Assembly: GCF_015277895.1 (NCBI RefSeq)
Contig: NZ_CP063815.1
Coordinates: forward strand, 1-64,000
Direction: 5' to 3'
Source: Microbacterium abyssi
GTDB lineage: Bacteria; Actinomycetota; Actinomycetes; Actinomycetales; Microbacteriaceae
DNA: 64,000 bases
The translations under genes were made by a program, and so were the position numbers. Under the pieces are notes generated by a model that was not told the DNA's origin, did not search any database, and saw only the letters and a program-made list of their open reading frames with translations. Each line of letters starts with the position of its first letter. Positions within the stretch are counted from its first letter, which is position 1. Below are positions 1 to 64,000 of the stretch, in pieces.

Positions 1-161
1 ATTATCCACAAGCACGACACACGCGACGCGCAGGACACACCGCTGGTTTTCCACAGGCAGGTTGCCCCGGACAGCTTCGATGACTACCGTGGCATCCGAA
101 GTTATCCACAGGGGGAATGCGGCAGTCGGCCGATCCTCCGCGAGCCCTTGCCCGGAGCATC
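1..161. promoter_or_regulatory. oriC: Left part of oriC / dnaA leader with DnaA boxes
   Basis: Two perfect DnaA boxes TTATCCACA lie at 2-10 and 102-110, and a one-mismatch box TTTTCCACA at 47-55. They sit in front of dnaA and probably serve both dnaA autoregulation and the upstream half of a bipartite origin. The window begins inside this cluster, so boxes further upstream cannot be seen. Confidence 0.75.
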
Positions 162-1553
162 ATGTCCTCTCCTGCCCAGCCCGACGTTCCGATCTGGGCA
201 CAGGTTCTGGACCTGCTCGATCAGGATGAGCGCGTCACTCCTCAGCTCCAGGGATTCCTGAGCCTTGCCGTCCCCGCCGGCGTCATGGGAGCCACCCTCT
301 ATCTGGACGTCCCGAACGACCTCACCGCGGCGCAGATCAACAAGCGTCTGCGGGTGCCCCTGATGGAGGGTCTCGCACGCCTGGGTGAAGAGGTCACCTC
401 GTTCCGTGTCGTGGTCAACCACGAACTCGCCGAGCAGCCGACGGCTCCCATTGCCGTGGCGGATTTCGGTCGCCCGGAGTCGCCGCGCACCGACCTGCCC
501 GTGGAACAGCCGACGCCGATGCGCCACGAGTCGCGGCTGAATCCGAAATACACGTTCGACAACTTCGTCATCGGTCAGTCGAACCGCTTCGCGCACGCCG
601 CAGCCGTCGCCGTGGCCGAGGCACCGGCGAAGGCCTACAATCCGCTGTTCATCTACGGCGACTCGGGACTCGGCAAGACGCACCTGCTCCATGCGATCGG
701 CGACTATGCGCAGTCGCTGTACACGGGCGTGAAGGTTCGCTACGTGTCGAGCGAGGAGTTCACCAACGACTTCATCAACTCGATCGCGAACAACCGCGGG
801 TCGGCATTCCAGGCGCGCTACCGCGACGTCGACATCCTCCTCATCGACGACATCCAGTTCCTGCAGGGCCGCGCCGAGACGCAGGAGACGTTCTTCCACA
901 CCTTCAACACCCTCCACGATCACAACAAGCAGATCGTGATCACCAGCGACGTCGCACCCAAACACCTGACCGGCTTCGAGGACCGCATGCGCAGCCGGTT
1001 CGAGTGGGGCCTGATCACCGACGTCCAGGCACCCGACCTCGAGACGCGCATCGCGATCCTGCGTAAGAAGGCACAGAGCGAAGCCCTGCACATCCCCGAC
1101 GAGGTGCTCGAGTACATCGCGACGATCGTCTCGTCGAACATCCGCGAACTCGAGGGCGCCCTCATCCGGGTGTCGGCATTCGCGAGCCTGAACCGGTCCT
1201 CCCTCGACATCTCGCTCGCACAGACCGTGCTCCGCGACATCGTCGACACGGCGGAGGACAACATCATCTCGCCGACCGACATCATCACCGCGACAGCTCA
1301 GTACTTCAAGCTCACCGTCGACGACCTGTACGGTTCCAGCCGCTCGCAGCAGATCGCGACTGCACGTCAGATCGCCATGTACCTGTGTCGCGAGCGCACC
1401 AACCTCTCGCTTCCGAAGATCGGGCAGCTGTTCGGCAATCGCGACCACACAACCGTGATGTACGCGTATAAGAAGATCAGCGACCTCATGAAGGAGCGAC
1501 GCTCCATCTACAACCAGGTCACCGAGATCACCACGCAGCTCGGCCGTCGCTGA
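162..1553 (+). CDS. dnaA: Chromosomal replication initiator protein DnaA (463 aa)
   Basis: DnaA binds DnaA boxes at oriC, melts the origin and recruits the replicative helicase. Visible parts are the N-terminal domain I (about residues 1-85), a short linker, an AAA+ core with Walker A GDSGLGKTH near residue 167 and Walker B DILLIDDIQ near 224, and the C-terminal DNA-binding domain with the DnaA signature DHTTVMYAYKKI near 430. I start at ATG 162 (MSSPAQPDVP). The in-frame ATG at 117 would add 15 residues unlike the family and run closer to the DnaA box. GGAG lies just upstream of 162. It is flanked on both sides by DnaA boxes, the usual origin arrangement, and dnaN follows on the same strand. 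Confidence 0.98.
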   Translation: MSSPAQPDVPIWAQVLDLLDQDERVTPQLQGFLSLAVPAGVMGATLYLDVPNDLTAAQINKRLRVPLMEGLARLGEEVTSFRVVVNHELAEQPTAPIAVADFGRPESPRTDLPVEQPTPMRHESRLNPKYTFDNFVIGQSNRFAHAAAVAVAEAPAKAYNPLFIYGDSGLGKTHLLHAIGDYAQSLYTGVKVRYVSSEEFTNDFINSIANNRGSAFQARYRDVDILLIDDIQFLQGRAETQETFFHTFNTLHDHNKQIVITSDVAPKHLTGFEDRMRSRFEWGLITDVQAPDLETRIAILRKKAQSEALHIPDEVLEYIATIVSSNIRELEGALIRVSAFASLNRSSLDISLAQTVLRDIVDTAEDNIISPTDIITATAQYFKLTVDDLYGSSRSQQIATARQIAMYLCRERTNLSLPKIGQLFGNRDHTTVMYAYKKISDLMKERRSIYNQVTEITTQLGRR

Positions 1554-1994
1554 CCCGCGAGCGCGACGCGCCCGCGTCGGATCCGAGCTTGACAGGCGTC
1601 CTCGGCATCCCTTTAAATGCCGCTTTGCACATGTGGATAACTTGTGGATGAATGCGGTTCGGTTTCGGGACGAATGTGTGCGGATCGCGGCATACTGTGG
1701 ATAACTCCACGAAGAGCGGATGCTGCGACTTCCGCATGTTCACGCGGTTTCCTCAGCGATTCCACATCTCACACGGATGTAGTTCCCTACTCGCGCCTGA
1801 TATCCACCGAGTTATCCACAGTATCCACAGCTGTTAACACCGTTAAGGAGTTAATCCTCTGAAGACGTCATCCGATCACCTCGAAGGTGTGGGAACTCGG
1901 GCGTATGACGCATTGTCGCTGTGGGGATACGATGGGAACCCCTGAGGTGGCTCCATGCCTCGCAGGTCTTGTAATTCACGACGAGGGAGCGCCA
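1554..1994. other. oriC: oriC core between dnaA and dnaN
   Basis: This is the only gap over 300 bases. DnaA boxes in both orientations are visible: TGTGGATAA at 1632-1640 and 1696-1704, a near box at 1643-1651, TTATCCACA at 1812-1820 and GTATCCACA directly after it at 1821-1829. An AT-richer stretch at about 1829-1860 (CTGTTAACACCGTTAAGG and beyond) is the best candidate unwinding element. A possible dnaN promoter is ATGACG (1905-1910), 17 bases, then TACGAT (1928-1933). No gene is seen here. Confidence 0.85.
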
Positions 1995-3137
1995 GTGAGG
2001 TTCCAGGTCAATCGCGATGTCTTCAGCGAAGCAGTGTCCTTCGTCGTCAAGCTGCTGCCGCAGCGCAACCCCCAGCCGATCCTGGCCGGTGTGCTCATCG
2101 AAGCCGGGGATGACGGACTGACGCTTTCCGCGTTCGACTACGAGGCATCGGCTCGAACGACCATCGACGCGACCGTCGACACCGCCGGCACGATCCTCGT
2201 GCATGGCCGTCTGCTCTCCGACATCGCCAGCCGACTGCCGAACGCTCCGATCGAGATCGCCGTCGAGGAGGACGGCGGCATCGCCGTCACATGTGGTTCG
2301 GCCCGATTCACCCTTGCGGCCATGCCTGTCGAGGAGTACCCGTCGATCCCCGAGGTATCCGGTTCCTCCGGCGTGGTCCCGGCCGATGACTTCGGCACTG
2401 CGATCGCACAGGTCGGCTTCGCCGCCTCCCGCGACGATGTGACTCCGGTGCTGACAAGTGTGCAGCTCGAGGTGTCAGGCCAGAACCTCAGCCTCGTCGC
2501 CACCGACCGCTACCGCGTCTCCCTGCGTGACGTTCCGTGGGACGGCGAAGCGCCCGAGCAGACCGCCCTGGTCCCCGCCCGCACCCTGACCGAGGTCGGC
2601 AAGACCTTCGGGCATGCCGGCACGATCCAGGTCGCGTTCTCCGGCGGCGGCGACCGCGAGATCATCGCCTTCACCGCCGGCAACAAGACCGTCACGTCGC
2701 TGCTCATCAAGGGCAACTTCCCGCCCGTTCGCCGCCTTTTCCCCGAGCAGACCGATCACTACGCGGTCGTAAACACCGCGGATCTCATCGAGGCCGTCCG
2801 TCGCGTCGCCCTCGTCCTCGATCGCGCAGCTCCCCTGCGATTCACATTCACAGCGGACAGCGTGACGATGGATGCATCGGGCAGCGAGCAGGCGCGGGCA
2901 TCCGAGTCCGTCGATGCACACCTCACCGGCGGCGCGGACGTGACCCTCGGCCTGAACCCGCAGTACCTGACCGAAGCGCTGAGCGCGGTCAAGAGCGAGT
3001 TCGTCCGGGTGACGTTCACGTCGAGCGACAACGCGAACAAGCTCAGCCCGGTGCTCATCACGAGCCAGACCTCGGTCGACCAGGCCGGCTCCGACTCGTT
3101 CAAGTACCTCCTCCAGCCGAACCTGCTGCTCCGCTGA
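1995..3137 (+). CDS. dnaN: DNA polymerase III subunit beta, sliding clamp (380 aa)
   Basis: The beta clamp forms a ring around DNA and tethers polymerase III and other repair factors. The protein starts MRFQVNRDVFSEAVSFVVKLLPQRNPQPILAGV, typical of actinobacterial DnaN, and has the normal length and three-fold clamp architecture. I start at GTG 1995 because GAGGGAG lies six bases upstream and homology begins there. An open frame extends upstream to 1887 but encodes nothing clamp-like and would overlap the end of the origin region. The gene follows oriC. A repeat-rich spacer rather than another gene separates it from recF. Confidence 0.97.
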   Translation: MRFQVNRDVFSEAVSFVVKLLPQRNPQPILAGVLIEAGDDGLTLSAFDYEASARTTIDATVDTAGTILVHGRLLSDIASRLPNAPIEIAVEEDGGIAVTCGSARFTLAAMPVEEYPSIPEVSGSSGVVPADDFGTAIAQVGFAASRDDVTPVLTSVQLEVSGQNLSLVATDRYRVSLRDVPWDGEAPEQTALVPARTLTEVGKTFGHAGTIQVAFSGGGDREIIAFTAGNKTVTSLLIKGNFPPVRRLFPEQTDHYAVVNTADLIEAVRRVALVLDRAAPLRFTFTADSVTMDASGSEQARASESVDAHLTGGADVTLGLNPQYLTEALSAVKSEFVRVTFTSSDNANKLSPVLITSQTSVDQAGSDSFKYLLQPNLLLR

Positions 3138-3369
3138 TCCCGACCTCCTCCTGCAAGGCTTCGACTCGCTTCGCTCGCTCACCCCGTTTCAACTTCGGCG
3201 CTGCGCGCCTTCGCTCAACGACCCGCGTGGTGTCCGAGCGGAGCGATGGATGCCTTCGACGGGCTGGCACCGGGTCTGGCGGGAGCACGGCCGAAGGCCG
3301 AGCGAGGGCATGTCCCGCCGACGGCATCCATCGTGTAGCGGTGTCGGTCCCCGAAGGTAGGGTGAGCAG
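3138..3369. repeat. Repeat-rich dnaN-recF spacer
   Basis: The spacer holds dispersed Microbacteriaceae-style repeat sequence. TTCGCTCAACGACCCGC at 3210-3226 recurs exactly at 18629-18645, and its last 16 bases recur in reverse complement at 32403-32418. Imperfect inverted arms ATGGATGCC...CGGG (about 3246-3263) and CCCG...GGCATCCAT (about 3314-3331) match at about 16 of 18 positions. No credible gene is seen. TAGGGT at 3358-3363 is the probable recF -10 box. Confidence 0.6.
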
Positions 3370-4560
3370 GTGATTGTGGAGCACCTGAACCTGGTCGACT
3401 TCCGCAACTACGCGACCGCCGATCTCAGTCTTCTTCCCGGCCCGAACGTGCTCGTCGGTCGCAACGGCCAGGGCAAGACGAATCTCGCCGAAGCCGTCGT
3501 GTTCCTCGCGACCCTCGGTTCGCACCGGGTGTCCTCGGATGCTCCGATGGTCCGCGACGGCAAGGAGTTCGCCGTCATCAGGGCACGGCTCTCAGTCGGC
3601 GAACGACGTGTGCTCACAGAGGTGCAGATCAACCGGCAGGGCTCGAACAAGGCGCGCATCAACGGCTCGCCGTCGAAGACGAGTGAGCTTCCCCGGTACG
3701 CGCATGTCGTGCTCTTCGCGCCGGAAGACCTCCAGATCGTGCGAGGCGACCCCTCCTCGCGCAGAAGATTCGCCGATCAGCTGCTGATCCAGCGCGCGCC
3801 CCGCATGGCGGCGGTCCTCGGTGACTACGACCGCGTACTGAAGCAGCGCACAGCCCTGCTGAAATCGGCCCGAGCCCGCGGCGTCCGCGGCGAAGCGCTG
3901 ACGACACTCGAGGTCTGGGACGACAAGCTCGTGGCGCTCGGGTCGGAGATCATCGACGCTCGTCTTCGTCTGGCATCGGATCTGCAGCAGCCGCTGGCCG
4001 CGGCCTACACCGCGATCGCGGGCGCCGACCACAGTCCCGAGCTCGAATGGGCGCTGTCGGTCCGCGGCGGAAACCCCGAAGAGGGCGAAGTCGGCGCCGA
4101 CGACAGCCGCGGCGGTCTGGTCGAAATGTTCCGCGCCGCGCTGCAGGCCAAGCGCACCCAGGAGCTCGACCGCGGACTCACCCTCGTCGGCCCGCATCGC
4201 GACGACCTGCTGCTGCGCGTGCGCGATCTCCCGGTGAAGGGGTACGCCTCCCATGGTGAATCCTGGTCCGTCGCGCTCGCCCTTCGGCTGGCATCCGCGG
4301 AACTGCTGCGAGCCGAATCCCCGGCCGGCGACCCGGTGCTCATCCTCGACGACGTCTTCGCCGAACTCGATGCCGATCGTCGTCAGCGACTGGCGACCCT
4401 GACCTCCGGGTACGAGCAGGTGATCGTCACGGCCGCCGTCGAAGAGGACATCCCCGAACCGCTCCACCGGCATGTCGTCCGGATCCACGCGGGTACGATC
4501 AGCGACGAGCGTGAAACCGACGAGCGCGACGACGAAACCAAGGGGGAGGCAGCCGAATGA
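3370..4560 (+). CDS. recF: DNA replication and repair protein RecF (396 aa)
   Basis: RecF is an SMC-like ATPase that loads RecA at single-strand gaps through RecFOR. The N-terminus reads MIVEHLNLVDFRNYATADL, followed by Walker A GRNGQGKTN at about residues 30-38 and the C-terminal Walker B/D-loop LILDDVFAELD near residue 324. Length is normal. GTG 3370 lies exactly six bases after TAGGGT (3358-3363), which suggests a leaderless transcript starting at the GTG. Its last four bases overlap the start of the DUF721 gene (ATGA), so the two are translationally coupled. Confidence 0.97.
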   Translation: MIVEHLNLVDFRNYATADLSLLPGPNVLVGRNGQGKTNLAEAVVFLATLGSHRVSSDAPMVRDGKEFAVIRARLSVGERRVLTEVQINRQGSNKARINGSPSKTSELPRYAHVVLFAPEDLQIVRGDPSSRRRFADQLLIQRAPRMAAVLGDYDRVLKQRTALLKSARARGVRGEALTTLEVWDDKLVALGSEIIDARLRLASDLQQPLAAAYTAIAGADHSPELEWALSVRGGNPEEGEVGADDSRGGLVEMFRAALQAKRTQELDRGLTLVGPHRDDLLLRVRDLPVKGYASHGESWSVALALRLASAELLRAESPAGDPVLILDDVFAELDADRRQRLATLTSGYEQVIVTAAVEEDIPEPLHRHVVRIHAGTISDERETDERDDETKGEAAE

Positions 4561-5042
4561 CCGACGCCGACACCCCCGAGACTGTCGCGACCTACCTTCG
4601 GCTGCGCGGACTGAAGCCGAGTTCCAAGAGCTGGAAGCGCAAGCGCCGCATCCGTGACGATGACGACAACGCACCGTTCACCCCCGGGCGCGACCCGGGA
4701 GCGCTCGGCGCTGTTCTCGACAAGCTCAGCCGTGAAGCCGGCTGGGAGATCACCCTCGCCCGCGAGGACCTCGTACGGCAATGGGCCGATCTTGCCGGTC
4801 ACGACACCGCGAAGCACTCCGAACCGGTATCGCTCGAGAACGGAATGCTGACCGTGAAGTGCGATTCGACCGCCTGGGCGAAGAACCTGCAGTTCATGCG
4901 AGCGACCATCCTCACCGAGATCGGAAGACGCTATCCGCAGGCGGGTGTGGACAACCTCCGTTTCATCGGTCCGGACGTCCCGTCGTGGAAATGGGGGCCC
5001 AGAGCCGTCCCAGGGCGGGGTCCGCGCGATACCTACGGGTAG
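4557..5042 (+). CDS. DUF721 (DciA-like) protein (161 aa)
   Basis: This family sits between recF and gyrB in most actinobacteria and is related to DciA, a DnaB helicase-operator protein; that role is known for the family and only inferred here. A basic N-terminal tract (KSWKRKRRIR, about residues 22-33) precedes the DUF721 core GWEITLAREDLVRQWADLAGHDTAKHSEPVSLENGMLTVKCDSTAWAKNLQ... in residues 60-125, which folds as a KH-like domain in the family. The ATG overlaps the recF stop by four bases. A 119-base gap follows before gyrB. Confidence 0.85.
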   Translation: MTDADTPETVATYLRLRGLKPSSKSWKRKRRIRDDDDNAPFTPGRDPGALGAVLDKLSREAGWEITLAREDLVRQWADLAGHDTAKHSEPVSLENGMLTVKCDSTAWAKNLQFMRATILTEIGRRYPQAGVDNLRFIGPDVPSWKWGPRAVPGRGPRDTYG

Positions 5043-5122
5043 GACACCATCGAGGGGGTCCGGATCGATTTCAGGGCCACACACGGCCGTTCAGCGAGGT
5101 AAAGGGGCCTTGATGAGGGTAG

Positions 5123-7207
<2,085 letters not shown>

Positions 7208-7215
7208 CGCCACTC

Positions 7216-7245
7216 GACCATCGAGCGAGCGCAGTGAGACGAAAC
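7216..7245 (+). repeat. Short dispersed GAGCGAGCG...GAGACGAAACG repeat
   Basis: The gyrB-gyrA gap contains TCGAGCGAGCGCAGTGAGACGAAACG. A related unit (TTGAGCGAGCCGAAGGCGAGACGAAACG) lies at 32410-32437, and a partial opposite-strand relative lies in the dnaN-recF spacer. It is non-coding and looks like a REP-type intergenic repeat. Confidence 0.5.
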
Positions 7246-7265
7246 GCAGACACTGAAAGAAGCAC

Positions 7266-9817
<2,552 letters not shown>

Positions 9818-9821
<4 letters not shown>

Positions 9822-10222
9822 GCACAGTAGCCGACAAGCTGGCGAAGAAGTCCACGCGCAAGACCGGCGGCAAGCAGGTCCGCCTGCGCCTGGTCTATGT
9901 CGACTTCTGGTCGGCCGTGAAGCTCTCCTTCCTGGGCGCCGTCGCGCTCGCGATCGTGACCATGGTGTCGTTCTTCCTGATCTACCTCGTGCTGCAGGCG
10001 ACCGGCCTGATCGCCGGCGCCGGCGACTTCGTCGGGCAGATCACCGACAACGCGGTGGATCTGCAGGCGCTGCTGGGCCTGCCCCAGGTGATGGCCTTCG
10101 CGGCCGTCGTGTCGATCCTGAACCTCATCGTGGTGACCGTGCTCGGCGCCGTGGTCGCGGGCATCTACAACCTCGCGGTGAAGGTGACCGGCGGTCTGCT
10201 GGTCGGCTTCATGTCGAACTGA
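9818..10222 (+). CDS. DUF3566 membrane protein (134 aa)
   Basis: This small membrane protein is found immediately after gyrA in many actinobacteria; its function is unknown. A basic N-terminal tail (residues 1-25) precedes one transmembrane segment (about 35-60, [24 protein letters not shown]) and a second (about 88-115). The region in between, [22 protein letters not shown], fits the family. The ATG overlaps the gyrA stop (ATGA), and a strong terminator follows 11 bases after the stop, ending the gyrB-gyrA-DUF3566 unit. Confidence 0.88.
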
Positions 10223-10232
10223 CGATCTTCTG

Positions 10233-10266
10233 ACGAATGGCGGATGCTGCGGCATCCGCCATTCGT
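10233..10266 (+). terminator. Strong hairpin terminator after the gyrase unit
   Basis: A perfect 15-base-pair stem (10233-10247 with 10252-10266) closes a TGCG loop and is followed by CGTTTCC. It contains the window's common word GGATGC/GCATCC on opposite arms. It ends the gyrA/DUF3566 transcript. Confidence 0.85.
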
Positions 10267-10365
10267 CGTTTCCTGGCTCCCGTCATGCGGGGTACGGAAA
10301 ACCCGAACCGACCTCTCCGGCTGACTCGGTGTCGGCATCCCTGGCGCGCGGCCTACGTTTGAGGC

Positions 10366-11637
10366 ATGACCACTCAGACTGTCCCCTCCGCACCGGCGGA
10401 CAAGCCGCGCACCGCGCCGCCGTTGCGACTGTTCATGACCATCCTGCATCTCGCCGCACTCGGTGTCATCGGCGGCGGCGTGATCGGCATCCTCGCCGCC
10501 GTGTTCGGAACCGGCGTCGGCCTGCTGTTCGTCCTGGGCATCGGGATCGTGTTCCTGGTCGGTCTCGTGTACGCGCTGTACGGCGTCGGCTGGTTCGAGG
10601 TGACCCGCATCCGCGGTCTGTACGGCCTCGACGTCGCCGACCTCCAGCCGCGCCGCCGGCGCACGCCCGGATTCGGCGGATGGATCCGGTCGCTGGGACG
10701 CCAGAGCATCGACGGACGGATGTGGCGCGCACTGGCGAACTTCGCCATCGCATGCATCTTCGGCGCGCTGGTGATCCGGCTCTTCTCGGGCGTGGTCTGG
10801 TCGGCGATCTACTCGTTCACCCCGCTCTTCGCAGACGGTGAGAGCGCGGCCCCGTTCGGGAACACGATCGGCGTCGGATGGGCTCCGCTGTTCGGCATCC
10901 TCGGTGTCGTGGCTGCTGCTGCCGGCATCATCGGTCTCGCGCTGCTGCACCGCACCATCTCGCGGGCACTCATCGTGCCGAACCGCGAGGCCGAGCTCAC
11001 CGAGCGGGTGCGCACCACCTCCGCTCAGCGTGAGGGCGCCGTGCGCGCCGCCGATGTCGAGCGCACGCGCATCGAGCGCGACCTGCACGACGGCGTCCAG
11101 CCCCGGCTGGTCTCGGTCGGCATGACCCTGGGTCTCGCACAGCAGAAGATCGACAACGACCCGACCGCCGCGAAGGCCCTGATCTCCGAGGCGCACACCT
11201 CGACGAAGGCCGCCATCACCGAGCTGCGACAGCTCGCCCGCGGCATCCATGCGTCCGTCCTGGACGATCGGGGGCTGGATGCTGCGCTGTCCGCGCTCGC
11301 CAGCCGGTCGCACATCCCGGTGCACCTGGACGTACGGATGGACGGCCGCTGCAGCCGCGACGCGGAGGCCGCCGTGTACTTCTCCATCGCCGAGTCGCTC
11401 ACGAACGCGGCCAAGCACTCCCGTGCCAGCGAGTGCCGCGTCGTGGTCAGGATCCGCGAGGGCGGTGTGCTGTGGGCGCGAGTCGAGGACAACGGCATGG
11501 GCGGTGCGCAGGTGCAGCCCGGCGGAGGCCTCGACGGCATCTCGAACCGCGTGCTCGCCGCCGGCGGGACGTTCCGCATCGACAGCCCGCAGGGTGGTCC
11601 GACTTCCCTGGAGGTGAGCGTGCCATGCGCATCCTGA
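10366..11637 (+). CDS. Sensor histidine kinase, HisKA_3 type (423 aa)
   Basis: This is a membrane sensor kinase for the response regulator that follows. The N-terminal half has about four membrane segments (residues 25-80 and 125-200) in the style of the actinobacterial 'sensor' domain. The HisKA_3 dimerisation domain carries the phospho-acceptor histidine in ERDLHDGVQPR (about residue 240). A HATPase_c domain follows with N-box ESLTNAAKHS and G-boxes DNGMGG and GGGLDGI. TACGTT at 10354-10359 lies exactly six bases before the ATG, consistent with a leaderless transcript. Its last 13 bases overlap the regulator gene. The signal it senses is unknown; the linked DUF4097 gene suggests envelope stress. 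Confidence 0.9.
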   Translation: MTTQTVPSAPADKPRTAPPLRLFMTILHLAALGVIGGGVIGILAAVFGTGVGLLFVLGIGIVFLVGLVYALYGVGWFEVTRIRGLYGLDVADLQPRRRRTPGFGGWIRSLGRQSIDGRMWRALANFAIACIFGALVIRLFSGVVWSAIYSFTPLFADGESAAPFGNTIGVGWAPLFGILGVVAAAAGIIGLALLHRTISRALIVPNREAELTERVRTTSAQREGAVRAADVERTRIERDLHDGVQPRLVSVGMTLGLAQQKIDNDPTAAKALISEAHTSTKAAITELRQLARGIHASVLDDRGLDAALSALASRSHIPVHLDVRMDGRCSRDAEAAVYFSIAESLTNAAKHSRASECRVVVRIREGGVLWARVEDNGMGGAQVQPGGGLDGISNRVLAAGGTFRIDSPQGGPTSLEVSVPCAS

Positions 11638-12302
11638 TCTGTGAGGACTCCGTCCTGCTGCGTGAAGGACTGGTGCGTCTGCTCGAGGATGCCGGCCACG
11701 AGGTGGTCGCGGCGCTTCCGGACACCGAGGGGCTGACCGAAGCGGTCGAGACCTCGAAGCCGGAGCTCTGCATCCTCGACGTGCGGCTCCCGCCGACGTT
11801 CACCGATGAGGGGATCCGGGCGGCTCTGGGTCTTCGCACGACGCATCCGTCGCTGCCGCTACTGGTGCTTTCGCAGTACGTCGAGGAGCGCTATGCCAGC
11901 GATCTCATCGCCGCGCAGGGCGGTCCGCTCGGCTATCTGCTCAAGGATCGGGTCGCGGATGTCTCGGACTTCCTCGCGTCGGTCGAGCGGATCGCGGAGG
12001 GCGCATCGGTTCTCGATCCTGAGGTCGTGGCGCAGCTGCTGACCCGTCGGAACCGCGACGATCGGATGCTGCGGCTCACCGAGCGCGAGCGTACGGTGCT
12101 CGCCCTGATCGCCGAGGGGAAGTCGAACCAGGCGATCGCGGGCCTGCTGTTCCTCTCGCCGGCGAGCGTCGAGAAGAACATCACCTCCATCTTCCAGAAG
12201 CTGGGCTTCGAGCAGGACGAGTCGGGCAACCGGCGCGTGCTTGCAGCCCTCGCACACATCGAGAACACCGGCGGGCAGGCGCCGACCGGTAACCAGCAAT
12301 GA
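11625..12302 (+). CDS. NarL/LuxR-family response regulator (225 aa)
   Basis: This is the DNA-binding partner of the upstream kinase. The receiver domain MRILICEDSVLLREGLVRLLEDAGHEV has the phospho-acceptor Asp in CILDVRLP (about residue 51) and the conserved Lys in YLLKDRVADV. The C-terminal LuxR helix-turn-helix is RLTERERTVLALIAEGKSNQAIAGLLFLSPASVEKNITSIFQKLG. I start at ATG 11625, inside the end of the kinase gene; the longer open frame upstream has no receiver sequence. The DUF4097 gene begins about 30 bases after the stop. Confidence 0.92.
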   Translation: MRILICEDSVLLREGLVRLLEDAGHEVVAALPDTEGLTEAVETSKPELCILDVRLPPTFTDEGIRAALGLRTTHPSLPLLVLSQYVEERYASDLIAAQGGPLGYLLKDRVADVSDFLASVERIAEGASVLDPEVVAQLLTRRNRDDRMLRLTERERTVLALIAEGKSNQAIAGLLFLSPASVEKNITSIFQKLGFEQDESGNRRVLAALAHIENTGGQAPTGNQQ

Positions 12303-12331
12303 GCATTGAAAGCGATGACAGGAGCAGCACG

Positions 12332-13291
12332 ATGAACACCGAACCGCAGAGTCCGCAGGGTGGGCACGACGTTCCCCTGACTCCCCCGCCCGCGGCATCC
12401 GCTGCCTCCGTCTCGGGCGGTGGCGCCTCCTCGGGAGGATCGGGTGGAGCGCCTCGCGAGCCGCAGGGATCCGGCGCGCGTGCCGCGGCCATCGCGATCG
12501 CGGTCTTCGGCGGCGTGGTGCTGCTGGGCGCCGGCGGCACCGCGGCCTTCGCCGCGGTGCACGATGTCAGAGCCGCCGCACATTCGGGAGACGCCGACAC
12601 TCAGAGCCTGGACGTGGACGGGATCGAGGGCATCACACTCGACGCCGACGCGAGCAATGTCACGGCGCGGTTCGGTGACGTCGACGAGGCGACGCTCGAG
12701 GTCACCGGGGCCCGCAGCGGGAACTGGACCCTCGAGCGCGACGGCGACGAACTGATCGTGGGTAGCCCCGATCGCGGATTCGGATGGTGGTTCGGCAACG
12801 GCTGGTTCGGCGACGGCTGGTTCGGCGACGAGCAGACCGTCGTGCTCACACTGCCGCAGAACCTCGAACGGGCAGAGCTGGATGCCGACTTCTCATTGAG
12901 CGCAGGAAGCCTCGACGTCGAGGGCGGCTACGGCGAGGTCGACATCGAGGTGGGCGCGGGCGGCTTCAGCATGGACGGATCCGCGACCTCACTCGATGCC
13001 GACGTCAGCGCGGGTCGCGCAGATCTGTCGCTGTCGGGCGTCGACGAGGCGGACTTCACGGTGTCCGCCGGAAAGATCGTGGCCGAGCTCACGGGATCCG
13101 CACCGAGGTCGGTGCTGATCGATGTCAGCGCAGGCTCGCTCGAGCTGACGGTGCCGGATGAGGAGTACAACCTCACGCAGGACGTCAGTGCCGGATCGCT
13201 CGACAACGGATTGAACACCTCCAACGACTCGAGGTTCGAGATCGACGCGAGCGTGTCGGCTGGAAGCGTCGATCTGCGCGCCGCGGACTGA
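12332..13291 (+). CDS. DUF4097 surface/adhesin-like protein with W/F-rich tandem repeat (319 aa)
   Basis: A low-complexity Pro/Gly/Ser-rich N-terminus is followed by one transmembrane segment (about residues 51-77, AAAIAIAVFGGVVLLGAGGTAAFAAV) and a repetitive beta-strand domain of the DUF4097 type, with recurring DVSAGS and DVSAGRADL turns. At about residues 147-166 a Gly/Trp/Phe-rich loop is encoded by two perfect 15-base tandem copies (12800-12829) plus a degenerate third. I prefer ATG 12332 because AGGAG lies seven bases upstream; ATG 12299 overlaps the regulator by four bases and cannot be excluded. DUF4097 proteins pair with Lia-type systems in Firmicutes, which suggests, by inference, an envelope-stress output or sensor. 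Confidence 0.75.
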   Translation: MNTEPQSPQGGHDVPLTPPPAASAASVSGGGASSGGSGGAPREPQGSGARAAAIAIAVFGGVVLLGAGGTAAFAAVHDVRAAAHSGDADTQSLDVDGIEGITLDADASNVTARFGDVDEATLEVTGARSGNWTLERDGDELIVGSPDRGFGWWFGNGWFGDGWFGDEQTVVLTLPQNLERAELDADFSLSAGSLDVEGGYGEVDIEVGAGGFSMDGSATSLDADVSAGRADLSLSGVDEADFTVSAGKIVAELTGSAPRSVLIDVSAGSLELTVPDEEYNLTQDVSAGSLDNGLNTSNDSRFEIDASVSAGSVDLRAAD

Positions 13292-13344
13292 TCGATCTCG
13301 ATTCGGATTTTCCGTCGATCTCCGGTAAAGTCTTGGAGGTTGAC

Positions 13345-13418
13345 GGGGCTATAGCTCAGGCGGTTAGAGCGCTTCACTGATAATGAAGAGGTCCCAGGTT
13401 CAAGTCCTGGTAGCCCCA
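13345..13418 (+). tRNA. tRNA-Ile (GAT)
   Basis: This is a 74-base cloverleaf. The acceptor arm GGGGCTA pairs with TAGCCCC. The D-arm is AGCTCAGGCGGTTAGAGC, the anticodon loop CTGATAA carries GAT, and the T-arm is TTCAAGT. CCA is not fully encoded. TAAAGT at about 13325-13330 upstream is a likely -10 box. Confidence 0.97.
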
Positions 13419-13445
13419 CCGTTCACTCCAATTCAATACCCGTTC

Positions 13446-13518
13446 GGGGCCTTAGCTCAGTTGGTAGAGCGCCTGCTTTGCAAGCAGGATGTCAGGAGTT
13501 CGAATCTCCTAGGCTCCA
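13446..13518 (+). tRNA. tRNA-Ala (TGC)
   Basis: This is a 73-base cloverleaf. The acceptor arm GGGGCCT pairs with AGGCTCC (one G-T pair), the anticodon loop TTTGCAA carries TGC, and the T-arm is TTCGAAT. It lies 27 bases after tRNA-Ile and probably shares its transcript. The tRNA-Ile/tRNA-Ala pair near gyrA is typical of actinobacteria. Confidence 0.97.
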
Positions 13519-13631
13519 CAAACGGAAGAAGCGCTGCCCCGTAGGGGTGGCGCTTCTTCCGTTTATCAAGCTGGGTGGTTCGGGGAGGAGCCGGGGCGAA
13601 GCCCCAGCGACGGAGTCTCCTAGGCTCCACA
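13505..13631 (+). repeat. Direct repeat of the tRNA-Ala 3' end
   Basis: TCTCCTAGGCTCCACA at 13505-13520 (end of tRNA-Ala) is repeated exactly at 13616-13631. Between them lie the tRNA terminator and a small hairpin GGGGCGAAGCCCC. Duplicated tRNA 3' ends usually mark attachment sites of integrated elements, but the roughly 95 bases in between cannot encode one. Confidence 0.7.
13521..13563 (+). terminator. Terminator of the tRNA-Ile/tRNA-Ala transcript
   Basis: A 14-base-pair perfect outer stem (13521-13534 with 13550-13563) and an inner CCCC/GGGG stem close a GTA loop. It starts two bases after the tRNA-Ala discriminator base. Confidence 0.85.
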
Positions 13632-13682
13632 GATCGAACGTCACTCTGGCCCGCATAAGACGAGAGATGGCAGTATCAGAGC

Positions 13683-14279
13683 ATGTCGAGTCCTTCAACG
13701 AAGATCGCTTGGGGCGTTGCCGTGCTCGTGGTGGCGGGGCTTGTCGCGATCGCGGCGCCCGCGGTCACCGCTGTGCTCCCGGTTGGCAACGGACCCGTCG
13801 CCGCTCCGGATGCGAGCGCGCCTTCCACTGCGAAGCCGGCGACCGACTCCCCGACCGAGAACGCCGCGGCTGAAGACACCTCAACCGGCGGCGCGCCCGC
13901 CGGCTACGTCGGCATCGGTCACGGCACGAGCATCCCCGCCGGCGGCCCGGGTGACTGCAAGGCATCCGCCTATATCTGGATCGGCAGCGACAACGACGAG
14001 CCGATGCACGCCGAGATGCTCGGCGCTGACATGGTCGACATGGGACCACGCGAGTTCGCGACTGGCGGCGTCGGCCTGGACGACCAGGGACGCCCTGCTA
14101 CGTACACGGTCGCCCCAGGGGATGTGACATCCGTGATCGGCGACCGCTTCTGCATCTACAACGGGATCGCGCTCGAGACGCTGAACATGTACCCCGGAGG
14201 CGACGCGATCCAGCCCGGCGACGTGCTCACACTGAACGCGGACCTGGTCACCGACTGGGTCAGCCCGTACGGCGGGTAG
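13683..14279 (+). CDS. Membrane-anchored or secreted protein with a LysM-like C-terminus (198 aa)
   Basis: Residues 6-33 (TKIAWGVAVLVVAGLVAIAAPAVTAVLPVG) form an uncleaved or cleaved signal/anchor. A Ser/Pro/Thr-rich linker follows to about residue 70. The rest is probably extracellular and has a degenerate LysM-like stretch near residues 143-192: YTVAPGDVTSVIGDRFCI, then LNMYPGGDAIQPGDVLTLN, which matches the YxVxxGDT...IQPGDxLxL pattern. If it is a LysM it would bind peptidoglycan. Cysteines in GDCKAS and RFCIYN could form a disulfide. It starts at ATG 13683 after the repeat region and stands alone. No close family was recognised. Confidence 0.6.
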   Translation: MSSPSTKIAWGVAVLVVAGLVAIAAPAVTAVLPVGNGPVAAPDASAPSTAKPATDSPTENAAAEDTSTGGAPAGYVGIGHGTSIPAGGPGDCKASAYIWIGSDNDEPMHAEMLGADMVDMGPREFATGGVGLDDQGRPATYTVAPGDVTSVIGDRFCIYNGIALETLNMYPGGDAIQPGDVLTLNADLVTDWVSPYGG

Positions 14280-14372
14280 GAGCCCGCGGCAGAAGTCACG
14301 CACCGCCCGGCGCGCATCGGAGTTCACCGACGCTGACCTCGTCGCTCCGCGACTGAGCGATGCGAAGCGCCT

Positions 14373-14543
14373 TCACTCAGACGGATCCTCCGCGAGAACG
14401 TCGCCGTCCTCGTCGCCCTCGTCATCGTCGGGTACGACGGTGGGCGGATCGCCCTTGCCGTCCTGCGCGCCGAGGTTGTCGTGCTCCTCCGGGCCTGGCG
14501 ATGGTTCGGTGCTGATGTCGTTGCGGTCGCTGTTGAGGCTCAT
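14373..14543 (-). CDS. Small acidic hypothetical protein (56 aa)
   Basis: The product MSLNSDRNDISTEPSPGPEEH... is hydrophilic and strongly acidic at the end (DDDEGDEDGDVLAEDPSE), probably disordered and cytoplasmic. I start at ATG 14543 because AAGGGA lies six bases upstream. A longer frame from 14627 has a basic, unlikely N-terminus. It is divergent from the hydrolase gene at 14644. Function unknown. Confidence 0.5.
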   Translation of the reverse strand: MSLNSDRNDISTEPSPGPEEHDNLGAQDGKGDPPTVVPDDDEGDEDGDVLAEDPSE

Positions 14544-14643
14544 GCGCGTTCCCTTCTTCAAAGCCGCTGCGGCGGCGTCGATACCGAAGATACGACCGCG
14601 GCGATGGATGCGCGCGCCCCTTGACACGGATTAGTCTGAGCCC

Positions 14644-15162
14644 ATGGTCCAGGCAAGGTCCGGAGCCCGCACGACGCTGATGTTCCTCCATGGAGCCGGT
14701 GGTTTCGAGGAGGACGGCACCCTCGCAACGAGGCTCGCGAAGTCGATCGACGCAGAGCTGTTAATGCCGAGAATGTCCGATGAGGACATGTCCGTCGAGA
14801 GTTGGGCCGCCCCGATCCGCCACGAACTCGCCGACTTGGGTCATGATGATCTCGTCGTCGCGCATTCGTTCGGCGCGTCGATTCTCGTCAAGGTGCTCGC
14901 GGAACGCGTCTGGCAAGTACGACGAGCGCACCTGCTCGCGATGCCGAACTGGGGCCAGGACGGCTGGGAGGTCGAGGAGTACGACTTCGACGGCCCCGAA
15001 CCGCCGCAGTCGCTCACCCTGCATCACTGCCGCGATGACGCCGTGGTCCCCTTCGCGCACCTCGCCCTCAACGCGCGGACACTGCCCGGCGCGAGAGTCG
15101 AGGCGCACTCCACCGGCGGCCACCAGTTCGAGGACGAAGTGCCGGATCTGCTCGGCTCGTAG
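14644..15162 (+). CDS. Small alpha/beta-hydrolase (172 aa)
   Basis: This is a compact alpha/beta-hydrolase of the RBBP9/YdeN style. It has an N-terminal oxyanion loop FLHGAGG (about residues 14-20), nucleophile elbow VAHSFGAS with Ser near residue 78, an Asp in HHCRDDAVVPFAH, and a C-terminal His in STGGHQFED. Together these make a complete Ser-Asp-His triad. The substrate is unknown. TAGTCT at 14632-14637 lies exactly six bases before the ATG, suggesting a leaderless mRNA. It converges with the DAHP synthase gene, with a 20-base gap and no terminator seen. Confidence 0.8.
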   Translation: MVQARSGARTTLMFLHGAGGFEEDGTLATRLAKSIDAELLMPRMSDEDMSVESWAAPIRHELADLGHDDLVVAHSFGASILVKVLAERVWQVRRAHLLAMPNWGQDGWEVEEYDFDGPEPPQSLTLHHCRDDAVVPFAHLALNARTLPGARVEAHSTGGHQFEDEVPDLLGS

Positions 15163-15182
15163 CCCACGCGTACCCCGTCGGA

Positions 15183-16262
15183 TCAGCCGCGCCGCCGCCG
15201 CACGCCTTCGGCCAGCGCAGCGAGCGCATCAGTCGTGGCATCCCAGCCCATGCAGGCGTCGGTGACGCTCTGCCCGTAGGTCAGTCGCGTCCGCCCGGCC
15301 GACACATCGAGCTTCTGCGCACCGGCCACGAGGTTGCTCTCCAGCATGACCCCGGCGATCGGGGCGCCGTCCGCCGCGAGCTGCGCACCGAGTTCGCGGG
15401 CGACCGCGGCCTGGCGGATGTGGTCCTTGCCGCTGTTGGCGTGGCTCGCGTCGACGATCACGCGCGGGGTGAGCATCGCGGCATCCAGACGGGCGGCCGC
15501 CTCGGCCACGTGGGCGGCGTCGTAGTTCGGGCCGTCTGCTCCCCCACGCAGGATCACCGAGGTGTCGGGGTTGCCCGTCGTCGCGACGAGACTCGCGCGC
15601 CCGTCGGCACCGATCCCCAGGAACGCCTGCGGAGCGGATGCCGCGGCCGCAGCATCCAGCGCCACCTGAAGCCCGCCGTCCGTGCCGTTCTTGAAGCCGA
15701 TCGGCATCGACAGGCCCGACGCCAGCTGCCGGTGGATCTGGCTCTCCGTGGTCCGCGCACCGATCGCACCCCATGTGATGAGGTCGGCGGTGTACTGCGG
15801 GCTGATCGGCTCGAGGAACTCCGTGGCACACGGCATCCCGAGCGCCGTCACGTCGCGCAGGAAGCCGCGCGCCATCCGCAGGCCCGCTTCGATGTCGTGG
15901 CTGCCGTCGAGGTGCGGGTCGTTGATCAGGCCCTTCCAGCCGACGGTCGTGCGGGGCTTCTCGAAGTACGTGCGCATCACGATCAGCAGGTCGTCGCGGT
16001 GCTCCTCGGCAGCACGCACCAGACGGCCGGCGTACTCGAGCCCAGCGGCGGTGTCATGGATCGAGCAGGGGCCCGCGACGACGAGCAGACGGTCGTCCTC
16101 CCCCGCCATGATCGCTCGCACCTCGTCGCGCGTGCGGGAAACGAGGGCGGCCCGCTCGTCGCCGATGGGCAACTCATCGGCGATGTCGCCCGGCGCGGGG
16201 AGCGTCGTGAATCTCGCGACGTGCAGATCGGCGGTGGTCTCTGTGGCGTGAATGGTGCTCAT
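15183..16262 (-). CDS. aroG: 3-deoxy-7-phosphoheptulonate (DAHP) synthase, class I (359 aa)
   Basis: This enzyme condenses phosphoenolpyruvate and erythrose 4-phosphate, the first step of the shikimate pathway. Class I motifs are present: GPCSIHDTAAGLEYA, MRTYFEKPRTTVGWKGLINDPHLDGS, PCATEFLEPISPQY, WGAIGARTTESQIHR, GFKNGTDG and VDASHANSGK. Length fits the E. coli AroF/G/H type. I start at ATG 16262 (MSTIHATETT). Upstream in the same transcript lie a Trp/Tyr/Phe leader peptide and a terminator-like hairpin, so expression is probably attenuated by aromatic amino-acid supply. The gene symbol stands for the family; which feedback inhibitor it senses is not evident. Confidence 0.95.
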   Translation of the reverse strand: MSTIHATETTADLHVARFTTLPAPGDIADELPIGDERAALVSRTRDEVRAIMAGEDDRLLVVAGPCSIHDTAAGLEYAGRLVRAAEEHRDDLLIVMRTYFEKPRTTVGWKGLINDPHLDGSHDIEAGLRMARGFLRDVTALGMPCATEFLEPISPQYTADLITWGAIGARTTESQIHRQLASGLSMPIGFKNGTDGGLQVALDAAAAASAPQAFLGIGADGRASLVATTGNPDTSVILRGGADGPNYDAAHVAEAAARLDAAMLTPRVIVDASHANSGKDHIRQAAVARELGAQLAADGAPIAGVMLESNLVAGAQKLDVSAGRTRLTYGQSVTDACMGWDATTDALAALAEGVRRRRG

Positions 16263-16305
16263 GGGTCCTGTCCTGTGTGAAGGCGGACCCGGGATGCAGA
16301 GCCCG

Positions 16306-16398
16306 CCGAAACGGCGAAAGCCAGAGCGAATGCTCTGGCTTGTCGGCTCTGAAGGGTTGGTGCGCGCTACATCTGCGCCGGCCCCTCCAGAGCCGACT
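16306..16398 (-). promoter_or_regulatory. Predicted attenuator ahead of DAHP synthase
   Basis: On the minus-strand transcript four segments compete. Segment 1 is GTCGGCTCTGG inside the leader peptide (16387-16397), segment 2 CAGAGCCGAC (16342-16351), segment 3 CCAGAGC (16332-16338) and segment 4 GCTCTGG (16321-16327). Pairing 1:2 (10 bp) leaves 3:4 free to form a 7-bp terminator-like hairpin with an ATTC loop, followed by CTTTCGCCGTTTC. Segments 1:3 and 2:4 are also complementary. Segment 1 directly follows the Trp-Tyr-Ala-Tyr-Phe codons, where a stalled ribosome would cover it. Confidence 0.65.
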
Positions 16399-16426
16399 CG
16401 AAATACGCATACCAACGGGTTGTCAT
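16367..16426 (-). CDS. Aromatic leader peptide of DAHP synthase (19 aa)
   Basis: The peptide reads MTTRWYAYFESALEGPAQM and has Trp, Tyr, Tyr and Phe within five codons (residues 5-9). AAGG lies about eight bases before the ATG. Its TAG stop is 104 bases upstream of the DAHP synthase start, and the predicted attenuator overlaps it. An analogous leader for an aromatic-pathway DAHP synthase (aroR) has been reported in Corynebacterium glutamicum, as I recall. Length and position fit ribosome-mediated attenuation. The reading frame is certain; function is inferred from codon content and the overlapping hairpins. Confidence 0.7.
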   Translation of the reverse strand: MTTRWYAYFESALEGPAQM

Positions 16427-16446
16427 GCGAATGACCTTACCCCATA

Positions 16447-16890
16447 TCAGCTCGCCGCCTGCCGCACCCGCTCCGCCAGGAACGTCAGGTCTGCCTCGCT
16501 CAGCGCGGTGACGGCGTAGGCCGTAGGCCACACGTTGCCGTCATCGAGGTTCGCGGGGGCCTCGAACTCGAAGGTCGCGTAGCGCACCTTGAACTTGGAC
16601 TTCGGTTTGAAGAAGCACACCACCTTGCCGGCATCGTTCGCCCACGCCGGCATCCCGTAGTACGTGCGCGGCATGAGATGCGGAGCGTTCTCGGAGACCA
16701 TGGCGGCGATCTTCTCGCCCAGCATCCGATCGTCTTCGGGCATCTCCTTGATCTTCGCCGCGATCTCGGCGGCGCCCTCGGAGCGCACCTCCTCCGGACT
16801 CTTCTTCGCCCGGGACTTCGTGGTCTTGCTCTCCGCCAGCTTCGCCTTCATGGCGTCGCGCTCTTCGGCGGTGAAGTTCTTCTCGCTCAT
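16447..16890 (-). CDS. DUF1801 / YdhG-like protein (147 aa)
   Basis: A charged N-terminal segment (FTAEERDAMKAKLAESKTTKSRAKKSPEEVRSEGAAE, residues 5-42) precedes a DUF1801 (YdhG) fold: EKIAAMVSENAPHLMPRTYYGMPAWANDAGKVVCFFKPKSKFKVRYATFEF, about residues 60-110. The GMPAW motif is characteristic. The biochemical role is unknown. I start at ATG 16890 with GGAGA upstream; the open frame reaching 17067 overlaps the divergent aminotransferase gene. It is transcribed toward the DAHP leader, whose start lies 20 bases beyond its stop. Confidence 0.8.
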   Translation of the reverse strand: MSEKNFTAEERDAMKAKLAESKTTKSRAKKSPEEVRSEGAAEIAAKIKEMPEDDRMLGEKIAAMVSENAPHLMPRTYYGMPAWANDAGKVVCFFKPKSKFKVRYATFEFEAPANLDDGNVWPTAYAVTALSEADLTFLAERVRQAAS

Positions 16891-16987
16891 GGACTCTCCT
16901 TCGTCGTGATCACAGATTACGAAGGTCTCGATGCCGCGTGCTTCTCGATTTCTGATCGATCCGACGCCGTATGGGATGCTGGGCCCC

Positions 16988-18121
16988 ATGACCGCACTCC
17001 CGCATGACGACGTCGACCCCGATGGTCTGCTCGAGTACTCCGTGGTGTTCACGGACCGCTCGCTCAATCACATGTCCGCCCGCTTCGTCGGTGCGATGCA
17101 GCAGATCCTCGGCATCCTGGAGGAGGCGTACGGTGCGCACACCTCGGCGATCGTCCCCGGCGGCGGCACCTACGCGATGGAGGCCGTCGCCCGTCAGCTG
17201 GCGACGGGCCGGCGCACCCTCGTCGTGCGCAACGGACTGTTCTCGTTCCGCTGGTCGCAGATCCTGGATGCCGGCGGCATCAGCGATGACGTCACGGTGC
17301 TCACCGCGCGACCCGACAGCGACGACCTGCAGGCGGCCTGGTCTCCTGCGCCGATCGACGACGTCGTCGCGGCGATCCGCACCCGTCGACCGGAGGTCGT
17401 GTTCGCCCCGCACGTCGAGACTGCTTCGGGGATGATCCTCCCCGATGACTACGTCCGTGCGCTCGCGGATGCCGCGCACGAGGTCGGCGGCCTGCTCGTC
17501 CTCGACTGCATCGCCTCCGGCGCCATGTGGGTCGACATGGACGACCTCGGGGTCGACGTGCTGCTCAGCGCACCGCAGAAGGGCTGGAGCGGTACGCCGG
17601 CGGCCGGCTACGTGATGCTCAGCGAAGCAGGGCGGGATGCCGTCACCACTCGCCCATCGACGAGCTTCGCCATCGACCTCTCCAAGTGGCTCACGATCGC
17701 CGACGAGTACCGTGCCGGACGCCCGGCCTACCACGCGACGATGCCGACCGATGCTCTGGTCCGCAACCTCGCAGCCATGATCGAGACACGCGACCGCGGG
17801 TTCGACCGGCTTCGTGCGGCGCAGATCGAGCTGGGCTCGCGCGTGCGCGCGCTGCTGGCGGCGCGCGAACTGGCTTCGGTCGCCGACGCAGGCTTCGCGG
17901 CACCGGGAGTCGTCGTCGTGCACACCGACGATCCTGCCCTGAAGTCGGGTGCGGCGTTCAAGGAGCAGGGACTGCAGATCGCCGCCGGGGTGCCGCTGCA
18001 CTGCGACGAACCGGCCGGGTTCTCGACGTTTCGCATCGGACTCTTCGGATTGGACAAGCTCGCCGACGTCGACGGGACCGTCGCACGGCTGGAAGCAGCG
18101 CTCGACGCGCTGGGTTCCTGA
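16988..18121 (+). CDS. Class V aminotransferase, alanine-glyoxylate/serine-pyruvate type (377 aa)
   Basis: This PLP enzyme transfers an amino group from alanine or serine to glyoxylate or pyruvate; the exact substrates are not determined by sequence alone. The PLP-binding lysine is K198 in SAPQKGWSGTP, preceded by DCIASGAMWVDMDDLGVDVLL. Other motifs are PGGGTYAMEAVARQL near residue 58 and the C-terminal FSTFRIGLFG. I start at ATG 16988; an ATG at 16931 would add 19 unlike residues. It is divergent from the DUF1801 gene. The NUDIX gene follows on the same strand after 62 bases, with its own promoter-like box. Confidence 0.88.
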   Translation: MTALPHDDVDPDGLLEYSVVFTDRSLNHMSARFVGAMQQILGILEEAYGAHTSAIVPGGGTYAMEAVARQLATGRRTLVVRNGLFSFRWSQILDAGGISDDVTVLTARPDSDDLQAAWSPAPIDDVVAAIRTRRPEVVFAPHVETASGMILPDDYVRALADAAHEVGGLLVLDCIASGAMWVDMDDLGVDVLLSAPQKGWSGTPAAGYVMLSEAGRDAVTTRPSTSFAIDLSKWLTIADEYRAGRPAYHATMPTDALVRNLAAMIETRDRGFDRLRAAQIELGSRVRALLAARELASVADAGFAAPGVVVVHTDDPALKSGAAFKEQGLQIAAGVPLHCDEPAGFSTFRIGLFGLDKLADVDGTVARLEAALDALGS

Positions 18122-18183
18122 GCTGCGCGGGCGCTGACGTCACGGCGTCATCCGCGCGAATCGCGCCGCACTATGGTTGACCC

Positions 18184-18606
18184 ATGGATCTGCGCGTCGC
18201 GGCGTACGCCGTCATCACCGACGATGACGGCAGGGTGCTGCTGGCGCGCTGGACCGAGGGCCGCAGAGCCGCCTGGACGATGCCCGGCGGCGGCCTCGAG
18301 GCCGGTGAGGATCCGGAGGATGCAGCGCGCCGAGAAGTCCGCGAGGAGACCGGCTACGCGGTGCGGGTCCAGGACCTGCTCGGCATCCATTCGCGGGTGA
18401 TCCCCGCGGGTCGGCGCACGCACAAGGCGGATGCTCCGCTGCACACCCTGCGCATCGTCTACGCCGCTGAGATCACCGGCGGCACGCTGCAGTTCGAGAA
18501 AGACGGCTCCACCGACATGGCCGGGTGGTTCACGGTCGACGAGGTGGCGAAGCTGCAGCGGGTCAAGCTCGTCGACATCGCGTTGCGCATGGCCGAGATC
18601 ATCTGA
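18184..18606 (+). CDS. NUDIX hydrolase (140 aa)
   Basis: NUDIX enzymes hydrolyse nucleoside diphosphates linked to another moiety; the substrate here is unknown. The complete Nudix box is visible at about residues 38-61: GGGLEAGEDPEDAARREVREETGY, matching Gx5Ex7REUxEExGU. The preceding AAYAVITDDDGRVLLARWTEGRRAAWTMPGG is typical. TATGGT at 18172-18177 lies exactly six bases before the ATG, suggesting leaderless transcription. It converges with the YbaK gene, with a repeat-bearing gap between them. Confidence 0.9.
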   Translation: MDLRVAAYAVITDDDGRVLLARWTEGRRAAWTMPGGGLEAGEDPEDAARREVREETGYAVRVQDLLGIHSRVIPAGRRTHKADAPLHTLRIVYAAEITGGTLQFEKDGSTDMAGWFTVDEVAKLQRVKLVDIALRMAEII

Positions 18607-18628
18607 CGCTGGCTTCGGCTGGGGCCGC

Positions 18629-18645
18629 TTCGCTCAACGACCCGC
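18629..18645 (+). repeat. Copy of the dispersed TTCGCTCAACGACCCGC repeat
   Basis: An exact 17-base match to 3210-3226; the last 16 bases also match the reverse complement of 32403-32418. It fills the gap between convergent NUDIX and YbaK genes. Its final base falls on the end of the YbaK stop codon. Confidence 0.7.
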
Positions 18646-19166
18646 TAGCGCTCGGTCTCCGGCACTGAGATGTCGGCCACCGTCGCACCGTAGGCGCCGA
18701 TCAGATCGTCGGCGTTCACGAAAAGACTGTAGCCGTGGCTTCCCGCGCCCATCGCGATGCGCTGTCCGAGGATCGTCTCGTCGGCATAGACCGGCCAGTC
18801 GGTCGTGCTGCCGATGGGCACGATCGTGCCGCGTTCGTAGCCCGTGGCCGCGAGGGCGAGGTCGGGCTCGGGTAGGCGCAGCTTGTTGACGCCGACCAGC
18901 GCCCGCAGCTTGGGCCATGAGATGGACCGGCCGCCGGGCACGAGCGCGAACAGGAACGTGTCGTCCGAACGCTTGACGACGAGGGTCTTCACGATGCCGG
19001 ATGCCGGGATGCCCAGGAGCTCCGCGGCCTCGTGGAGGCTGCGGGCGTTCGGCCGCTCGCGGATCTCGATGTCGAGACCACGGGCCGCCGCGGCATCCCG
19101 AACGCGCGAATGCTGCTCCGACCCTTCGACGGGCTCAGGGAGCGGAGCAGCAGGCGATGATGTCAC
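18645..19166 (-). CDS. YbaK/aminoacyl-tRNA deacylase domain protein (173 aa)
   Basis: YbaK/ProX-type proteins hydrolyse mischarged aminoacyl-tRNAs; the specificity here is inferred only at family level. Motifs: AAELLGIPASGIVKTLVVKRSDDTFLFALVPGGRSISWPKLRALVG (the conserved K of VKTLVV is present) and GYERGTIVPIGSTTDWPVYADETIL. The start is GTG 19166, overlapping the upstream stop by four bases (GTGA). The first residues, VTSSPAAPLPEPVEGSEQHSRVR, are unusual: LPEPVEG is encoded by a CCCTTCGACGGGCTCAGGG-type repeat at 19122-19141, so the N-terminus appears to be built from an inserted repeat. Confidence 0.82.
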   Translation of the reverse strand: MTSSPAAPLPEPVEGSEQHSRVRDAAAARGLDIEIRERPNARSLHEAAELLGIPASGIVKTLVVKRSDDTFLFALVPGGRSISWPKLRALVGVNKLRLPEPDLALAATGYERGTIVPIGSTTDWPVYADETILGQRIAMGAGSHGYSLFVNADDLIGAYGATVADISVPETER

Positions 19167-19660
19167 GCGTCGGGCGCGGAGAGCGGGTCGTCGGCGACCC
19201 AGAGCTCGTCGTCCGTGCGCAGTGCCTGCCATGCGGCGTACAGCACGCCGGCAGCTGCGGCAGCGCCGAGGATGATCGCGACGATCGAGCCGAGACCCGG
19301 TCCCTGCTTCTTCTTCACGATGCGTCCGTGGGAGATCGTCAGACCCTGGCGCTTGGCGTTGGCGACATCCCATGCCGTGAGTGCGCTGCCGACGACGCCG
19401 CCGACGATCGGGACGAGCTTGTCGTCCACGACGTGGCGGCCGAGCTTCACGCCGCGGTCGACCGTCGGGGCGACACGACGGTGATACGTGTCCTGCACGA
19501 CAGGCAGAACCTGCTCGCGACCGACATTGCCGAGCTGGCGTCCGGCCTCACGAGCGATGTCGGCCGCGTGCCCGACCAGCTCCTGCTGGGACTCCCAGAG
19601 ATCGGTGGCGTCGTGCTGCAGACGGCGCAGCTCCTTCTTCCGCTTGCGGGTCAGGCTCAC
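19163..19660 (-). CDS. Hypothetical protein with one C-terminal membrane segment (165 aa)
   Basis: A basic, helical N-terminus (VSLTRKRKKELRRLQHDATDLWESQQELVGHAADIAREAGRQLG) is followed by a Val/Gly-rich middle, then a transmembrane segment near residues 124-146 (LGSIVAIILGAAAAAGVLYAAWQAL) and an acidic tail (DDELWVADDPLSAPDA). GTG 19660 has AGGAG seven bases upstream, so I prefer it over the longer frame from 19729. It is translationally coupled to YbaK by a GTGA overlap. Homologues are common in Microbacteriaceae but I know of no assigned function. Confidence 0.65.
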   Translation of the reverse strand: MSLTRKRKKELRRLQHDATDLWESQQELVGHAADIAREAGRQLGNVGREQVLPVVQDTYHRRVAPTVDRGVKLGRHVVDDKLVPIVGGVVGSALTAWDVANAKRQGLTISHGRIVKKKQGPGLGSIVAIILGAAAAAGVLYAAWQALRTDDELWVADDPLSAPDA

Positions 19661-19822
19661 GATTGTTCTCCTGTCGACATTGGAGTACGGGGTGTCCCCA
19701 TCTTGCCAGACGAGTCTGAATAGCGGCACTGATTACGCAGACCCTTGTCATCCGAGGTCGTGCGCGCTATCGTCCCGACGCGCTTCCGGCCCGCTCCCGA
19801 CAAGCTCTGCGAGAATGGTCGT

Positions 19823-20380
19823 ATGCCTCAGCACTCACACGTCGCAACACTGCACACCAACCACGGCGACATCGTCATCAACCTGTTCGGCGACCACGCC
19901 CCCAAAACGGTCAAGAACTTCGTCGGTCTCTCCGACGGCTCGCAGGACTGGACCGACCCGGCCACCGGAAAGCCCGGCGAGGGCGCCCTGTACAAGGACG
20001 TCATCTTCCACCGCATCATCCCGAACTTCATGATCCAGGGCGGCGATCCGCTCGGTCAGGGCGTCGGCGGACCCGGCTACAACTTCAACGACGAGATCCA
20101 CCCCGAGCTGAACTTCAACGAGCCCTACATCCTCGCGATGGCCAACGCCGGTCTGCGCCGCAACGCCATCACCGGCGAGCTCGAAGGAACCAACGGCTCG
20201 CAGTTCTTCATCACGACCGACCCGACGCCGTGGCTGATGGGCAAGCACACGATCTTCGGCGAGGTCGCTGATGACGCCTCCAAGAAGGTCGTCGACGCCA
20301 TCGCCGCCGTGCAGACCGGCGCTGGTGACCGTCCCGTTCAGGATGTCGTCCTGCAGTCGGTCGACATCAGCGCGGTCTGA
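19823..20380 (+). CDS. ppiA: Cyclophilin-type peptidyl-prolyl isomerase (185 aa)
   Basis: It catalyses cis-trans isomerisation of prolyl bonds. Cyclophilin motifs: VATLHTNHGDIVINLFGDHAPKTVKNFVGL, FHRIIPNFMIQGGDPLGQGVGGPGY (catalytic Arg in FHRII), EPYILAMANAG, GSQFFITTDPTPWLMGKHTIFGEV. There is no signal peptide, so it is cytoplasmic. I start at ATG 19823 (MPQHSHVATL). A promoter is plausible at TTGTCA (19745-19750), 18 bases, then TATCGT (19769-19774). A rhomboid protease follows after 22 bases, as near oriC in many actinobacteria. Confidence 0.95.
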   Translation: MPQHSHVATLHTNHGDIVINLFGDHAPKTVKNFVGLSDGSQDWTDPATGKPGEGALYKDVIFHRIIPNFMIQGGDPLGQGVGGPGYNFNDEIHPELNFNEPYILAMANAGLRRNAITGELEGTNGSQFFITTDPTPWLMGKHTIFGEVADDASKKVVDAIAAVQTGAGDRPVQDVVLQSVDISAV

Positions 20381-20402
20381 CCCGCAGCCCTGGCCGATCC
20401 GG

Positions 20403-21293
20403 ATGACGTCCTCTGAATTCGCGAGCAACAGCGATAACTTCTGCTATCGCCATCCGGATAGGCAGAGCTTCGTGCTCTGCCAGCGCTGCATGCGCACGAT
20501 CTGTCCCGAGTGCCAGACGCAGGCCGCGGTCGGCGTCATCTGCCCTGAGTGCATGAAGGCGGAGCGCCAGAACCGCACCCCCGCGCAGAAGCGCGCGCAG
20601 CGTCGCTGGCGAGGTCGTTCGACCGCCGTCGCGGCGCCGGTGCAGTCCGGGCGCCCGCTCATGACCTACGGGATCATCGCGGTGACCGCGTTCGTCGGAT
20701 TGCTGCAGTTGATCCCCGGCCTGAACATCACCGGCACATTCCTGTTCGCCGCCGGGTACGTGTTCCCTGACCTGTCGGGCTTCCCGTTCCAGCCCTGGCG
20801 GCTGCTCACGGCGGTGCTGGTGCACAGCGGCATCTGGCACATCGGGCTGAACATGCTCGCACTGTGGATGCTGGGCCGCAGCCTTGAGCCCATGCTCGGA
20901 CGCTGGCGGTTCCTCGCCCTGTACGTGCTCGGTGGCGTCGGCGGATCGGTCGCCGTCGCCATCATCTCCCCCGGAACCCCCACCGTCGGTGCTTCGGGTG
21001 CGGTCTTCGCCCTTTTCGGTGCACTTCTGGTGATCGGGCTGCACATGGGTGCCAACATGACTGGGCTGTTCGTTCTGCTCGGCATCAACCTCGTGATCGG
21101 CTTCGTTCCCGGCTTCAACATCGCCTGGCAGGCGCACGTCGGCGGTGCTGTCGTCGGTGCCCTCGTCGGCCTCGTCATCCTCCGCACTCGCAAACACTCT
21201 CAGCGCATCTGGCAGATTCTCCTGTTGATCGCCTTGGCCGTGCTGCTGCTCGTGGCGGTTTTCGTCGTCCCGCGGCTCCTGATCGGTCTGTGA
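20403..21293 (+). CDS. Rhomboid family intramembrane serine protease (296 aa)
   Basis: This protein cleaves membrane proteins within the bilayer. An N-terminal B-box-like zinc-binding module is visible at residues 14-50 (CYRHP...CQRCMRTICPEC...GVICPEC). About six transmembrane segments follow. The catalytic dyad is Ser198 in GASGAVFALFG and His245 in AWQAHVGGAVVG; the conserved HxxxN is in HIGLNMLALWMLG. I start at ATG 20403, 22 bases after ppiA; no good Shine-Dalgarno is seen, so coupling to ppiA is possible. A bidirectional terminator and a small DnaA-box cluster follow. Confidence 0.92.
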   Translation: MTSSEFASNSDNFCYRHPDRQSFVLCQRCMRTICPECQTQAAVGVICPECMKAERQNRTPAQKRAQRRWRGRSTAVAAPVQSGRPLMTYGIIAVTAFVGLLQLIPGLNITGTFLFAAGYVFPDLSGFPFQPWRLLTAVLVHSGIWHIGLNMLALWMLGRSLEPMLGRWRFLALYVLGGVGGSVAVAIISPGTPTVGASGAVFALFGALLVIGLHMGANMTGLFVLLGINLVIGFVPGFNIAWQAHVGGAVVGALVGLVILRTRKHSQRIWQILLLIALAVLLLVAVFVVPRLLIGL

Positions 21294-21341
21294 CGCCTTA
21301 GGGACCCCAGGTCAGAAGTTGTTAACAGCTCTCTCCACCCC

Positions 21342-21393
21342 TGTGAATAACACCGGTGTAATTCTCCCCACCTGTGCACAACCCTGTGGATAA
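21342..21393. promoter_or_regulatory. DnaA-box cluster between rhomboid gene and crgA
   Basis: One perfect DnaA box TGTGGATAA at 21385-21393, one single-mismatch box TGTGAATAA at 21342-21350 and a weaker TGTGCACAA at 21373-21381 lie in a locally AT-richer stretch. The cluster is about 20 kb from oriC. Confidence 0.55.
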
Positions 21394-21417
21394 CTTGGGA
21401 TCGGCGACGGCGGCAGA

Positions 21418-21450
21418 CGAAAGGCCCCTCGCTGAGCGAGGAGCCTTTCG
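21418..21450. terminator. Bidirectional terminator between rhomboid gene and crgA
   Basis: A 14-base-pair stem with one mismatch (CGAAAGGC, CCTCGC paired with GCGAGG, GCCTTTCG) closes a TGA loop. It sits between convergent genes. Confidence 0.8.
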
Positions 21451-21472
21451 GAAGAGAAGGAGTTGGAGCGAC

Positions 21473-21712
21473 CTATCGCCAGCGAGTGGTCATCAGGAAT
21501 CCGATGAGCGCGATGCCGAGACCGATGGCGAGGTTCCAGGAGCTGATGCCAGGGATCGGGTACTGCATGCCCGAGATGTAGAACACGAGGATCCAGGCCA
21601 GGCCCAGCAGCATGAATCCGAGCATGACCGGCTTGAACCAGACCGCGTTCGGCGCCTGCTCGCCTTCCGCGCGCTCGACGACGGGCTCTTCTCTGCTTCG
21701 GTCACGTGCCAT
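21473..21712 (-). CDS. crgA: Cell division protein CrgA (79 aa)
   Basis: CrgA is a small actinobacterial divisome protein that interacts with FtsZ, FtsQ and PBPs. The sequence has an N-terminal charged tail and two transmembrane segments (about residues 28-48, MLGFMLLGLAWILVFYISG, and 57-75, SSWNLAIGLGIALIGFLMT), with the conserved PNAVWFKP and the TRW end. Its place next to the pknB/pbpA/rodA block is conserved. TAGAAT at 21719-21724 is exactly six bases before the ATG, suggesting a leaderless mRNA. Confidence 0.95.
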   Translation of the reverse strand: MARDRSREEPVVERAEGEQAPNAVWFKPVMLGFMLLGLAWILVFYISGMQYPIPGISSWNLAIGLGIALIGFLMTTRWR

Positions 21713-21788
21713 GCCGTCATTCTACCCATGAGTGCCTCGATCTCATCGTCGGCCTCGGCCGTAACCTCGCCGGGATAGGATCGCGCGT

Positions 21789-22574
21789 ATGACTGCATCC
21801 GCGACGCAGCCGACCCGGCGAGCCGGTCGCCGGCGGTCGCGGGCGACGTTCACGAGCGTGCTCGGCGAGCTGCTGCTCACCGCGGGCGTGATCGTGCTGC
21901 TTTTCGTCGCCTGGCAGACGTGGGTCGGCGACATCATCATCAGCGCCCAGAGCAACAGCGAGGGCCAGGCCATCTCGAAGCAGTGGGCCGAGGCGCCCGC
22001 ACCCGAGCCGCCTCCCGCCGTCGAGGCGGAGGACGGCGGGATCCGCTACGAACCCCCTGTGCTGGAGCATCCCGACGATGGCCAGAAGTTCGCGCAGATG
22101 CTCGTTCCGCGGTTCGGATCCGACTACAACGTCGCGATCGCCGGCGGCACCAGCCGGCCCACCACGCTCGACAACGGGTGGCTGGGCGTCTACGACCAGT
22201 CCGCCATGCCCGGGCAGGTGGGGAACTTCTCGGTGGCAGGACACCGCACGACCTGGGGTTTCCCGCTGAACCGCATGGACAAACTGCGCCTGAACGACGC
22301 GATCGTGGTCGAGACGCCCGAGGGATGGTTCACCTACCGCTTCCGGAACCTCGAGTACGTCACACCCGACGCCGTCGACGTGCTGCTCGACGTGCCCCAG
22401 ATGCCTGATGTCGCCACCGGCGAGCGGTACCTGACGCTGACCGCCTGCTCGCCGCTGTACTCGCTCGCCGAGCGCATCATCGGCTACGCCGTCTTCGAAG
22501 GGTTCCAGCCCCGCGTCGAAGGCGCCCCCGAGTCCCTCACCCCGGTCGACGACGTCGCCGCCCCGTCCTGGTAG
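21789..22574 (+). CDS. Class E sortase (261 aa)
   Basis: Sortases attach secreted proteins to the cell wall or act as pilus transpeptidases; class E recognises LAXTG in actinobacteria. One N-terminal transmembrane segment (about residues 25-47, LGELLLTAGVIVLLFVAWQTW) anchors an extracellular catalytic domain with His in VAGHRTTWG, Cys220 in LTLTACSPLY and Arg in SLAERIIGYA. TAGGAT lies seven bases before the ATG. A 51-residue membrane protein and the amidotransferase gene follow with tiny gaps, so the three probably form one transcript. Confidence 0.93.
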   Translation: MTASATQPTRRAGRRRSRATFTSVLGELLLTAGVIVLLFVAWQTWVGDIIISAQSNSEGQAISKQWAEAPAPEPPPAVEAEDGGIRYEPPVLEHPDDGQKFAQMLVPRFGSDYNVAIAGGTSRPTTLDNGWLGVYDQSAMPGQVGNFSVAGHRTTWGFPLNRMDKLRLNDAIVVETPEGWFTYRFRNLEYVTPDAVDVLLDVPQMPDVATGERYLTLTACSPLYSLAERIIGYAVFEGFQPRVEGAPESLTPVDDVAAPSW

Positions 22575-22582
22575 GAGTCCCG

Positions 22583-22738
22583 ATGTACGCAGCGCTGTGG
22601 CGCATCCTCCCCGGCCCGTGGTGGCTGCGGGTGCTGATCCTGCTGGTCGCCGTCGCGGCGATCCTGTACGGACTGTTCTTCTACGTGTTCCCCTGGGTGA
22701 GCCCGATCATCACCCCGGGCGAGGTCGACCTGGAGTGA
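22583..22738 (+). CDS. Small single-pass membrane protein (51 aa)
   Basis: The product begins MYAALWRILPGPWWLRVLI and has one transmembrane helix (about residues 15-40), ending VSPIITPGEVDLE. AGGAG lies six bases before the ATG, and its stop overlaps the GTG of the amidotransferase gene (GTGA), so it is surely translated. The Trp/Pro-rich N-terminus and conserved position between sortase and pabA in relatives suggest a real gene of unknown function. Confidence 0.75.
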   Translation: MYAALWRILPGPWWLRVLILLVAVAAILYGLFFYVFPWVSPIITPGEVDLE

Positions 22739-23361
22739 GCGTGCGCGTGCTCGTGGTCGACAACCACGACAGCTTCGTGCACACCCTCGCCGGCTACCTG
22801 CGCGAGCTCGGCGCCGTCGTCGACATGATCGAGGCGGATGCTGCGGACCGTGCCGGCTTCGCCGGCCTCATCCCCCGCTACGACGGGGTGCTGCTCTCCC
22901 CCGGTCCCGGTCGCCCGAGGGACGCCGGAGCCTCCGTCGCCGTGGTGGCGGAGTGCGCCGAGCGGAGGATGCCGCTGCTCGGCGTGTGCCTCGGACACCA
23001 GTCGATCGGGGCGGCGTTCGGCACCGACGTCTCCGAGGCGCCAGAGCTCATGCACGGCATGGTCTCGACCGTCGAGCACGACGGATCCGCGCTGTTCGAC
23101 GGCATTCCGTCGCCCTTCGACGTCGGCCGCTATCACTCGCTCGCGCTCGCAGAGGCCGAGCTGCCCGCGGAGATCGCCGTCACAGCGCGCACTGCATCCG
23201 GAACCGTCATGGCGATCGCGCACCGCGAGCTGCCCATCGTCGGCGTCCAGTTCCATCCGGAGAGCGTGCTCACCCAGCACGGCTACCGGCTACTGGCGAA
23301 CTGGCTCGCCGCGATCGGGTCGGTGGATGCCGTGGAGCGCGCGGGGTCGCTGCGGCCGTGA
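22735..23361 (+). CDS. pabA: Glutamine amidotransferase subunit of aminodeoxychorismate/anthranilate synthase (208 aa)
   Basis: This class I amidotransferase supplies ammonia to PabB or TrpE, giving 4-amino-4-deoxychorismate or anthranilate; sequence alone does not separate the roles. Motifs: VLVVDNHDSFVHTLAGYL, LLSPGPGRPRDAG, nucleophile Cys85 in GVCLGHQSIGAAFG, and the His-Glu pair in VGVQFHPESVLT. The start is GTG 22735, overlapping the small membrane gene. Its position near crgA and pknB is conserved in actinobacteria. It converges with pknB, leaving only 20 bases and no terminator. Confidence 0.93.
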   Translation: MSVRVLVVDNHDSFVHTLAGYLRELGAVVDMIEADAADRAGFAGLIPRYDGVLLSPGPGRPRDAGASVAVVAECAERRMPLLGVCLGHQSIGAAFGTDVSEAPELMHGMVSTVEHDGSALFDGIPSPFDVGRYHSLALAEAELPAEIAVTARTASGTVMAIAHRELPIVGVQFHPESVLTQHGYRLLANWLAAIGSVDAVERAGSLRP

Positions 23362-23381
23362 ACCGCCCGAGTGATGCCCGG

Positions 23382-25088
23382 CTACTCGCCCGTGCAGTAG
23401 CGGATCTCGACCTCTGAGTGCACCGCCACATCTCCGGGCGCAGCCGACATCGACGCGACCGTCGCGGGGTTCGTCGCCGTGCAATCCGCCGACTCGACGG
23501 GAACCGCGGTCAGACCGAGCTCCTCGAGCTTGGCGGTCGCGGCATCCACGGTCCATCCGGTGACGTCGGGGAGCGTGACGCGCCCCGAGGCGACGACGAG
23601 ATCGACAGCGGTCTTGGGCGCCACCTCGTCGCCCTCCTTGACGTTCGTCACCTCCAACACGGTCTCCGCCGCGCTCTGTGGATCGTTGCGCTGGATGACG
23701 CTGCCCAGCTCAAGCCCTACATCGGTGAGTGCCTCTTTCGCAGCGGCCTGTGAGAGACCGACCAGCGTGGGCACGGTGACGGTCTCGGCACCGCTGGACA
23801 CGTACACCGTCACGGTCTGCCCGACCTTCACCGACTGCCCTGCAACGGGGTCGGTGCGGGTCACGTTGTCCTCGGTGACATCGGCGCTGGCCTCGTAGAC
23901 CACCTCGGAGAGCAGATCCATCTCGAGCAGATCGGCCTGCGCGCGCTCGTACGACACGTCGACGAGATCGGGGACGATCCGGGAGGACGCAGGGATCTGC
24001 TCGCCGCGAGGCATCATGATGACCCAGAGCAGCACCGAGATCAGCAGCACCGCGAGCAGGGCCACACCTGCCCAGATCCACGCAACCGGGGGACCGGACT
24101 GCGTGCGCGTCATGGTCGTGTCGGAGCTGAGCTGACGGAGCGATCGCGCCGTCTCCTGCGCCTGACGAGGACTCGGGCCGTACAGCTCGCTGGTGAGCGC
24201 GCCGAGTTGTTTCTTCGTCGGGGCCTTGCCGGAGACCGCGCCGTCGAGTGCGGCCCGGAAGGACGCGGCATCCGGGTACCGCTGGTACGGGTCCTTCGCG
24301 AGCGCGCGCAGCACGATCGGGTCGAGGGAGCGCGGTGAGTCCTCGTTGACCTCGGTCGGCGGCAGCGGGGTCTCGCTGACGTGCTGATACGCGACCGCCA
24401 CCGGCGAGTCGCCGCGGAACGGCTGACGACCGGTGAGCAGCTCGTAGAGCACGACACCCGTGGAATACAGGTCGGCCCTGGCATCCACCGGTTCGCCCTT
24501 GGCCTGTTCGGGCGAGAAGTAGGCCGCCGTCCCGAGGATCTGGGTCGTCTCGGCCACGGTCGATGACGAATCGGACACCGCGCGCGCGATGCCGAAGTCC
24601 ATCACCTTGACCTGGCCCTTGTCGGTGACCATCACGTTGCCTGGCTTGATGTCGCGATGCACGACGCCCGCGCGGTGTGAGTAGTCGAGTGCCTCGAGGA
24701 TGCCGTCCACGTAGCGTACGGCGTCCTCGACGGGGACGGGGCCGTCGGAGATGATGTCCTTCAGCTGACGTCCGTGCACCAGCTCCATGATGATGTACGG
24801 CTCGCTGCCGGGAGCACCCGCGGCCGGCCCGCCCTCCGCCGAGGAGGGATCACCGGCGTCGTAGACCCGCACGATCGACGGGTGCGACATGCGCGAGGCC
24901 GCCTGCGCCTCGAGACGGAAGCGCGTGCGGAACGCCGTGTCGCGTGCGAGCGAGGGGTCGAGGATCTTGATGGCGATGTCCCGGCCGAGCGTGATGTCGT
25001 AACCGCGGAAGACCTTCGCCATCCCGCCGTGGCCGATGAGCTCGTCCACGCGGTATCGCTCAGCGATGATGCGCGGCTCTGTCGACAC
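23382..25088 (-). CDS. pknB: Ser/Thr protein kinase PknB with PASTA domains (568 aa)
   Basis: PknB is the membrane kinase that regulates growth and division. The kinase domain shows G-loop GHGGMAKVF, Lys in IAIKIL, HRDIKPGNVMV, DFGIA and the APE-like FSPEQAKGE. One transmembrane segment (about residues 339-363) is followed by three extracellular PASTA repeats that in the family bind muropeptides or lipid II (IVPDLVDVSYERAQADL..., VTVPTLVGLSQAAAKEAL..., VTLPDVTGWTVDAATAKL...). The last PASTA repeat carries two cysteines (SADCTATNP, EIRYCTGE) that could pair. It is the last gene of the fhaA-to-pknB operon, 60 bases after pknA. Confidence 0.96.
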   Translation of the reverse strand: MSTEPRIIAERYRVDELIGHGGMAKVFRGYDITLGRDIAIKILDPSLARDTAFRTRFRLEAQAASRMSHPSIVRVYDAGDPSSAEGGPAAGAPGSEPYIIMELVHGRQLKDIISDGPVPVEDAVRYVDGILEALDYSHRAGVVHRDIKPGNVMVTDKGQVKVMDFGIARAVSDSSSTVAETTQILGTAAYFSPEQAKGEPVDARADLYSTGVVLYELLTGRQPFRGDSPVAVAYQHVSETPLPPTEVNEDSPRSLDPIVLRALAKDPYQRYPDAASFRAALDGAVSGKAPTKKQLGALTSELYGPSPRQAQETARSLRQLSSDTTMTRTQSGPPVAWIWAGVALLAVLLISVLLWVIMMPRGEQIPASSRIVPDLVDVSYERAQADLLEMDLLSEVVYEASADVTEDNVTRTDPVAGQSVKVGQTVTVYVSSGAETVTVPTLVGLSQAAAKEALTDVGLELGSVIQRNDPQSAAETVLEVTNVKEGDEVAPKTAVDLVVASGRVTLPDVTGWTVDAATAKLEELGLTAVPVESADCTATNPATVASMSAAPGDVAVHSEVEIRYCTGE

Positions 25089-25148
25089 GTTCAGTCCCCC
25101 TGGATGTTCAACTCCGATTGCCCTGCAAGATTACCGGGTGGAACCTGA

Positions 25149-26891
25149 TCACTCGGCGGGAGGAGGCGTCACCCCGTCACCCGGGTCGGGGACGACGGAG
25201 CCTTCTTCGATCGAGGCGACGTCTTCGGGGGAGGTCGCCGTCGTGCGCTCGCCGGCGCTGCCGCCGGAGCACGTCACGGTGTAGCTGACGACGAGGGCCT
25301 CGCCGGCGGCGCCGGTGACCTGGATCGCGCCGGTGCGCGCATCGGTGCCGAAGGATGCCGTGGTCGAGTCGTTGACGGTGAAGACACCGCCGCGCACAGT
25401 GAAGTTGTAGGCGCTGACCTGACCCTGTCCCGACGGGCAGGTGTAGCCCGGCCACGTGACCTGCACCTCGGTGTCGGTCTCGACGGTGTCGGGGAGGTTC
25501 GGAGCGGTCGGGTCCGGCATCGGCGTCTGCTCGGCGTAGTACAGCACCTCGATGGTCGCACCGACCGGCTGGTTGCCGCCGGTGGTCACGCGATAGATCA
25601 CGCCCTGGTCGGACTCCTGCGGTGCCGGATCTCCACTGACGCAGTTCGCCACAAGCCCCTCGGCCTCGAGGGCGGCAGTGGCCTGATCGCAGGTCATACC
25701 CACGAGGTTCAGGGCATCGACGTCCACGGCCTCGGCGGTCGGCGTGTCCGATGGCGAAGGGGCCTTCGACGGGGCGGTGCTGGTCGGGGTGCTCGGGTCG
25801 GGTTCCGGCGTGCCCTGGTTCATCAGTGCGAAGATCGTGCCGGCGAGCACGATGACCAGCAGTGCGATCAGAGCGATCAGCGGCCAGGTCCAGGGGCTGC
25901 GCTTCTTCTTCTTGCCGTCTTCACCCTCGGTCACCTCTTCGGTGGCGAGCTGGGCGGTAGTCGGCAGCACGCGCGTGGCACCGTCGTCGGCGCTGGTGGT
26001 GAGCATGCGCGTCGCGTCGTCGCCCGCCACACCGGTGGCGATGGCGGGGACGGCGATTGCGGCGGAGTTCAGGTCACCGCGGCGCAGCGCCTGCGCGGCG
26101 CGGGCCACCGTCGCTGAGGAGGAGGGGCGATCGGCGGGCTTCTTGGCGATCATCGCCATGACGAGGTTCTGCACCGGGATCGGCACGGTCACCGGCAGGG
26201 GCGGCGGCTGCTCGTTGATCTGCGCCATCGCGATCGCGACCTGCGACTCGCCCGTGAACGGGCGCTTGCCCGCCAGGCTCTCGTAGGCGACGATTCCCAG
26301 CGAGTAGGTGTCGGTCGCGGGGGATGCCGGGTGACCGGAGGCCTGCTCAGGGGAGAGGTACTGCACCGTTCCCATGACCTGGCCGGTCGCGGTGAGCGGA
26401 ACCTGATCTGCGATGCGGGCGATGCCGAAGTCGGTGATCTTGACGCGGCCGTCCGGCGTGATCAGGAGGTTTCCGGGCTTGATGTCGCGGTGCACGAGGC
26501 CGGCGGCGTGCGCGGCCTGCAGAGCGGATGCCGTCTGGGCGACGATGTCGAGCGTCTTGTCGGCGCTGAGGGAGGTCTCGCGCTCGAGGATGGTGGACAG
26601 GGCCTCACCGGGCACGAGTTCCATGACGAGGAAGGCGCTGCCGTTCTCCTCGCCGTAGTCGAACACGCTGGCGATGCCCTCGTGGTTGACGAGTGCGGCG
26701 TGCCTGGCCTCCGCACGGAAGCGCTCGAGGAATCCGGGATCCCCCATGTACTCGTCCTTGAGGATCTTGATCGCGACGGTCCGCCCGATGACGTGGTCGG
26801 TCGCTTCCCAGACCTCACCCATGCCCCCGATCGCAATACGCGACTGGAGCTCGTATCGACCACCGAACGACACACCCTGCGTCGGCCTCAT
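25149..26891 (-). CDS. pknA: Ser/Thr protein kinase PknA-type with extra extracellular domain (580 aa)
   Basis: The kinase domain (residues about 12-270) has G-loop GIGGMGEVW, VAIKILKDEY, HRDIKPGNLLI, DFGIARIA and YLSPEQASG. A Lys-rich stop-transfer KKKKR precedes a transmembrane segment (about residues 332-354). The extracellular part is longer than in classical PknA, which lacks one. It has a Pro/Ser/Thr linker, one PASTA-like unit (LNLVGMTCDQATAALEAEGLVANCV...) and a beta-rich domain with two cysteines (WPGYTCPSGQGQV...VSYTVTCSGG), then an acidic-Pro tail. It starts four bases inside the pbpA stop (coupled) and precedes pknB. Confidence 0.92.
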   Translation of the reverse strand: MRPTQGVSFGGRYELQSRIAIGGMGEVWEATDHVIGRTVAIKILKDEYMGDPGFLERFRAEARHAALVNHEGIASVFDYGEENGSAFLVMELVPGEALSTILERETSLSADKTLDIVAQTASALQAAHAAGLVHRDIKPGNLLITPDGRVKITDFGIARIADQVPLTATGQVMGTVQYLSPEQASGHPASPATDTYSLGIVAYESLAGKRPFTGESQVAIAMAQINEQPPPLPVTVPIPVQNLVMAMIAKKPADRPSSSATVARAAQALRRGDLNSAAIAVPAIATGVAGDDATRMLTTSADDGATRVLPTTAQLATEEVTEGEDGKKKKRSPWTWPLIALIALLVIVLAGTIFALMNQGTPEPDPSTPTSTAPSKAPSPSDTPTAEAVDVDALNLVGMTCDQATAALEAEGLVANCVSGDPAPQESDQGVIYRVTTGGNQPVGATIEVLYYAEQTPMPDPTAPNLPDTVETDTEVQVTWPGYTCPSGQGQVSAYNFTVRGGVFTVNDSTTASFGTDARTGAIQVTGAAGEALVVSYTVTCSGGSAGERTTATSPEDVASIEEGSVVPDPGDGVTPPPAE

Positions 26892-28339
26892 CCGTTAAGC
26901 ACCGCCTCAATGATCTTCTTCGCGATCGGGGCGGCGAGCGTGTCACCGGATCCCGACTGTCCCATACCGCCGCCGTTCTCGACGACGACCGCCACAGCGA
27001 TCTGCGGGTCGTTCGCCGGTGCGAAACCGGTGAACCACAGTGTGTGCGGTGCGTCGCCGTTCTCGGCCGTTCCCGTCTTACCGGCAACGTCGATTCCGTC
27101 TATTCTTGCACCCTGCGCCGCGCCGTTCGCGACGCTGGCGACCATGGCCGCCGTGACGTCGTCGGCGACGTCCGCCTCGGTCGCACGGCCGAACTCCTCG
27201 TCGGCGTACTCGCGGACGGTGGACAGGTCGTTGCCGATCACGGCATCCACCAGACGTGGCTTCATCACCATGCCGTCGTTGGCGAGGCCCGCCGAGATCA
27301 TCGCGACCTGCAGCGCTGTCGAAGTGACCTGTCCCTGACCGAAGCCGGTCAGCGCCGTCTGCGCGTCGTCCAGAGCGCGCGGGTAGCTGGATGCCGTGAC
27401 CGGCAGCGGCGTCTCGAACTCCTGGTTGAAGCCGAACTTCTCCGCCATCTCGCGGATCGTGTCGTCGCCGAGCTCGACCGCGAGCTCGGCCATCGGGATG
27501 TTGCAACTCAGGCGCACGGCCTCGGCGATCGTCACGGTGGAGCCGGATCCGCACGTGCCGCCCCAGGCGTTGCGCACCTGAGAGTCCGAGCCGGGCAGCG
27601 TGTAGCGGGCCGGGTTCGGCAGCGTGGACTCGGGGGTCCACTCGCCAGTGGCGTACGCGGCGGCCGCCACGAGCACCTTGAACGTGGAGCCGGGAGGGTT
27701 GACCTCGTTGATCGAGCGGTTCAGCAGGGGGTTGGGGCTCTGCGCATCGAGCTCGTCGTATGCGGCCTGGGCCTGTGTCGCGCTGTGCACGGCGAGCGCG
27801 TTCGCGTCGAAACCGGGGCTGGCGACCATGGCGAGGATCCGTCCCGTCGACGGTTCGATCGCGATGGCCGCGCCCTGCAGGTCGCCGAGCCCTTCGTATG
27901 CGGCGCGCTGTGCGTCGGCATCCAGGCTCAATTCGACGCTGAAGCCGCGCTGCGGCTGACCCGAGACGATCCGCTCGATCTCGGCGAGGAATGCACTGGC
28001 GCCCGTTCCGGACAGGTCGCCGTTCAGCGCGGCCTCGATTCCGGTGGCCGACTGCAGCGCAGGGTTGAAGTAACCCGTCACGCTCGACCACATCGCCGAG
28101 TCGGGGTACTCGCGCTGGTACTGGTATTCGTCATCCGACGGCGTCGAGGACGCGATCGGGATGCCGTCGGCGATGATCGATCCGCGCTGGATCTCGTAGC
28201 TGTCCAGCAGTGACCGCGTGTTGCGGTCCGCCTGTGCGAGGCGGTCGGCCTCGACGACCTGGATCCAGCTGGTCGCCACGAACAGCGACAGGAACATGAA
28301 CAGCATCACGATGCTGAGGCGACGCATCTCTTTCGTCAT
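26888..28339 (-). CDS. pbpA: Class B penicillin-binding protein PbpA (483 aa)
   Basis: A transpeptidase that cross-links peptidoglycan in growth or division, paired with the RodA-like glycosyltransferase of the next gene. One N-terminal membrane anchor (about residues 7-27, SIVMLFMFLSLFVATSWIQV) is followed by the PBP dimerisation region and the transpeptidase domain with the catalytic motifs SxxK (GSTFKVLVAAA), SxN (SCNIPM) and KTG (GKTGTAEN). The M. tuberculosis homologue is a PknB substrate. The gene starts on the last base of rodA (one-base overlap), so translation is coupled. Confidence 0.95.
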   Translation of the reverse strand: MTKEMRRLSIVMLFMFLSLFVATSWIQVVEADRLAQADRNTRSLLDSYEIQRGSIIADGIPIASSTPSDDEYQYQREYPDSAMWSSVTGYFNPALQSATGIEAALNGDLSGTGASAFLAEIERIVSGQPQRGFSVELSLDADAQRAAYEGLGDLQGAAIAIEPSTGRILAMVASPGFDANALAVHSATQAQAAYDELDAQSPNPLLNRSINEVNPPGSTFKVLVAAAAYATGEWTPESTLPNPARYTLPGSDSQVRNAWGGTCGSGSTVTIAEAVRLSCNIPMAELAVELGDDTIREMAEKFGFNQEFETPLPVTASSYPRALDDAQTALTGFGQGQVTSTALQVAMISAGLANDGMVMKPRLVDAVIGNDLSTVREYADEEFGRATEADVADDVTAAMVASVANGAAQGARIDGIDVAGKTGTAENGDAPHTLWFTGFAPANDPQIAVAVVVENGGGMGQSGSGDTLAAPIAKKIIEAVLNG

Positions 28340-29724
28340 CAGCCGATCACCACCCTGGGCTGGCGGCGCACGCCGTCCGATATCCGCAGCAGCAGCGCGA
28401 CGATCAGCCAGTTCGCGACCAGCGACGATCCGCCGGCGGCGAGGAACGGCGTCGTGAGACCGGTCAGCGGGATGACACGGGTGACGCCGCCGACCATGAT
28501 GAACACCTGCAGGGCGATCGTGAACGAGACGCCAGTCGCGAGGAGCTTGCCGAAGTCGTCCTGGCCGGCGATGCCGATGCGGATGCCTCGGCTGACGAAC
28601 ACCATGTACAGGCAGAGGATCGCGAACAGGCCGATGAGGCCCAGCTCCTCGCCGAGGCTGGGGATGATGTAGTCGCTCTCGGCGAGCGGCGTGATCTGCG
28701 GGCGTCCCTGGCCGAGACCGGTGCCGATGAGTCCGCCGTGCGCGAGGCCGAAGATGCCCTGCACCAGCTGGTAGCTGCCGTTCTGCGCAGCGATGACGTC
28801 CGGGTTGAAGGCATCCAGCCAGTTCGTGAAGCGCCCCTGCACGTAGCTGAGGATCTGCGTCGCGGCCAGCACGCCGGCGACGACCATCGTGAGGCCGATG
28901 AGCACCCAGCTGGTCTTGCCGGTGGCCACGTAGATCATGGCGATGAACAGGCCGAAGATCAGCATTCCGGTGCCGAGGTCGCGCTGGATGACGATGATGC
29001 CGAGCGATATCAGCCAGACGACGATCACCGGTCCGAGCTCGCGCATCCGCGGCCAGGTCATGCCGAGGAACCGTTTGCCGACCGAGGTCAGACTCTCCCT
29101 CGTACGCACGAGGTAGCCGGCGAAGAAGATCGCCAGGCAGATCTTGGCGATCTCACCGGGCTGGAACGACACGAAGCCGCCGATGGACACCCAGACGTCG
29201 GCGCCGGCATCCGTGCGTCCGAGTCCGGGGATGAACGGCAGCAGCAGGAGGACGATGCCGGCGAGGCCGAACAGGTAGGTGTACCGGAACAGGACCCGGT
29301 AGTTGCGCAGCAGGATGACGACGGCGATGGCGCCCACCAGCGAGATCGCGGTCCAGGCCAGCTGCCTCGTCGAGAACGCGTCCCAGCCGGTGTAGCCCTC
29401 GGCGATGTCGAGCCGGTAGATCATCGCGATGCCGAGGCCGGTCAGCAGTGTCGCGATCGGGAGGACGAACGGGTCGGCGTCGGATGCCACGGCCCGCAGC
29501 ACGAAGTGCAGGGCGAAGGCGAGAACGGCCAGGCCGCCGCCGATGAAGAGGATGAACGGGTCGATGAGCCCGAGAGCACCGAGCTGCACGAGTGCGAGCG
29601 CTGCGCCGCTGATGGCGCAGGCGAACAGCAGCAGCCAGAACTCGCGGTTGCGCTGCGTCTGCGGCATCCGCATCCGCTTGAGCGCCTTGATGACCGCGGT
29701 GTCGGCGGCGACGTCCGTGGTCAT
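28339..29724 (-). CDS. rodA: FtsW/RodA/SpoVE-family peptidoglycan polymerase (461 aa)
   Basis: SEDS glycosyltransferase that polymerises lipid II. About twelve transmembrane segments are visible, with the family motifs FQPGEIAKICLAIFFAGYL, IVIQRDLGTGMLIFGLFIAMIY (the conserved Asp in RDLG), GQGRPQITPLAESDYIIPSLGEELG and the C-terminal GLTTPFLAAGGSSLVANW. Its gene is adjacent to pbpA and overlaps pstP by four bases. It is read as RodA, the elongation or polar growth enzyme, because it lies in the kinase operon rather than the dcw cluster. Confidence 0.95.
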   Translation of the reverse strand: MTTDVAADTAVIKALKRMRMPQTQRNREFWLLLFACAISGAALALVQLGALGLIDPFILFIGGGLAVLAFALHFVLRAVASDADPFVLPIATLLTGLGIAMIYRLDIAEGYTGWDAFSTRQLAWTAISLVGAIAVVILLRNYRVLFRYTYLFGLAGIVLLLLPFIPGLGRTDAGADVWVSIGGFVSFQPGEIAKICLAIFFAGYLVRTRESLTSVGKRFLGMTWPRMRELGPVIVVWLISLGIIVIQRDLGTGMLIFGLFIAMIYVATGKTSWVLIGLTMVVAGVLAATQILSYVQGRFTNWLDAFNPDVIAAQNGSYQLVQGIFGLAHGGLIGTGLGQGRPQITPLAESDYIIPSLGEELGLIGLFAILCLYMVFVSRGIRIGIAGQDDFGKLLATGVSFTIALQVFIMVGGVTRVIPLTGLTTPFLAAGGSSLVANWLIVALLLRISDGVRRQPRVVIG

Positions 29725-31055
29725 GCTCCCCCTCCCTCGGTGCCGTCGGATGCGCCGTCCGGCGTGCTCGTCGGCGTGGGGGCGGGGGTCGGCGTCGGTG
29801 ACGGGGTCGACGTCTCGCCGGTGACGGCCTCTTCGCCGGCGCGCAGGCGGTCGACGATCGCCATGGCGTCGGCGAGGGACCGGGCGGTGATGGTGCGCTC
29901 GACCGAGGAGCGCTGGTACGGCGGCAGGTTCGCCAGCAGGATGCCGGTGTCCTCGATCTCGGTGGACAGCGAGATCGGGCCGATGTTCTGCTGCACGCCC
30001 TGGAAGATCACGACGCTGTCCTCATCGGCGCCGACGAAGTAGCGCGTCTGCGTCCAGTTGTAGGCGAGGAAGCCTGCACCGGTGAGGGCGAGGATGACCA
30101 CGAGCAGGGCGGCGATCCAGCCGATGCGGCGGCGCTTGGCGCGGCGGCGATCCTCTTCGATGAGCTCTTCGAGGTAGTCGGCGGCCGGCTCGAAGTGGGA
30201 GGGGTCGTTGGCCGCCTGGCGGACCGGGTGCAGCCAGCTGGTGCGCCCGGCGCGTGCCGCCGGGACCAGCACGCCGGACGGGGTGGATGCCGCGCCGACG
30301 ATGGTGGCGGTGCCGGAGGACAGGGGATGCAGCCCGCCGACCTCGACGAGCACGATCGTCACGTTGTCCGGTGCGCCGCCGTCGAGCGCCTGCTTGAGCA
30401 GGTTGTCGGCGGTGCGGCCGGGCGGAAGGCTCATGCGCATCGCCTTGAGGATGTGCGCTTCGTCGACGACGCCGGAGAGACCGTCGGAGCAGAGCAGCCA
30501 ACGGTCGCCGGGGAGCGTCGGCATGACGAACATGTCGAGCTCCGGGTCGTTGTCCATGTCGCTGAGCACGCGCATCAGCACGGAGCGGCGGGGGTGGTAG
30601 CGCGCCTCTTCGGGGGTGATGCGACCGGAGTCGACCAGCCGCTGCACGAACGTGTGGTCGGCGGTGATCTGGGTCAGCTCGTCGTCGCGGTACAGGTAGA
30701 TGCGCGAGTCGCCGATGTGGCCGATGACGGCATGGTCGTCGACCATGATGATCGCGCTGACCGTCGTGCCAAGCCCGGCGAGCTCGGGCTGCTCCTTCGC
30801 GGCGCGGATGAGGTCGCCCGCCGCGGTGGTCGCAGCGGCCTGGAGGGACGCCTGGGCGTCGTCCGTGGAGGCGAACGCCTGATCGAGCTGCTCGAGCTGC
30901 TGAATGGCGATCGTGGATGCCACGTCACCGCCCGCGTGCCCGCCCATGCCGTCTGCGACGGCGAACAGGTTCGCCCCGGCGTAACCCGAGTCCTGGTTGT
31001 TGGACCGCACCTTCCCGGTGTGGGAGATCGCGGAGCTCGATCCTTCGAAGACCAT
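29721..31055 (-). CDS. pstP: PP2C-family Ser/Thr phosphatase PstP (444 aa)
   Basis: PstP dephosphorylates targets of PknA/PknB. The PP2C catalytic domain (residues 1-240) has metal-ligand motifs SGYAGANLFAVADGMGGHAGGD, VIGHIGDSRIYLYRD, LLCSDGLSGVVDE and GAPDNVTIVLVE. A transmembrane segment (about residues 328-350, IGWIAALLVVILALTGAGFLAYNW) leads to an extracellular region ending in a Ser/Pro/Thr-rich tail. Seven bases separate it from fhaB, and it overlaps rodA by four. Confidence 0.95.
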   Translation of the reverse strand: MVFEGSSSAISHTGKVRSNNQDSGYAGANLFAVADGMGGHAGGDVASTIAIQQLEQLDQAFASTDDAQASLQAAATTAAGDLIRAAKEQPELAGLGTTVSAIIMVDDHAVIGHIGDSRIYLYRDDELTQITADHTFVQRLVDSGRITPEEARYHPRRSVLMRVLSDMDNDPELDMFVMPTLPGDRWLLCSDGLSGVVDEAHILKAMRMSLPPGRTADNLLKQALDGGAPDNVTIVLVEVGGLHPLSSGTATIVGAASTPSGVLVPAARAGRTSWLHPVRQAANDPSHFEPAADYLEELIEEDRRRAKRRRIGWIAALLVVILALTGAGFLAYNWTQTRYFVGADEDSVVIFQGVQQNIGPISLSTEIEDTGILLANLPPYQRSSVERTITARSLADAMAIVDRLRAGEEAVTGETSTPSPTPTPAPTPTSTPDGASDGTEGGGA

Positions 31056-31062
31056 GCCGGGT

Positions 31063-31578
31063 TCAGGCCCGCAGCTCGAAGGTCGTGGCGCCGACCTTGA
31101 CCGTGTCGCCGATGCTGATCGAGGCGGGGGAGCCGCTCAGGCGCTTGCCGGACAGGAAGGTGCCGTTGGTCGAGTCGAGGTCCTGGATGGCCCAGGTGTC
31201 GCCGCGCAGCAGGAGCCGCGCGTGGTGGCTGGAGGTGTAGTCGTCGCGGATGACGAGTCCGGACTCGCTGGAGCGTCCGATCGTCATCGGCTCTGTGCCC
31301 AGCGGCAGCTCGAGACCGGCCTTCGGGCCGGAGGTGATGACGAGCTTGGAGACGGTGGCAGTGGTGGCGGGGCTGCCGTTGCGGGCTGCGGCCCTGGGCC
31401 TGGATGCCGGGGCAGGAGCGGGAGCCGCCACCGGCGCGCCTGCGGCGGCCTCGGCCGGAAGCTTGCGCACCTTCACGCCGAACAGGTCGGCGCGCAGCGA
31501 GTACACGACGCCGAACACGAAGAACCACAGCAGCACCAGGAAGCCGATGCGCAGCAGCAGGAGGACCAGTTCACTCAC
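31063..31578 (-). CDS. fhaB: FHA-domain protein FhaB/FipA (171 aa)
   Basis: FHA domains bind phosphothreonine on kinase substrates; FhaB/FipA links PknA and PknB signalling to division. An N-terminal transmembrane segment (residues 4-28, LVLLLLRIGFLVLLWFFVFGVVYSL) and an Ala/Pro-rich linker precede the FHA domain: MTIGRSSESGLVIRDDYTSSHHARLLLRGDTWAIQDLDSTNGTFLSG with the GRS, SxxH and NG motifs. Its start overlaps the end of fhaA by four bases. Confidence 0.94.
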   Translation of the reverse strand: MSELVLLLLRIGFLVLLWFFVFGVVYSLRADLFGVKVRKLPAEAAAGAPVAAPAPAPASRPRAAARNGSPATTATVSKLVITSGPKAGLELPLGTEPMTIGRSSESGLVIRDDYTSSHHARLLLRGDTWAIQDLDSTNGTFLSGKRLSGSPASISIGDTVKVGATTFELRA

Positions 31579-32258
31579 CGGGCGGCCCCTTCGGCGGCGA
31601 CCGCGACGACGCGGAAGACGAGATCGGTGCGGCCGATCGTGATGGTGGTGTCGGTTGGCAGCGGCGCCTCGCGCACCTTCTGGCCGTTGACCTTGGTGCC
31701 GTTCGTCGAGCCGAGGTCGCGCATCATGGCGCGCTCGCCGTCCCAGAGGACCTCGACGTGCTTGCGGCTGGAACCGGCGTCCGCGATCGTGATGTCGGCG
31801 TCGCTGCCGCGGCCGATGACCGTGCGTGCGCGGGCGAGGGCGTGGCGACGCCCATCGACGTCGATGACGGCCTGCCAGCTGACGCGGCCCTCGATCGTGC
31901 CGGAGTTGACGCGCACCGTGCCGGTGGCGACCTTCTCGTCCGATTCGAGAGAGATCGAGACGGGGCCGGCGAAGCTGTAGCCCTGCGCCTTGGAGTGCTT
32001 GGTCAGCAGCGCGTGCAGCTCGTCGGTGAGAGCGCCGCCGAGTGCGTGCATCCGGTCGTAGTCGTCGACACTGAGGCGCACGACGAAGCTGTTCGGGGCG
32101 ATGATGCGATCGCGGCTGACAACGGCGGCCTTGATGTCGGCTTCGCGGCGGAGCGCCGATGCGATCTCCACCGGCTGGATGCCGCTGCGGAAGGTCTTGG
32201 CGAAGGCGCCGTTTACGGCGCGCTCAAGACCCTTCTCAAAGCTGTCAAGTAGACCCAC
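31575..32258 (-). CDS. fhaA: FHA-domain protein FhaA with DUF3662 (227 aa)
   Basis: The N-terminal DUF3662 domain (MGLLDSFEKGLERAVNGAFAKTFRSGIQPVEIASALRREAD..., residues 1-120) is followed by a C-terminal FHA domain: RTVIGRGSDADITIADAGSSRKHVEVLWDGERAMMRDLGSTNGTKVNG. In M. tuberculosis FhaA binds the phosphorylated pseudokinase of MviN. GTG 32258 is chosen because AGGAG lies four to five bases upstream and the family starts GLLDSFE. It opens the seven-gene operon. A -10-like TACGAT on the minus strand lies at 32290-32295. Confidence 0.92.
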   Translation of the reverse strand: MGLLDSFEKGLERAVNGAFAKTFRSGIQPVEIASALRREADIKAAVVSRDRIIAPNSFVVRLSVDDYDRMHALGGALTDELHALLTKHSKAQGYSFAGPVSISLESDEKVATGTVRVNSGTIEGRVSWQAVIDVDGRRHALARARTVIGRGSDADITIADAGSSRKHVEVLWDGERAMMRDLGSTNGTKVNGQKVREAPLPTDTTITIGRTDLVFRVVAVAAEGAAR

Positions 32259-32536
32259 GGGGCTCCTCTGGCATGGCGGCGGTAGCAACATCGTAGCCAG
32301 GTGTGCTGAATATGTGCCGCTCCGGCCGTGTCTTCGGTGTTCGCTTCCGCCTCTCTCGCGGGCGCGCGGCCGGTCTCTCTGCGGTCCTCGTGCCGCCATG
32401 GTGCGGGTCGTTGAGCGAGCCGAAGGCGAGACGAAACGGCTGAGCGAGCCGCGGGCGAATCGAAGCCTGACCGTGCAAGCACCCCTCCAACCCCGTGATA
32501 TCCTCGTGAAGTTGAGTTCTTCGGAACGAGACGCTC
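32259..32536. repeat. Gap before fhaA operon with dispersed repeats
   Basis: It contains a candidate fhaA promoter (TACGAT, minus strand, 32290-32295) and a dispersed repeat at 32403-32465: GCGGGTCGTTGAGCGA (reverse complement of part of 3210-3226) followed by two diverged units of GAGCGAGCC...GCGA. Near 32500 lie the upstream signals of tRNA-Leu. No gene is seen. Confidence 0.5.
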
Positions 32537-32619
32537 GCGCGAGTGGCGGAATGGTAGACGCGCTGGCTTCAGGTGCCAGTGTCCTTATGGACGTGGGGGT
32601 TCAAGTCCCCCCTCGCGCA
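32537..32619 (+). tRNA. tRNA-Leu (CAG)
   Basis: This is an 83-base cloverleaf. The acceptor arm GCGCGAG pairs with CTCGCGC, the anticodon stem CTGGC/GCCAG closes loop TTCAGGT (CAG), there is a long variable arm, and the T-arm is GGGGGTTCAAGTCCCCC. A hairpin terminator follows. Confidence 0.97.
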
Positions 32620-32630
32620 CAGCGGGCGAA

Positions 32631-32667
32631 ATGGCCCCCGACCTGGGACTTTCCAGGTGGGGGCCAT
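32631..32667 (+). terminator. Terminator after tRNA-Leu
   Basis: A 15-base-pair stem with a single bulged G (ATGGCCCCC-G-ACCTGG paired with CCAGGT-GGGGGCCAT) closes a GACTTT loop. It lies between tRNA-Leu and the convergent AraC-family gene. Confidence 0.85.
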
Positions 32668-32684
32668 TCCTGTATCCGCCGGCA

Positions 32685-33551
32685 TCACGCCCGCTCGATC
32701 GGCAACCAGAGCTCCGTCGTCGCGGTGCTGAAGTCCTCTGCGCGCTCGAGCACGGCGACGATCGACGGTCCGGCACGCAGGCGCCACGGGTTCGACGGGA
32801 ACCAGTCCGTCACCGATGACGCGTACGCATCCTGGAGAGCTGCCGGGTAGGCGCCCGAGGTGCGGAAGACGACCCAGTCGCCCGCCGGAACCTCGATCGC
32901 GTCGAGCCCATCGGGTGTCGTGGTCGCGGCATCCACCGCCACTCCGTGCAGGTAGGTGAGCTCGCTGCCCTCGGTGTAGTCGGGGTCGACGTCGGCGCTG
33001 ACCTGCAGGAGGCCGGCCGGCTCGATGTTCCCGAGCGTCTTGAGGCGGGCGTGCTCGGATGCCGGGATGCCGGCGACATGCGCCTGGATGTGCGGATTCA
33101 CTCCGTGGTGGATGAGCGGCACGCGTGCCGCGTGCCCCACGAGGCGGAAGTCCGGGCGATGAGTGATGCGGGTGTCCATGGAGCTGTTCCCTTCGACGGT
33201 CAGGCGGAACCTGAGTTTCGGTTGCGATCGAAGGGGACCGCCGTCAGCGCGCACCTCGGCCGGACTGGATCTATGCACGGCGCGGAACGCCCGCCCGAAC
33301 GCCTCGGTCGAGCCGTAGCCGTAGCGCACGGCGATGTCCAGCATCCGCCCGCCGGTCGCGACGTCCGCCGCCGCGACGGTCATGCGCCGCCGGCGGACGT
33401 ACTCCGACAGCGGCATCCCGGCCAGCGACGAGAACATCCGGCGCAGGTGGTACTCGGTCGTCCCGAGGCTGGTGGCGAGACCGGCGATGTCGACGTCCTC
33501 CGACAGCTGTGCCTCGATGGCCTCGATCAGCCGATTGAGCTCTGCGATCAC
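32685..33551 (-). CDS. AraC-family regulator with GyrI-like ligand domain (288 aa)
   Basis: N-terminal AraC helix-turn-helix domain (LNRLIEAIEAQLSEDVDIAGLATSLGTTEYHLRRMFSSLAGMPLSEYVRRRRM..., residues 5-100, with second helix region YGYGSTEAFGRAFRAVHRSSPAEVR) and a C-terminal GyrI-like/effector-binding domain (from about 125: RITHRPDFRLVGHAARVPLIHHGVN...) of the Rob/SoxS-activator type, which binds small ligands. GTG 33551 has AAGGGAG six bases upstream, so I prefer it over the longer frame to 33659. It is divergent from an EamA transporter, a plausible target. Confidence 0.88.
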   Translation of the reverse strand: MIAELNRLIEAIEAQLSEDVDIAGLATSLGTTEYHLRRMFSSLAGMPLSEYVRRRRMTVAAADVATGGRMLDIAVRYGYGSTEAFGRAFRAVHRSSPAEVRADGGPLRSQPKLRFRLTVEGNSSMDTRITHRPDFRLVGHAARVPLIHHGVNPHIQAHVAGIPASEHARLKTLGNIEPAGLLQVSADVDPDYTEGSELTYLHGVAVDAATTTPDGLDAIEVPAGDWVVFRTSGAYPAALQDAYASSVTDWFPSNPWRLRAGPSIVAVLERAEDFSTATTELWLPIERA

Positions 33552-33638
33552 GACGATCTCCCTTCGCAGTCCAGCCTGCGGCTCGAGCGCCGTAGATGCC
33601 CGACAGTTGCCGTCCGATCCAGTCTGATCGCGAAACGG

Positions 33639-34613
33639 GTGCTGCAAACCGCGACTCACCAGCCGGATAGATTTGGAGCGTCCCCCTCATCCGCGGAGCA
33701 CTCCATCTCTCGTCCCGCCCTCTCGTCATCCACCGCTCGCGGGGTCGCGGCATCCGTCCTGGCATCCGTCCTGTTCGGCGCGATCAGCCTGCTCGGCGGA
33801 CATCTCGACGGTTTCACGCCGGAGGAGACCACCGCATGGCGGGTGCTGTTCCTCCTGATCGCGCTCGGCGCGGTGCACGTGTCCGCCAGCGCGCGCGGCC
33901 AGCTCAAGACCGTCACGAAGCGCATCGTGCGCAGTCCGAAACTGATCGTCATCGTGCTCGTGAACACCGCGATCATGTGGGTGCAGCTGTGGGTGTTCAT
34001 GTGGGGCCCCGCCAACGGGCACGCCCAGGACATCGCGTTCGGGTACTTCCTCCTCCCGCTGATGATGGTCGTCGTCGGACGCCTGTTCTTCCGCGACCGG
34101 CTGCGCGTGCTGCAGTGGGCGGCGGTCGCCGCCGCGGGTATCGGCGTGCTCGCCCAGGCGGTCATCGCCGGGGGAGTGAACTGGCCGGTGCTGATCATCG
34201 CCGGTCTGTATCCGGTGTACTTCGCCCTGCGCCGCTGGGCGGGCATCGATTCGATGCAGGTGTTCTTCATCGAGATCGTGCTGCTGGTGGTGCCCGCCGT
34301 CGTCGTGATCGTGGTGTCACACGATCCCGCGGCGGGCATCCCGAAGACCTGGCCGTCCATGCTGGTCATGGCGACCCTGAGCGCGGTGGCGATGGTCTGC
34401 TACATCCTGGCTTCGCGCCTGCTGTCGCTGTCGCTGTTCGGTCTGTTGTCGTACCTCGAGCCCGTGCTGCTGCTGGGCGCATCCCTGCTGCTGGGCGAGA
34501 TCCTCACCGCCGCCGACGCCTTCGTGTACGTCCCGATCGTCATCGCGCTCGTGCTGCTCGGCCTCAGCGGCGGACGCCGCAGGCGTGAGCACCTGGAAGA
34601 GCCACCGCTGTAG
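33639..34613 (+). CDS. EamA/RarD-family drug/metabolite transporter (about 324 aa)
   Basis: This is a ten-helix membrane permease of the DMT superfamily. Recognisable parts are STARGVAASVLASVLFGAISLLGGHLDGFTPEETTAWRVLFLLIAL at the start, NTAIMWVQLWVFMWGPANGHAQDIAFGYFLLPLMMVVVGRLFFRDRL in the first half, and SLFGLLSYLEPVLLLGASLLLGE at the end, all typical of RarD. The start is uncertain: there is no ATG before the first helix, and GTG 33639 is the only standard start that keeps it. A TAGATT box at 33668 would leave no standard in-frame start. It converges with the response regulator gene after six bases. Confidence 0.85.
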   Translation: MLQTATHQPDRFGASPSSAEHSISRPALSSSTARGVAASVLASVLFGAISLLGGHLDGFTPEETTAWRVLFLLIALGAVHVSASARGQLKTVTKRIVRSPKLIVIVLVNTAIMWVQLWVFMWGPANGHAQDIAFGYFLLPLMMVVVGRLFFRDRLRVLQWAAVAAAGIGVLAQAVIAGGVNWPVLIIAGLYPVYFALRRWAGIDSMQVFFIEIVLLVVPAVVVIVVSHDPAAGIPKTWPSMLVMATLSAVAMVCYILASRLLSLSLFGLLSYLEPVLLLGASLLLGEILTAADAFVYVPIVIALVLLGLSGGRRRREHLEEPPL

Positions 34614-34619
34614 GAGGGC

Positions 34620-35222
34620 TCAGATCCAGCCGCGCTCCTCTGCCATCAGCACGGCCTGCTGGCGGGTGGTGACGTTCAGCTTCGACAGCACGGCCGAGAT
34701 GTGGTTGCGCACGGTCCCCGGCGCAAGCGAGAGCGCCTTGGCGATCTGACCGGTCGTCTCGCCGCGTCTGCCGGCCCGCAGCACGTCCAGCTCACGGTCG
34801 GTCAGCGGGCTGCGCTCGTCGCTCAGCGCGTCGGCCGCGACCTCGGGGTCGACGTACCGCGCGCCTGCGGCGACCCGGCGGATCACCTCGGCCACCTCAT
34901 CTGCATCGCGCGACTTCGGCAGGAAGCCCGCGACACCGGATGCCAGCGCTCGCCGCAGCACGCCGGGCCTGGCGTGCCTCGTCACGACGACACAGCGAGT
35001 CGCGACCGAGCGACTCAGGCGCTCGGCGACCTCGACGCCGTCGAGCCCCGGCATCTCCAGATCGAGCAGGCAGATGTCGGGCTGCAGCTTCTCGGCGAGA
35101 GCCACCGCCTGCAACCCGTCGGCGCACTCGGCCACCACGTCGATGTCGTCCTCCAGCCGCAGCAGCGCGGCCAGGGCGGAGCGGATCATCGCCTCGTCAT
35201 CGGCGAGCAGCACCCGGATCAT
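34620..35222 (-). CDS. LuxR-type response regulator, DesR-like (200 aa)
   Basis: The receiver domain MIRVLLADDEAMIRSALAALLRLEDDIDVVAECADGLQAVAL has its phospho-acceptor Asp in CLLDLEMPGLDG (about residue 54) and Lys in FLPKSRDADEV. The LuxR helix-turn-helix is LTDRELDVLRAGRRGETTGQIAKALSLAPGTVRNHISAVLSKLN. The ATG overlaps the stop of the kinase gene by four bases, so they are co-expressed. The receptor/regulator architecture matches DesK-DesR, but the target and signal are unknown. Confidence 0.92.
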   Translation of the reverse strand: MIRVLLADDEAMIRSALAALLRLEDDIDVVAECADGLQAVALAEKLQPDICLLDLEMPGLDGVEVAERLSRSVATRCVVVTRHARPGVLRRALASGVAGFLPKSRDADEVAEVIRRVAAGARYVDPEVAADALSDERSPLTDRELDVLRAGRRGETTGQIAKALSLAPGTVRNHISAVLSKLNVTTRQQAVLMAEERGWI

Positions 35223-36442
35223 CGCTGCCCCTCCGGTCCGCTCACGGTGTCGGGCACGGTGACGACGACGTGGAACTCGCTCTTTCCGCGATCCACCCGC
35301 ACCTCACCACCTGCCTCGGCCACGCGTCGCGTGACGCCGTCGAGACCGGAACTGCCGGAGCGGCCGGCCGCGTCGCTCGCCGAGGAATCGGATGCCGCAT
35401 CGTTCACGATCTCGTACCGCCACGCTCCGCCGTGCCGCGTCAGCGACAGCCGCGCCCACCGCCCGCCGCCGTGCCGCAGCACGTTGGTCGTGGTCTCGCG
35501 GATCACCGGTCCCAGGACGGATGCCGGCGCCTGTGCCGCAGCGGGGGAGACCTCTGCATCCGCCGTCGTCCCGGCCGCCCGGAGCAGATCGACGGCATTG
35601 GCGATCTCGTCCGGCAGCGGCACGCCGCGGAAGCGCATCGCCAGGTCACGCGTGCCCTGCCGCGCCTCGGCCACGCTCGCCCGAGCCAGGCGGAGCTGCT
35701 CGTGCGCGGCATCCGGATCCTTGTCGAGCAGCCGCTCCGCCAGCTCGAGCTGCAGGGCGATCACCTGCAGGTGGTGACCCTGCAGATCGTGCACGTCCGT
35801 CGCGACGCGCAGCCGCTCCTGCGTCGCACCCAGCCGCGCCTCGGCGGCGCGAGCGCGATCGAGCGTGACCAGCACGTCCCACCACCACAGCGACATCACC
35901 GTCATGGCGGGAAGAGCCACGGCGAAGAAGCCGAACAGGCCCCAGGCGCTGGAGACCTCGGCATCCGCATCGGCGAACGTCGTGCGCCAGTCGATGAACC
36001 AGAGTGCGGCGAGCACCACCATCGCGGCGACGAGCAGCCGCAGGCGAACGCCCCGTGGCCAGTTCAGCAGCGTCAGCGACTGGATGAGCGGCAGGGCGCC
36101 GACGAGCCAGAGGCCGCTGAAGACGCCGCTCACGATCCCGAAGACGACAGCGAACACGATCGGGATGAGCGTGCCGCGCCACGCGGCGACCGGCCCCGCG
36201 GTGTCGTCGCGCTGCCGGTACTGCAGGAGCAGGGGAAGGCTCGCCGCGCACCAGACGACGCCGCCGATACCGATGATCGCGATCGTGACGAGATCGACGC
36301 CCATGCCCCCGAAGATGGTCAGCCAGATGAACAGCACCATCAGCTGGAAGACCATGACGCCCGATACCGTGTACCACCAGGTCGCCGTGATGCCCTGGTT
36401 CAGACGGCGCGCGCCGATCGCATCGGGCAGTGCTGTGCTCAT
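35219..36442 (-). CDS. Membrane sensor histidine kinase, DesK-like (407 aa)
   Basis: Five or so transmembrane helices (residues about 20-190) precede a HisKA_3 domain with His in TDVHDLQGHHLQVIALQLELAE (about residue 215) and an HATPase domain (RETTTNVLRHGGGRWARL, GSSGLDGVTRRVAEAGGEV). The motif TDVHDLQGHHLQ is typical of the actinobacterial DesK-like group. TAGGCT at 36449-36454 lies exactly six bases before the ATG, suggesting leaderless expression. It is divergent from a small-multidrug export gene. Confidence 0.9.
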   Translation of the reverse strand: MSTALPDAIGARRLNQGITATWWYTVSGVMVFQLMVLFIWLTIFGGMGVDLVTIAIIGIGGVVWCAASLPLLLQYRQRDDTAGPVAAWRGTLIPIVFAVVFGIVSGVFSGLWLVGALPLIQSLTLLNWPRGVRLRLLVAAMVVLAALWFIDWRTTFADADAEVSSAWGLFGFFAVALPAMTVMSLWWWDVLVTLDRARAAEARLGATQERLRVATDVHDLQGHHLQVIALQLELAERLLDKDPDAAHEQLRLARASVAEARQGTRDLAMRFRGVPLPDEIANAVDLLRAAGTTADAEVSPAAAQAPASVLGPVIRETTTNVLRHGGGRWARLSLTRHGGAWRYEIVNDAASDSSASDAAGRSGSSGLDGVTRRVAEAGGEVRVDRGKSEFHVVVTVPDTVSGPEGQR

Positions 36443-36553
36443 GCTCCCAGCCTATGGGCGTGACAGATGTCACCCATCGGGCGTGCAGAGTGCCCTGCGA
36501 GAGGTGACACGAGGACACTTCCCGGATGCCGTGCGACAGGCTGGACTGTAGTC

Positions 36554-37108
36554 ATGAACCTCATCGAGACCTTCCAGAACCTCGTCGCCCAGGTGCCCGA
36601 GCTCGTGCAGCCGCTCATCGTGGCGCTCGCCGGCGCCGTCCCGTTCATCGAGGGCGAGGGAGCCGCGACCATCGGCATCCTCGGCGGCATCCCGCCGATC
36701 ATCGCCGCCATCGCCGCCATCGCCGGCAACTTCCTCTGCGTCGCGCTGCTCGTGCTCGCCAGCTCCAGCGCGCGGGCGGCAGTTGTGAACCGTCGGCGCG
36801 CGAAGGCGCTGGTCGACGCCGAGGGCCGGGCCATCCCGGATGCCGAGGCACGCAGCATCCCGGTCGAAGACGAGAGCGCGCGCAAGGCCGCGCGCAAGCA
36901 GAAGTTCCAGAGCGCGCTGGATCGCTACGGCGTTCCCGGCGTGAGCCTGCTCGGCCCACTGCTGCTGCCCACCCAGTTCACCGCGACGATGCTGGCCGCG
37001 ATAGGCGTCGGAAAGGCGCGCATCCTCATCTGGCAGGCGGTCGCGATCATCGGCTGGACGACGGCCCTCTCACTGCTGGCCAGCGGCATCGTGCACTTCG
37101 CTGTCTGA
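36554..37108 (+). CDS. Sm_multidrug_ex-family membrane protein (184 aa)
   Basis: This resembles the 'putative small multidrug export' family (PF06695), whose function is not firmly established. About four membrane segments are visible: LIVALAGAVPFIEGEGAATIGILGGIPPIIAAIAAIAGNFLCVALLVLA (residues 15-70), a charged cytoplasmic loop with KAARKQKFQSALDRYG, then GVPGVSLLGPLLLPTQFTATMLAAIGVGKARILIWQAVAIIGWTTALSLLASG. The motifs PFIEGEG and GPLLLP are typical. It starts at ATG 36554. Its last 39 bases overlap the end of the convergent ybdK gene. Confidence 0.8.
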   Translation: MNLIETFQNLVAQVPELVQPLIVALAGAVPFIEGEGAATIGILGGIPPIIAAIAAIAGNFLCVALLVLASSSARAAVVNRRRAKALVDAEGRAIPDAEARSIPVEDESARKAARKQKFQSALDRYGVPGVSLLGPLLLPTQFTATMLAAIGVGKARILIWQAVAIIGWTTALSLLASGIVHFAV

Positions 37109-38161
37109 GGCGACAGCGTGCAGCGCGCGGAGGGCGGTGATCCCGCCCTCCGCGTACGCTGCGCGCTGGCGCTGTGCGCCGGTGCCCGTGCGCAGAACTC
37201 GATCGAGCCCATCCGTCACGAAGGCGAGATCTCCGCTTTTCTCCAGCGCAGGGCTGATCGTCTGCAGCAGCAGGCAGACGGCATCCTTCGCCGCGATCAG
37301 CCTCCCGCTCGACGGGTCGACGAGGGTGGCGCCCAGCCCGGCGCGGGCGGCAGCCCATAGGGATGCCTGAATATCGTCTCCGGTGTGGACGGGGTCACCT
37401 GCGCTCGTGGCACTCTCCACCAGAGCTCTGCCCAGAGCGGCGAGCAGCAGAGCGTCCTCAGGGCTGAGCTGGGCGTCGAAGAGACGCAACTCGACCGTCG
37501 GGTAGTTCGCGGACAGGCGTGCCGCCCAGCACACCGAGGCAATGTCGGGGATCACCTGCTGAGCGACGAGGCGGTCCACCTCTGACCGGTAGTGCCGCAT
37601 GTCGCGGAAATGCGGTGGGCAGCCCGAGAGCGGGAGCCGGCGCATGATCACGGTCCGCCAGCTGGCGTGACCGGTGTCGTGCCCGTCGGCGAACGGGGAG
37701 TTGCCGGACACGGCGAGCAGGGTCGGCATCCAGGGCCGCACGGCGTTCAGCGCACGTACGCGATCCTCCTCGTCCGGTACCTCGACGTGCAGATGGAGCG
37801 CGTTGACGTGGTGGCTGTCGACGATGTGCCCGAGCCAGTGAGCCACGGTGTCGTAGCGCTCGGATGCGAACACCGACGCCTCGGGTCCGATGCCGAACGG
37901 TGTGCCGGAGCCGATCGCGACCGCCCCGCGGTCATGTGCGAACGACGCGAGTGCCCGGCGGAACGCCATCAACTCCTCGCCGGCTGCGGCGAGCGTGTCG
38001 ACAGGAGATGTGGAGAACTCGACCTGAGAGGTCAGGAACTCCTTCTTGACCTCGCCCGTCCCGCTGGGCAGCGCCGCTCGTGCGGCACTGCCCAGCGGGA
38101 CGGGAACGAGTGTGTCCTCATCGAGGAGCTGGAACTCCTCTTCGATTCCGAAACGCGTCAC
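37070..38161 (-). CDS. ybdK: YbdK-family carboxylate-amine ligase (glutamate-cysteine ligase-like, 363 aa)
   Basis: Family GCS2: weak gamma-glutamylcysteine ligase activity is known for YbdK, and the physiological role is often unclear. Motifs: MTRFGIEEEFQLLDEDTLVPV, EVKKEFLTSQVEFSTSP, HHVNALHLHVEVPDEEDRVRALNAVRPWMPTLLAVSGNSPFADGHDTGHASWR, SANYPTVELRLFDAQLSPEDA. It begins with GTG 38161. A near-perfect 23-base-pair inverted repeat lies at 38055-38104 within its 5' part (residues about 20-36). The 3' end overlaps the convergent export gene by 39 bases. Confidence 0.88.
   Translation of the reverse strand: MTRFGIEEEFQLLDEDTLVPVPLGSAARAALPSGTGEVKKEFLTSQVEFSTSPVDTLAAAGEELMAFRRALASFAHDRGAVAIGSGTPFGIGPEASVFASERYDTVAHWLGHIVDSHHVNALHLHVEVPDEEDRVRALNAVRPWMPTLLAVSGNSPFADGHDTGHASWRTVIMRRLPLSGCPPHFRDMRHYRSEVDRLVAQQVIPDIASVCWAARLSANYPTVELRLFDAQLSPEDALLLAALGRALVESATSAGDPVHTGDDIQASLWAAARAGLGATLVDPSSGRLIAAKDAVCLLLQTISPALEKSGDLAFVTDGLDRVLRTGTGAQRQRAAYAEGGITALRALHAVASDSEVHDAAGQQ
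38055..38104. repeat. Near-perfect 50-base palindrome inside ybdK
   Basis: Arms 38055-38077 and 38082-38104 (23 bases each) are complementary except for one mismatch and close a four-base loop. The palindrome is in-frame coding sequence near residues 20-36 of the ligase and is far stronger than a coding constraint would produce by chance. Confidence 0.85.
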
Positions 38162-38194
38162 GGTGATCGTCTCGGACGAGAGAGAGGATCGACG

Positions 38195-38368
38195 TCACTT
38201 ATCGAAGGCGTCCTTGACGTCGTCTCCGGCCTTCTTGACGTCGGCCTTGGCCTGGTCCATCTTGCCCTCGGCCTCGAGCTTCTCGTTGTCGGTCACCTTG
38301 CCGGCGGCTTCCTTCATGTGACCCGACACGTCTTCGGCGGTGTGCTTCGCCTTGTCTCCAATGCCCAT
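38195..38368 (-). CDS. CsbD-family stress protein (57 aa)
   Basis: CsbD-like proteins are small, general-stress-induced and hydrophilic; the biochemical role is unknown. MGIGDKAKHTAEDVSGHMKEAAGKVTDNEKLEAEGKMDQAKADVKKAGDDVKDAFDK shows the typical KxxAExxxGxxKEaxGKvT and GKxdQakGd-like repeats. ATG 38368 is chosen over the upstream ATG because AAAGGA lies about eight bases before it. It stands upstream of the ybdK gene on the same strand. Confidence 0.88.
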   Translation of the reverse strand: MGIGDKAKHTAEDVSGHMKEAAGKVTDNEKLEAEGKMDQAKADVKKAGDDVKDAFDK

Positions 38369-38564
38369 TGATCCATTCCTTTCGTCGCGGATCAAGCGAT
38401 CCGTGACTTACGATCGCACGGTGGCGCGGATCGCGCGAAGGGGTTGACGTGCGCAGGGCGGCGGGTTATTCGATCGCTCGGCACGGACGTGCGGTTCACG
38501 CGATGCGCTGATCTCCACCTTTCGAGCGATGTCGGAACGCGCCTGCGCTGGTGGGCTGGAAACC

Positions 38565-40631
38565 ATGACAGCACTGCGCACGCGCCTTCCCGATCGGCTC
38601 ACCTCACGACGAGGCGCCTGGGTCTCTCTCGGCATCGTCCTGATCGCCTTCGTCGTCCTGTTCGGCCTGTTCAGCCGGATCGAAGCGCCTTCGGGCAACG
38701 AGACCGCACCGGCGGATTCGGAGTCGTCCCGCGTGAGCGCCCTGCTCGACGAATTCCCGGATGCCGACGAGCAGTCCGTCATCGTCGTCGCTTCGCGGGC
38801 GGATGCCGGTGAGCTGACAGCATCCGACATCGATGCTCTCGGTGACATCGTGCCCGCGCTCGACGCGCACACCGGCCTGGAGTCTTCGCCTCCGAGTGTC
38901 AGCGACGACGGCGAGGCGGCGGTGATCGTCGCCCCCATCAAGGTCGGCGCCGACAACGCCGAGACCGCGGAGATCGTGAATGAACTGCGTTCGGCGCTTC
39001 CGGCCGTCGACGGGCTCACGCTGCAGGTCACCGGCGGCCCCGCGTTCGGCGCCGACATCACCTCGTCCTTCGACGGGGCGGACTTCACTCTGCTCATCGT
39101 GACCATCCTGATCGTCGCGCTGCTTCTGATCATCACCTACCGCTCGCCCGTCCTCTGGCTGCTGCCGCTCGTCGTCGTCGCGTTCGCAGACCAGCTGGCA
39201 TCCCGCGTGACCGGCGCGCTCGGATCGTGGCTCGACCTGCAGTTCGACGCAGGCATCATCAGCGTGCTCGTCTTCGGCGCCGGAACGAACTACGCGCTGC
39301 TGCTCATCTCCCGTTACCGCGAGGAGCTCGCCGTGAACGATGATCATCGCGTGGCGCTGAGCACGGCCTGGCGCAAGACGGTCCCGGCGATCGTGGCATC
39401 CAACGTCACGGTGGTGCTGGCCCTGCTGACCCTCGCGCTCGCCGTGATCCCCGGAACCCGCGGGCTCGGGATCTCGTCTGCGGCAGGACTGCTGATCGCG
39501 CTCGCCGCGGTGCTGTTCGCACTGCCGCCTGTGCTGGCGGTGTGCGGCCGGAAGGTGTTCTGGCCGTTCGTGCCGAAGACCTCGGCATCGGATCCGGCCG
39601 CGCCGCGTCGCGAATCGGTCTGGCACGGCATAGCGACGCGCGTGATGAAGCGACCGATGGTGAGTCTCGTCAGCGGCCTCGCGCTGCTCGCCGTCATGGC
39701 CACCGGGCTCGTCGGCACCTCGGTCGGGCTCGACATGGCCTCGAAGTTCCGCGTGCAATCCGAGTCGGCCGCGGGGCTCGAGGTGCTCGCCGCCCATTTC
39801 TCACCGGGGGAGTCGCAGCCGATCTTCGTCATCGCGTCTTCGGATGGGGCCGACGAGGTGCTGGATGCCGTCGACTCGGTGGACGGCGTCGTCCGGGCGC
39901 ATCCGACCGGCGAGACCGAGGACGGCGACCTCGCGCGCATCATGGTGACCGGTGAGTACGCGCCGGGCACCGGCGAGAGCCTCGACCTCGTCGCCGAACT
40001 GCGCGATGTGGTGCATGACGTGCCGGATGCCGACGCGCTGGTCGGCGGCGCGGAAGCCCGCGACCTCGATGCCCGTGCCGGAAACCAGAAGGATCTCCTG
40101 CTCGTCGCACCGCTCGTTCTGGCGGTCAGCTTCATCGTGCTGCTCGTGCTGCTGCGTTCGATCGTCGCGCCGATCGTGCTGCTGCTCGTGAATCTCGCCA
40201 GCGCGGTCGCCGCCATCGGCGTGGGGTCGTGGCTCAGTCGCGTGCTGTTCGATCAGCCGGCGCTCGATCTGCAGGTGCCGCTGCTGGCGTTCCTGTTCCT
40301 GATCGCACTGGGCATCGACTACACGATCTTCCTCGTGCATCGTGCCCGGGCCGAATCCGAATCACGGGGCACGCGCGAGGGGATGGTGCAGGCCGTGTCG
40401 CACACCGGTGCCGTGATCACCAGTGCCGGCATCGTGCTGGCCGCGGTGTTCGCCGCCCTCGGCGTACTGCCGCTCGTCACGCTCGGGCAGCTGGGACTGA
40501 TCGTCGGCGTGGGCGTCGTGGTGGACACTCTGGTCGTCCGGACCGTGATCGTGCCCGCACTGTTCGGCGCTCTCGGCGACCGGATCTGGTGGCCCCGCAG
40601 CATCCGGAACAGGCCGACGCAGAAATTCTGA
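38565..40631 (+). CDS. MMPL-family membrane transporter (688 aa)
   Basis: MMPL proteins are RND-type proton-driven exporters of lipids or hydrophobic compounds; the substrate is unknown. Two homologous halves each have one outer loop and about five to six helices. Motifs: DFTLLIVTILIVALLLIITYRSPVLWLLPLVVVAFADQLA, FGAGTNYALLLISRYREEL (first half) and LGIDYTIFLVHRARAESESRGTREGMVQAV (second half), matching the GxDYxxF/L..R signature. I start at ATG 38565; an ATG at 38529 is possible. GGATGC/GCATCC occurs nine times in the gene. A hairpin lies 13 bases after the stop. Confidence 0.92.
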   Translation: MTALRTRLPDRLTSRRGAWVSLGIVLIAFVVLFGLFSRIEAPSGNETAPADSESSRVSALLDEFPDADEQSVIVVASRADAGELTASDIDALGDIVPALDAHTGLESSPPSVSDDGEAAVIVAPIKVGADNAETAEIVNELRSALPAVDGLTLQVTGGPAFGADITSSFDGADFTLLIVTILIVALLLIITYRSPVLWLLPLVVVAFADQLASRVTGALGSWLDLQFDAGIISVLVFGAGTNYALLLISRYREELAVNDDHRVALSTAWRKTVPAIVASNVTVVLALLTLALAVIPGTRGLGISSAAGLLIALAAVLFALPPVLAVCGRKVFWPFVPKTSASDPAAPRRESVWHGIATRVMKRPMVSLVSGLALLAVMATGLVGTSVGLDMASKFRVQSESAAGLEVLAAHFSPGESQPIFVIASSDGADEVLDAVDSVDGVVRAHPTGETEDGDLARIMVTGEYAPGTGESLDLVAELRDVVHDVPDADALVGGAEARDLDARAGNQKDLLLVAPLVLAVSFIVLLVLLRSIVAPIVLLLVNLASAVAAIGVGSWLSRVLFDQPALDLQVPLLAFLFLIALGIDYTIFLVHRARAESESRGTREGMVQAVSHTGAVITSAGIVLAAVFAALGVLPLVTLGQLGLIVGVGVVVDTLVVRTVIVPALFGALGDRIWWPRSIRNRPTQKF

Positions 40632-40644
40632 GAAAGTAGGAAAA

Positions 40645-40666
40645 TTGTCCCCCAAATGGGGGACAA
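40645..40666. terminator. Hairpin after the MMPL gene
   Basis: A perfect nine-base-pair stem TTGTCCCCC / GGGGGACAA closes an AAAT loop and is flanked by AAAA and AAAG. On the minus strand it would read as a classic stem with a T-tail; on the plus strand it follows the MMPL stop. It is a terminator or an operator. Confidence 0.55.
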
Positions 40667-40717
40667 AAGCTTCCGAGTCGGGATAGGGTGTCTCTGACGC
40701 ACCCTCCGGTCGTCTTT

Positions 40718-40748
40718 GGCCCTCATCGCTCCCCCCGCGGTGAGGGCC
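40718..40748 (+). promoter_or_regulatory. Hairpin in the upstream region of the cold-shock gene
   Basis: A 12-base-pair stem with one wobble pair (40718-40729 with 40737-40748) closes a C-rich loop. It lies 130 bases before the cold-shock start and upstream of a GATAAT box (40822-40827). It could terminate upstream transcription. Confidence 0.4.
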
Positions 40749-40876
40749 GCTTCCGTTCTGCGGCTTCTTGCAACATTTGGGTTACCTTCTGGTCACACCT
40801 ATTCCGCTCAGACCGTGCGCAGATAATGTGGGCATCGTCGGGGCACCCCGGCGACATTCCAGCAGAACGGCAGTAC

Positions 40877-41083
40877 ATGAGCACCCAAGGCACGGTCAAG
40901 TGGTTCAACTCGGAGAAGGGCTTCGGCTTCATCTCCCCCGATGACGGCGGCGCCGACGTCTTCGCGCACTACTCCGCCATCGAATCAAGCGGCTACCGCT
41001 CCCTCGACGAGAACCAGCGCGTCGAGTTCGAAGTGGCGCAGGGCCCCAAGGGCCTGCAGGCCGAGAACATCCGCCCTCTCTGA
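40877..41083 (+). CDS. cspA: Cold-shock protein, CspA family (68 aa)
   Basis: A single-domain RNA chaperone, [35 protein letters not shown], with RNP1 (KGFGFI) and RNP2 (VFAHYSAI) motifs. It is the usual length. GATAAT at 40822-40827 is a likely -10, giving an untranslated leader of about 40 bases. CsbD, the MMPL gene and this gene are all in one stress-related area, though they are separate transcripts. Confidence 0.95.
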
Positions 41084-41097
41084 GGTAGATACACACG

Positions 41098-41144
41098 CGC
41101 TCCCCGCTCGAGAGCACGTCACCCGCGTGCCTCGACGGGGAGTG
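41098..41144. terminator. Bidirectional terminator between cspA and the HAD gene
   Basis: A long hairpin: CGCTCCCCG(C)TCGAG at 41098-41112 pairs with CTCGACGGGGAGTG at 41131-41144 (one bulge, one wobble), and the stem continues inward with GCACG/CGTGC. It separates convergent genes. Confidence 0.75.
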
Positions 41145-41151
41145 CTGTGCG

Positions 41152-41832
41152 TCAAGCCGCCTGCTCGACCAGGAGGAGTGACCGCAGCGCGCCAGCGTCC
41201 GCAGCGCGGAACGCGGCACGCTCTGCCTCGGACGCGTCGCCGAATCCCCACTCCGAGAAGATGACCGGGATGCCGAACCCGGCGGCACCCTCGACGTCGT
41301 GGTGGCGGTCGCCGATCAGCACGGGCCTCGATGTGTCGACGCCGGCGGCCCGGAGACGTTCGAGCGCCCAGCCGATGACGTCCTGTTTGCTGTCGCTGCG
41401 CCCGATCGCACCGCTGCGCGCGCCGGAGATCGCGGTGAACAGGCCGAGCAGGTCGTTGTGCTCGAGGATGGCGCGCACCTGATTCTCGGGCTTCGTGCTC
41501 GCCGTCGCCTGCGGGATGCCTGCCGCCGCGACCGCGCGGATCACCTCGGGAACGCCCGGATAGATGTCGACGGATGCCGCATACCCGTCGCGCGCGGCGA
41601 GGGCACGGTAGCGGGTGAGTGCCTCGGCGGCCTGCTCGGGACTGAGGCCGGCGAGAACCTGGAAGGACTCGTACATCGGCGGCCCCACCCAGCGCGACAG
41701 CTCGGACGCGTCGGGCGCCGCGAGCTCGAACGACGCGAAGACCTCGAGCAGCCGCGGGAAGATGCCCGGCGTCGCATCGGCGATCGTGCCGTCGACGTCC
41801 CAGAGCACGCAGGTGTAGGGGGAGTGGGGCAT
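41152..41832 (-). CDS. HAD-superfamily hydrolase, phosphoglycolate phosphatase-like (226 aa)
   Basis: The HAD motif I is CVLWDVDGTIADATPG (nucleophile Asp in DVDGT). Motif II is in IPQATASTKP, a Lys region follows in RSDSKQDVIGWAL, and motif IV is in VLIGDRHHDVEGAAGFGIPVIF. The alpha-helical cap lies at about residues 20-95. The substrate is likely a phosphorylated sugar or phosphoglycolate, but it is not determined. TAGGCT at 41839-41844 lies exactly six bases before the ATG, suggesting a leaderless mRNA. It is downstream of nucS on the same strand. Confidence 0.87.
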   Translation of the reverse strand: MPHSPYTCVLWDVDGTIADATPGIFPRLLEVFASFELAAPDASELSRWVGPPMYESFQVLAGLSPEQAAEALTRYRALAARDGYAASVDIYPGVPEVIRAVAAAGIPQATASTKPENQVRAILEHNDLLGLFTAISGARSGAIGRSDSKQDVIGWALERLRAAGVDTSRPVLIGDRHHDVEGAAGFGIPVIFSEWGFGDASEAERAAFRAADAGALRSLLLVEQAA

Positions 41833-41869
41833 GCTTCCAGCCTAAGTTGCCGCGGCAGGTGCCGGGCGC

Positions 41870-42565
41870 TCAGAACAGCCGCGGCACTCCGGACTCGATG
41901 CCCTTCATGTCGTCGTAGTCGAGCACGAGGCAGCGGATGCCTCGATCCTCTGCGAGCACGCGCGCCTGGGGCTTGATCTCCTGGGCGGCGAACACGCCCT
42001 GCACGGGCGCCAGGTGCGGATCGCGCCCGAGCAACTCGAGGTACCGGGTGAGCTGCTCGACGCCGTCGATGTCGCCGCGGCGCTTCACCTCGACTGCGAT
42101 CGCCACGCCCGCGGCATCCCGGACCAGGAGATCGACGGGGCCGATCGCCGTCGGATACTCACGGCGCACCAGGGTCGCGCCCTCGGCGACCAGCGAGACC
42201 TGCTCGGCGAGCAGGCGCTGCAGGTCGGCCTCGACGCCGTCCTTCTGCAGGCCGGGATCGATGCCGAGCTCGTGAGCGGAGTCGTGCAGCACCTCGTAGA
42301 TCTGCACCCGCAGCGCGTCGCCGGTCTTCTTGTGCGTCACCCGCCACACGTCGATGACGCCGGCGGTCGTCTCCTCCTCACCGGGCTCTTCGGTGGTGAG
42401 GGTGCACGGCGGGCTCATCCAGTTCAGCGGCTTGTAGCTGCCGCCGTCGGAGTGCACGAGCAGACTGCCGTCGCCCTTGTGCACGAGCAGACGCGTGGCG
42501 AGGGGCAGGTGGGCGTTGAGCCGTCCGGTGTAATCCACCGAGCAGCGGGCGATGACGAGGCGCAC
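41870..42565 (-). CDS. nucS: Mismatch-specific endonuclease NucS/EndoMS (231 aa)
   Basis: NucS replaces MutS/MutL mismatch repair in most actinobacteria; it cuts both strands at G-T, G-G and T-T mismatches. An N-terminal dimerisation domain ([50 protein letters not shown]) is followed by the PD-(D/E)xK nuclease core [36 protein letters not shown] with Asp, Glu and Lys in place. The start is GTG 42565. TAGGCT at 42572-42577 lies six bases upstream, so the mRNA is likely leaderless; that box overlaps the stop codon of the upstream MFS gene. Confidence 0.96.
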
Positions 42566-42574
42566 CCGACGAGC

Positions 42575-43804
42575 CTACTTCGTCGTGACGACGACGTTCT
42601 CGACCTTCAGAGGCTTGGCGGCACCGGAGGCGAGGCCGGATGCCACGACCAGGCCGACCAGGATGTACAGGGTGTTCAGCAGGCCGATGTGCTCGCTGAT
42701 CAGGCCGAGCACCGGCGGGCCGCCGAGGAACGCGATGTACCCGATGGTCGCTGCGGCGCTCACGCGTGCTGCCGCCTTCGCCGGGTCATCCGCGGCCGCC
42801 GACATTCCGAGCGGGAACCCGAGCGAGGCGCCGATGCCCCACAGCGCGGCGCCCGCGAACACGAGCGGAAGCGACGGGGCGAGGATGAACAGCAGGATGC
42901 CGCCGGCCGCTGCCACCGAGAGGACCCGCAAGACGGGCACGCGTCCGAACCGGTCCACCAGCGGGCCGCCGAAGATGCGGACGGCCGTCATGCATACCGA
43001 GAACACCGTCAGCGCGGCTGCGCCCATGGCTGTGCCGCCGCCGTGATCCTCCGCGGTGCCGAGCGCGAGCCAGTCGTTCGCGCCGCCCTCGGCGAAAGAC
43101 ATCCCGAGCATCACGACGCCCAGCGCGTACGTGCGCGGTTCGCGCCAGGCCGACAGGGCGACATGCATCCGCTCGCGCCAGTGCGACTTCTCACCGGGTT
43201 CGTGCGGATCGAGGACGGCGTCGCGGTTGGGCACGTTCGCGATGCACACGAACGAGGCGATGAAGATCGCCGCCCCCACGCCCGACGCGTGCACGACCAC
43301 CGCGATGTGGGTCTGGGCGGCGGCCCATCCGAGCCCTGCGCCGATCACCGTGCCGAAGCTGAAGAACGCGTGGAACAGCGGCAGGATCGTCTTCCCCGCC
43401 TCCTGTTCGATGGCCGTGGCCTCGACGTTCATCATGACGTCGAGCGCGCCGTTGCCGAGGCCGAACAGCACGAGTCCGACCACCACGACGGGGAACGAGG
43501 CGAGCACCGTGGTACCGACTCCGATGAACACGAGCCCGACCGCGACCGTGATCATCGTCATCAGCATCCCGCGCCGCGCACCGGTGCGCGCCATCACCGC
43601 GGGGCCCGTCGAGATGCCGATGATCGAGGCGACGCCCATGCCGAGCAGCAGCAGGCCGATCTGCGCGTTGTCGATGTCGAGGGCGATCTTGATATCGGGC
43701 ACGCGGGACGCCCAGGTCGCGATCGAGACGCCGCTGGCGAGGAAGATCGCGAAGATCGCATTGCGCCAGCGGACGTACTGGGCGCGGGTGAGCGTGGAGT
43801 CCAT
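42575..43804 (-). CDS. MFS transporter (409 aa)
   Basis: A twelve-helix major facilitator protein. The MFS signature is in NAIFAIFLASGVSIATWASRVPDIKIAL (first helix), DNAQIGLLLLGMGVASIIGISTGPAVMARTGARRGML (loop 2-3 motif) and LFGLGNGALDVMMNVEATAIEQEAGKTILPLFHAFFSFGTVIGAG, which resembles the fucose/sugar permease group. It is divergent from a LacI regulator, and a LacI-type operator sits next to its -10 box (TAGGCT, 43811-43816, six bases before the ATG). That suggests a sugar or sugar-derivative substrate. nucS begins ten bases after its stop. Confidence 0.9.
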   Translation of the reverse strand: MDSTLTRAQYVRWRNAIFAIFLASGVSIATWASRVPDIKIALDIDNAQIGLLLLGMGVASIIGISTGPAVMARTGARRGMLMTMITVAVGLVFIGVGTTVLASFPVVVVGLVLFGLGNGALDVMMNVEATAIEQEAGKTILPLFHAFFSFGTVIGAGLGWAAAQTHIAVVVHASGVGAAIFIASFVCIANVPNRDAVLDPHEPGEKSHWRERMHVALSAWREPRTYALGVVMLGMSFAEGGANDWLALGTAEDHGGGTAMGAAALTVFSVCMTAVRIFGGPLVDRFGRVPVLRVLSVAAAGGILLFILAPSLPLVFAGAALWGIGASLGFPLGMSAAADDPAKAAARVSAAATIGYIAFLGGPPVLGLISEHIGLLNTLYILVGLVVASGLASGAAKPLKVENVVVTTK

Positions 43805-43810
43805 GCGCTG

Positions 43811-43856
43811 AGCCTATCGAATCGATTCGATCCGTGAAACTCGGTGCGGCTATCCT
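43811..43856. promoter_or_regulatory. LacI operator and divergent promoter of MFS and LacI genes
   Basis: A perfect 16-base palindrome ATCGAATCGATTCGAT (43816-43831), with the central CG typical of LacI-family operators, abuts the MFS -10 box TAGGCT (minus strand, 43811-43816). The LacI gene's -10 TATCCT is at 43851-43856, with a TTCGAT -35 candidate (43826-43831) inside the palindrome. Both genes would be controlled from one site. Confidence 0.75.
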
Positions 43857-43862
43857 CGGACT

Positions 43863-44927
43863 ATGGCCGCTTCATCCGCACCGCGCCGAGCGACGCTCTC
43901 CGACGTCGCCCACGACGCCGGGGTGTCCACCTCGACCGCGTCGGTCGTGTTCAGCGGTAAGACGAAGGTCTCGGCTGCCACGCGTCAGCGCGTGCTCGAA
44001 GCGGCGGCTGCGCTCGGCTACTCCGGACCCGATCCGATGGCGGCATCGCTGCGCCGGGGCCGCAGCGGCATCGTCGCGGTCGTGCTCGAGGGGCAGCTGC
44101 GCGCCGCGTTCCTCGATCCGGTGACGATTCCGATGATGGACGGCCTCACGGAAGGGATCGCCTCGCTCGGCGCCGGCGTGCTGCTGCTGCGCGATGACCC
44201 CGCCGATGACGAGGTCTCGGCGCTCACGACTGCTCCCGTCGATGCCGCCGTGTTGATCGGATGCTCCGGCCGCACTCGCACGTCTCTCGACGTGCTGCGC
44301 AGCCGGGGCCTGCCGGTCGTCGTGATCGAGGGAGACGCGGGGGAGGGCATCCCGCGCATCACGCTGGACAACAGGGAGGCGGCCGCCGAGGTCGCCAGGC
44401 ACGTGCAGCTGCTCGGGCACTCCGACGTTGTGGCGGTGACCCTCGCGACGGACAGCCGGCGGGAGCGAGGCCCCATCGCCGCCGAGCGGCTCGCGCGCGC
44501 CACCGTCGATGTCACGATCGATCGCCTCGCCGGACTCCGCGACGTGTACCCCGAGGCGCCGGCGGTCTCCGCCGCGGCCAGCTCGATCGATGAGGGCGTG
44601 ATCGCCGGGCGTGCGCTGCTGGCCGATCCGGCATCCCGGCCCAGCGCGGTGCTCGCGCAGAGCGACCTGCTCGCGGCAGGGGTGATCCGCGCCGCCGAGG
44701 AGCTCGGCCTGCGAGTGCCCGAGGATCTCAGCGTCGCCGGATTCGACGGCATCCGCGTCGACGGCATCGGCGAGCACGTGCTCACCACGATGGTGCAGCC
44801 GGCGATGGAGAAGGGCCGCGCGGCGGGGGAGCAGGTGGCGCGGATGCTGCGCGGCGAGCCCGCGGCATCGCTGCATTTCACGTGCCGATTCCGCGCCGGA
44901 ACGACAACGGCCGCGCCTGCGGCCTGA
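43863..44927 (+). CDS. LacI-family transcriptional regulator (354 aa)
   Basis: N-terminal LacI helix-turn-helix (RRATLSDVAHDAGVSTSTASVVFSGKTKVSAATRQRVLEAAAALGYSGPD, residues 7-56) and a periplasmic-binding-protein-like effector domain (RSGIVAVVLEGQ to about residue 340; DLSVAGFDGIRVDGIGEHVLTTMVQPAMEKGRAAGEQVARML). The sugar ligand is unknown. TATCCT lies six bases before the ATG, so the mRNA is probably leaderless. It very likely represses its own gene and the divergent MFS gene through the 43816-43831 palindrome. The mrp operon follows after 94 bases in the same direction. Confidence 0.93.
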   Translation: MAASSAPRRATLSDVAHDAGVSTSTASVVFSGKTKVSAATRQRVLEAAAALGYSGPDPMAASLRRGRSGIVAVVLEGQLRAAFLDPVTIPMMDGLTEGIASLGAGVLLLRDDPADDEVSALTTAPVDAAVLIGCSGRTRTSLDVLRSRGLPVVVIEGDAGEGIPRITLDNREAAAEVARHVQLLGHSDVVAVTLATDSRRERGPIAAERLARATVDVTIDRLAGLRDVYPEAPAVSAAASSIDEGVIAGRALLADPASRPSAVLAQSDLLAAGVIRAAEELGLRVPEDLSVAGFDGIRVDGIGEHVLTTMVQPAMEKGRAAGEQVARMLRGEPAASLHFTCRFRAGTTTAAPAA

Positions 44928-45021
44928 CCATTCTGAACCTCGCGGCGACCACCGGCGGGTAAACTGGGAGAAACCTGCCCGCCTGTGCCATCACGGCCGA
45001 CGAGCCATTGAGGAGCCGCCG

Positions 45022-47967
45022 ATGATCGTGCTCCTCGCTGTGTTCCTCGTCGGGGCTCTGATCCTCCCCGCATTGGTTCGCTGGCTGGGAGCCCAGGCGT
45101 TCGCGATCGCCGCGCTCATTCCCGCAGCGGCATTCGTCCACGCGCTCATGATGACGCCGCAGGTCCTGGCAGGGGATCCGTCGCCGTTCGAGAGCATCTC
45201 GTGGATTCCGCAGCTCGGCCTGAATCTCTCCATGCACATGGACGTGCTCGGCTGGGTGCTCACCCTCATCGTCACCGGCGTCGGCGCGCTGGTGCTGCTG
45301 TACTGCCGCTGGTACTTCTTCGACGACACCACGGAGCTCGGCCAGTTCGCCGGCGTCCTGCTCGGCTTCGCCGGCGCGATGTACGGACTGGTGCTCACCG
45401 ACGACATCATCATGCTCGTGATGTTCTGGGAAGTCACCAGCATCCTGTCGTACCTGCTCATCGGACACTACCGACGCCGCGCGGCCAGCCGACGCGCGGC
45501 CCTGCAGGCGCTGCTGGTGACCACGCTCGGCGGCCTCGTGATGTTCGTCGGCGTCGTGCTGCTCGCCGTGGATGCCGGCACCACGAGCATCATCGAGATT
45601 CTCGAGATCGCGCCGACCGGTCCGCTGGTCAATGCCGCGATCGTCATGCTTCTCGTCGGCGCGATCAGCAAGTCCGCGATCTTCCCGTTCCACTTCTGGC
45701 TGCCCGGTGCCATGGCCGCGCCCACCCCGGTGAGCGCCTACCTGCACGCCGCCGCCATGGTGAAGGCCGGCATCTACCTGATCGCGCGATTCGCCCCCGT
45801 CTTCGCGCTGTCCGACCCGTGGCGTCCGATCGTCATCTCGCTCGGGGTGTTCACGATGCTGCTCGGTGGCATCCAGGCGCTGCGCGAGACCGACCTCAAG
45901 CGCGTTCTCGCCTTCGGCACGGTGAGCCAGCTCGGCTTCTTCACCGTCATGGTCGGCTACGGCACGCAGGCGACGGCGCTGGCCGGACTCGCGCTGGTGA
46001 TCGCGCATGCGCTGTTCAAATCCGCGCTGTTCCTCATCGTCGGCATCGTCGACCGCCAGCTCTCCACCCGAGACATCACCGAGCTCTCCGGCGTCGGACG
46101 GCAGGCTCCGGTCATGGCGACGGTGGCATTCATCTCGGTGGCCTCAATGGCCGGCATCCCGCCCACCATCGGTTTCGTCGCCAAGGAGTCCGCCCTCACG
46201 AGCCTTCTGGACGACGCGATCGGTGGATCGGTGTGGGGTCTGGTCGCCCTGATCGGCATCGCGCTGGGATCCATGCTCACCGCGGCATATGGCGTGCGAT
46301 TCCTCTGGGGAGCGTTCTGGACGAAGCGCGACGATCGCGGCGTACGGATGCCGGACACGATATGGCCGGACCCGCCGGTGGGCTTCCTGTCCCCGCCGAT
46401 GGTGCTGGCCGGCGTGACGCTCGCCGCGGGCATCGGCGCCCCTGCACTGGACACCTCACTGCAGGGCTATGCCCTCACCGCGATCCCAGGGCTCGACGCC
46501 GAGGGGATCGCGACGGAGGGGCCGGGGCACCTCGCGCTCTGGCACGGGTTCGAGCCTGCGCTCGGCATCTCCGCCCTCTCGCTGCTGCTCGGCTTCGGAC
46601 TGTTCCTGCTGTCTCGCCGCACCGGCTGGGATTCCAGGCCGCGACTGCTGCGGTTCACCGCCGCTGACGTGTACGCCCTCGTCATGCGCGGCGTCGACCG
46701 GCTGTCGGTCATCACCACCACGCTCACCCAGCGCGGTTCGCTGCCCGTCTACGTCGGCACGATCTTCATCGTGGTCGTGGCCGCCGAAGTCACCGCACTC
46801 CTCGCCGGTGACGTCGACCAGCTGAACCTCTCGGCCTGGCACACACCGACCCAGATCGCCGTAGCGCCGATCATGGCCATCGCCGCCGTCTTCGCCGTCC
46901 AGGCGCGCAAGCGCTACACCGGCGTCGTGCTCGTCTCCGTCACCGGCCTCGGAATGGTCGCCCTGTTCGCGACCAGCGGCGCGCCCGACCTCGCCCTCAC
47001 GCAGATCCTCGTCGAGACAGTCACGATGGTGACCTTCGCACTCGTGCTGCGGCGACTGCCGTCGCGGATGGGGGAGCACAACGCCTCCGTCTCCCGCATC
47101 CCGCGGGCGCTGCTCGCGATCGGCGTGGGCCTGACCATGGCGTTCGTGGTGATCGTGGCGACACAGTCCCGGATCACCGACCCCATCTCGATCTCCTTCC
47201 CCGAGCTCGCCTATGAGATCGGTCACGGCCAGAACGTGGTCAACGTCGCTCTGGTCGACCTGCGCGGCTGGGACACCATGGGCGAGCTGTCCGTTCTCGT
47301 GCTCGCCGCCACCGGCGTGGCATCCCTCGTCTTCGTCACGCATCGCGCCGACATGCTCGGCCAGCGTCCAGCCCTCCCCAAGCGCGTTCGCCGCAAGGCG
47401 CGGATCATGCCGCTGGTCGAGACGACAGAGGGCGTGCGCTTCCAGACCGCCGAGAACCGCAACAGTCCTCGCGCCTGGCTGATCGGCGGGCAGCAGATGA
47501 AGCCCGAGAACCGCTCGATCCTGCTCGAGGTGATCGTGCGCATCCTGTTCCACACGATCATCGTCGTGTCGATCTACCTGCTGTTCGCCGGCCACAATCA
47601 GCCGGGCGGCGGGTTCGCCGGAGGCCTCGTCGCCGGCATGGCGCTCGTCATGCGCTACATCGCCGGCGGACGCTGGGAGCTGGGAGCTGCCGCCCCGACG
47701 GATGCCGGTCGCCTCTTGGGCGCAGGCCTCATCCTCGCCGTCGGCACCGCGGTGGTGCCGCTGTTCTTCGGCGCAGCGCCGCTGACGAGCACCTTCTGGG
47801 AGTGGGAGATCCCCGGGATCGGGCACATGGAGTTCGTCACGTCCACGATCTTCGACATCGGCGTGTACCTCGTCGTGATCGGCCTCGTGCTCGACGTGCT
47901 GCGCAGTCTCGGCGCCGAGGTCGACCGGCAGGCCCAGCAGTTGCGATCGCGGGCGGTGACCAGCTGA
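45022..47967 (+). CDS. mrpA: Na+/H+ antiporter subunit A fused to subunit B (MrpA/MnhA-MrpB, 981 aa)
   Basis: The Mrp complex exchanges Na+ (or K+) for protons and gives salt and alkali tolerance; MrpA resembles complex I NuoL. The N-terminal antiporter domain (LVMFWEVTSILSYLLIGHYRRRAASRRAALQALLVTTLGGLVMFVG, SAIFPFHFWLPGAMAAPTPVSAYLHAAAMVKAGIYLIARF, DLKRVLAFGTVSQLGFFTVM) is followed by the MrpA-specific region. From about residue 830 comes a whole MrpB domain (ENRSILLEVIVRILFHTIIVVSIYLLFAGHNQPGGGFAGGLVAGMALVMRY). A good GAGGAG lies before the ATG. It overlaps mrpC by one base (TGATG). Confidence 0.94.
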   Translation: MIVLLAVFLVGALILPALVRWLGAQAFAIAALIPAAAFVHALMMTPQVLAGDPSPFESISWIPQLGLNLSMHMDVLGWVLTLIVTGVGALVLLYCRWYFFDDTTELGQFAGVLLGFAGAMYGLVLTDDIIMLVMFWEVTSILSYLLIGHYRRRAASRRAALQALLVTTLGGLVMFVGVVLLAVDAGTTSIIEILEIAPTGPLVNAAIVMLLVGAISKSAIFPFHFWLPGAMAAPTPVSAYLHAAAMVKAGIYLIARFAPVFALSDPWRPIVISLGVFTMLLGGIQALRETDLKRVLAFGTVSQLGFFTVMVGYGTQATALAGLALVIAHALFKSALFLIVGIVDRQLSTRDITELSGVGRQAPVMATVAFISVASMAGIPPTIGFVAKESALTSLLDDAIGGSVWGLVALIGIALGSMLTAAYGVRFLWGAFWTKRDDRGVRMPDTIWPDPPVGFLSPPMVLAGVTLAAGIGAPALDTSLQGYALTAIPGLDAEGIATEGPGHLALWHGFEPALGISALSLLLGFGLFLLSRRTGWDSRPRLLRFTAADVYALVMRGVDRLSVITTTLTQRGSLPVYVGTIFIVVVAAEVTALLAGDVDQLNLSAWHTPTQIAVAPIMAIAAVFAVQARKRYTGVVLVSVTGLGMVALFATSGAPDLALTQILVETVTMVTFALVLRRLPSRMGEHNASVSRIPRALLAIGVGLTMAFVVIVATQSRITDPISISFPELAYEIGHGQNVVNVALVDLRGWDTMGELSVLVLAATGVASLVFVTHRADMLGQRPALPKRVRRKARIMPLVETTEGVRFQTAENRNSPRAWLIGGQQMKPENRSILLEVIVRILFHTIIVVSIYLLFAGHNQPGGGFAGGLVAGMALVMRYIAGGRWELGAAAPTDAGRLLGAGLILAVGTAVVPLFFGAAPLTSTFWEWEIPGIGHMEFVTSTIFDIGVYLVVIGLVLDVLRSLGAEVDRQAQQLRSRAVTS

Positions 47968-48530
47968 TGGACGTCTCCCTCACCCTGATCATCGTGATGG
48001 CGGTGCTGTTCGCCGCCGGCGTGTACGCGATGCTCGAGCGCAGTCTCACGCGCGTGCTCATCGGGTTCATGCTGCTCGGCAACGCCACGAACCTGCTGCT
48101 GCTGATCGTCATGGGCGTGCCGGGGAACGCGCCGTTCTTCGGGTACAGCGACGTCAGCGACCCGCTCCCGCAGGCGCTGACGCTCACCGCCATCGTCATC
48201 ACGTTCGCCGTCACGGCGTTCCTGCTCGCACTCATCTACCGCTCGTGGCAGCTCGGCCAGGCTGACACCGTCGAGGATGACGAGGCCGACATCGCCCTGC
48301 GCGAGCGCACGGATGCCGACGAAGACGTCATGGATGACGAGGACGACACGGGCGGCGACGACGCCACGACCGACTTCGTCGACGTGCGCACGGCTCCCAT
48401 CACGGTTCTCCACATGCGCGACCACCCGTCGATCCACGATGACGCGCCAGTGGACAGGGCGTGGTCGCGCACGGCATCCGCTCCGACAGAACCGCCGCCC
48501 GCCGATGATGAAGAGGAGGACCGCACGTGA
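47967..48530 (+). CDS. mrpC: Na+/H+ antiporter subunit C with long acidic tail (MrpC, 187 aa)
   Basis: MrpC resembles NuoK. Three transmembrane segments lie in residues 1-95: LTLIIVMAVLFAAGVYAMLERSLTRVLIGFMLLGNATNLLLLIVMG and ALTLTAIVITFAVTAFLLALIYR. The normal subunit is about 110-120 residues; here a very acidic, low-complexity tail of about 85 residues follows (for example TVEDDEADIALRERTDADEDVMDDEDD, and DDEEEDRT at the end). The ATG shares one base with the mrpA stop, and the 3' end overlaps mrpD by four. Confidence 0.92.
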   Translation: MDVSLTLIIVMAVLFAAGVYAMLERSLTRVLIGFMLLGNATNLLLLIVMGVPGNAPFFGYSDVSDPLPQALTLTAIVITFAVTAFLLALIYRSWQLGQADTVEDDEADIALRERTDADEDVMDDEDDTGGDDATTDFVDVRTAPITVLHMRDHPSIHDDAPVDRAWSRTASAPTEPPPADDEEEDRT

Positions 48531-50080
48531 GCGCGCTCGTTCCCCTTCTCGTCGCGCTGCCGTTGCTGGGCGCCGCCATCACCCTCGTCTTCGGGCGGAG
48601 CCCGCGGCTGCAGGTGTTCGTCACGGTCGCCAGCCTCGCCGCGGTCGCGGTCATCGCCGCCGTGATGCTGATCGCAGTGGACCAGGGAGCGCCGCTGGCA
48701 GTCTCCGTCGGTGGATGGCCGGTGCCGTTCGGCATCGTGCTGTACGTCGATCGTCTCGCCGCGCTGCTCGTGCTGATCTCGAGCATCGTGCTCCTCGCGG
48801 TCCTGCTCTTCTCGATCGGCCAGGGTGCCGCCGATGGTGCCGACGAGACCCCGATCTCGATCTTCAACCCCTCGTACCTCATCCTCGCGGCCGGCATCTT
48901 CAACGCGTTCATCGCGGGAGACCTGTTCAACCTGTACGTCGGGTTCGAGATCCTGCTGGTGGCCTCGTACGTGCTGATCACGCTCGGCAGCACCGAGTCC
49001 CGCATCCGGACCGGCGCGGTGTACATCGTCGTCTCGCTCGTCTCGTCGATCCTCTTCCTCGCATCGATCGCGATGGTCTACGGCGCGCTCGGCACCGTGA
49101 ACATGGCGCAGATCGCCGAGCGGATGAGTGAGCTTCCGCAGGACACCCAGCTCGAGCTGCACCTCATGCTGGTGATCGCGTTCGGGATCAAGGCGGCCAT
49201 CTTCCCGGTGTCCTTCTGGCTGCCGGACTCGTACCCGACCGCCCCCGCGCCCGTCACCGCCGTGTTCGCGGGCCTGCTGACGAAGGTCGGCGTTTACGCG
49301 CTGATCCGCACCGAGACGCAGCTGTTCGCCAGCAACGACATCAACCTGCTGCTGATGATCATCGCGCTCGCGACCATGGTGGTCGGGGTGCTCGGTGCCG
49401 TGGCACAGGCGGAACTCAAACGAATCCTGTCGTTCACGCTGGTCAGTCACGTCGGCTACATGATCTTCGGCCTGGCGATCGCGACGCCGGAGGCCATCGG
49501 CGCGACCGTGTACTACATCGTCCACCACATCATCGTGCAGACGACCCTGTTCCTCGCCGTCGGGCTCATCGAGCGTCGCGCGGGAAGCACGTCGATCCTG
49601 CGCGTGAAGGGACTGCTGAAGGCGGCGCCTCTCCTGGCGGTGCTGTACTTCGTTCCTGCGATCAACCTCGGCGGCCTGCCGCCGTTCTCCGGGTTCATCG
49701 GCAAGTTCGCGCTCTTCGAGGCCGCGGCATCCGTCGGCACTCCGATCATGATCGTGCTGATCTTCGGCGGCATCCTCACCTCGCTTCTCACGCTGTACGC
49801 GCTGATGCGCGCGTGGAACCTCGCGTTCTGGCGCGAGGAGGAGGACTCCACCGAGACCGATGGCCGCGTCTCCTACCTCGGCAATGCACCCGCCGCCGAC
49901 GAGCAGCAGGAGCGTCGCCGCATCCCGAAGATCATGACCGTCGCGACCGGCGGCATGGTCGGCGTCACCATCATGCTGACCGTGTTCGCGGGGCCGCTGT
50001 ACGCGCTGTGCGCGAACATCGGAGAATCGCTGCTGCAGCCGGTCAACCTCGTCCAGCTCGAGGAGGAGGTGAACCCGTGA
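48527..50080 (+). CDS. mrpD: Na+/H+ antiporter subunit D (MrpD, 517 aa)
   Basis: MrpD resembles NuoN/NuoM. About fourteen helices are visible, including FIAGDLFNLYVGFEILLVASYVLITLGS, HLMLVIAFGIKAAIFPVSFWLPDSYPTAPAPVTAVFAGLLTKVGVYALIR, LKRILSFTLVSHVGYMIFGLAIATPEAIGATVYYIVHHIIVQTTLFLAVGLIERR and INLGGLPPFSGFIGKFALFEAA, all complex-I-like. The conserved Lys/Glu of the proton path are present in these segments. Its start overlaps mrpC by four bases and its end overlaps mrpE by four (GTGA). Confidence 0.95.
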   Translation: MSALVPLLVALPLLGAAITLVFGRSPRLQVFVTVASLAAVAVIAAVMLIAVDQGAPLAVSVGGWPVPFGIVLYVDRLAALLVLISSIVLLAVLLFSIGQGAADGADETPISIFNPSYLILAAGIFNAFIAGDLFNLYVGFEILLVASYVLITLGSTESRIRTGAVYIVVSLVSSILFLASIAMVYGALGTVNMAQIAERMSELPQDTQLELHLMLVIAFGIKAAIFPVSFWLPDSYPTAPAPVTAVFAGLLTKVGVYALIRTETQLFASNDINLLLMIIALATMVVGVLGAVAQAELKRILSFTLVSHVGYMIFGLAIATPEAIGATVYYIVHHIIVQTTLFLAVGLIERRAGSTSILRVKGLLKAAPLLAVLYFVPAINLGGLPPFSGFIGKFALFEAAASVGTPIMIVLIFGGILTSLLTLYALMRAWNLAFWREEEDSTETDGRVSYLGNAPAADEQQERRRIPKIMTVATGGMVGVTIMLTVFAGPLYALCANIGESLLQPVNLVQLEEEVNP

Positions 50081-50649
50081 CGCCCGATTCCCGCCGCGGT
50101 CTCATGCGCGACATCGCGCTTCAGCTGCCGTTCCTCGCCTGGCTGATCGTGCTGTGGATGCTGGTGTGGAACCAGTTCACGGTGCTTTCGCTCGTCACCG
50201 GACTGGTCGTCGCGATCTTCGTCACGCGCGTGTTCCGGCTGCCGACGGTCGAGCTGTCCGGCCGAATCAACCTCTGGTACGGAGCGCTGTTCGTGCTGCA
50301 GTTCCTGTGGGCGGTCCTGCGCGGTGCGGTGGCGGTCACCGTTCAGGTCTTCGACTTCCGCCATCAGCCGGGAGCGGCGATCATCGGCGTGCCTCTGCGG
50401 TACGCCGACGACCTCATCATGACGCACGTCTCGGTCACATCGTCGCTGATACCGGGCTCGCTGGTCGTCGAGACCGACCGGGATCGCAGCATTCTGTATC
50501 TGCACGTCATCGGGGTCCGCAATCTCGACGACGTCGAACATCAGCGGCAGGTCGTGCTGCAGTGGGAGCAGCGGATCGTCCGTGCGCTCGGCAGTCCGGC
50601 GCAGTATCGTGCGCTGAAGGCGGACGAACGGGCAGGAGGCGAGCGATGA
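50077..50649 (+). CDS. mrpE: Na+/H+ antiporter subunit E (MrpE, 190 aa)
   Basis: MrpE has no complex I counterpart. N-terminal membrane segments (LPFLAWLIVLWMLVWNQFTVLSLVTGLVVAIFVTRVF; LWYGALFVLQFLWAVLRGAVAVTVQVF) and a cytoplasmic C-terminal domain (AAIIGVPLRYADDLIMTHVSVTSSLIPGSLVVETDRDRSILYLHVIGVRNLDDVEHQRQVVLQWEQRIVRALG) fit the family. The start is GTG 50077 with AGGAGGAGGT upstream, overlapping the mrpD stop. Its end overlaps mrpF by four bases. Confidence 0.93.
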   Translation: MTPDSRRGLMRDIALQLPFLAWLIVLWMLVWNQFTVLSLVTGLVVAIFVTRVFRLPTVELSGRINLWYGALFVLQFLWAVLRGAVAVTVQVFDFRHQPGAAIIGVPLRYADDLIMTHVSVTSSLIPGSLVVETDRDRSILYLHVIGVRNLDDVEHQRQVVLQWEQRIVRALGSPAQYRALKADERAGGER

Positions 50650-50930
50650 ACTGGTTCGCGGTGAACCCGCTGATGCTGGCGATCGTCATCGTTTTCGGCG
50701 TCGCGGCGGTGCTGACGGTGGTCCGAATCATCCGCGGTCCGTCGATCCTCGACCGCGCCGTGGCATCCGACGTGCTGCTGACGGAGATCATGTGCGTGCT
50801 CGGCGCCGAGATGGCGGTCAACGGGCATACCCGCAGCATCCCGGTTCTTCTCATCATCGCCGCGGTGGGCGTGTTCGGCTCGATCTCCGTCGCCCGCTAC
50901 GTCGCACGGAGGGACAACACGACCTCATGA
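50646..50930 (+). CDS. mrpF: Na+/H+ antiporter subunit F (MrpF, 94 aa)
   Basis: A small three-helix subunit, MNWFAVNPLMLAIVIVFGVAAVLTVVRIIRGPSILDRAVASDVLLTEIMCVLGAEMAVNGHTRSIPVLLIIAAVGVFGSISVARYVARRD. The motif RGPSILDRAVASD is characteristic of MrpF. It overlaps mrpE and mrpG by four bases each. Confidence 0.95.
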   Translation: MNWFAVNPLMLAIVIVFGVAAVLTVVRIIRGPSILDRAVASDVLLTEIMCVLGAEMAVNGHTRSIPVLLIIAAVGVFGSISVARYVARRDNTTS

Positions 50931-51316
50931 ACGTGCTCGGATTCGAGATCCCGGATGCCGTCATCAACACGACGGTGCTCGTGTTGATCCTGCTCGGTGC
51001 GGTGCTGTGCCTATCGGCCGCGGTGGGGCTGCTGCACTTCCGCGCCGTGCCGTCGCGTCTGCATGCAGCGACTAAGCCGCAGGTGCTCGGGATCGTGCTG
51101 ATCTGCCTGGCCGTCGCGCTGTCGCAGCGGTCGGTAGGAGGAATCCTGCTGGGACTCGCGCTGGTGGCGCCGATCGTGCTGATGCAGTTCGCGACCGCGC
51201 CGCTGTCGGCCCACATCGTCGGCCGTCAGGCCTACCGGAACGGCACGCCGGAGGAGCGCACCCTTGTCGTGGACGAGCTCGCCGAGTCGAAGCAGACCCC
51301 GCCCGGGGCCGGGTAG
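50927..51316 (+). CDS. mrpG: Na+/H+ antiporter subunit G (MrpG, 129 aa)
   Basis: MrpG has three membrane helices and the motifs GLLHFRAVPSRLHAATKPQVLGIVLI (the conserved RlHA.tk pattern), SVGGILLGLALVAPIVLMQFATAPLSAHIVGRQAYRNG. It ends the mrp operon, with a four-base overlap with mrpF. The next gene, convergent, ends 13 bases later and no terminator was seen. Confidence 0.94.
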   Translation: MNVLGFEIPDAVINTTVLVLILLGAVLCLSAAVGLLHFRAVPSRLHAATKPQVLGIVLICLAVALSQRSVGGILLGLALVAPIVLMQFATAPLSAHIVGRQAYRNGTPEERTLVVDELAESKQTPPGAG

Positions 51317-51329
51317 TCGCGCGGCCGCG

Positions 51330-52094
51330 TCAGAGCTCGTCGATGAAGCGGTCGATCAGCGCGACGACCGGTCCCGCGTCGAAGATCATCGTCTCGTGGC
51401 GGAAGCCGGGGATCTGCGCATACCTGGAGCGCTGCATGGTGGCGGCGAGTCGGCGAGTCCACCGCTCGGGGGCGACCTCGTCGTCCGAACCGCGGACCAC
51501 GAGTGCGGGGATGGGGATACGAGGACCGAGATCCTCAGGGCGATGATCCAGCATCGCGCGGATCTTGCCGAAGACGCGAGGGCCGGCGCGGAGGTACTCG
51601 CGCAGCCCGCGCCAGATCACCACTGGCCTTTCGTGCAGGACGTCCCACAGCATCCGCCATGCCTGCTGCCGCAGAGTGCGCCCGGCCGGGTCGACCGTGG
51701 GGCCGGCGAGGACGAGCCCGCCGACGCGTTCCGGAGCTCGGACCGCCATCTCCATGGCAACCTGGCAGCCCATGGAGTGTCCGATCATCACGGCCCCTCG
51801 GATGCCGTGCGCACTGAGGAACGCGGCAACCAGATCGGCGTGCGCGGCCATGCCCAGCAACGCCTTCGGCTCGGGCGCCTCGCCGAAGCCGGCCAGGTCG
51901 ATGCCGATGACGCGTCCGTTCAGGCGCGAGGCCAGGTCGACGAACACGCTGCGTCCCATGCCGATCCCGTGCAGCAGGACGAAGACGCGCTCACCCTCGC
52001 CGAACGATTCCGCCACGAGCGACGCACTCCCGTGGCGGAAACTCACCACTGACGCCGGTGCCCCTTCGGGAGCGAGCAGACGAGAGGGCGGCAC
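51330..52094 (-). CDS. Alpha/beta-hydrolase (254 aa)
   Basis: Alpha/beta-hydrolase with the oxyanion motif FVLLHGIGMGRSVF, nucleophile elbow MIGHSMGCQVAMEMA (Ser about residue 121), acid in ALVVRGSDDEVAPERW and His in PGFRHETMIFDAG. The cap lies between. It is probably an esterase or lipase; the substrate is unknown. The start is GTG 52094, six bases after TACTCT (52101-52106), suggesting a leaderless mRNA. It is divergent from an MFS gene. Confidence 0.85.
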   Translation of the reverse strand: MPPSRLLAPEGAPASVVSFRHGSASLVAESFGEGERVFVLLHGIGMGRSVFVDLASRLNGRVIGIDLAGFGEAPEPKALLGMAAHADLVAAFLSAHGIRGAVMIGHSMGCQVAMEMAVRAPERVGGLVLAGPTVDPAGRTLRQQAWRMLWDVLHERPVVIWRGLREYLRAGPRVFGKIRAMLDHRPEDLGPRIPIPALVVRGSDDEVAPERWTRRLAATMQRSRYAQIPGFRHETMIFDAGPVVALIDRFIDEL

Positions 52095-52186
52095 AGTCCG
52101 AGAGTAGCCGAGCAGTCGCCCGCCGCCGTCGGCGCAGCAGGCGGCCGGCCGACGGGATGGCCGCCGGAGGTATGCGAGGATGGCAT

Positions 52187-53554
52187 GTGCTTTCCGAAGA
52201 CTCCGCCACCGATGAGAGTCAGATCGAGAAGGCGCGATCAGCAGACGCCCTCACGCGGCTGCGTGTATGGGTCCGAACGAGCATGGCGGACCCGGTCCTG
52301 CGGGCACTCGTCACCGCGACCGCCGTGTCGCGCATCGGCCGTGGTGTGTTCTTCGCGATCACTGTTCTCTTCTTCACGCAGATCATCGGACTAAGCGGCG
52401 CCGAGGCCGCCGTCGTCCTCGCCGCCGCGAGCGGCTTCGGGGTGGCTGCGTCGTTCCTCGGCGGCTGGCTGGCCGATCGCTGGAGTGCGCGACGGCTGAC
52501 ACTGGCGTTCGAAGCGCTCGGCGGCCTGTTCCTGATCGGCTACGCCTTCGTCGGCGACTTCTTCAGCGCGCTGACCATCGCCTGCGCGGCGAACTTCTTC
52601 GACACCATCGGCCACTCGGCGCGCTCTGCGATCATCGCCCGCGGCTTCTCCGCCGACAAACGTGTTCACGCGAGAGCTGTGTTGCGCACCGTCACGAACC
52701 TCTCCATCGCGCTCGGCGCCGGCATCGCTGCGGTGGCGCTGGCGAGCGGCACGGCGTGGGCGTATCGGACCGTCATCGTCGTCGCCGGCGCTCTGGGCGT
52801 GGTCGGAGCACTCGCGCTGCTGCGACTGCCTGCACGCGTCGACGCGCCCGCCCGCGCGACCATCGAACCGGTGCGCACCGAGACGGGTTCGATCGATACA
52901 TCGGCGAACAAGGCGGCCGCGCGGGCGTCGCGTCGCGACTGGAACCGGCGTTCGCCCTGGCGCAACCCGCGATATCTGCTGTTGTCGCTGCTCTCGGCGA
53001 TCTTCGGCATGCAGTTCGGCGTTGCGGAGGTCGGGATGCCGCTGTGGATCACCACCGCCACGAACGCCCCGGAGGTGATGGTCGCGATCCTGCTGATCGT
53101 GAACACCACGCTGGTGGTGATCTTCCAGGTGCCGATGTCGCGCGGCACCCATGATGTCCGCACCGCGGGCCGCGTCACGATGATCGCCGGCTGGCTGATG
53201 GCCGCTGCGTGCATCGTCTATGCGCTCTCCGCAGGCCTCTCCGCGCGGTTCGCGATCGTGGTGCTCGTCATCGCCGCCGTCGGCCACACGTTCGCCGAGG
53301 TCCTCTCGCAGGCCGGCGCGTGGGGACTCAGCTTCGAGCTGGCGGATCCGGAACGCGCCGGAGCCTACCAGGGCGTCTTCGGCATGGGCTTCTCCATCTC
53401 GGCGCTCGCCGCACCGATTCTGGTCAACGCGACGGCAATCGAGCTGGGGCTTGCAGGCTGGGTGCTCCTCGCCGTGATCTTCCTCGGATCAGCGCTGGGC
53501 ATCGCCGCGATCGCGCGTCGCGCGACGACGGCCGTGGAGCCGCGGAGCGACTGA
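52187..53554 (+). CDS. MFS transporter (455 aa)
   Basis: Twelve-helix MFS protein with the loop 2-3 motif GGWLADRWSARRLTLAFEALGGLFLIGY and the N-terminal VTATAVSRIGRGVFFAITVLFFTQIIGLSGAEAAVVLAAASGFGVAASFLG. A long cytoplasmic loop of mixed charge lies between helices 6 and 7 (about residues 215-265). I start at GTG 52187 because GAGGA lies six bases upstream; earlier ATGs at 52157 and 52172 are possible. The substrate is unknown. It converges with the importer operon. Confidence 0.87.
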   Translation: MLSEDSATDESQIEKARSADALTRLRVWVRTSMADPVLRALVTATAVSRIGRGVFFAITVLFFTQIIGLSGAEAAVVLAAASGFGVAASFLGGWLADRWSARRLTLAFEALGGLFLIGYAFVGDFFSALTIACAANFFDTIGHSARSAIIARGFSADKRVHARAVLRTVTNLSIALGAGIAAVALASGTAWAYRTVIVVAGALGVVGALALLRLPARVDAPARATIEPVRTETGSIDTSANKAAARASRRDWNRRSPWRNPRYLLLSLLSAIFGMQFGVAEVGMPLWITTATNAPEVMVAILLIVNTTLVVIFQVPMSRGTHDVRTAGRVTMIAGWLMAAACIVYALSAGLSARFAIVVLVIAAVGHTFAEVLSQAGAWGLSFELADPERAGAYQGVFGMGFSISALAAPILVNATAIELGLAGWVLLAVIFLGSALGIAAIARRATTAVEPRSD

Positions 53555-53599
53555 CCGGCTGCGCGGCTCCAAACCCGGTGAGGCAGCCGGCGTCTCGCG

Positions 53600-54415
53600 T
53601 CAGAGCACGGCCGAGAGGAAGTCCCTGGTCCGCTGCTCCTGCGGGTTGCTGAAGATCTGCTCGGGGGTGCCCTCCTCGACGATGCGCCCGCTGTCGAACA
53701 TGAGCACCCGGTTCGACACGTCCCGCGCGAACTGCATCTCGTGTGTCACGATCAGCATCGTCACGTCCGTCTCGCGGGCGATGTCGCGCAGGATGTTCAG
53801 CACCTCGCCGACCACTTCGGGGTCAAGCGCGCTGGTGACCTCGTCGAGCAGCAGGATCTCGGGCTCCATGGCCAGTGCGCGCGCGATCGCCACGCGCTGC
53901 TGCTGTCCGCCGGAGAGCTGCGTCGGGTGCGCGTTCTCCTTGTCGGGGAGCCCCACCTTCTCCAGCAGAGCCCGCCCTCGCTCGATCGCATCGGTCTTCG
54001 ACAGCCCCAGCACATGCACCGGAGCCTCGATGATGTTCTCGATCACGGTCATGTTCGGGAACAGGTTGAACTGCTGGAACACCATGCCGATGCGCTTGCG
54101 CATCTCGTTCTTGTGCTTCTCCTTCAGCTCGACCCGCTTGCCGTCCTTCTCGTAGTGAGTGAGCGGCTTGCCGTCGATGAGGATGTATCCCTCGTTCGCC
54201 TCCTCCAGCGTCATGACGAGCCGCAGGATCGTGGTCTTGCCCGAGCCACTCGGCCCGATCAGGGTCACACGGTCCCCGCGGCGCACAGTGAAGTCGAGGT
54301 CGTGCAGCACGACATGGTCGCCGAAGCGCTTCTCGACCTTGTCGAAGCGGATGGCGGGGACATCGCCGTCGTTGAGTGTGATGGCGCCGGTGTGGGTGTC
54401 AGGCGTTTCGGGCAA
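53600..54415 (-). CDS. ehuA: ABC importer ATP-binding protein, ectoine/polar amino-acid type (271 aa)
   Basis: ATPase of the importer encoded by the four genes here. Walker A GPSGSGKTT, Q-loop FQQFNLFPN, signature LSGGQQQRVAIARAL, Walker B EILLLDEVTSALDPE and the H-loop VTHEMQFARDVSNRVLMF are all present. The likely start is TTG 54415 with GGAG seven bases upstream, overlapping the permease gene by 17 bases; no ATG or GTG fits. It is the last gene of the operon. The ehu call rests on the binding protein; a general polar amino-acid importer is possible. Confidence 0.85.
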   Translation of the reverse strand: MPETPDTHTGAITLNDGDVPAIRFDKVEKRFGDHVVLHDLDFTVRRGDRVTLIGPSGSGKTTILRLVMTLEEANEGYILIDGKPLTHYEKDGKRVELKEKHKNEMRKRIGMVFQQFNLFPNMTVIENIIEAPVHVLGLSKTDAIERGRALLEKVGLPDKENAHPTQLSGGQQQRVAIARALAMEPEILLLDEVTSALDPEVVGEVLNILRDIARETDVTMLIVTHEMQFARDVSNRVLMFDSGRIVEEGTPEQIFSNPQEQRTRDFLSAVL

Positions 54416-55076
54416 GACGTTTCTCCAATCGACCGATGAGCAGGGAGGTCGGGTAGCTCGCGGCGAGGAACAGGATGCCGGCGAGAGTGATTGCTTCGAC
54501 ATAGCGGAAGTGATCGCCACCGTACTCCTGCGCGGTGGCCACCATGTCGGCGACGAAGATGACCGATACGAACGGCGTCTCCTTGAACATCGAGATGACG
54601 TAGTTCCCCAGCGCGGGAACTGTTGCCCGCACTGCCTGCGGGATGATCACCGCCGTCCAGGTGCGGCGAGGTGACATCGACAGCGCCGTCGCAGCCTCCC
54701 ACTGTCCGGGGGCGATCGATTCGATTCCGGCCCGATACACCTCGGCCATGTAGGTGGCGTAGTGAACACCGAAGATCACGATGCCGATGATCATCGGCGG
54801 GATCTGGATGCCGAGAGCGAGCAGGCCGTACAGGCCGAACAGCAGCTGGACCACGAGCGGCGTCATCCGGATGAAATTCATCACGAACGTGACCACCCCG
54901 GCGACGGCGCGCGGAGCGGTGCGCCGGATCAGCGCGATGATCAGGCCGAGCACGGCCGCGATCGCGCTGCCGGCGATCGTGAGGACGAGCGTGACTGTGA
55001 GGAAGGTCCACAGCATGTCGGGCAGCACGGCCCATGCGTGATCCCAGTTCCAGGGGAAGGAGTCGTCGGACATCAC
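54399..55076 (-). CDS. ehuD: ABC importer permease, EhuD-like (225 aa)
   Basis: His/Glu/Gln/Arg-opine-family (HEAA) permease. It has five membrane helices and the conserved inner-loop motif EVYRAGIESIAPGQWEAATALSMSPRRTWTAVIIPQAVRATVPALGNYVISMFKETPFVSVIFVADM, where EAA...G is the contact with the ATPase. It overlaps the preceding permease gene by four bases and the ATPase gene by 17. It probably forms a heterodimer with the other permease. Confidence 0.88.
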   Translation of the reverse strand: MMSDDSFPWNWDHAWAVLPDMLWTFLTVTLVLTIAGSAIAAVLGLIIALIRRTAPRAVAGVVTFVMNFIRMTPLVVQLLFGLYGLLALGIQIPPMIIGIVIFGVHYATYMAEVYRAGIESIAPGQWEAATALSMSPRRTWTAVIIPQAVRATVPALGNYVISMFKETPFVSVIFVADMVATAQEYGGDHFRYVEAITLAGILFLAASYPTSLLIGRLEKRLARNA

Positions 55077-55831
55077 ACCGCCCCCTCACGCTTGGCATCG
55101 TCGGCTGCGACGGCATCCGGATCGGCGACGGCGTCGGGCGTCGCGACCGCGTCGCGCCACCGCGTGCTCTGGCCGAGCCGGTGCTTGGCCCGCGCTTCGA
55201 GCGCGTTCATGATGAGAGACAGCAGATATGCGATCACGAAGTAGATGATGAGGCCGAGCGTGTAGGCGAAGAACACGTCCGTCTGAATGCGCAGCTTGTT
55301 CAGCTCGGCTGTCAGATCGACGATCGTGATCAGGTAGACGACGGCGGTGCCCTTCAGCAGCTGGATGAGCAGGTTGTTCAGCGAGGGGATCATGAGCGCC
55401 CAGGCCTGCGGGAAGATCACCCGCCACATGCGCTGGGTGCGCGACATGCTGAGCGCCGTCGTCGCCTCCCATTGGCCGGCCGGGACCGCGTTGATCGAAC
55501 CGCGCACGACCTCTGCGCCGTATGCGCCGTAGTTCAGGCCGAGCGCGAGGACACCGGTGAACACGGCCGGCAACTCGATGTTGAACGGCGGCAGCGGCAG
55601 CACGAAGAAGAAGAAGAACAGCTGCACGAGCAGCGACGTGCCGCGGAAGAACTCGATCACCACGCGAGCGAAGCCGCGGATCAGGATGTTGTCGAACCGG
55701 GCGAGGAGCCCGAGTGCGATGGCGATGATGAACGCCAGCAGGGCGCCGCCCACAGTGAGCTCGAGGGTGATGAGAAGCCCGTCGAGGATCTGGGGCAGCG
55801 CCCGCTGGAGCGCTTCGAGGTTGTCAGCCAC
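55073..55831 (-). CDS. ehuC: ABC importer permease, EhuC-like (252 aa)
   Basis: Second HEAA-family permease: LVQLFFFFFVLPLPPFNIELPAVFTGVLALGLNYGAYGAEVVRGSINAVPAGQWEATTALSMSRTQRMWRVIFPQAWALMIPSLNNLLIQLLKGTAVVYLITIVDLTAELNKLR contains the EAA loop. A 40-residue charged C-terminal extension (LGQSTRWRDAVATPDAVADPDAVAADDAKREGAV) is longer than usual. It follows the binding-protein gene by 14 bases and overlaps ehuD by four. Confidence 0.87.
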   Translation of the reverse strand: MADNLEALQRALPQILDGLLITLELTVGGALLAFIIAIALGLLARFDNILIRGFARVVIEFFRGTSLLVQLFFFFFVLPLPPFNIELPAVFTGVLALGLNYGAYGAEVVRGSINAVPAGQWEATTALSMSRTQRMWRVIFPQAWALMIPSLNNLLIQLLKGTAVVYLITIVDLTAELNKLRIQTDVFFAYTLGLIIYFVIAYLLSLIMNALEARAKHRLGQSTRWRDAVATPDAVADPDAVAADDAKREGAV

Positions 55832-55845
55832 TGAGAGAGATGGAC

Positions 55846-56736
55846 TCAGCCGAGCTCACCGGCGCAGAGCTGTTCGGTGGTGAGGTCCGCCGGGGGCAGG
55901 TTCTCCGCGGTGAAGCCGAACGGCTCGACCAGGTCGAGATAGGTCTGCTCGTCGCCCGTGATCTTCGCGAGCTCCTCGTTGTACGCCTCGAGCAGTTCGG
56001 TGTCGTCCTGGCGGAACACCGTCGCACCGGCGCCGATCTGCTCGACACCGTCGATCGTCTGCACGAAGGCCTCGGTGGTCTCGAGGTCGTCCATGTCCTC
56101 GGTCATCCAGTTAAGCGAGACCGCAGTCAGAGCGAACGCATCCGCGAGGCCGGCCTGCACTGCCTCGAGGCCCGCGCTTGCGGAGTCGACCTCGACGGTG
56201 TTGGTGATTCCGAGATCCTTGGCGTAGCCGTCCTCGATCGCGCCGGACTGCACGGCGAGCTTGACGTCGCCTGCTTCAGCGACGGAGTCGAGGTCGGTGA
56301 GGTTCTTCGGGTTGCCCGCCGGGACCGCGAGGGTCGTGGTGTACATGATCTCGGGGTCGCTGAACGCGGCCTCGGCGCAGCGATCGGGAAGGATCGACAT
56401 GCCGGCGCTCACGACGTCCCACCGGCCGGCGTTGAGGCCGGGGATGAGGTTGTCCCACGCGACTTCTTCGATCTCGATCTCGTCGATGCCGAGGCTGCTG
56501 AAGATCTCCTCGTGCATGGCGATCGTAGCTCCCGTGGGCTCGCCGTCCTCCACCCAGGAGTAGGGCTGCTCCGAGGCGATCGCGAGAGTGATCTTGCCCT
56601 CTTCCTGCGCCTTCTCGAGCGTGTTCATGCCTTCGGTGTCCTCGCCGCCGCCCGATGCGCATCCGGCCAGAAGGCCCAGGGTCAGGGTGCCGATCGCCGC
56701 AGTGGCGATGCCGATTCGTGTCGTTCTCCTGGTCAT
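55846..56736 (-). CDS. ehuB: ABC importer substrate-binding lipoprotein, EhuB-like (296 aa)
   Basis: Family 3 solute-binding protein, exported and lipid-anchored: signal peptide with lipobox LLAGCASGG (Cys about residue 26). The body matches the ectoine/hydroxyectoine group: ITLAIASEQPYSWVEDGEPTGATIAMHEEIFSSLGI, LIPGLNAGRWDVVSAGMSILPDRCAEAAFSDPEIMYTTTLAVPAGNPKNLTDLDSVAEAGDVKLAVQSGAIEDGYAKDLGI. I know the family pattern LIPGLKAGRxDV.AAGMxI.P.RC..V.F from EhuB; this suggests ectoine uptake, an osmoprotectant. It is the first gene of the operon, downstream of a regulated promoter. Confidence 0.75.
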   Translation of the reverse strand: MTRRTTRIGIATAAIGTLTLGLLAGCASGGGEDTEGMNTLEKAQEEGKITLAIASEQPYSWVEDGEPTGATIAMHEEIFSSLGIDEIEIEEVAWDNLIPGLNAGRWDVVSAGMSILPDRCAEAAFSDPEIMYTTTLAVPAGNPKNLTDLDSVAEAGDVKLAVQSGAIEDGYAKDLGITNTVEVDSASAGLEAVQAGLADAFALTAVSLNWMTEDMDDLETTEAFVQTIDGVEQIGAGATVFRQDDTELLEAYNEELAKITGDEQTYLDLVEPFGFTAENLPPADLTTEQLCAGELG

Positions 56737-56804
56737 GATGTCCTCGCGTTCCGTATCGGGTTACGTTCTCGGGCGCGCCGTAGGGCGGCCTTCGACCGTG
56801 CCCC

Positions 56805-56866
56805 AGACTAAGGGAACCTGTCGGCCGATGTACAGTCAGACGCGCAGATTGTCGACACGTATACAA
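56805..56866. promoter_or_regulatory. Importer promoter and candidate GntR operator
   Basis: On the minus strand a promoter is plausible: -35 TGTACA (56829-56834), 18 bases, then -10 TAGTCT (56805-56810). An imperfect inverted repeat TTGTCGACACGTATACAA (56849-56866) with TTGT/ACAA ends lies just upstream, resembling FCD-type GntR operators (TTGTATACAA-like). It sits between the importer operon and the divergent GntR gene. Confidence 0.5.
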
Positions 56867-56988
56867 AAATGTGATCTTGAGGCAGACTGAATTGCCGGGT
56901 CGACTTCGCCATCCGGACGCGGAGGATCGACAATGAGATGTTCGCTGTTTCGCGCACGACAGGACGGCGACGGGCTGAAGGGATGCAC

Positions 56989-57750
56989 ATGGCCTCACAC
57001 ACTCCGCGCTCGGTGACCCCGATCTCGATGGTTCGCGTGGCGCGCCCGTCGACCGTCGACCTGATCACCGCAGAGCTGCGCAACGCCATCTTCACGGGCG
57101 CCCTTCCGGTGGGCAGCCCCATCGGCGAGGTCGAGATGTCGTCACAGCTCGGCGTCAGTCGCAGCCCGCTGCGGGAGTCCACGCAGCGCCTCGTGCAGGA
57201 GGGGCTGCTCACGGCATCCCCCGGCCGTGGCATGCGCGTCAGCGTCATCGGACCGGAGCACGTGGCCGATGTCTACGACGCCCGACTCGCGATCGAGGCG
57301 CAGGCGGCGCGCCTGATCATCAATGCCGGCGCTTCGGCGGTCATCGGCCCGCTCGAGCGCGCCTACGCGACGCTCGTCGAGGTCAGCAAGGGCGAGGATG
57401 CCGTCGCCATCGGCGATGCGGACATCGAGTTCCACCGGCTGCTCGTCGACTCGGCCGGCAGCAGGCGACTGAGTCACTACATGTCGACTCTGGTCATCGA
57501 GACGCGCATCGCCAGCTTCAGCGACCCGAACGGCTACACGGTGCGCCGTTCGATCTCGGAGACGTACCGACAGCTGCTCGACGCGCTCGCCGCGGGCGAC
57601 ACGTCGGCGGCGTTCTCCGCTCTCGAGCGGCAGTTCGCCGAGGCCGTCGCACGACTGACCGGCGTGGCTGAGAACATCGACACGGTCGAGCGCCCCGTCA
57701 CCGAGGCGATCCCGACCATGACGCCGATCGAGTTCACCGAGGAGAGCTGA
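56989..57750 (+). CDS. GntR-family regulator, FCD type (253 aa)
   Basis: N-terminal winged helix-turn-helix (RPSTVDLITAELRNAIFTGALPVGSPIGEVEMSSQLGVSRSPLRESTQRLVQEGLLTASPGRGMRVS, residues 15-80) and an all-helical FCD effector domain (VYDARLAIEAQAARLIINAGAS..., DADIEFHRLLVDSAGSRRL...). Most FCD proteins bind a metal with a D-H-H-H set; here D and the first H (DADIEFH) are present, but YRQLLDALAAGD has Tyr where a His is usual, and the third His is not evident. I start at ATG 56989 with GAAGG upstream. It is divergent from the importer operon, its likely target. Confidence 0.87.
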   Translation: MASHTPRSVTPISMVRVARPSTVDLITAELRNAIFTGALPVGSPIGEVEMSSQLGVSRSPLRESTQRLVQEGLLTASPGRGMRVSVIGPEHVADVYDARLAIEAQAARLIINAGASAVIGPLERAYATLVEVSKGEDAVAIGDADIEFHRLLVDSAGSRRLSHYMSTLVIETRIASFSDPNGYTVRRSISETYRQLLDALAAGDTSAAFSALERQFAEAVARLTGVAENIDTVERPVTEAIPTMTPIEFTEES

Positions 57751-57753
57751 CCC

Positions 57754-60402
57754 TTACTTCCTCGGCGACAGCACCAGCGTCTCGACAGTCGCCTCGTCGA
57801 CGGCATCCGGCGTGTATGCCCAGACGGTCTGGATGCCGGCGGCCCAGTTGTCGGTCTGATCGACGTAGTGCGGGTGGAAGGCGTGGCCGGACGCACCGGT
57901 GAGGTGGTTCCACGATGAGGCATCGAAGTCCGCCAGGTCGATGACCATGCGCATCGAGGGCACAGTCGTGGTCGCGTAGGACTCGCCGATCATCCAGCCG
58001 GTGGCGTTGACGACGGATGCTCCGCCGCCGACCGGGTACGGACCACGGTTGAACAGAGCCTCGATCGGGGCGATGCCGGACGAGCCGAAAGTCTCGTTCG
58101 TCAGCGTGATGGCGTGCAGGCTGCCCCAGTTCCAGCGCGAGGAGACGTTTCCCTGCAGGGAGACGAGCTCGTCGTAGGCCTGCTCGGCAGAGAGGGCGAG
58201 CATCTCCTCCATGCCGGAGACATCGATCTGCTCGTTGGTCCACAGCGGGTCGGCAGGGTCGTCGAGCAGCGCGTCGACCACGGTGAACAGGCGCCCCTGG
58301 CTGTCGTACGGCAGCGGCTCCTCGCGGTTCGCGAACAGATTCAGTACCAGATTCGACCAGAGCACGTTGGCGTATGCCGCGGCGGGGGAGTCGGCGTTGT
58401 TCTGCGCGTCCCAGGTGCGCAGCAGCGCGACCGCCTCCTGCGGGCCCTTGCCTTCCACGTCGACGTCGCCCATGACGGTGGCGAGCTTCTTGCCGATCCA
58501 CATCTCGTTGTCGTTCTGGATGTCGCGCAGGTCGGCGGCCGTGAGAGGGGCCGCGGCCGCCTTGCGCTCGATCAGGTGCGCGATGCGGGCGGCGCGGTAG
58601 CCGTAATCCCAGTCGCGCGAGAGGAAGTGGTCGTAGTCGTCCGTGACGATCGCGTTGTTCGCCGTGACGATGTAGCCGGAGCTCGGGTTGTACGCCACCG
58701 GCAGCTCTTCGAAGGGGATGTAGTCGGTCCAGTCGTACGCGCTGTCCCAGCCCGGCTGCGGCAGCCAGCCGTCGCCCGCGCCGCGGATCGGCAGTCGGCC
58801 CGGCGCCTGATACCCGATGTTGCCGTCGACGTCGGCATAGATGAGATTCTGCGCGGGGACGTCGAAGAGGGATGCCGCTTTGCGGAAGCCGTCGAAGTCC
58901 TGCGCGACGTTCATCGCGAAGAGGGCCTGCGCGGTGGTGCCGGGATCGAGAGCCGTCCAGCGCAGGCTCACGGCGTAGTCGCCCGACATGCCGGCCGCGG
59001 CATCCGTCTCGCCCTGGCGGATGTCGGTGTCGTCCGCCCAGACCTCACCCTCGGCGATCGCGGTGAAGTCGTCGGTGAGTCCGGAGATGATCGGGCCGTG
59101 CACGGTGGATCGGATCGTGAGGTCGATGTCGTCGCCGCCCGCCACCTCGATCGTCTCCTCGCGGATCTCGAGCGGCTCGAGAGCGCCGTCACGCCAGTAC
59201 TGGTCGCCGTCGACCCTCTCGACGTACAGATCCGCCACGTCGGTGGTGAGGTTCGTGAAGCCCCATGCGATCCGGTCGTTGTGGCCGATCACGACGCCCG
59301 GCATGCCGGAGAACGAGAAGCCGCTGACATCGAAAGGGCACTCTTCGCTGACCGTCGAGCAGCGCAGCTGCACCTGGTACCAGACGCTCGGCAGGGCTGC
59401 CCCGAGGTGCGGATCGTTGGCGAGCAGCGGCATCCCGCTCTCGGTGAGCTCGCCGGAGACGACCCACGAGTTCGATCCGATGCCCTCGCCTGCGTCGCCG
59501 AGGAGCATGCCGGCGGCCTCGATGACGGTGTCGGCCTCGGCCCACTCGACCGTCGTGACGGCGTTCTGGATTCCGTCGCCGTCGCCGGGGTCGGTGAGGG
59601 ATGCCGTGGCGGCATCCGTTCCCGCATCGACGGCGGGGACCGTGGAGATCTTCGGGACGATGACGGGGTTCTCGTCGAACGGGTAGGCGGGGTAGAGCTG
59701 TTCCAGGAGGTCGAGGCTGTCGTCGGGCGCTGTGGCGTCCCCGGTCTCCGCGACGAGGATCGCCCGCTCGATCTCGTCCTCGATGTTGGTGCGGAGATCC
59801 CAGGCCATGGCCTTGAGCCAGGCGACGGAATCCGCCGGCTCCCACGGCTCGATCTCGTAGTCGGGGTTCTGCATGCCGAGAACGGCATATTCGAGAGAGG
59901 CCGCGGCGCCGTCGTGCTCGGTGAGGTAGGCGTTCACGCCGTCGGCGTAGGACTGGTAGTACGCCAGACTCGTGTCGTCGAGCGCCTCGACCTCCTGCTC
60001 GGCGATGTCGCGCCACCCGAGCGTGCGCAGGAACATGTCGGTCGCCGCCTGGGACTCGCCGAACATCTCCGAAACGCGGCCGCTGGTGACGTGCCGGCGG
60101 AAGTCCATCTCGAAGAAGCGGTCCTGCGCGTGCACGTAACCCTGGGCATAGAACAGGTCGGCGGAGGAGTCGGCGGTGATGGTCGGCACCCCCAGCGCGT
60201 CGCGCTGCACGGTTACCTGCGACTGCAGACCGTCGACCTGGAGCTCGCCCGACGTCTGCGGGAAGGAGCGCTGGATCGTCCAGACGACGAAGAACGCGGC
60301 CGCGACCGCGATGACTGTGAGTCCGGCGACGACGAGGAAGGCGATCCGCCCGATTCTGGCACCCAGGCGCGGGCGGGCAGGGTCAACGGGTTCGGTCGTC
60401 AT
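57754..60402 (-). CDS. Penicillin acylase family (Ntn-hydrolase) membrane-anchored protein (882 aa)
   Basis: Family of self-cleaving amidases (penicillin acylases, N-acyl homoserine lactone acylases, others). A membrane anchor (about residues 21-45, IGRIAFLVVAGLTVIAVAAAFFVVWTI) precedes the extracellular chain: LGVPTITADSSADLFYAQGYVHAQDRFFEMDFRRH and, after a spacer, the SNSW motif with likely nucleophile Ser310, preceded by Gly (autocleavage site). Then WVVSGELTESGMPLLANDPHLGAALPSVWYQVQL, SGFSFSGMPGVVIGHNDRIAWGFTNL. The substrate is unknown; membrane-anchored members are common in actinobacteria. Its 3' end is three bases from the GntR stop (convergent). Confidence 0.88.
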   Translation of the reverse strand: MTTEPVDPARPRLGARIGRIAFLVVAGLTVIAVAAAFFVVWTIQRSFPQTSGELQVDGLQSQVTVQRDALGVPTITADSSADLFYAQGYVHAQDRFFEMDFRRHVTSGRVSEMFGESQAATDMFLRTLGWRDIAEQEVEALDDTSLAYYQSYADGVNAYLTEHDGAAASLEYAVLGMQNPDYEIEPWEPADSVAWLKAMAWDLRTNIEDEIERAILVAETGDATAPDDSLDLLEQLYPAYPFDENPVIVPKISTVPAVDAGTDAATASLTDPGDGDGIQNAVTTVEWAEADTVIEAAGMLLGDAGEGIGSNSWVVSGELTESGMPLLANDPHLGAALPSVWYQVQLRCSTVSEECPFDVSGFSFSGMPGVVIGHNDRIAWGFTNLTTDVADLYVERVDGDQYWRDGALEPLEIREETIEVAGGDDIDLTIRSTVHGPIISGLTDDFTAIAEGEVWADDTDIRQGETDAAAGMSGDYAVSLRWTALDPGTTAQALFAMNVAQDFDGFRKAASLFDVPAQNLIYADVDGNIGYQAPGRLPIRGAGDGWLPQPGWDSAYDWTDYIPFEELPVAYNPSSGYIVTANNAIVTDDYDHFLSRDWDYGYRAARIAHLIERKAAAAPLTAADLRDIQNDNEMWIGKKLATVMGDVDVEGKGPQEAVALLRTWDAQNNADSPAAAYANVLWSNLVLNLFANREEPLPYDSQGRLFTVVDALLDDPADPLWTNEQIDVSGMEEMLALSAEQAYDELVSLQGNVSSRWNWGSLHAITLTNETFGSSGIAPIEALFNRGPYPVGGGASVVNATGWMIGESYATTTVPSMRMVIDLADFDASSWNHLTGASGHAFHPHYVDQTDNWAAGIQTVWAYTPDAVDEATVETLVLSPRK

Positions 60403-60577
60403 GACACAGCTTTCAGGGTCGGCAGTGGGATTCGGTCTCACCGCATCCCGGAGCGCGTTTCGGGTCCGCGCCCTGGAAGCCTAACCGATCAGGGGATTCC
60501 CGGCCCGGAGACATGTGGATGACCGCGTGAGCCGGACGATCCCCAAAGTGTCAGGGACGCCGGAGCAGGGGGCGGCC

Positions 60578-62624
<2,047 letters not shown>

Positions 62625-62625
62625 G

Positions 62626-62656
62626 ATGACATCCTAGCTGTTACGCTAGGCATAAT
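62626..62656. promoter_or_regulatory. idi promoter with MarR operator
   Basis: For idi: -35 ATGACA (62626-62631), 19 bases, then -10 CATAAT (62651-62656). Between them lies the 18-base perfect inverted repeat CCTAGC-N6-GCTAGG (62633-62650), which also covers most of the MarR gene's -10 box TAGGAT (62631-62636 on the minus strand). A regulator bound here would block both. Confidence 0.75.
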
Positions 62657-62688
62657 GTTTGCCAGGCGAGAGAAAAGGAGCATTTCGG

Positions 62689-63231
62689 GTGGAGATGGTC
62701 ATTCTGGTCGACGACCACGGTGAAGCCGTCGGGACGCAGAGCAAGGAAAGCGTGCACGGCACGACAACGCCTCGGCATCTCGCGTTCTCCTGCCACATCG
62801 TCGACAACGCCGGCCGGGTGCTCGTGACTCGCCGGGCTCTTGCCAAGCGCACCTGGCCGGGAGTGTGGACGAACGCGGTGTGCGGGCATCCCGGTCCGGG
62901 GGAGCCGCTGGAGCAGGCAGTGCGCCGCCGGGCGGCGTTCGAGCTCGGCTCGGAGGTGTCTGACGTCGTCTGCGTCATCCCCGACTTCGGTTACTCCGCC
63001 CGCGATGCATCCGGCATCGAGGAGAACGAGCACTGCCCAGTGTTCGTCGCGAGGACCGCATCCCCCGTCGCACCGAACCCCGACGAAGTCGCCGAGTTCC
63101 AGTGGACAACGCCGTCGGCGCTGACCGCGGCCGTGGACGCGGCGCCGTGGGCGTTCAGCCCCTGGCTCGTCGCCCACCTGGACGAGCTCGCGCCGCACCT
63201 GGAGCGCATGACCGAGAACACCCATGTCTGA
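62689..63231 (+). CDS. idi: Isopentenyl-diphosphate delta-isomerase, type I (180 aa)
   Basis: Interconverts isopentenyl and dimethylallyl diphosphate, the precursors of carotenoids. Type I (Nudix-like) features: MVILVDDHGEAVGTQSKESVHG, HLAFSCHIVDNAGRVLVTRRALAKRTWPGVWTNAVCGHPGPGEPLEQAVRRRAAFELG with the catalytic Cys in NAVCGHP, and ENEHCPVFVAR with the Glu-Asn-Glu ligand set. The likely start is GTG 62689, with AAAGGAG eight bases upstream. Its last eight bases overlap the next gene, so they are translationally coupled. Confidence 0.94.
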   Translation: MEMVILVDDHGEAVGTQSKESVHGTTTPRHLAFSCHIVDNAGRVLVTRRALAKRTWPGVWTNAVCGHPGPGEPLEQAVRRRAAFELGSEVSDVVCVIPDFGYSARDASGIEENEHCPVFVARTASPVAPNPDEVAEFQWTTPSALTAAVDAAPWAFSPWLVAHLDELAPHLERMTENTHV

Positions 63232-64000
63232 GATGGCCATTGCCACCGCGCATCTCGCGCCCACCTTCGACGCGCGCCTCGGCGAGCTGCTGGCAGCGGC
63301 GCGAGCGCGGGCGCGATCCTTCTCTCCGCCCTTCGAGCAGCTGTGGGAATCCCTCGAGCACATCGCACGTGGAGGCAAGCGGGTCCGGCCGCGAATGCTG
63401 ATCGACGCCTACGCGGCCCTGGGCGGTACCGACGAGCGGGCAGCGATCGACGCGGCCTGTGCCGTGGAACTGCTGCACATCGCCCTGGTCATCCACGACG
63501 ACGTGATCGACCGGGACCTGACCCGTCGAGGCGAGCTGAACATCACGGGCAGGTTCGCGACGGATGCGATGCTGCGCAGCGCCGAACGCGACGCCGCACG
63601 CGCGTGGGGTGAGGCATCCTCCATCCTCGCCGGCGACCTCATGCTCACGATGGCACACTCGATCCTCGCCCGGATGGACGTCGAGACGGAACGACGAGAC
63701 GCGATGCTCGACGTCTTCGAGGATGCCGTGTACGAGAGCGCGGCGGGTGAGCACCGTGACGTGTGGCTCAGCCTGCATCTCGATGACGCCGGCCCGGACG
63801 AGGTGCTGAGGGTGGCGGAGCAGAAGACCGCCGCGTACTCGTTCCAGGCGCCGCTCGCTCTGGCGGCGATCCTCGCCGGCTCTGCAGAGCCGGTCGTCGC
63901 CCAGCTTGCCGAGATCGCACGGCGCATCGGGGTGATCTATCAGCTGCGCGACGACGTCCTCGGCCTGTTCGGCGACGAGCGGCTCACCGGGAAATCGACG
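63224..64000 (+). CDS. crtE: Polyprenyl diphosphate synthase (likely GGPP synthase CrtE), 3' end outside the window
   Basis: Trans-isoprenyl diphosphate synthase that condenses allylic diphosphates with IPP. Visible motifs: HIARGGKRVRPRMLIDAYAALGG, first Asp-rich motif DDVID in VIHDDVIDRDLTRRG, LAGDLMLTMAHSIL, and the second Asp-rich region YQLRDDVLGLFGD. At least 259 codons are seen with no stop before the window ends. The start is ATG 63224 (or 63233), eight bases inside idi. Downstream genes, expected to be phytoene synthase and desaturase, are beyond the window; the crtE name is inferred from the MarR-idi context. Confidence 0.85.
   Translation, partial: MSEMAIATAHLAPTFDARLGELLAAARARARSFSPPFEQLWESLEHIARGGKRVRPRMLIDAYAALGGTDERAAIDAACAVELLHIALVIHDDVIDRDLTRRGELNITGRFATDAMLRSAERDAARAWGEASSILAGDLMLTMAHSILARMDVETERRDAMLDVFEDAVYESAAGEHRDVWLSLHLDDAGPDEVLRVAEQKTAAYSFQAPLALAAILAGSAEPVVAQLAEIARRIGVIYQLRDDVLGLFGDERLTGKST

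Follow-up and report, generated by a model that had tools for sequence, protein, structure and literature searches.

A conserved aromatic leader with competing helices upstream of type-I DAHP synthase in Microbacterium abyssi and other actinobacteria: a candidate ribosome-mediated attenuator

The window analyzed here is a stretch of 64,000 nucleotides of Microbacterium abyssi (contig NZ_CP063815.1, positions 1 to 64,000). Its minus strand carries a type-I DAHP synthase (DAHPS) gene at 15183..16262, which was recognized in profile searches by PF00793 (E 1e-85) and TIGR00034 (E 6.8e-139). Upstream of this gene lies a leader ORF of 19 codons, MTTRWYAYFESALEGPAQM (16426-16367). It is separated by 104 nt from the DAHPS start codon, the ATG at 16262. 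The sequence bore out the original prediction, which had placed Trp, Tyr, Tyr and Phe at codons 5, 6, 8 and 9 of such a leader; these sensor codons are TGG TAT (GCG) TAT TTC. An Rfam scan of the window at the gathering score gave three tRNAs only and no family at the leader. The features of the locus, in the order of transcription, are the following.

16434..16439, minus strand: putative -10 hexamer TAAGGT, 7 nt before the leader ATG (from the sequence and related leaders)
16367..16426, minus strand: leader ORF MTTRWYAYFESALEGPAQM, stop codon TAG (from the sequence and homologues)
16406..16416, minus strand: segment a (GTTGGTATGCG), overlapping codons 4-7, partner of a' (from co-change of the a and a' sequences and shuffles)
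16384..16397, minus strand: segment b (GTCGGCTCTGGAGG), within the leader ORF (from shuffles and covariation)
16356..16366, minus strand: segment a', directly after the stop codon; a:a' crosses b:b'
16342..16355, minus strand: segment b', complementary to b, with a core (16351-16345) that is an alternative partner of d
16319..16340, minus strand: hairpin c:c' (16340-16332 with 16327-16319), without a long T-run (from covariation)
16299..16307, minus strand: segment e' (GGCGGGCTC), overlapping d, can pair with f; e':f excludes b':d
16297..16303, minus strand: segment d (GGCTCTG), alternative partner of b' (from pairing in alignment A1 and shuffles)
16282..16290, minus strand: segment f (GGGTCCGCC), candidate partner of e' or, via GGGTCC, of the ribosome-binding site
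16263..16274, minus strand: presumed DAHPS ribosome-binding site (AGGACAGGACCC), with f' = GGACCC at 16268-16263 (from the sequence and f:f' pairing)
15183..16262, minus strand: gene presumed to be regulated, a type-I DAHP synthase of the aroFGH family with 359 aa (PF00793, TIGR00034)

Because a:a' crosses b:b' and b':d crosses e':f, each would be an either-or choice, barring a pseudoknot.

The DAHPS gene of the locus was the single match when the genome of M. abyssi was searched with PF00793. The genome also has a type-II DAHPS gene (G000:C1:2085530-2086825). In the 450 nt upstream of the type-II gene, the aromatic filter was passed by one chance ORF only (with two starts), which lies inside the preceding gene. 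We also considered the idea that the mix of three residues reflects a genome with a single DAHPS; it was ruled out by the type-II gene, which is present in this genome and in 145 of 150 genomes of the family.

Related leaders were found, in genomes sampled by name, at the DAHPS loci of Microbacterium, Arthrobacter, Sinomonas, Brachybacterium, mycobacteria, Streptomyces, Glycomyces, Williamsia and Corynebacterium. Type-I DAHPS was present in 78 of 394 genomes of the class, 90 of 347 of the order and 16 of 150 of the window's family, so the gene is sporadic within Microbacteriaceae. In this family, the leader stood at 13 of the 14 full-length type-I DAHPS genes. A search for the leader pattern found it in 10 of 150 family genomes, and all ten matches were immediately upstream of type-I DAHPS. 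For the class sample, an aromatic leader was called ahead of 52 of 78 type-I DAHPS genes. The script rule accounts for 48 of them, and four (L131, L151, L156 and L158, with fewer aromatics) were recognized by eye. Another 25 genes had no leader, 23 of them in one family (f24), and locus L145 was unreadable (a run of N). In the whole collection the script listed 174 leaders. Eight were taken out (L049, L052, L078, L237, L242, L244, L186 and L187), including L186 and L187, whose genuine leaders the script had overlooked. From the 166 left, removal of identical sequences and of those not ending in ATG/GTG gave 157 leaders for comparison. The subsets comprised 154 sequences for folding with ribosome positions, 147 for Shine-Dalgarno (SD) access in forced folds, 145-146 for shuffle tests and 45 for a codon-by-codon scan.

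Some loci deviated from the common pattern. Family f24 contributes 23 type-I DAHPS genes to the class sample, and the script found an aromatic leader at none of them (e.g. L108, L110, L121-L125); the upstream DNA of L108 resembles that of Thermobifida fusca locus L045. Two adjacent type-I DAHPS genes are common in family f50 (L234-L251); a convincing leader was not seen in its 13 properly examined loci, and at five of 18 the script had anchored on the neighbour gene. The leaders of L041, L131, L151, L167 and L179 are poorer in aromatics and lack Trp, often with Arg instead, and b and b' are kept by eye. L016, from a record titled Sporosarcina beigongshangi, has an Arthrobacter-like DAHPS gene and leader and is perhaps a mislabelled or contaminated assembly.

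The mix of three aromatic residues, which the original prediction had offered as a possible novelty of Microbacteriaceae, turned out to be the norm across the class: 145 of the 157 compared leaders contain Trp, Tyr and Phe. Trp is found in the peptide of 148 of 157 leaders and within the aromatic cluster in 142 of 154. Inside clades the peptide shows strong conservation (e.g. RWYAYF..ALEGPA). The order and identity of its aromatic residues depend on the clade (RWYAYF, YWRFI, RRYPYF, RWYWRF, YFWF). The leaders have 228 TAT and 8 TAC codons for Tyr, and 144 TTT and 22 TTC codons for Phe. Comparatively, 103 DAHPS genes have 479 TAC and 10 TAT, and 753 TTC and 13 TTT. Thus, TAT and TTT predominate in the leaders and are rare in the downstream genes. 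The Phe codon of the window's leader, TTC, is a minority choice among leaders. From the start of the last aromatic codon to the pairing core, GGCY, the distance is 8 nt in 127 of 154 sequences and 11 nt in 21.

The hexamer TAAGGT looks like a -10 element from which a transcript is predicted to begin at the leader start codon, i.e. the ORF would be leaderless. Among the 166 related leaders, TANNNT ended 6-7 nt before the start codon in 160, compared with 1.7% of shuffled 16-mers. Our start picker favoured TANNNT located 3-9 nt upstream of the start, so the informative part is the clustering at 6-7 nt. SD-like tetramers were found in only six of the 166 leaders. Their start codons were ATG in 99 and GTG in 67. 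In the accessible part of a transcriptome study of S. lividans, the element is TAnnnT with 6.3 nt from -10 to start site (PMC8079986).

The leader RNA (165 nt) folded to -84.9 kcal/mol, versus -58.8 ± 4.1 in 200 dinucleotide shuffles, none of which was as low (z = -6.4). When the bases 5' of 16386 were removed, the 3' half of the first helix found a partner further downstream, as the original prediction expected. Segment 1 (16387-16397) is the core of b (16397-16384), and the predicted stem at 16321-16338 corresponds to c:c'. The further candidate pairings a:a', b':d, e':f and f with the ribosome-binding site had not been listed. The general proposal of mutually exclusive helices after the leader codons also held. 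In relatives, the peptide, the W/Y/F codons and the helices are conserved, and the helices covary.

We compared the helices with shuffled sequences in fixed windows. Segments picked for complementarity had given 142 of 145 for b:b' and 103 of 146 for b':d, which is circular. With fixed windows, pairing exceeded shuffles in 146 of 157 sequences for b:b', 76 of 151 for b':d and 35 of 157 for a with its window. By a harder rule, in which all 30 shuffles had to be beaten, the numbers were 125, 40 and 21 of 166 for b:b', b':d and a:a', respectively. Alignment A1 comprised 51 of 75 listed sequences (Micrococcales), with near-duplicates and most of the divergent Microbacteriaceae left out. The set b:b', c:c' and e':f was paired in 97.1% of its cells, and both sides had changed in 61 cells versus 13.8 shuffled (kinship uncorrected). 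Hairpin c:c' was paired in 100% of cells, with both-side changes in six of nine pairs, and e':f in 95.2%. The alternative b':d was paired in 98.3% of cells, yet both sides had changed in just one of seven pairs. Pairing reached 79% of cells for f:f' and 58-80% for a:a'. Alignment A2 comprised 50 of 74 sequences; redundant or poorly registered ones were left out by judgement, including L063 and L068 of Corynebacterium. Class-wide, 16 of 23 pairs of b:b' and c:c' had both-side changes, in 164 cells versus 51 shuffled (kinship uncorrected). Class-wide pairing was 97.7% for c:c', and sliding the helix partners cut pairing to 37-55%. In these alignments b:b' and c:c' covary, and the competing b':d has weaker support.

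The sequences of a and a' tended to change together. Among 88 leaders with GTTGG, CCAAC was found in 45 and CCGAC in 14 (one has both), with neither in 29. Five of nine leaders with GCTGG had CCAGC and four had none; CCGAC was found in 11 of 13 leaders with GTCGG and in two there was none. Pairing of e' with f exceeded shuffles in 57 of 146 sequences; the window's group contributed 11 of its 14 and the mycobacteria 15 of their 24. For f with the SD the number was 23 of 146 (none of 14 in the window's group, 11 of 24 mycobacterial), and in the window itself GGGTCC of f and GGACCC of the ribosome-binding site are complementary. Pairing of d with the SD exceeded shuffles in 26 of 146 sequences, 19 of which were among the 46 Micrococcaceae-like ones, and it was strong in L161 and L230; neither the window's group nor the mycobacteria showed it beyond the shuffle level. 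Because peptide, codons, spacing and helices recur in relatives, the leader element is more than chance.

We then folded 154 sequences with the ribosome modelled as a mask to A+12; this equilibrium folding ignores transcription order and allows pairing across a parked ribosome. Without a ribosome, the mean pairing probability was 0.54 for b:b' and 0.28 for b':d. A ribosome stalled at the first aromatic codon brought the two values to 0.85 and 0.05; at the last aromatic one they were 0.18 and 0.70, and with the ribosome on the stop codon 0.62 and 0.14. For the last aromatic codon with the edge at A+12, the two computations (154 and 45 sequences) agreed on b':d of 0.62-0.70 and b:b' of 0.18-0.19. 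In the codon-by-codon scan of 45 sequences, b:b' was 0.80-0.93 when the A site lay 14-20 nt ahead of the core, and at 11 nt it was 0.57-0.88; b':d stayed at about 0.7 for A sites between 2 nt ahead of the core and 16 nt beyond it. The outcome at the last aromatic codon (8 nt) depended on the edge, b:b' being 0.71, 0.42 and 0.19 for edges of A+8, A+10 and A+12, respectively. Trp and first-Tyr stalls led to b:b' at every edge tried. In the window, b:b' was 1.0 without a ribosome, 0.99-1.0 for stalls at W5 and Y6, 0.62 at Y8, 0.36 at F9, where b':d was 0.85, and 0.86 with the ribosome on the stop codon. The resting fold of the window is already b:b', so a stall at W5 or Y6 changes nothing at equilibrium and only F9 shifts the fold. 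The original prediction, in which a stall at any aromatic codon covers segment 1, thus survives only in part: F9, if the edge reaches A+12, and partly Y8 reach b, whereas W5 and Y6 leave b free and b:b' forms. Of 147 sequences with forced folds, 47 differed in SD access by over 0.1 between the two folds, 33 favouring b':d and 14 favouring b:b'; some automatic DAHPS start calls were wrong. Access was equal in the two forced folds of the window (0.41 and 0.41).

A covariance model of the element scored 88.5 bits in the window, which was among the training rows. It also gave a weak match at 10208-10291 on the plus strand of the window (23.3 bits, E 1e-5), probably a hairpin of another kind. Over 296 class genomes, strong matches (E 1e-9 or lower) were also found in one f27 genome and in ten f24 genomes, and the latter were without a type-I DAHPS match. 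These loci (L282-L291 and L293) precede a gene that joins a diverged DAHPS-like domain (PF00793) to chorismate mutase (PF01817). Five fusion proteins were scanned for domains, one of which fell under the PF00793 cut-off, and all eleven loci matched the fusion by tblastn, L290 only partly. At several fusion loci (e.g. L284, L285, L287, L288 and L291) the next long ORF looks like DNA polymerase III alpha. Nine of the weaker matches (L292 and L294-L301; E 1e-7 to 4e-5) showed no aromatic leader when inspected by eye. A family search gave model matches in 59 of 120 genomes. Among 30 of these loci that were read (L305-L334), the best match was the fusion in 27 and type-I DAHPS in three. The 31 fusion leaders contained Phe in all 31, Tyr in 21 and Trp in one (kinship uncorrected). 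The two readable type-I DAHPS leaders of the searched family had RWYWRF. The loss of Trp from the fusion leaders fits the place of the fusion gene in the Phe/Tyr branch, and it seems, as far as the sequences tell, that the sensor codons follow the pathway branch.

With moderate confidence, we propose a ribosome-mediated attenuator in which the supply of charged aromatic tRNAs sets the output of type-I DAHP synthase and b:b' is the "on" fold. Transcription would begin at the leader ATG, and the leader would be translated without an SD. A shortage of Trp-, Tyr- or Phe-tRNA would halt the ribosome on TGG, TAT, TAT or TTC. The halted ribosome would cover segment a, with segment b at or just beyond the mRNA entrance, and b:b' would form during the stall, making b' unavailable to d. 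The readout would most likely be at translation initiation of DAHPS, since no terminator was seen in the window: the free e'/d would pair with f and leave the ribosome-binding site open. When aromatics are plentiful, the ribosome would proceed over b, or depart and let a:a' form; b' would then be free for d, and b':d would release f, which would cover the ribosome-binding site of DAHPS. Conservation and covariation are the basis for the leaderless start and for both competing folds; the sign (b:b' = on) and the readout at the ribosome-binding site are inferred. Trp is kept before the enzyme of the common pathway and lost before the enzyme of the Phe/Tyr branch, so a Trp stall, which gives b:b', probably means "on". 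We lean towards this sign although some computations contradict it: the ribosome-free RNA of the 154 sequences, like the resting window, is mostly in b:b', and the pairing of d with the SD in 19 of 46 Micrococcaceae-like sequences implies the opposite sign.

The opposite sign is a serious rival, although we regard it as less likely. Translational attenuators of the erm type work by ribosome stalling that refolds helices, so that a ribosome-binding site becomes covered or exposed; unlike in these, the signal at the DAHPS leader would be amino acid supply. By an erm-like scheme, which is close to the original prediction, b:b' would be the resting "off" fold, a stall at the last aromatic codon (mostly Phe) would mask b and let b':d uncover the ribosome-binding site of DAHPS, and Trp and Tyr stalls would be neutral or repressing. 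This would agree with the resting b:b' of the window and its change to b':d at F9, with the dominance of b':d in the 154 sequences at the last aromatic codon (0.70 versus 0.18, edge A+12) and with the 33 versus 14 sequences whose SD is more accessible in b':d. The d:SD pairing of Micrococcaceae-like sequences points the same way, and Phe is the sole residue found in all 31 fusion leaders. In the accessible part of a review (PMC11802643), aroF of C. glutamicum responds to limitation of Phe and not of Tyr. However, an edge of A+8 keeps b:b' at 0.71 on the last aromatic codon, and d:SD was not above shuffles in the window's group or mycobacteria. The codons for Trp and the first Tyr stand too far ahead of b for a stall there to mask it, yet both have been conserved; before a gene that does not lead to Trp, the Trp has been lost.

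Classical transcription attenuation, in which the upstream helices would switch c:c' as an intrinsic terminator, is what has been reported for C. glutamicum; for the window it appears improbable. The original prediction had called the stem at 16321-16338 terminator-like, and we could not recognize an intrinsic terminator there: a terminator scan of 16150-16650 gave 0 terminator-like sites, and the c:c' hairpin is followed by TTTCGCCGTTT. The mean number of T in the 8 nt past the hairpin was only 2.6 in the window's group, counted from hairpins drawn by script that may include the first T's. A conserved alternative partner of c was not seen by eye in the leader sequences, and by eye the hairpin is absent from short leader versions (e.g. 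L164, L195, L196). Segment d is transcribed only after c', so b':d would come too late to control c:c'. Nevertheless, c:c' is the most fully paired helix class-wide, and L063 and L068 of Corynebacterium have TTTTGTC after c'. In addition, 24 of the 31 fusion leaders have a run of at least four T within 35-110 nt after the leader stop, located directly at the hairpin in 21 by eye. It is highly improbable that the nascent peptide arrests the ribosome on a free aromatic compound (TnaC-like) instead of the codons sensing charged tRNA, for despite the strong conservation of the peptide within clades, aromatic order and identity vary between them, whereas the spacing from the last aromatic codon to the RNA segment and the choice of TAT/TTT are almost invariant.

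We tentatively put forward a broader reading. There may be one RNA switch of Actinomycetia, without an Rfam match in the window, that serves two non-orthologous genes with pathway-matched codons: Trp, Tyr and Phe before DAHPS, and Phe (with or without Tyr) and no Trp before the fusion. It would act on translation initiation through a relay of helices where there is no terminator, and the last codon, mostly 8 nt from the switching segment, would let any aromatic shortage lead to the same fold.

In the trp and pheA attenuators of E. coli, the leader contains codons for the end product and successive segments pair alternatively. The window's leader likewise has end-product codons and alternative pairing. 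Unlike the E. coli systems, it has no U-tracted terminator that we could find, its ORF is probably leaderless, and three amino acids are combined in one leader. Another case, named in the original prediction, is aroF of C. glutamicum, whose aroR leader with Phe-Tyr-Phe is described as ribosome-mediated attenuation, and as acting on transcription, in the accessible parts of two reports (PMC11802643, PMC4046766). As aroR is described there, the two have in common an aromatic leader ORF directly before type-I DAHPS and competing helices downstream. In Corynebacterium, L063 and L068 carry WRFYF leaders whose spacing to the core is the same. The window's leader differs in having Trp and in that no terminator was found, while aroR, by the same partial texts, has Phe-Tyr-Phe and responds to Phe only. 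The best reading of our analysis is that the leader would be a ribosome-mediated attenuation akin to aroR of C. glutamicum, with a wider reach and possibly another output. The LEU element in the actinobacterial leuA leader has no typical terminator and has alternative folds that involve the SD box, as given in the accessible part of PMC1262725. It concerns another gene, other residues and other helices, and its Leu codons pair with the SD box (PMC1262725, same part). In that part, the survey of Seliverstov (2005) states that no conserved structures were found for phenylalanine or tyrosine operons (PMC1262725).

The searchable literature on aromatic attenuation in actinobacteria consists of trp leaders and the aroF leader of C. 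glutamicum, and our search, with subscription papers mostly outside it, found no work on a DAHPS leader element in actinobacteria beyond C. glutamicum. If our interpretation is true, many DAHPS genes would be joined in one regulatory family by covariation, a leaderless ORF, inverted codon usage and branch-matched sensors. The two gene contexts, DAHPS and the fusion, would then be a natural test of codon-specific sensing. The leader element might further serve to steer the production of aromatics in non-model actinobacteria.
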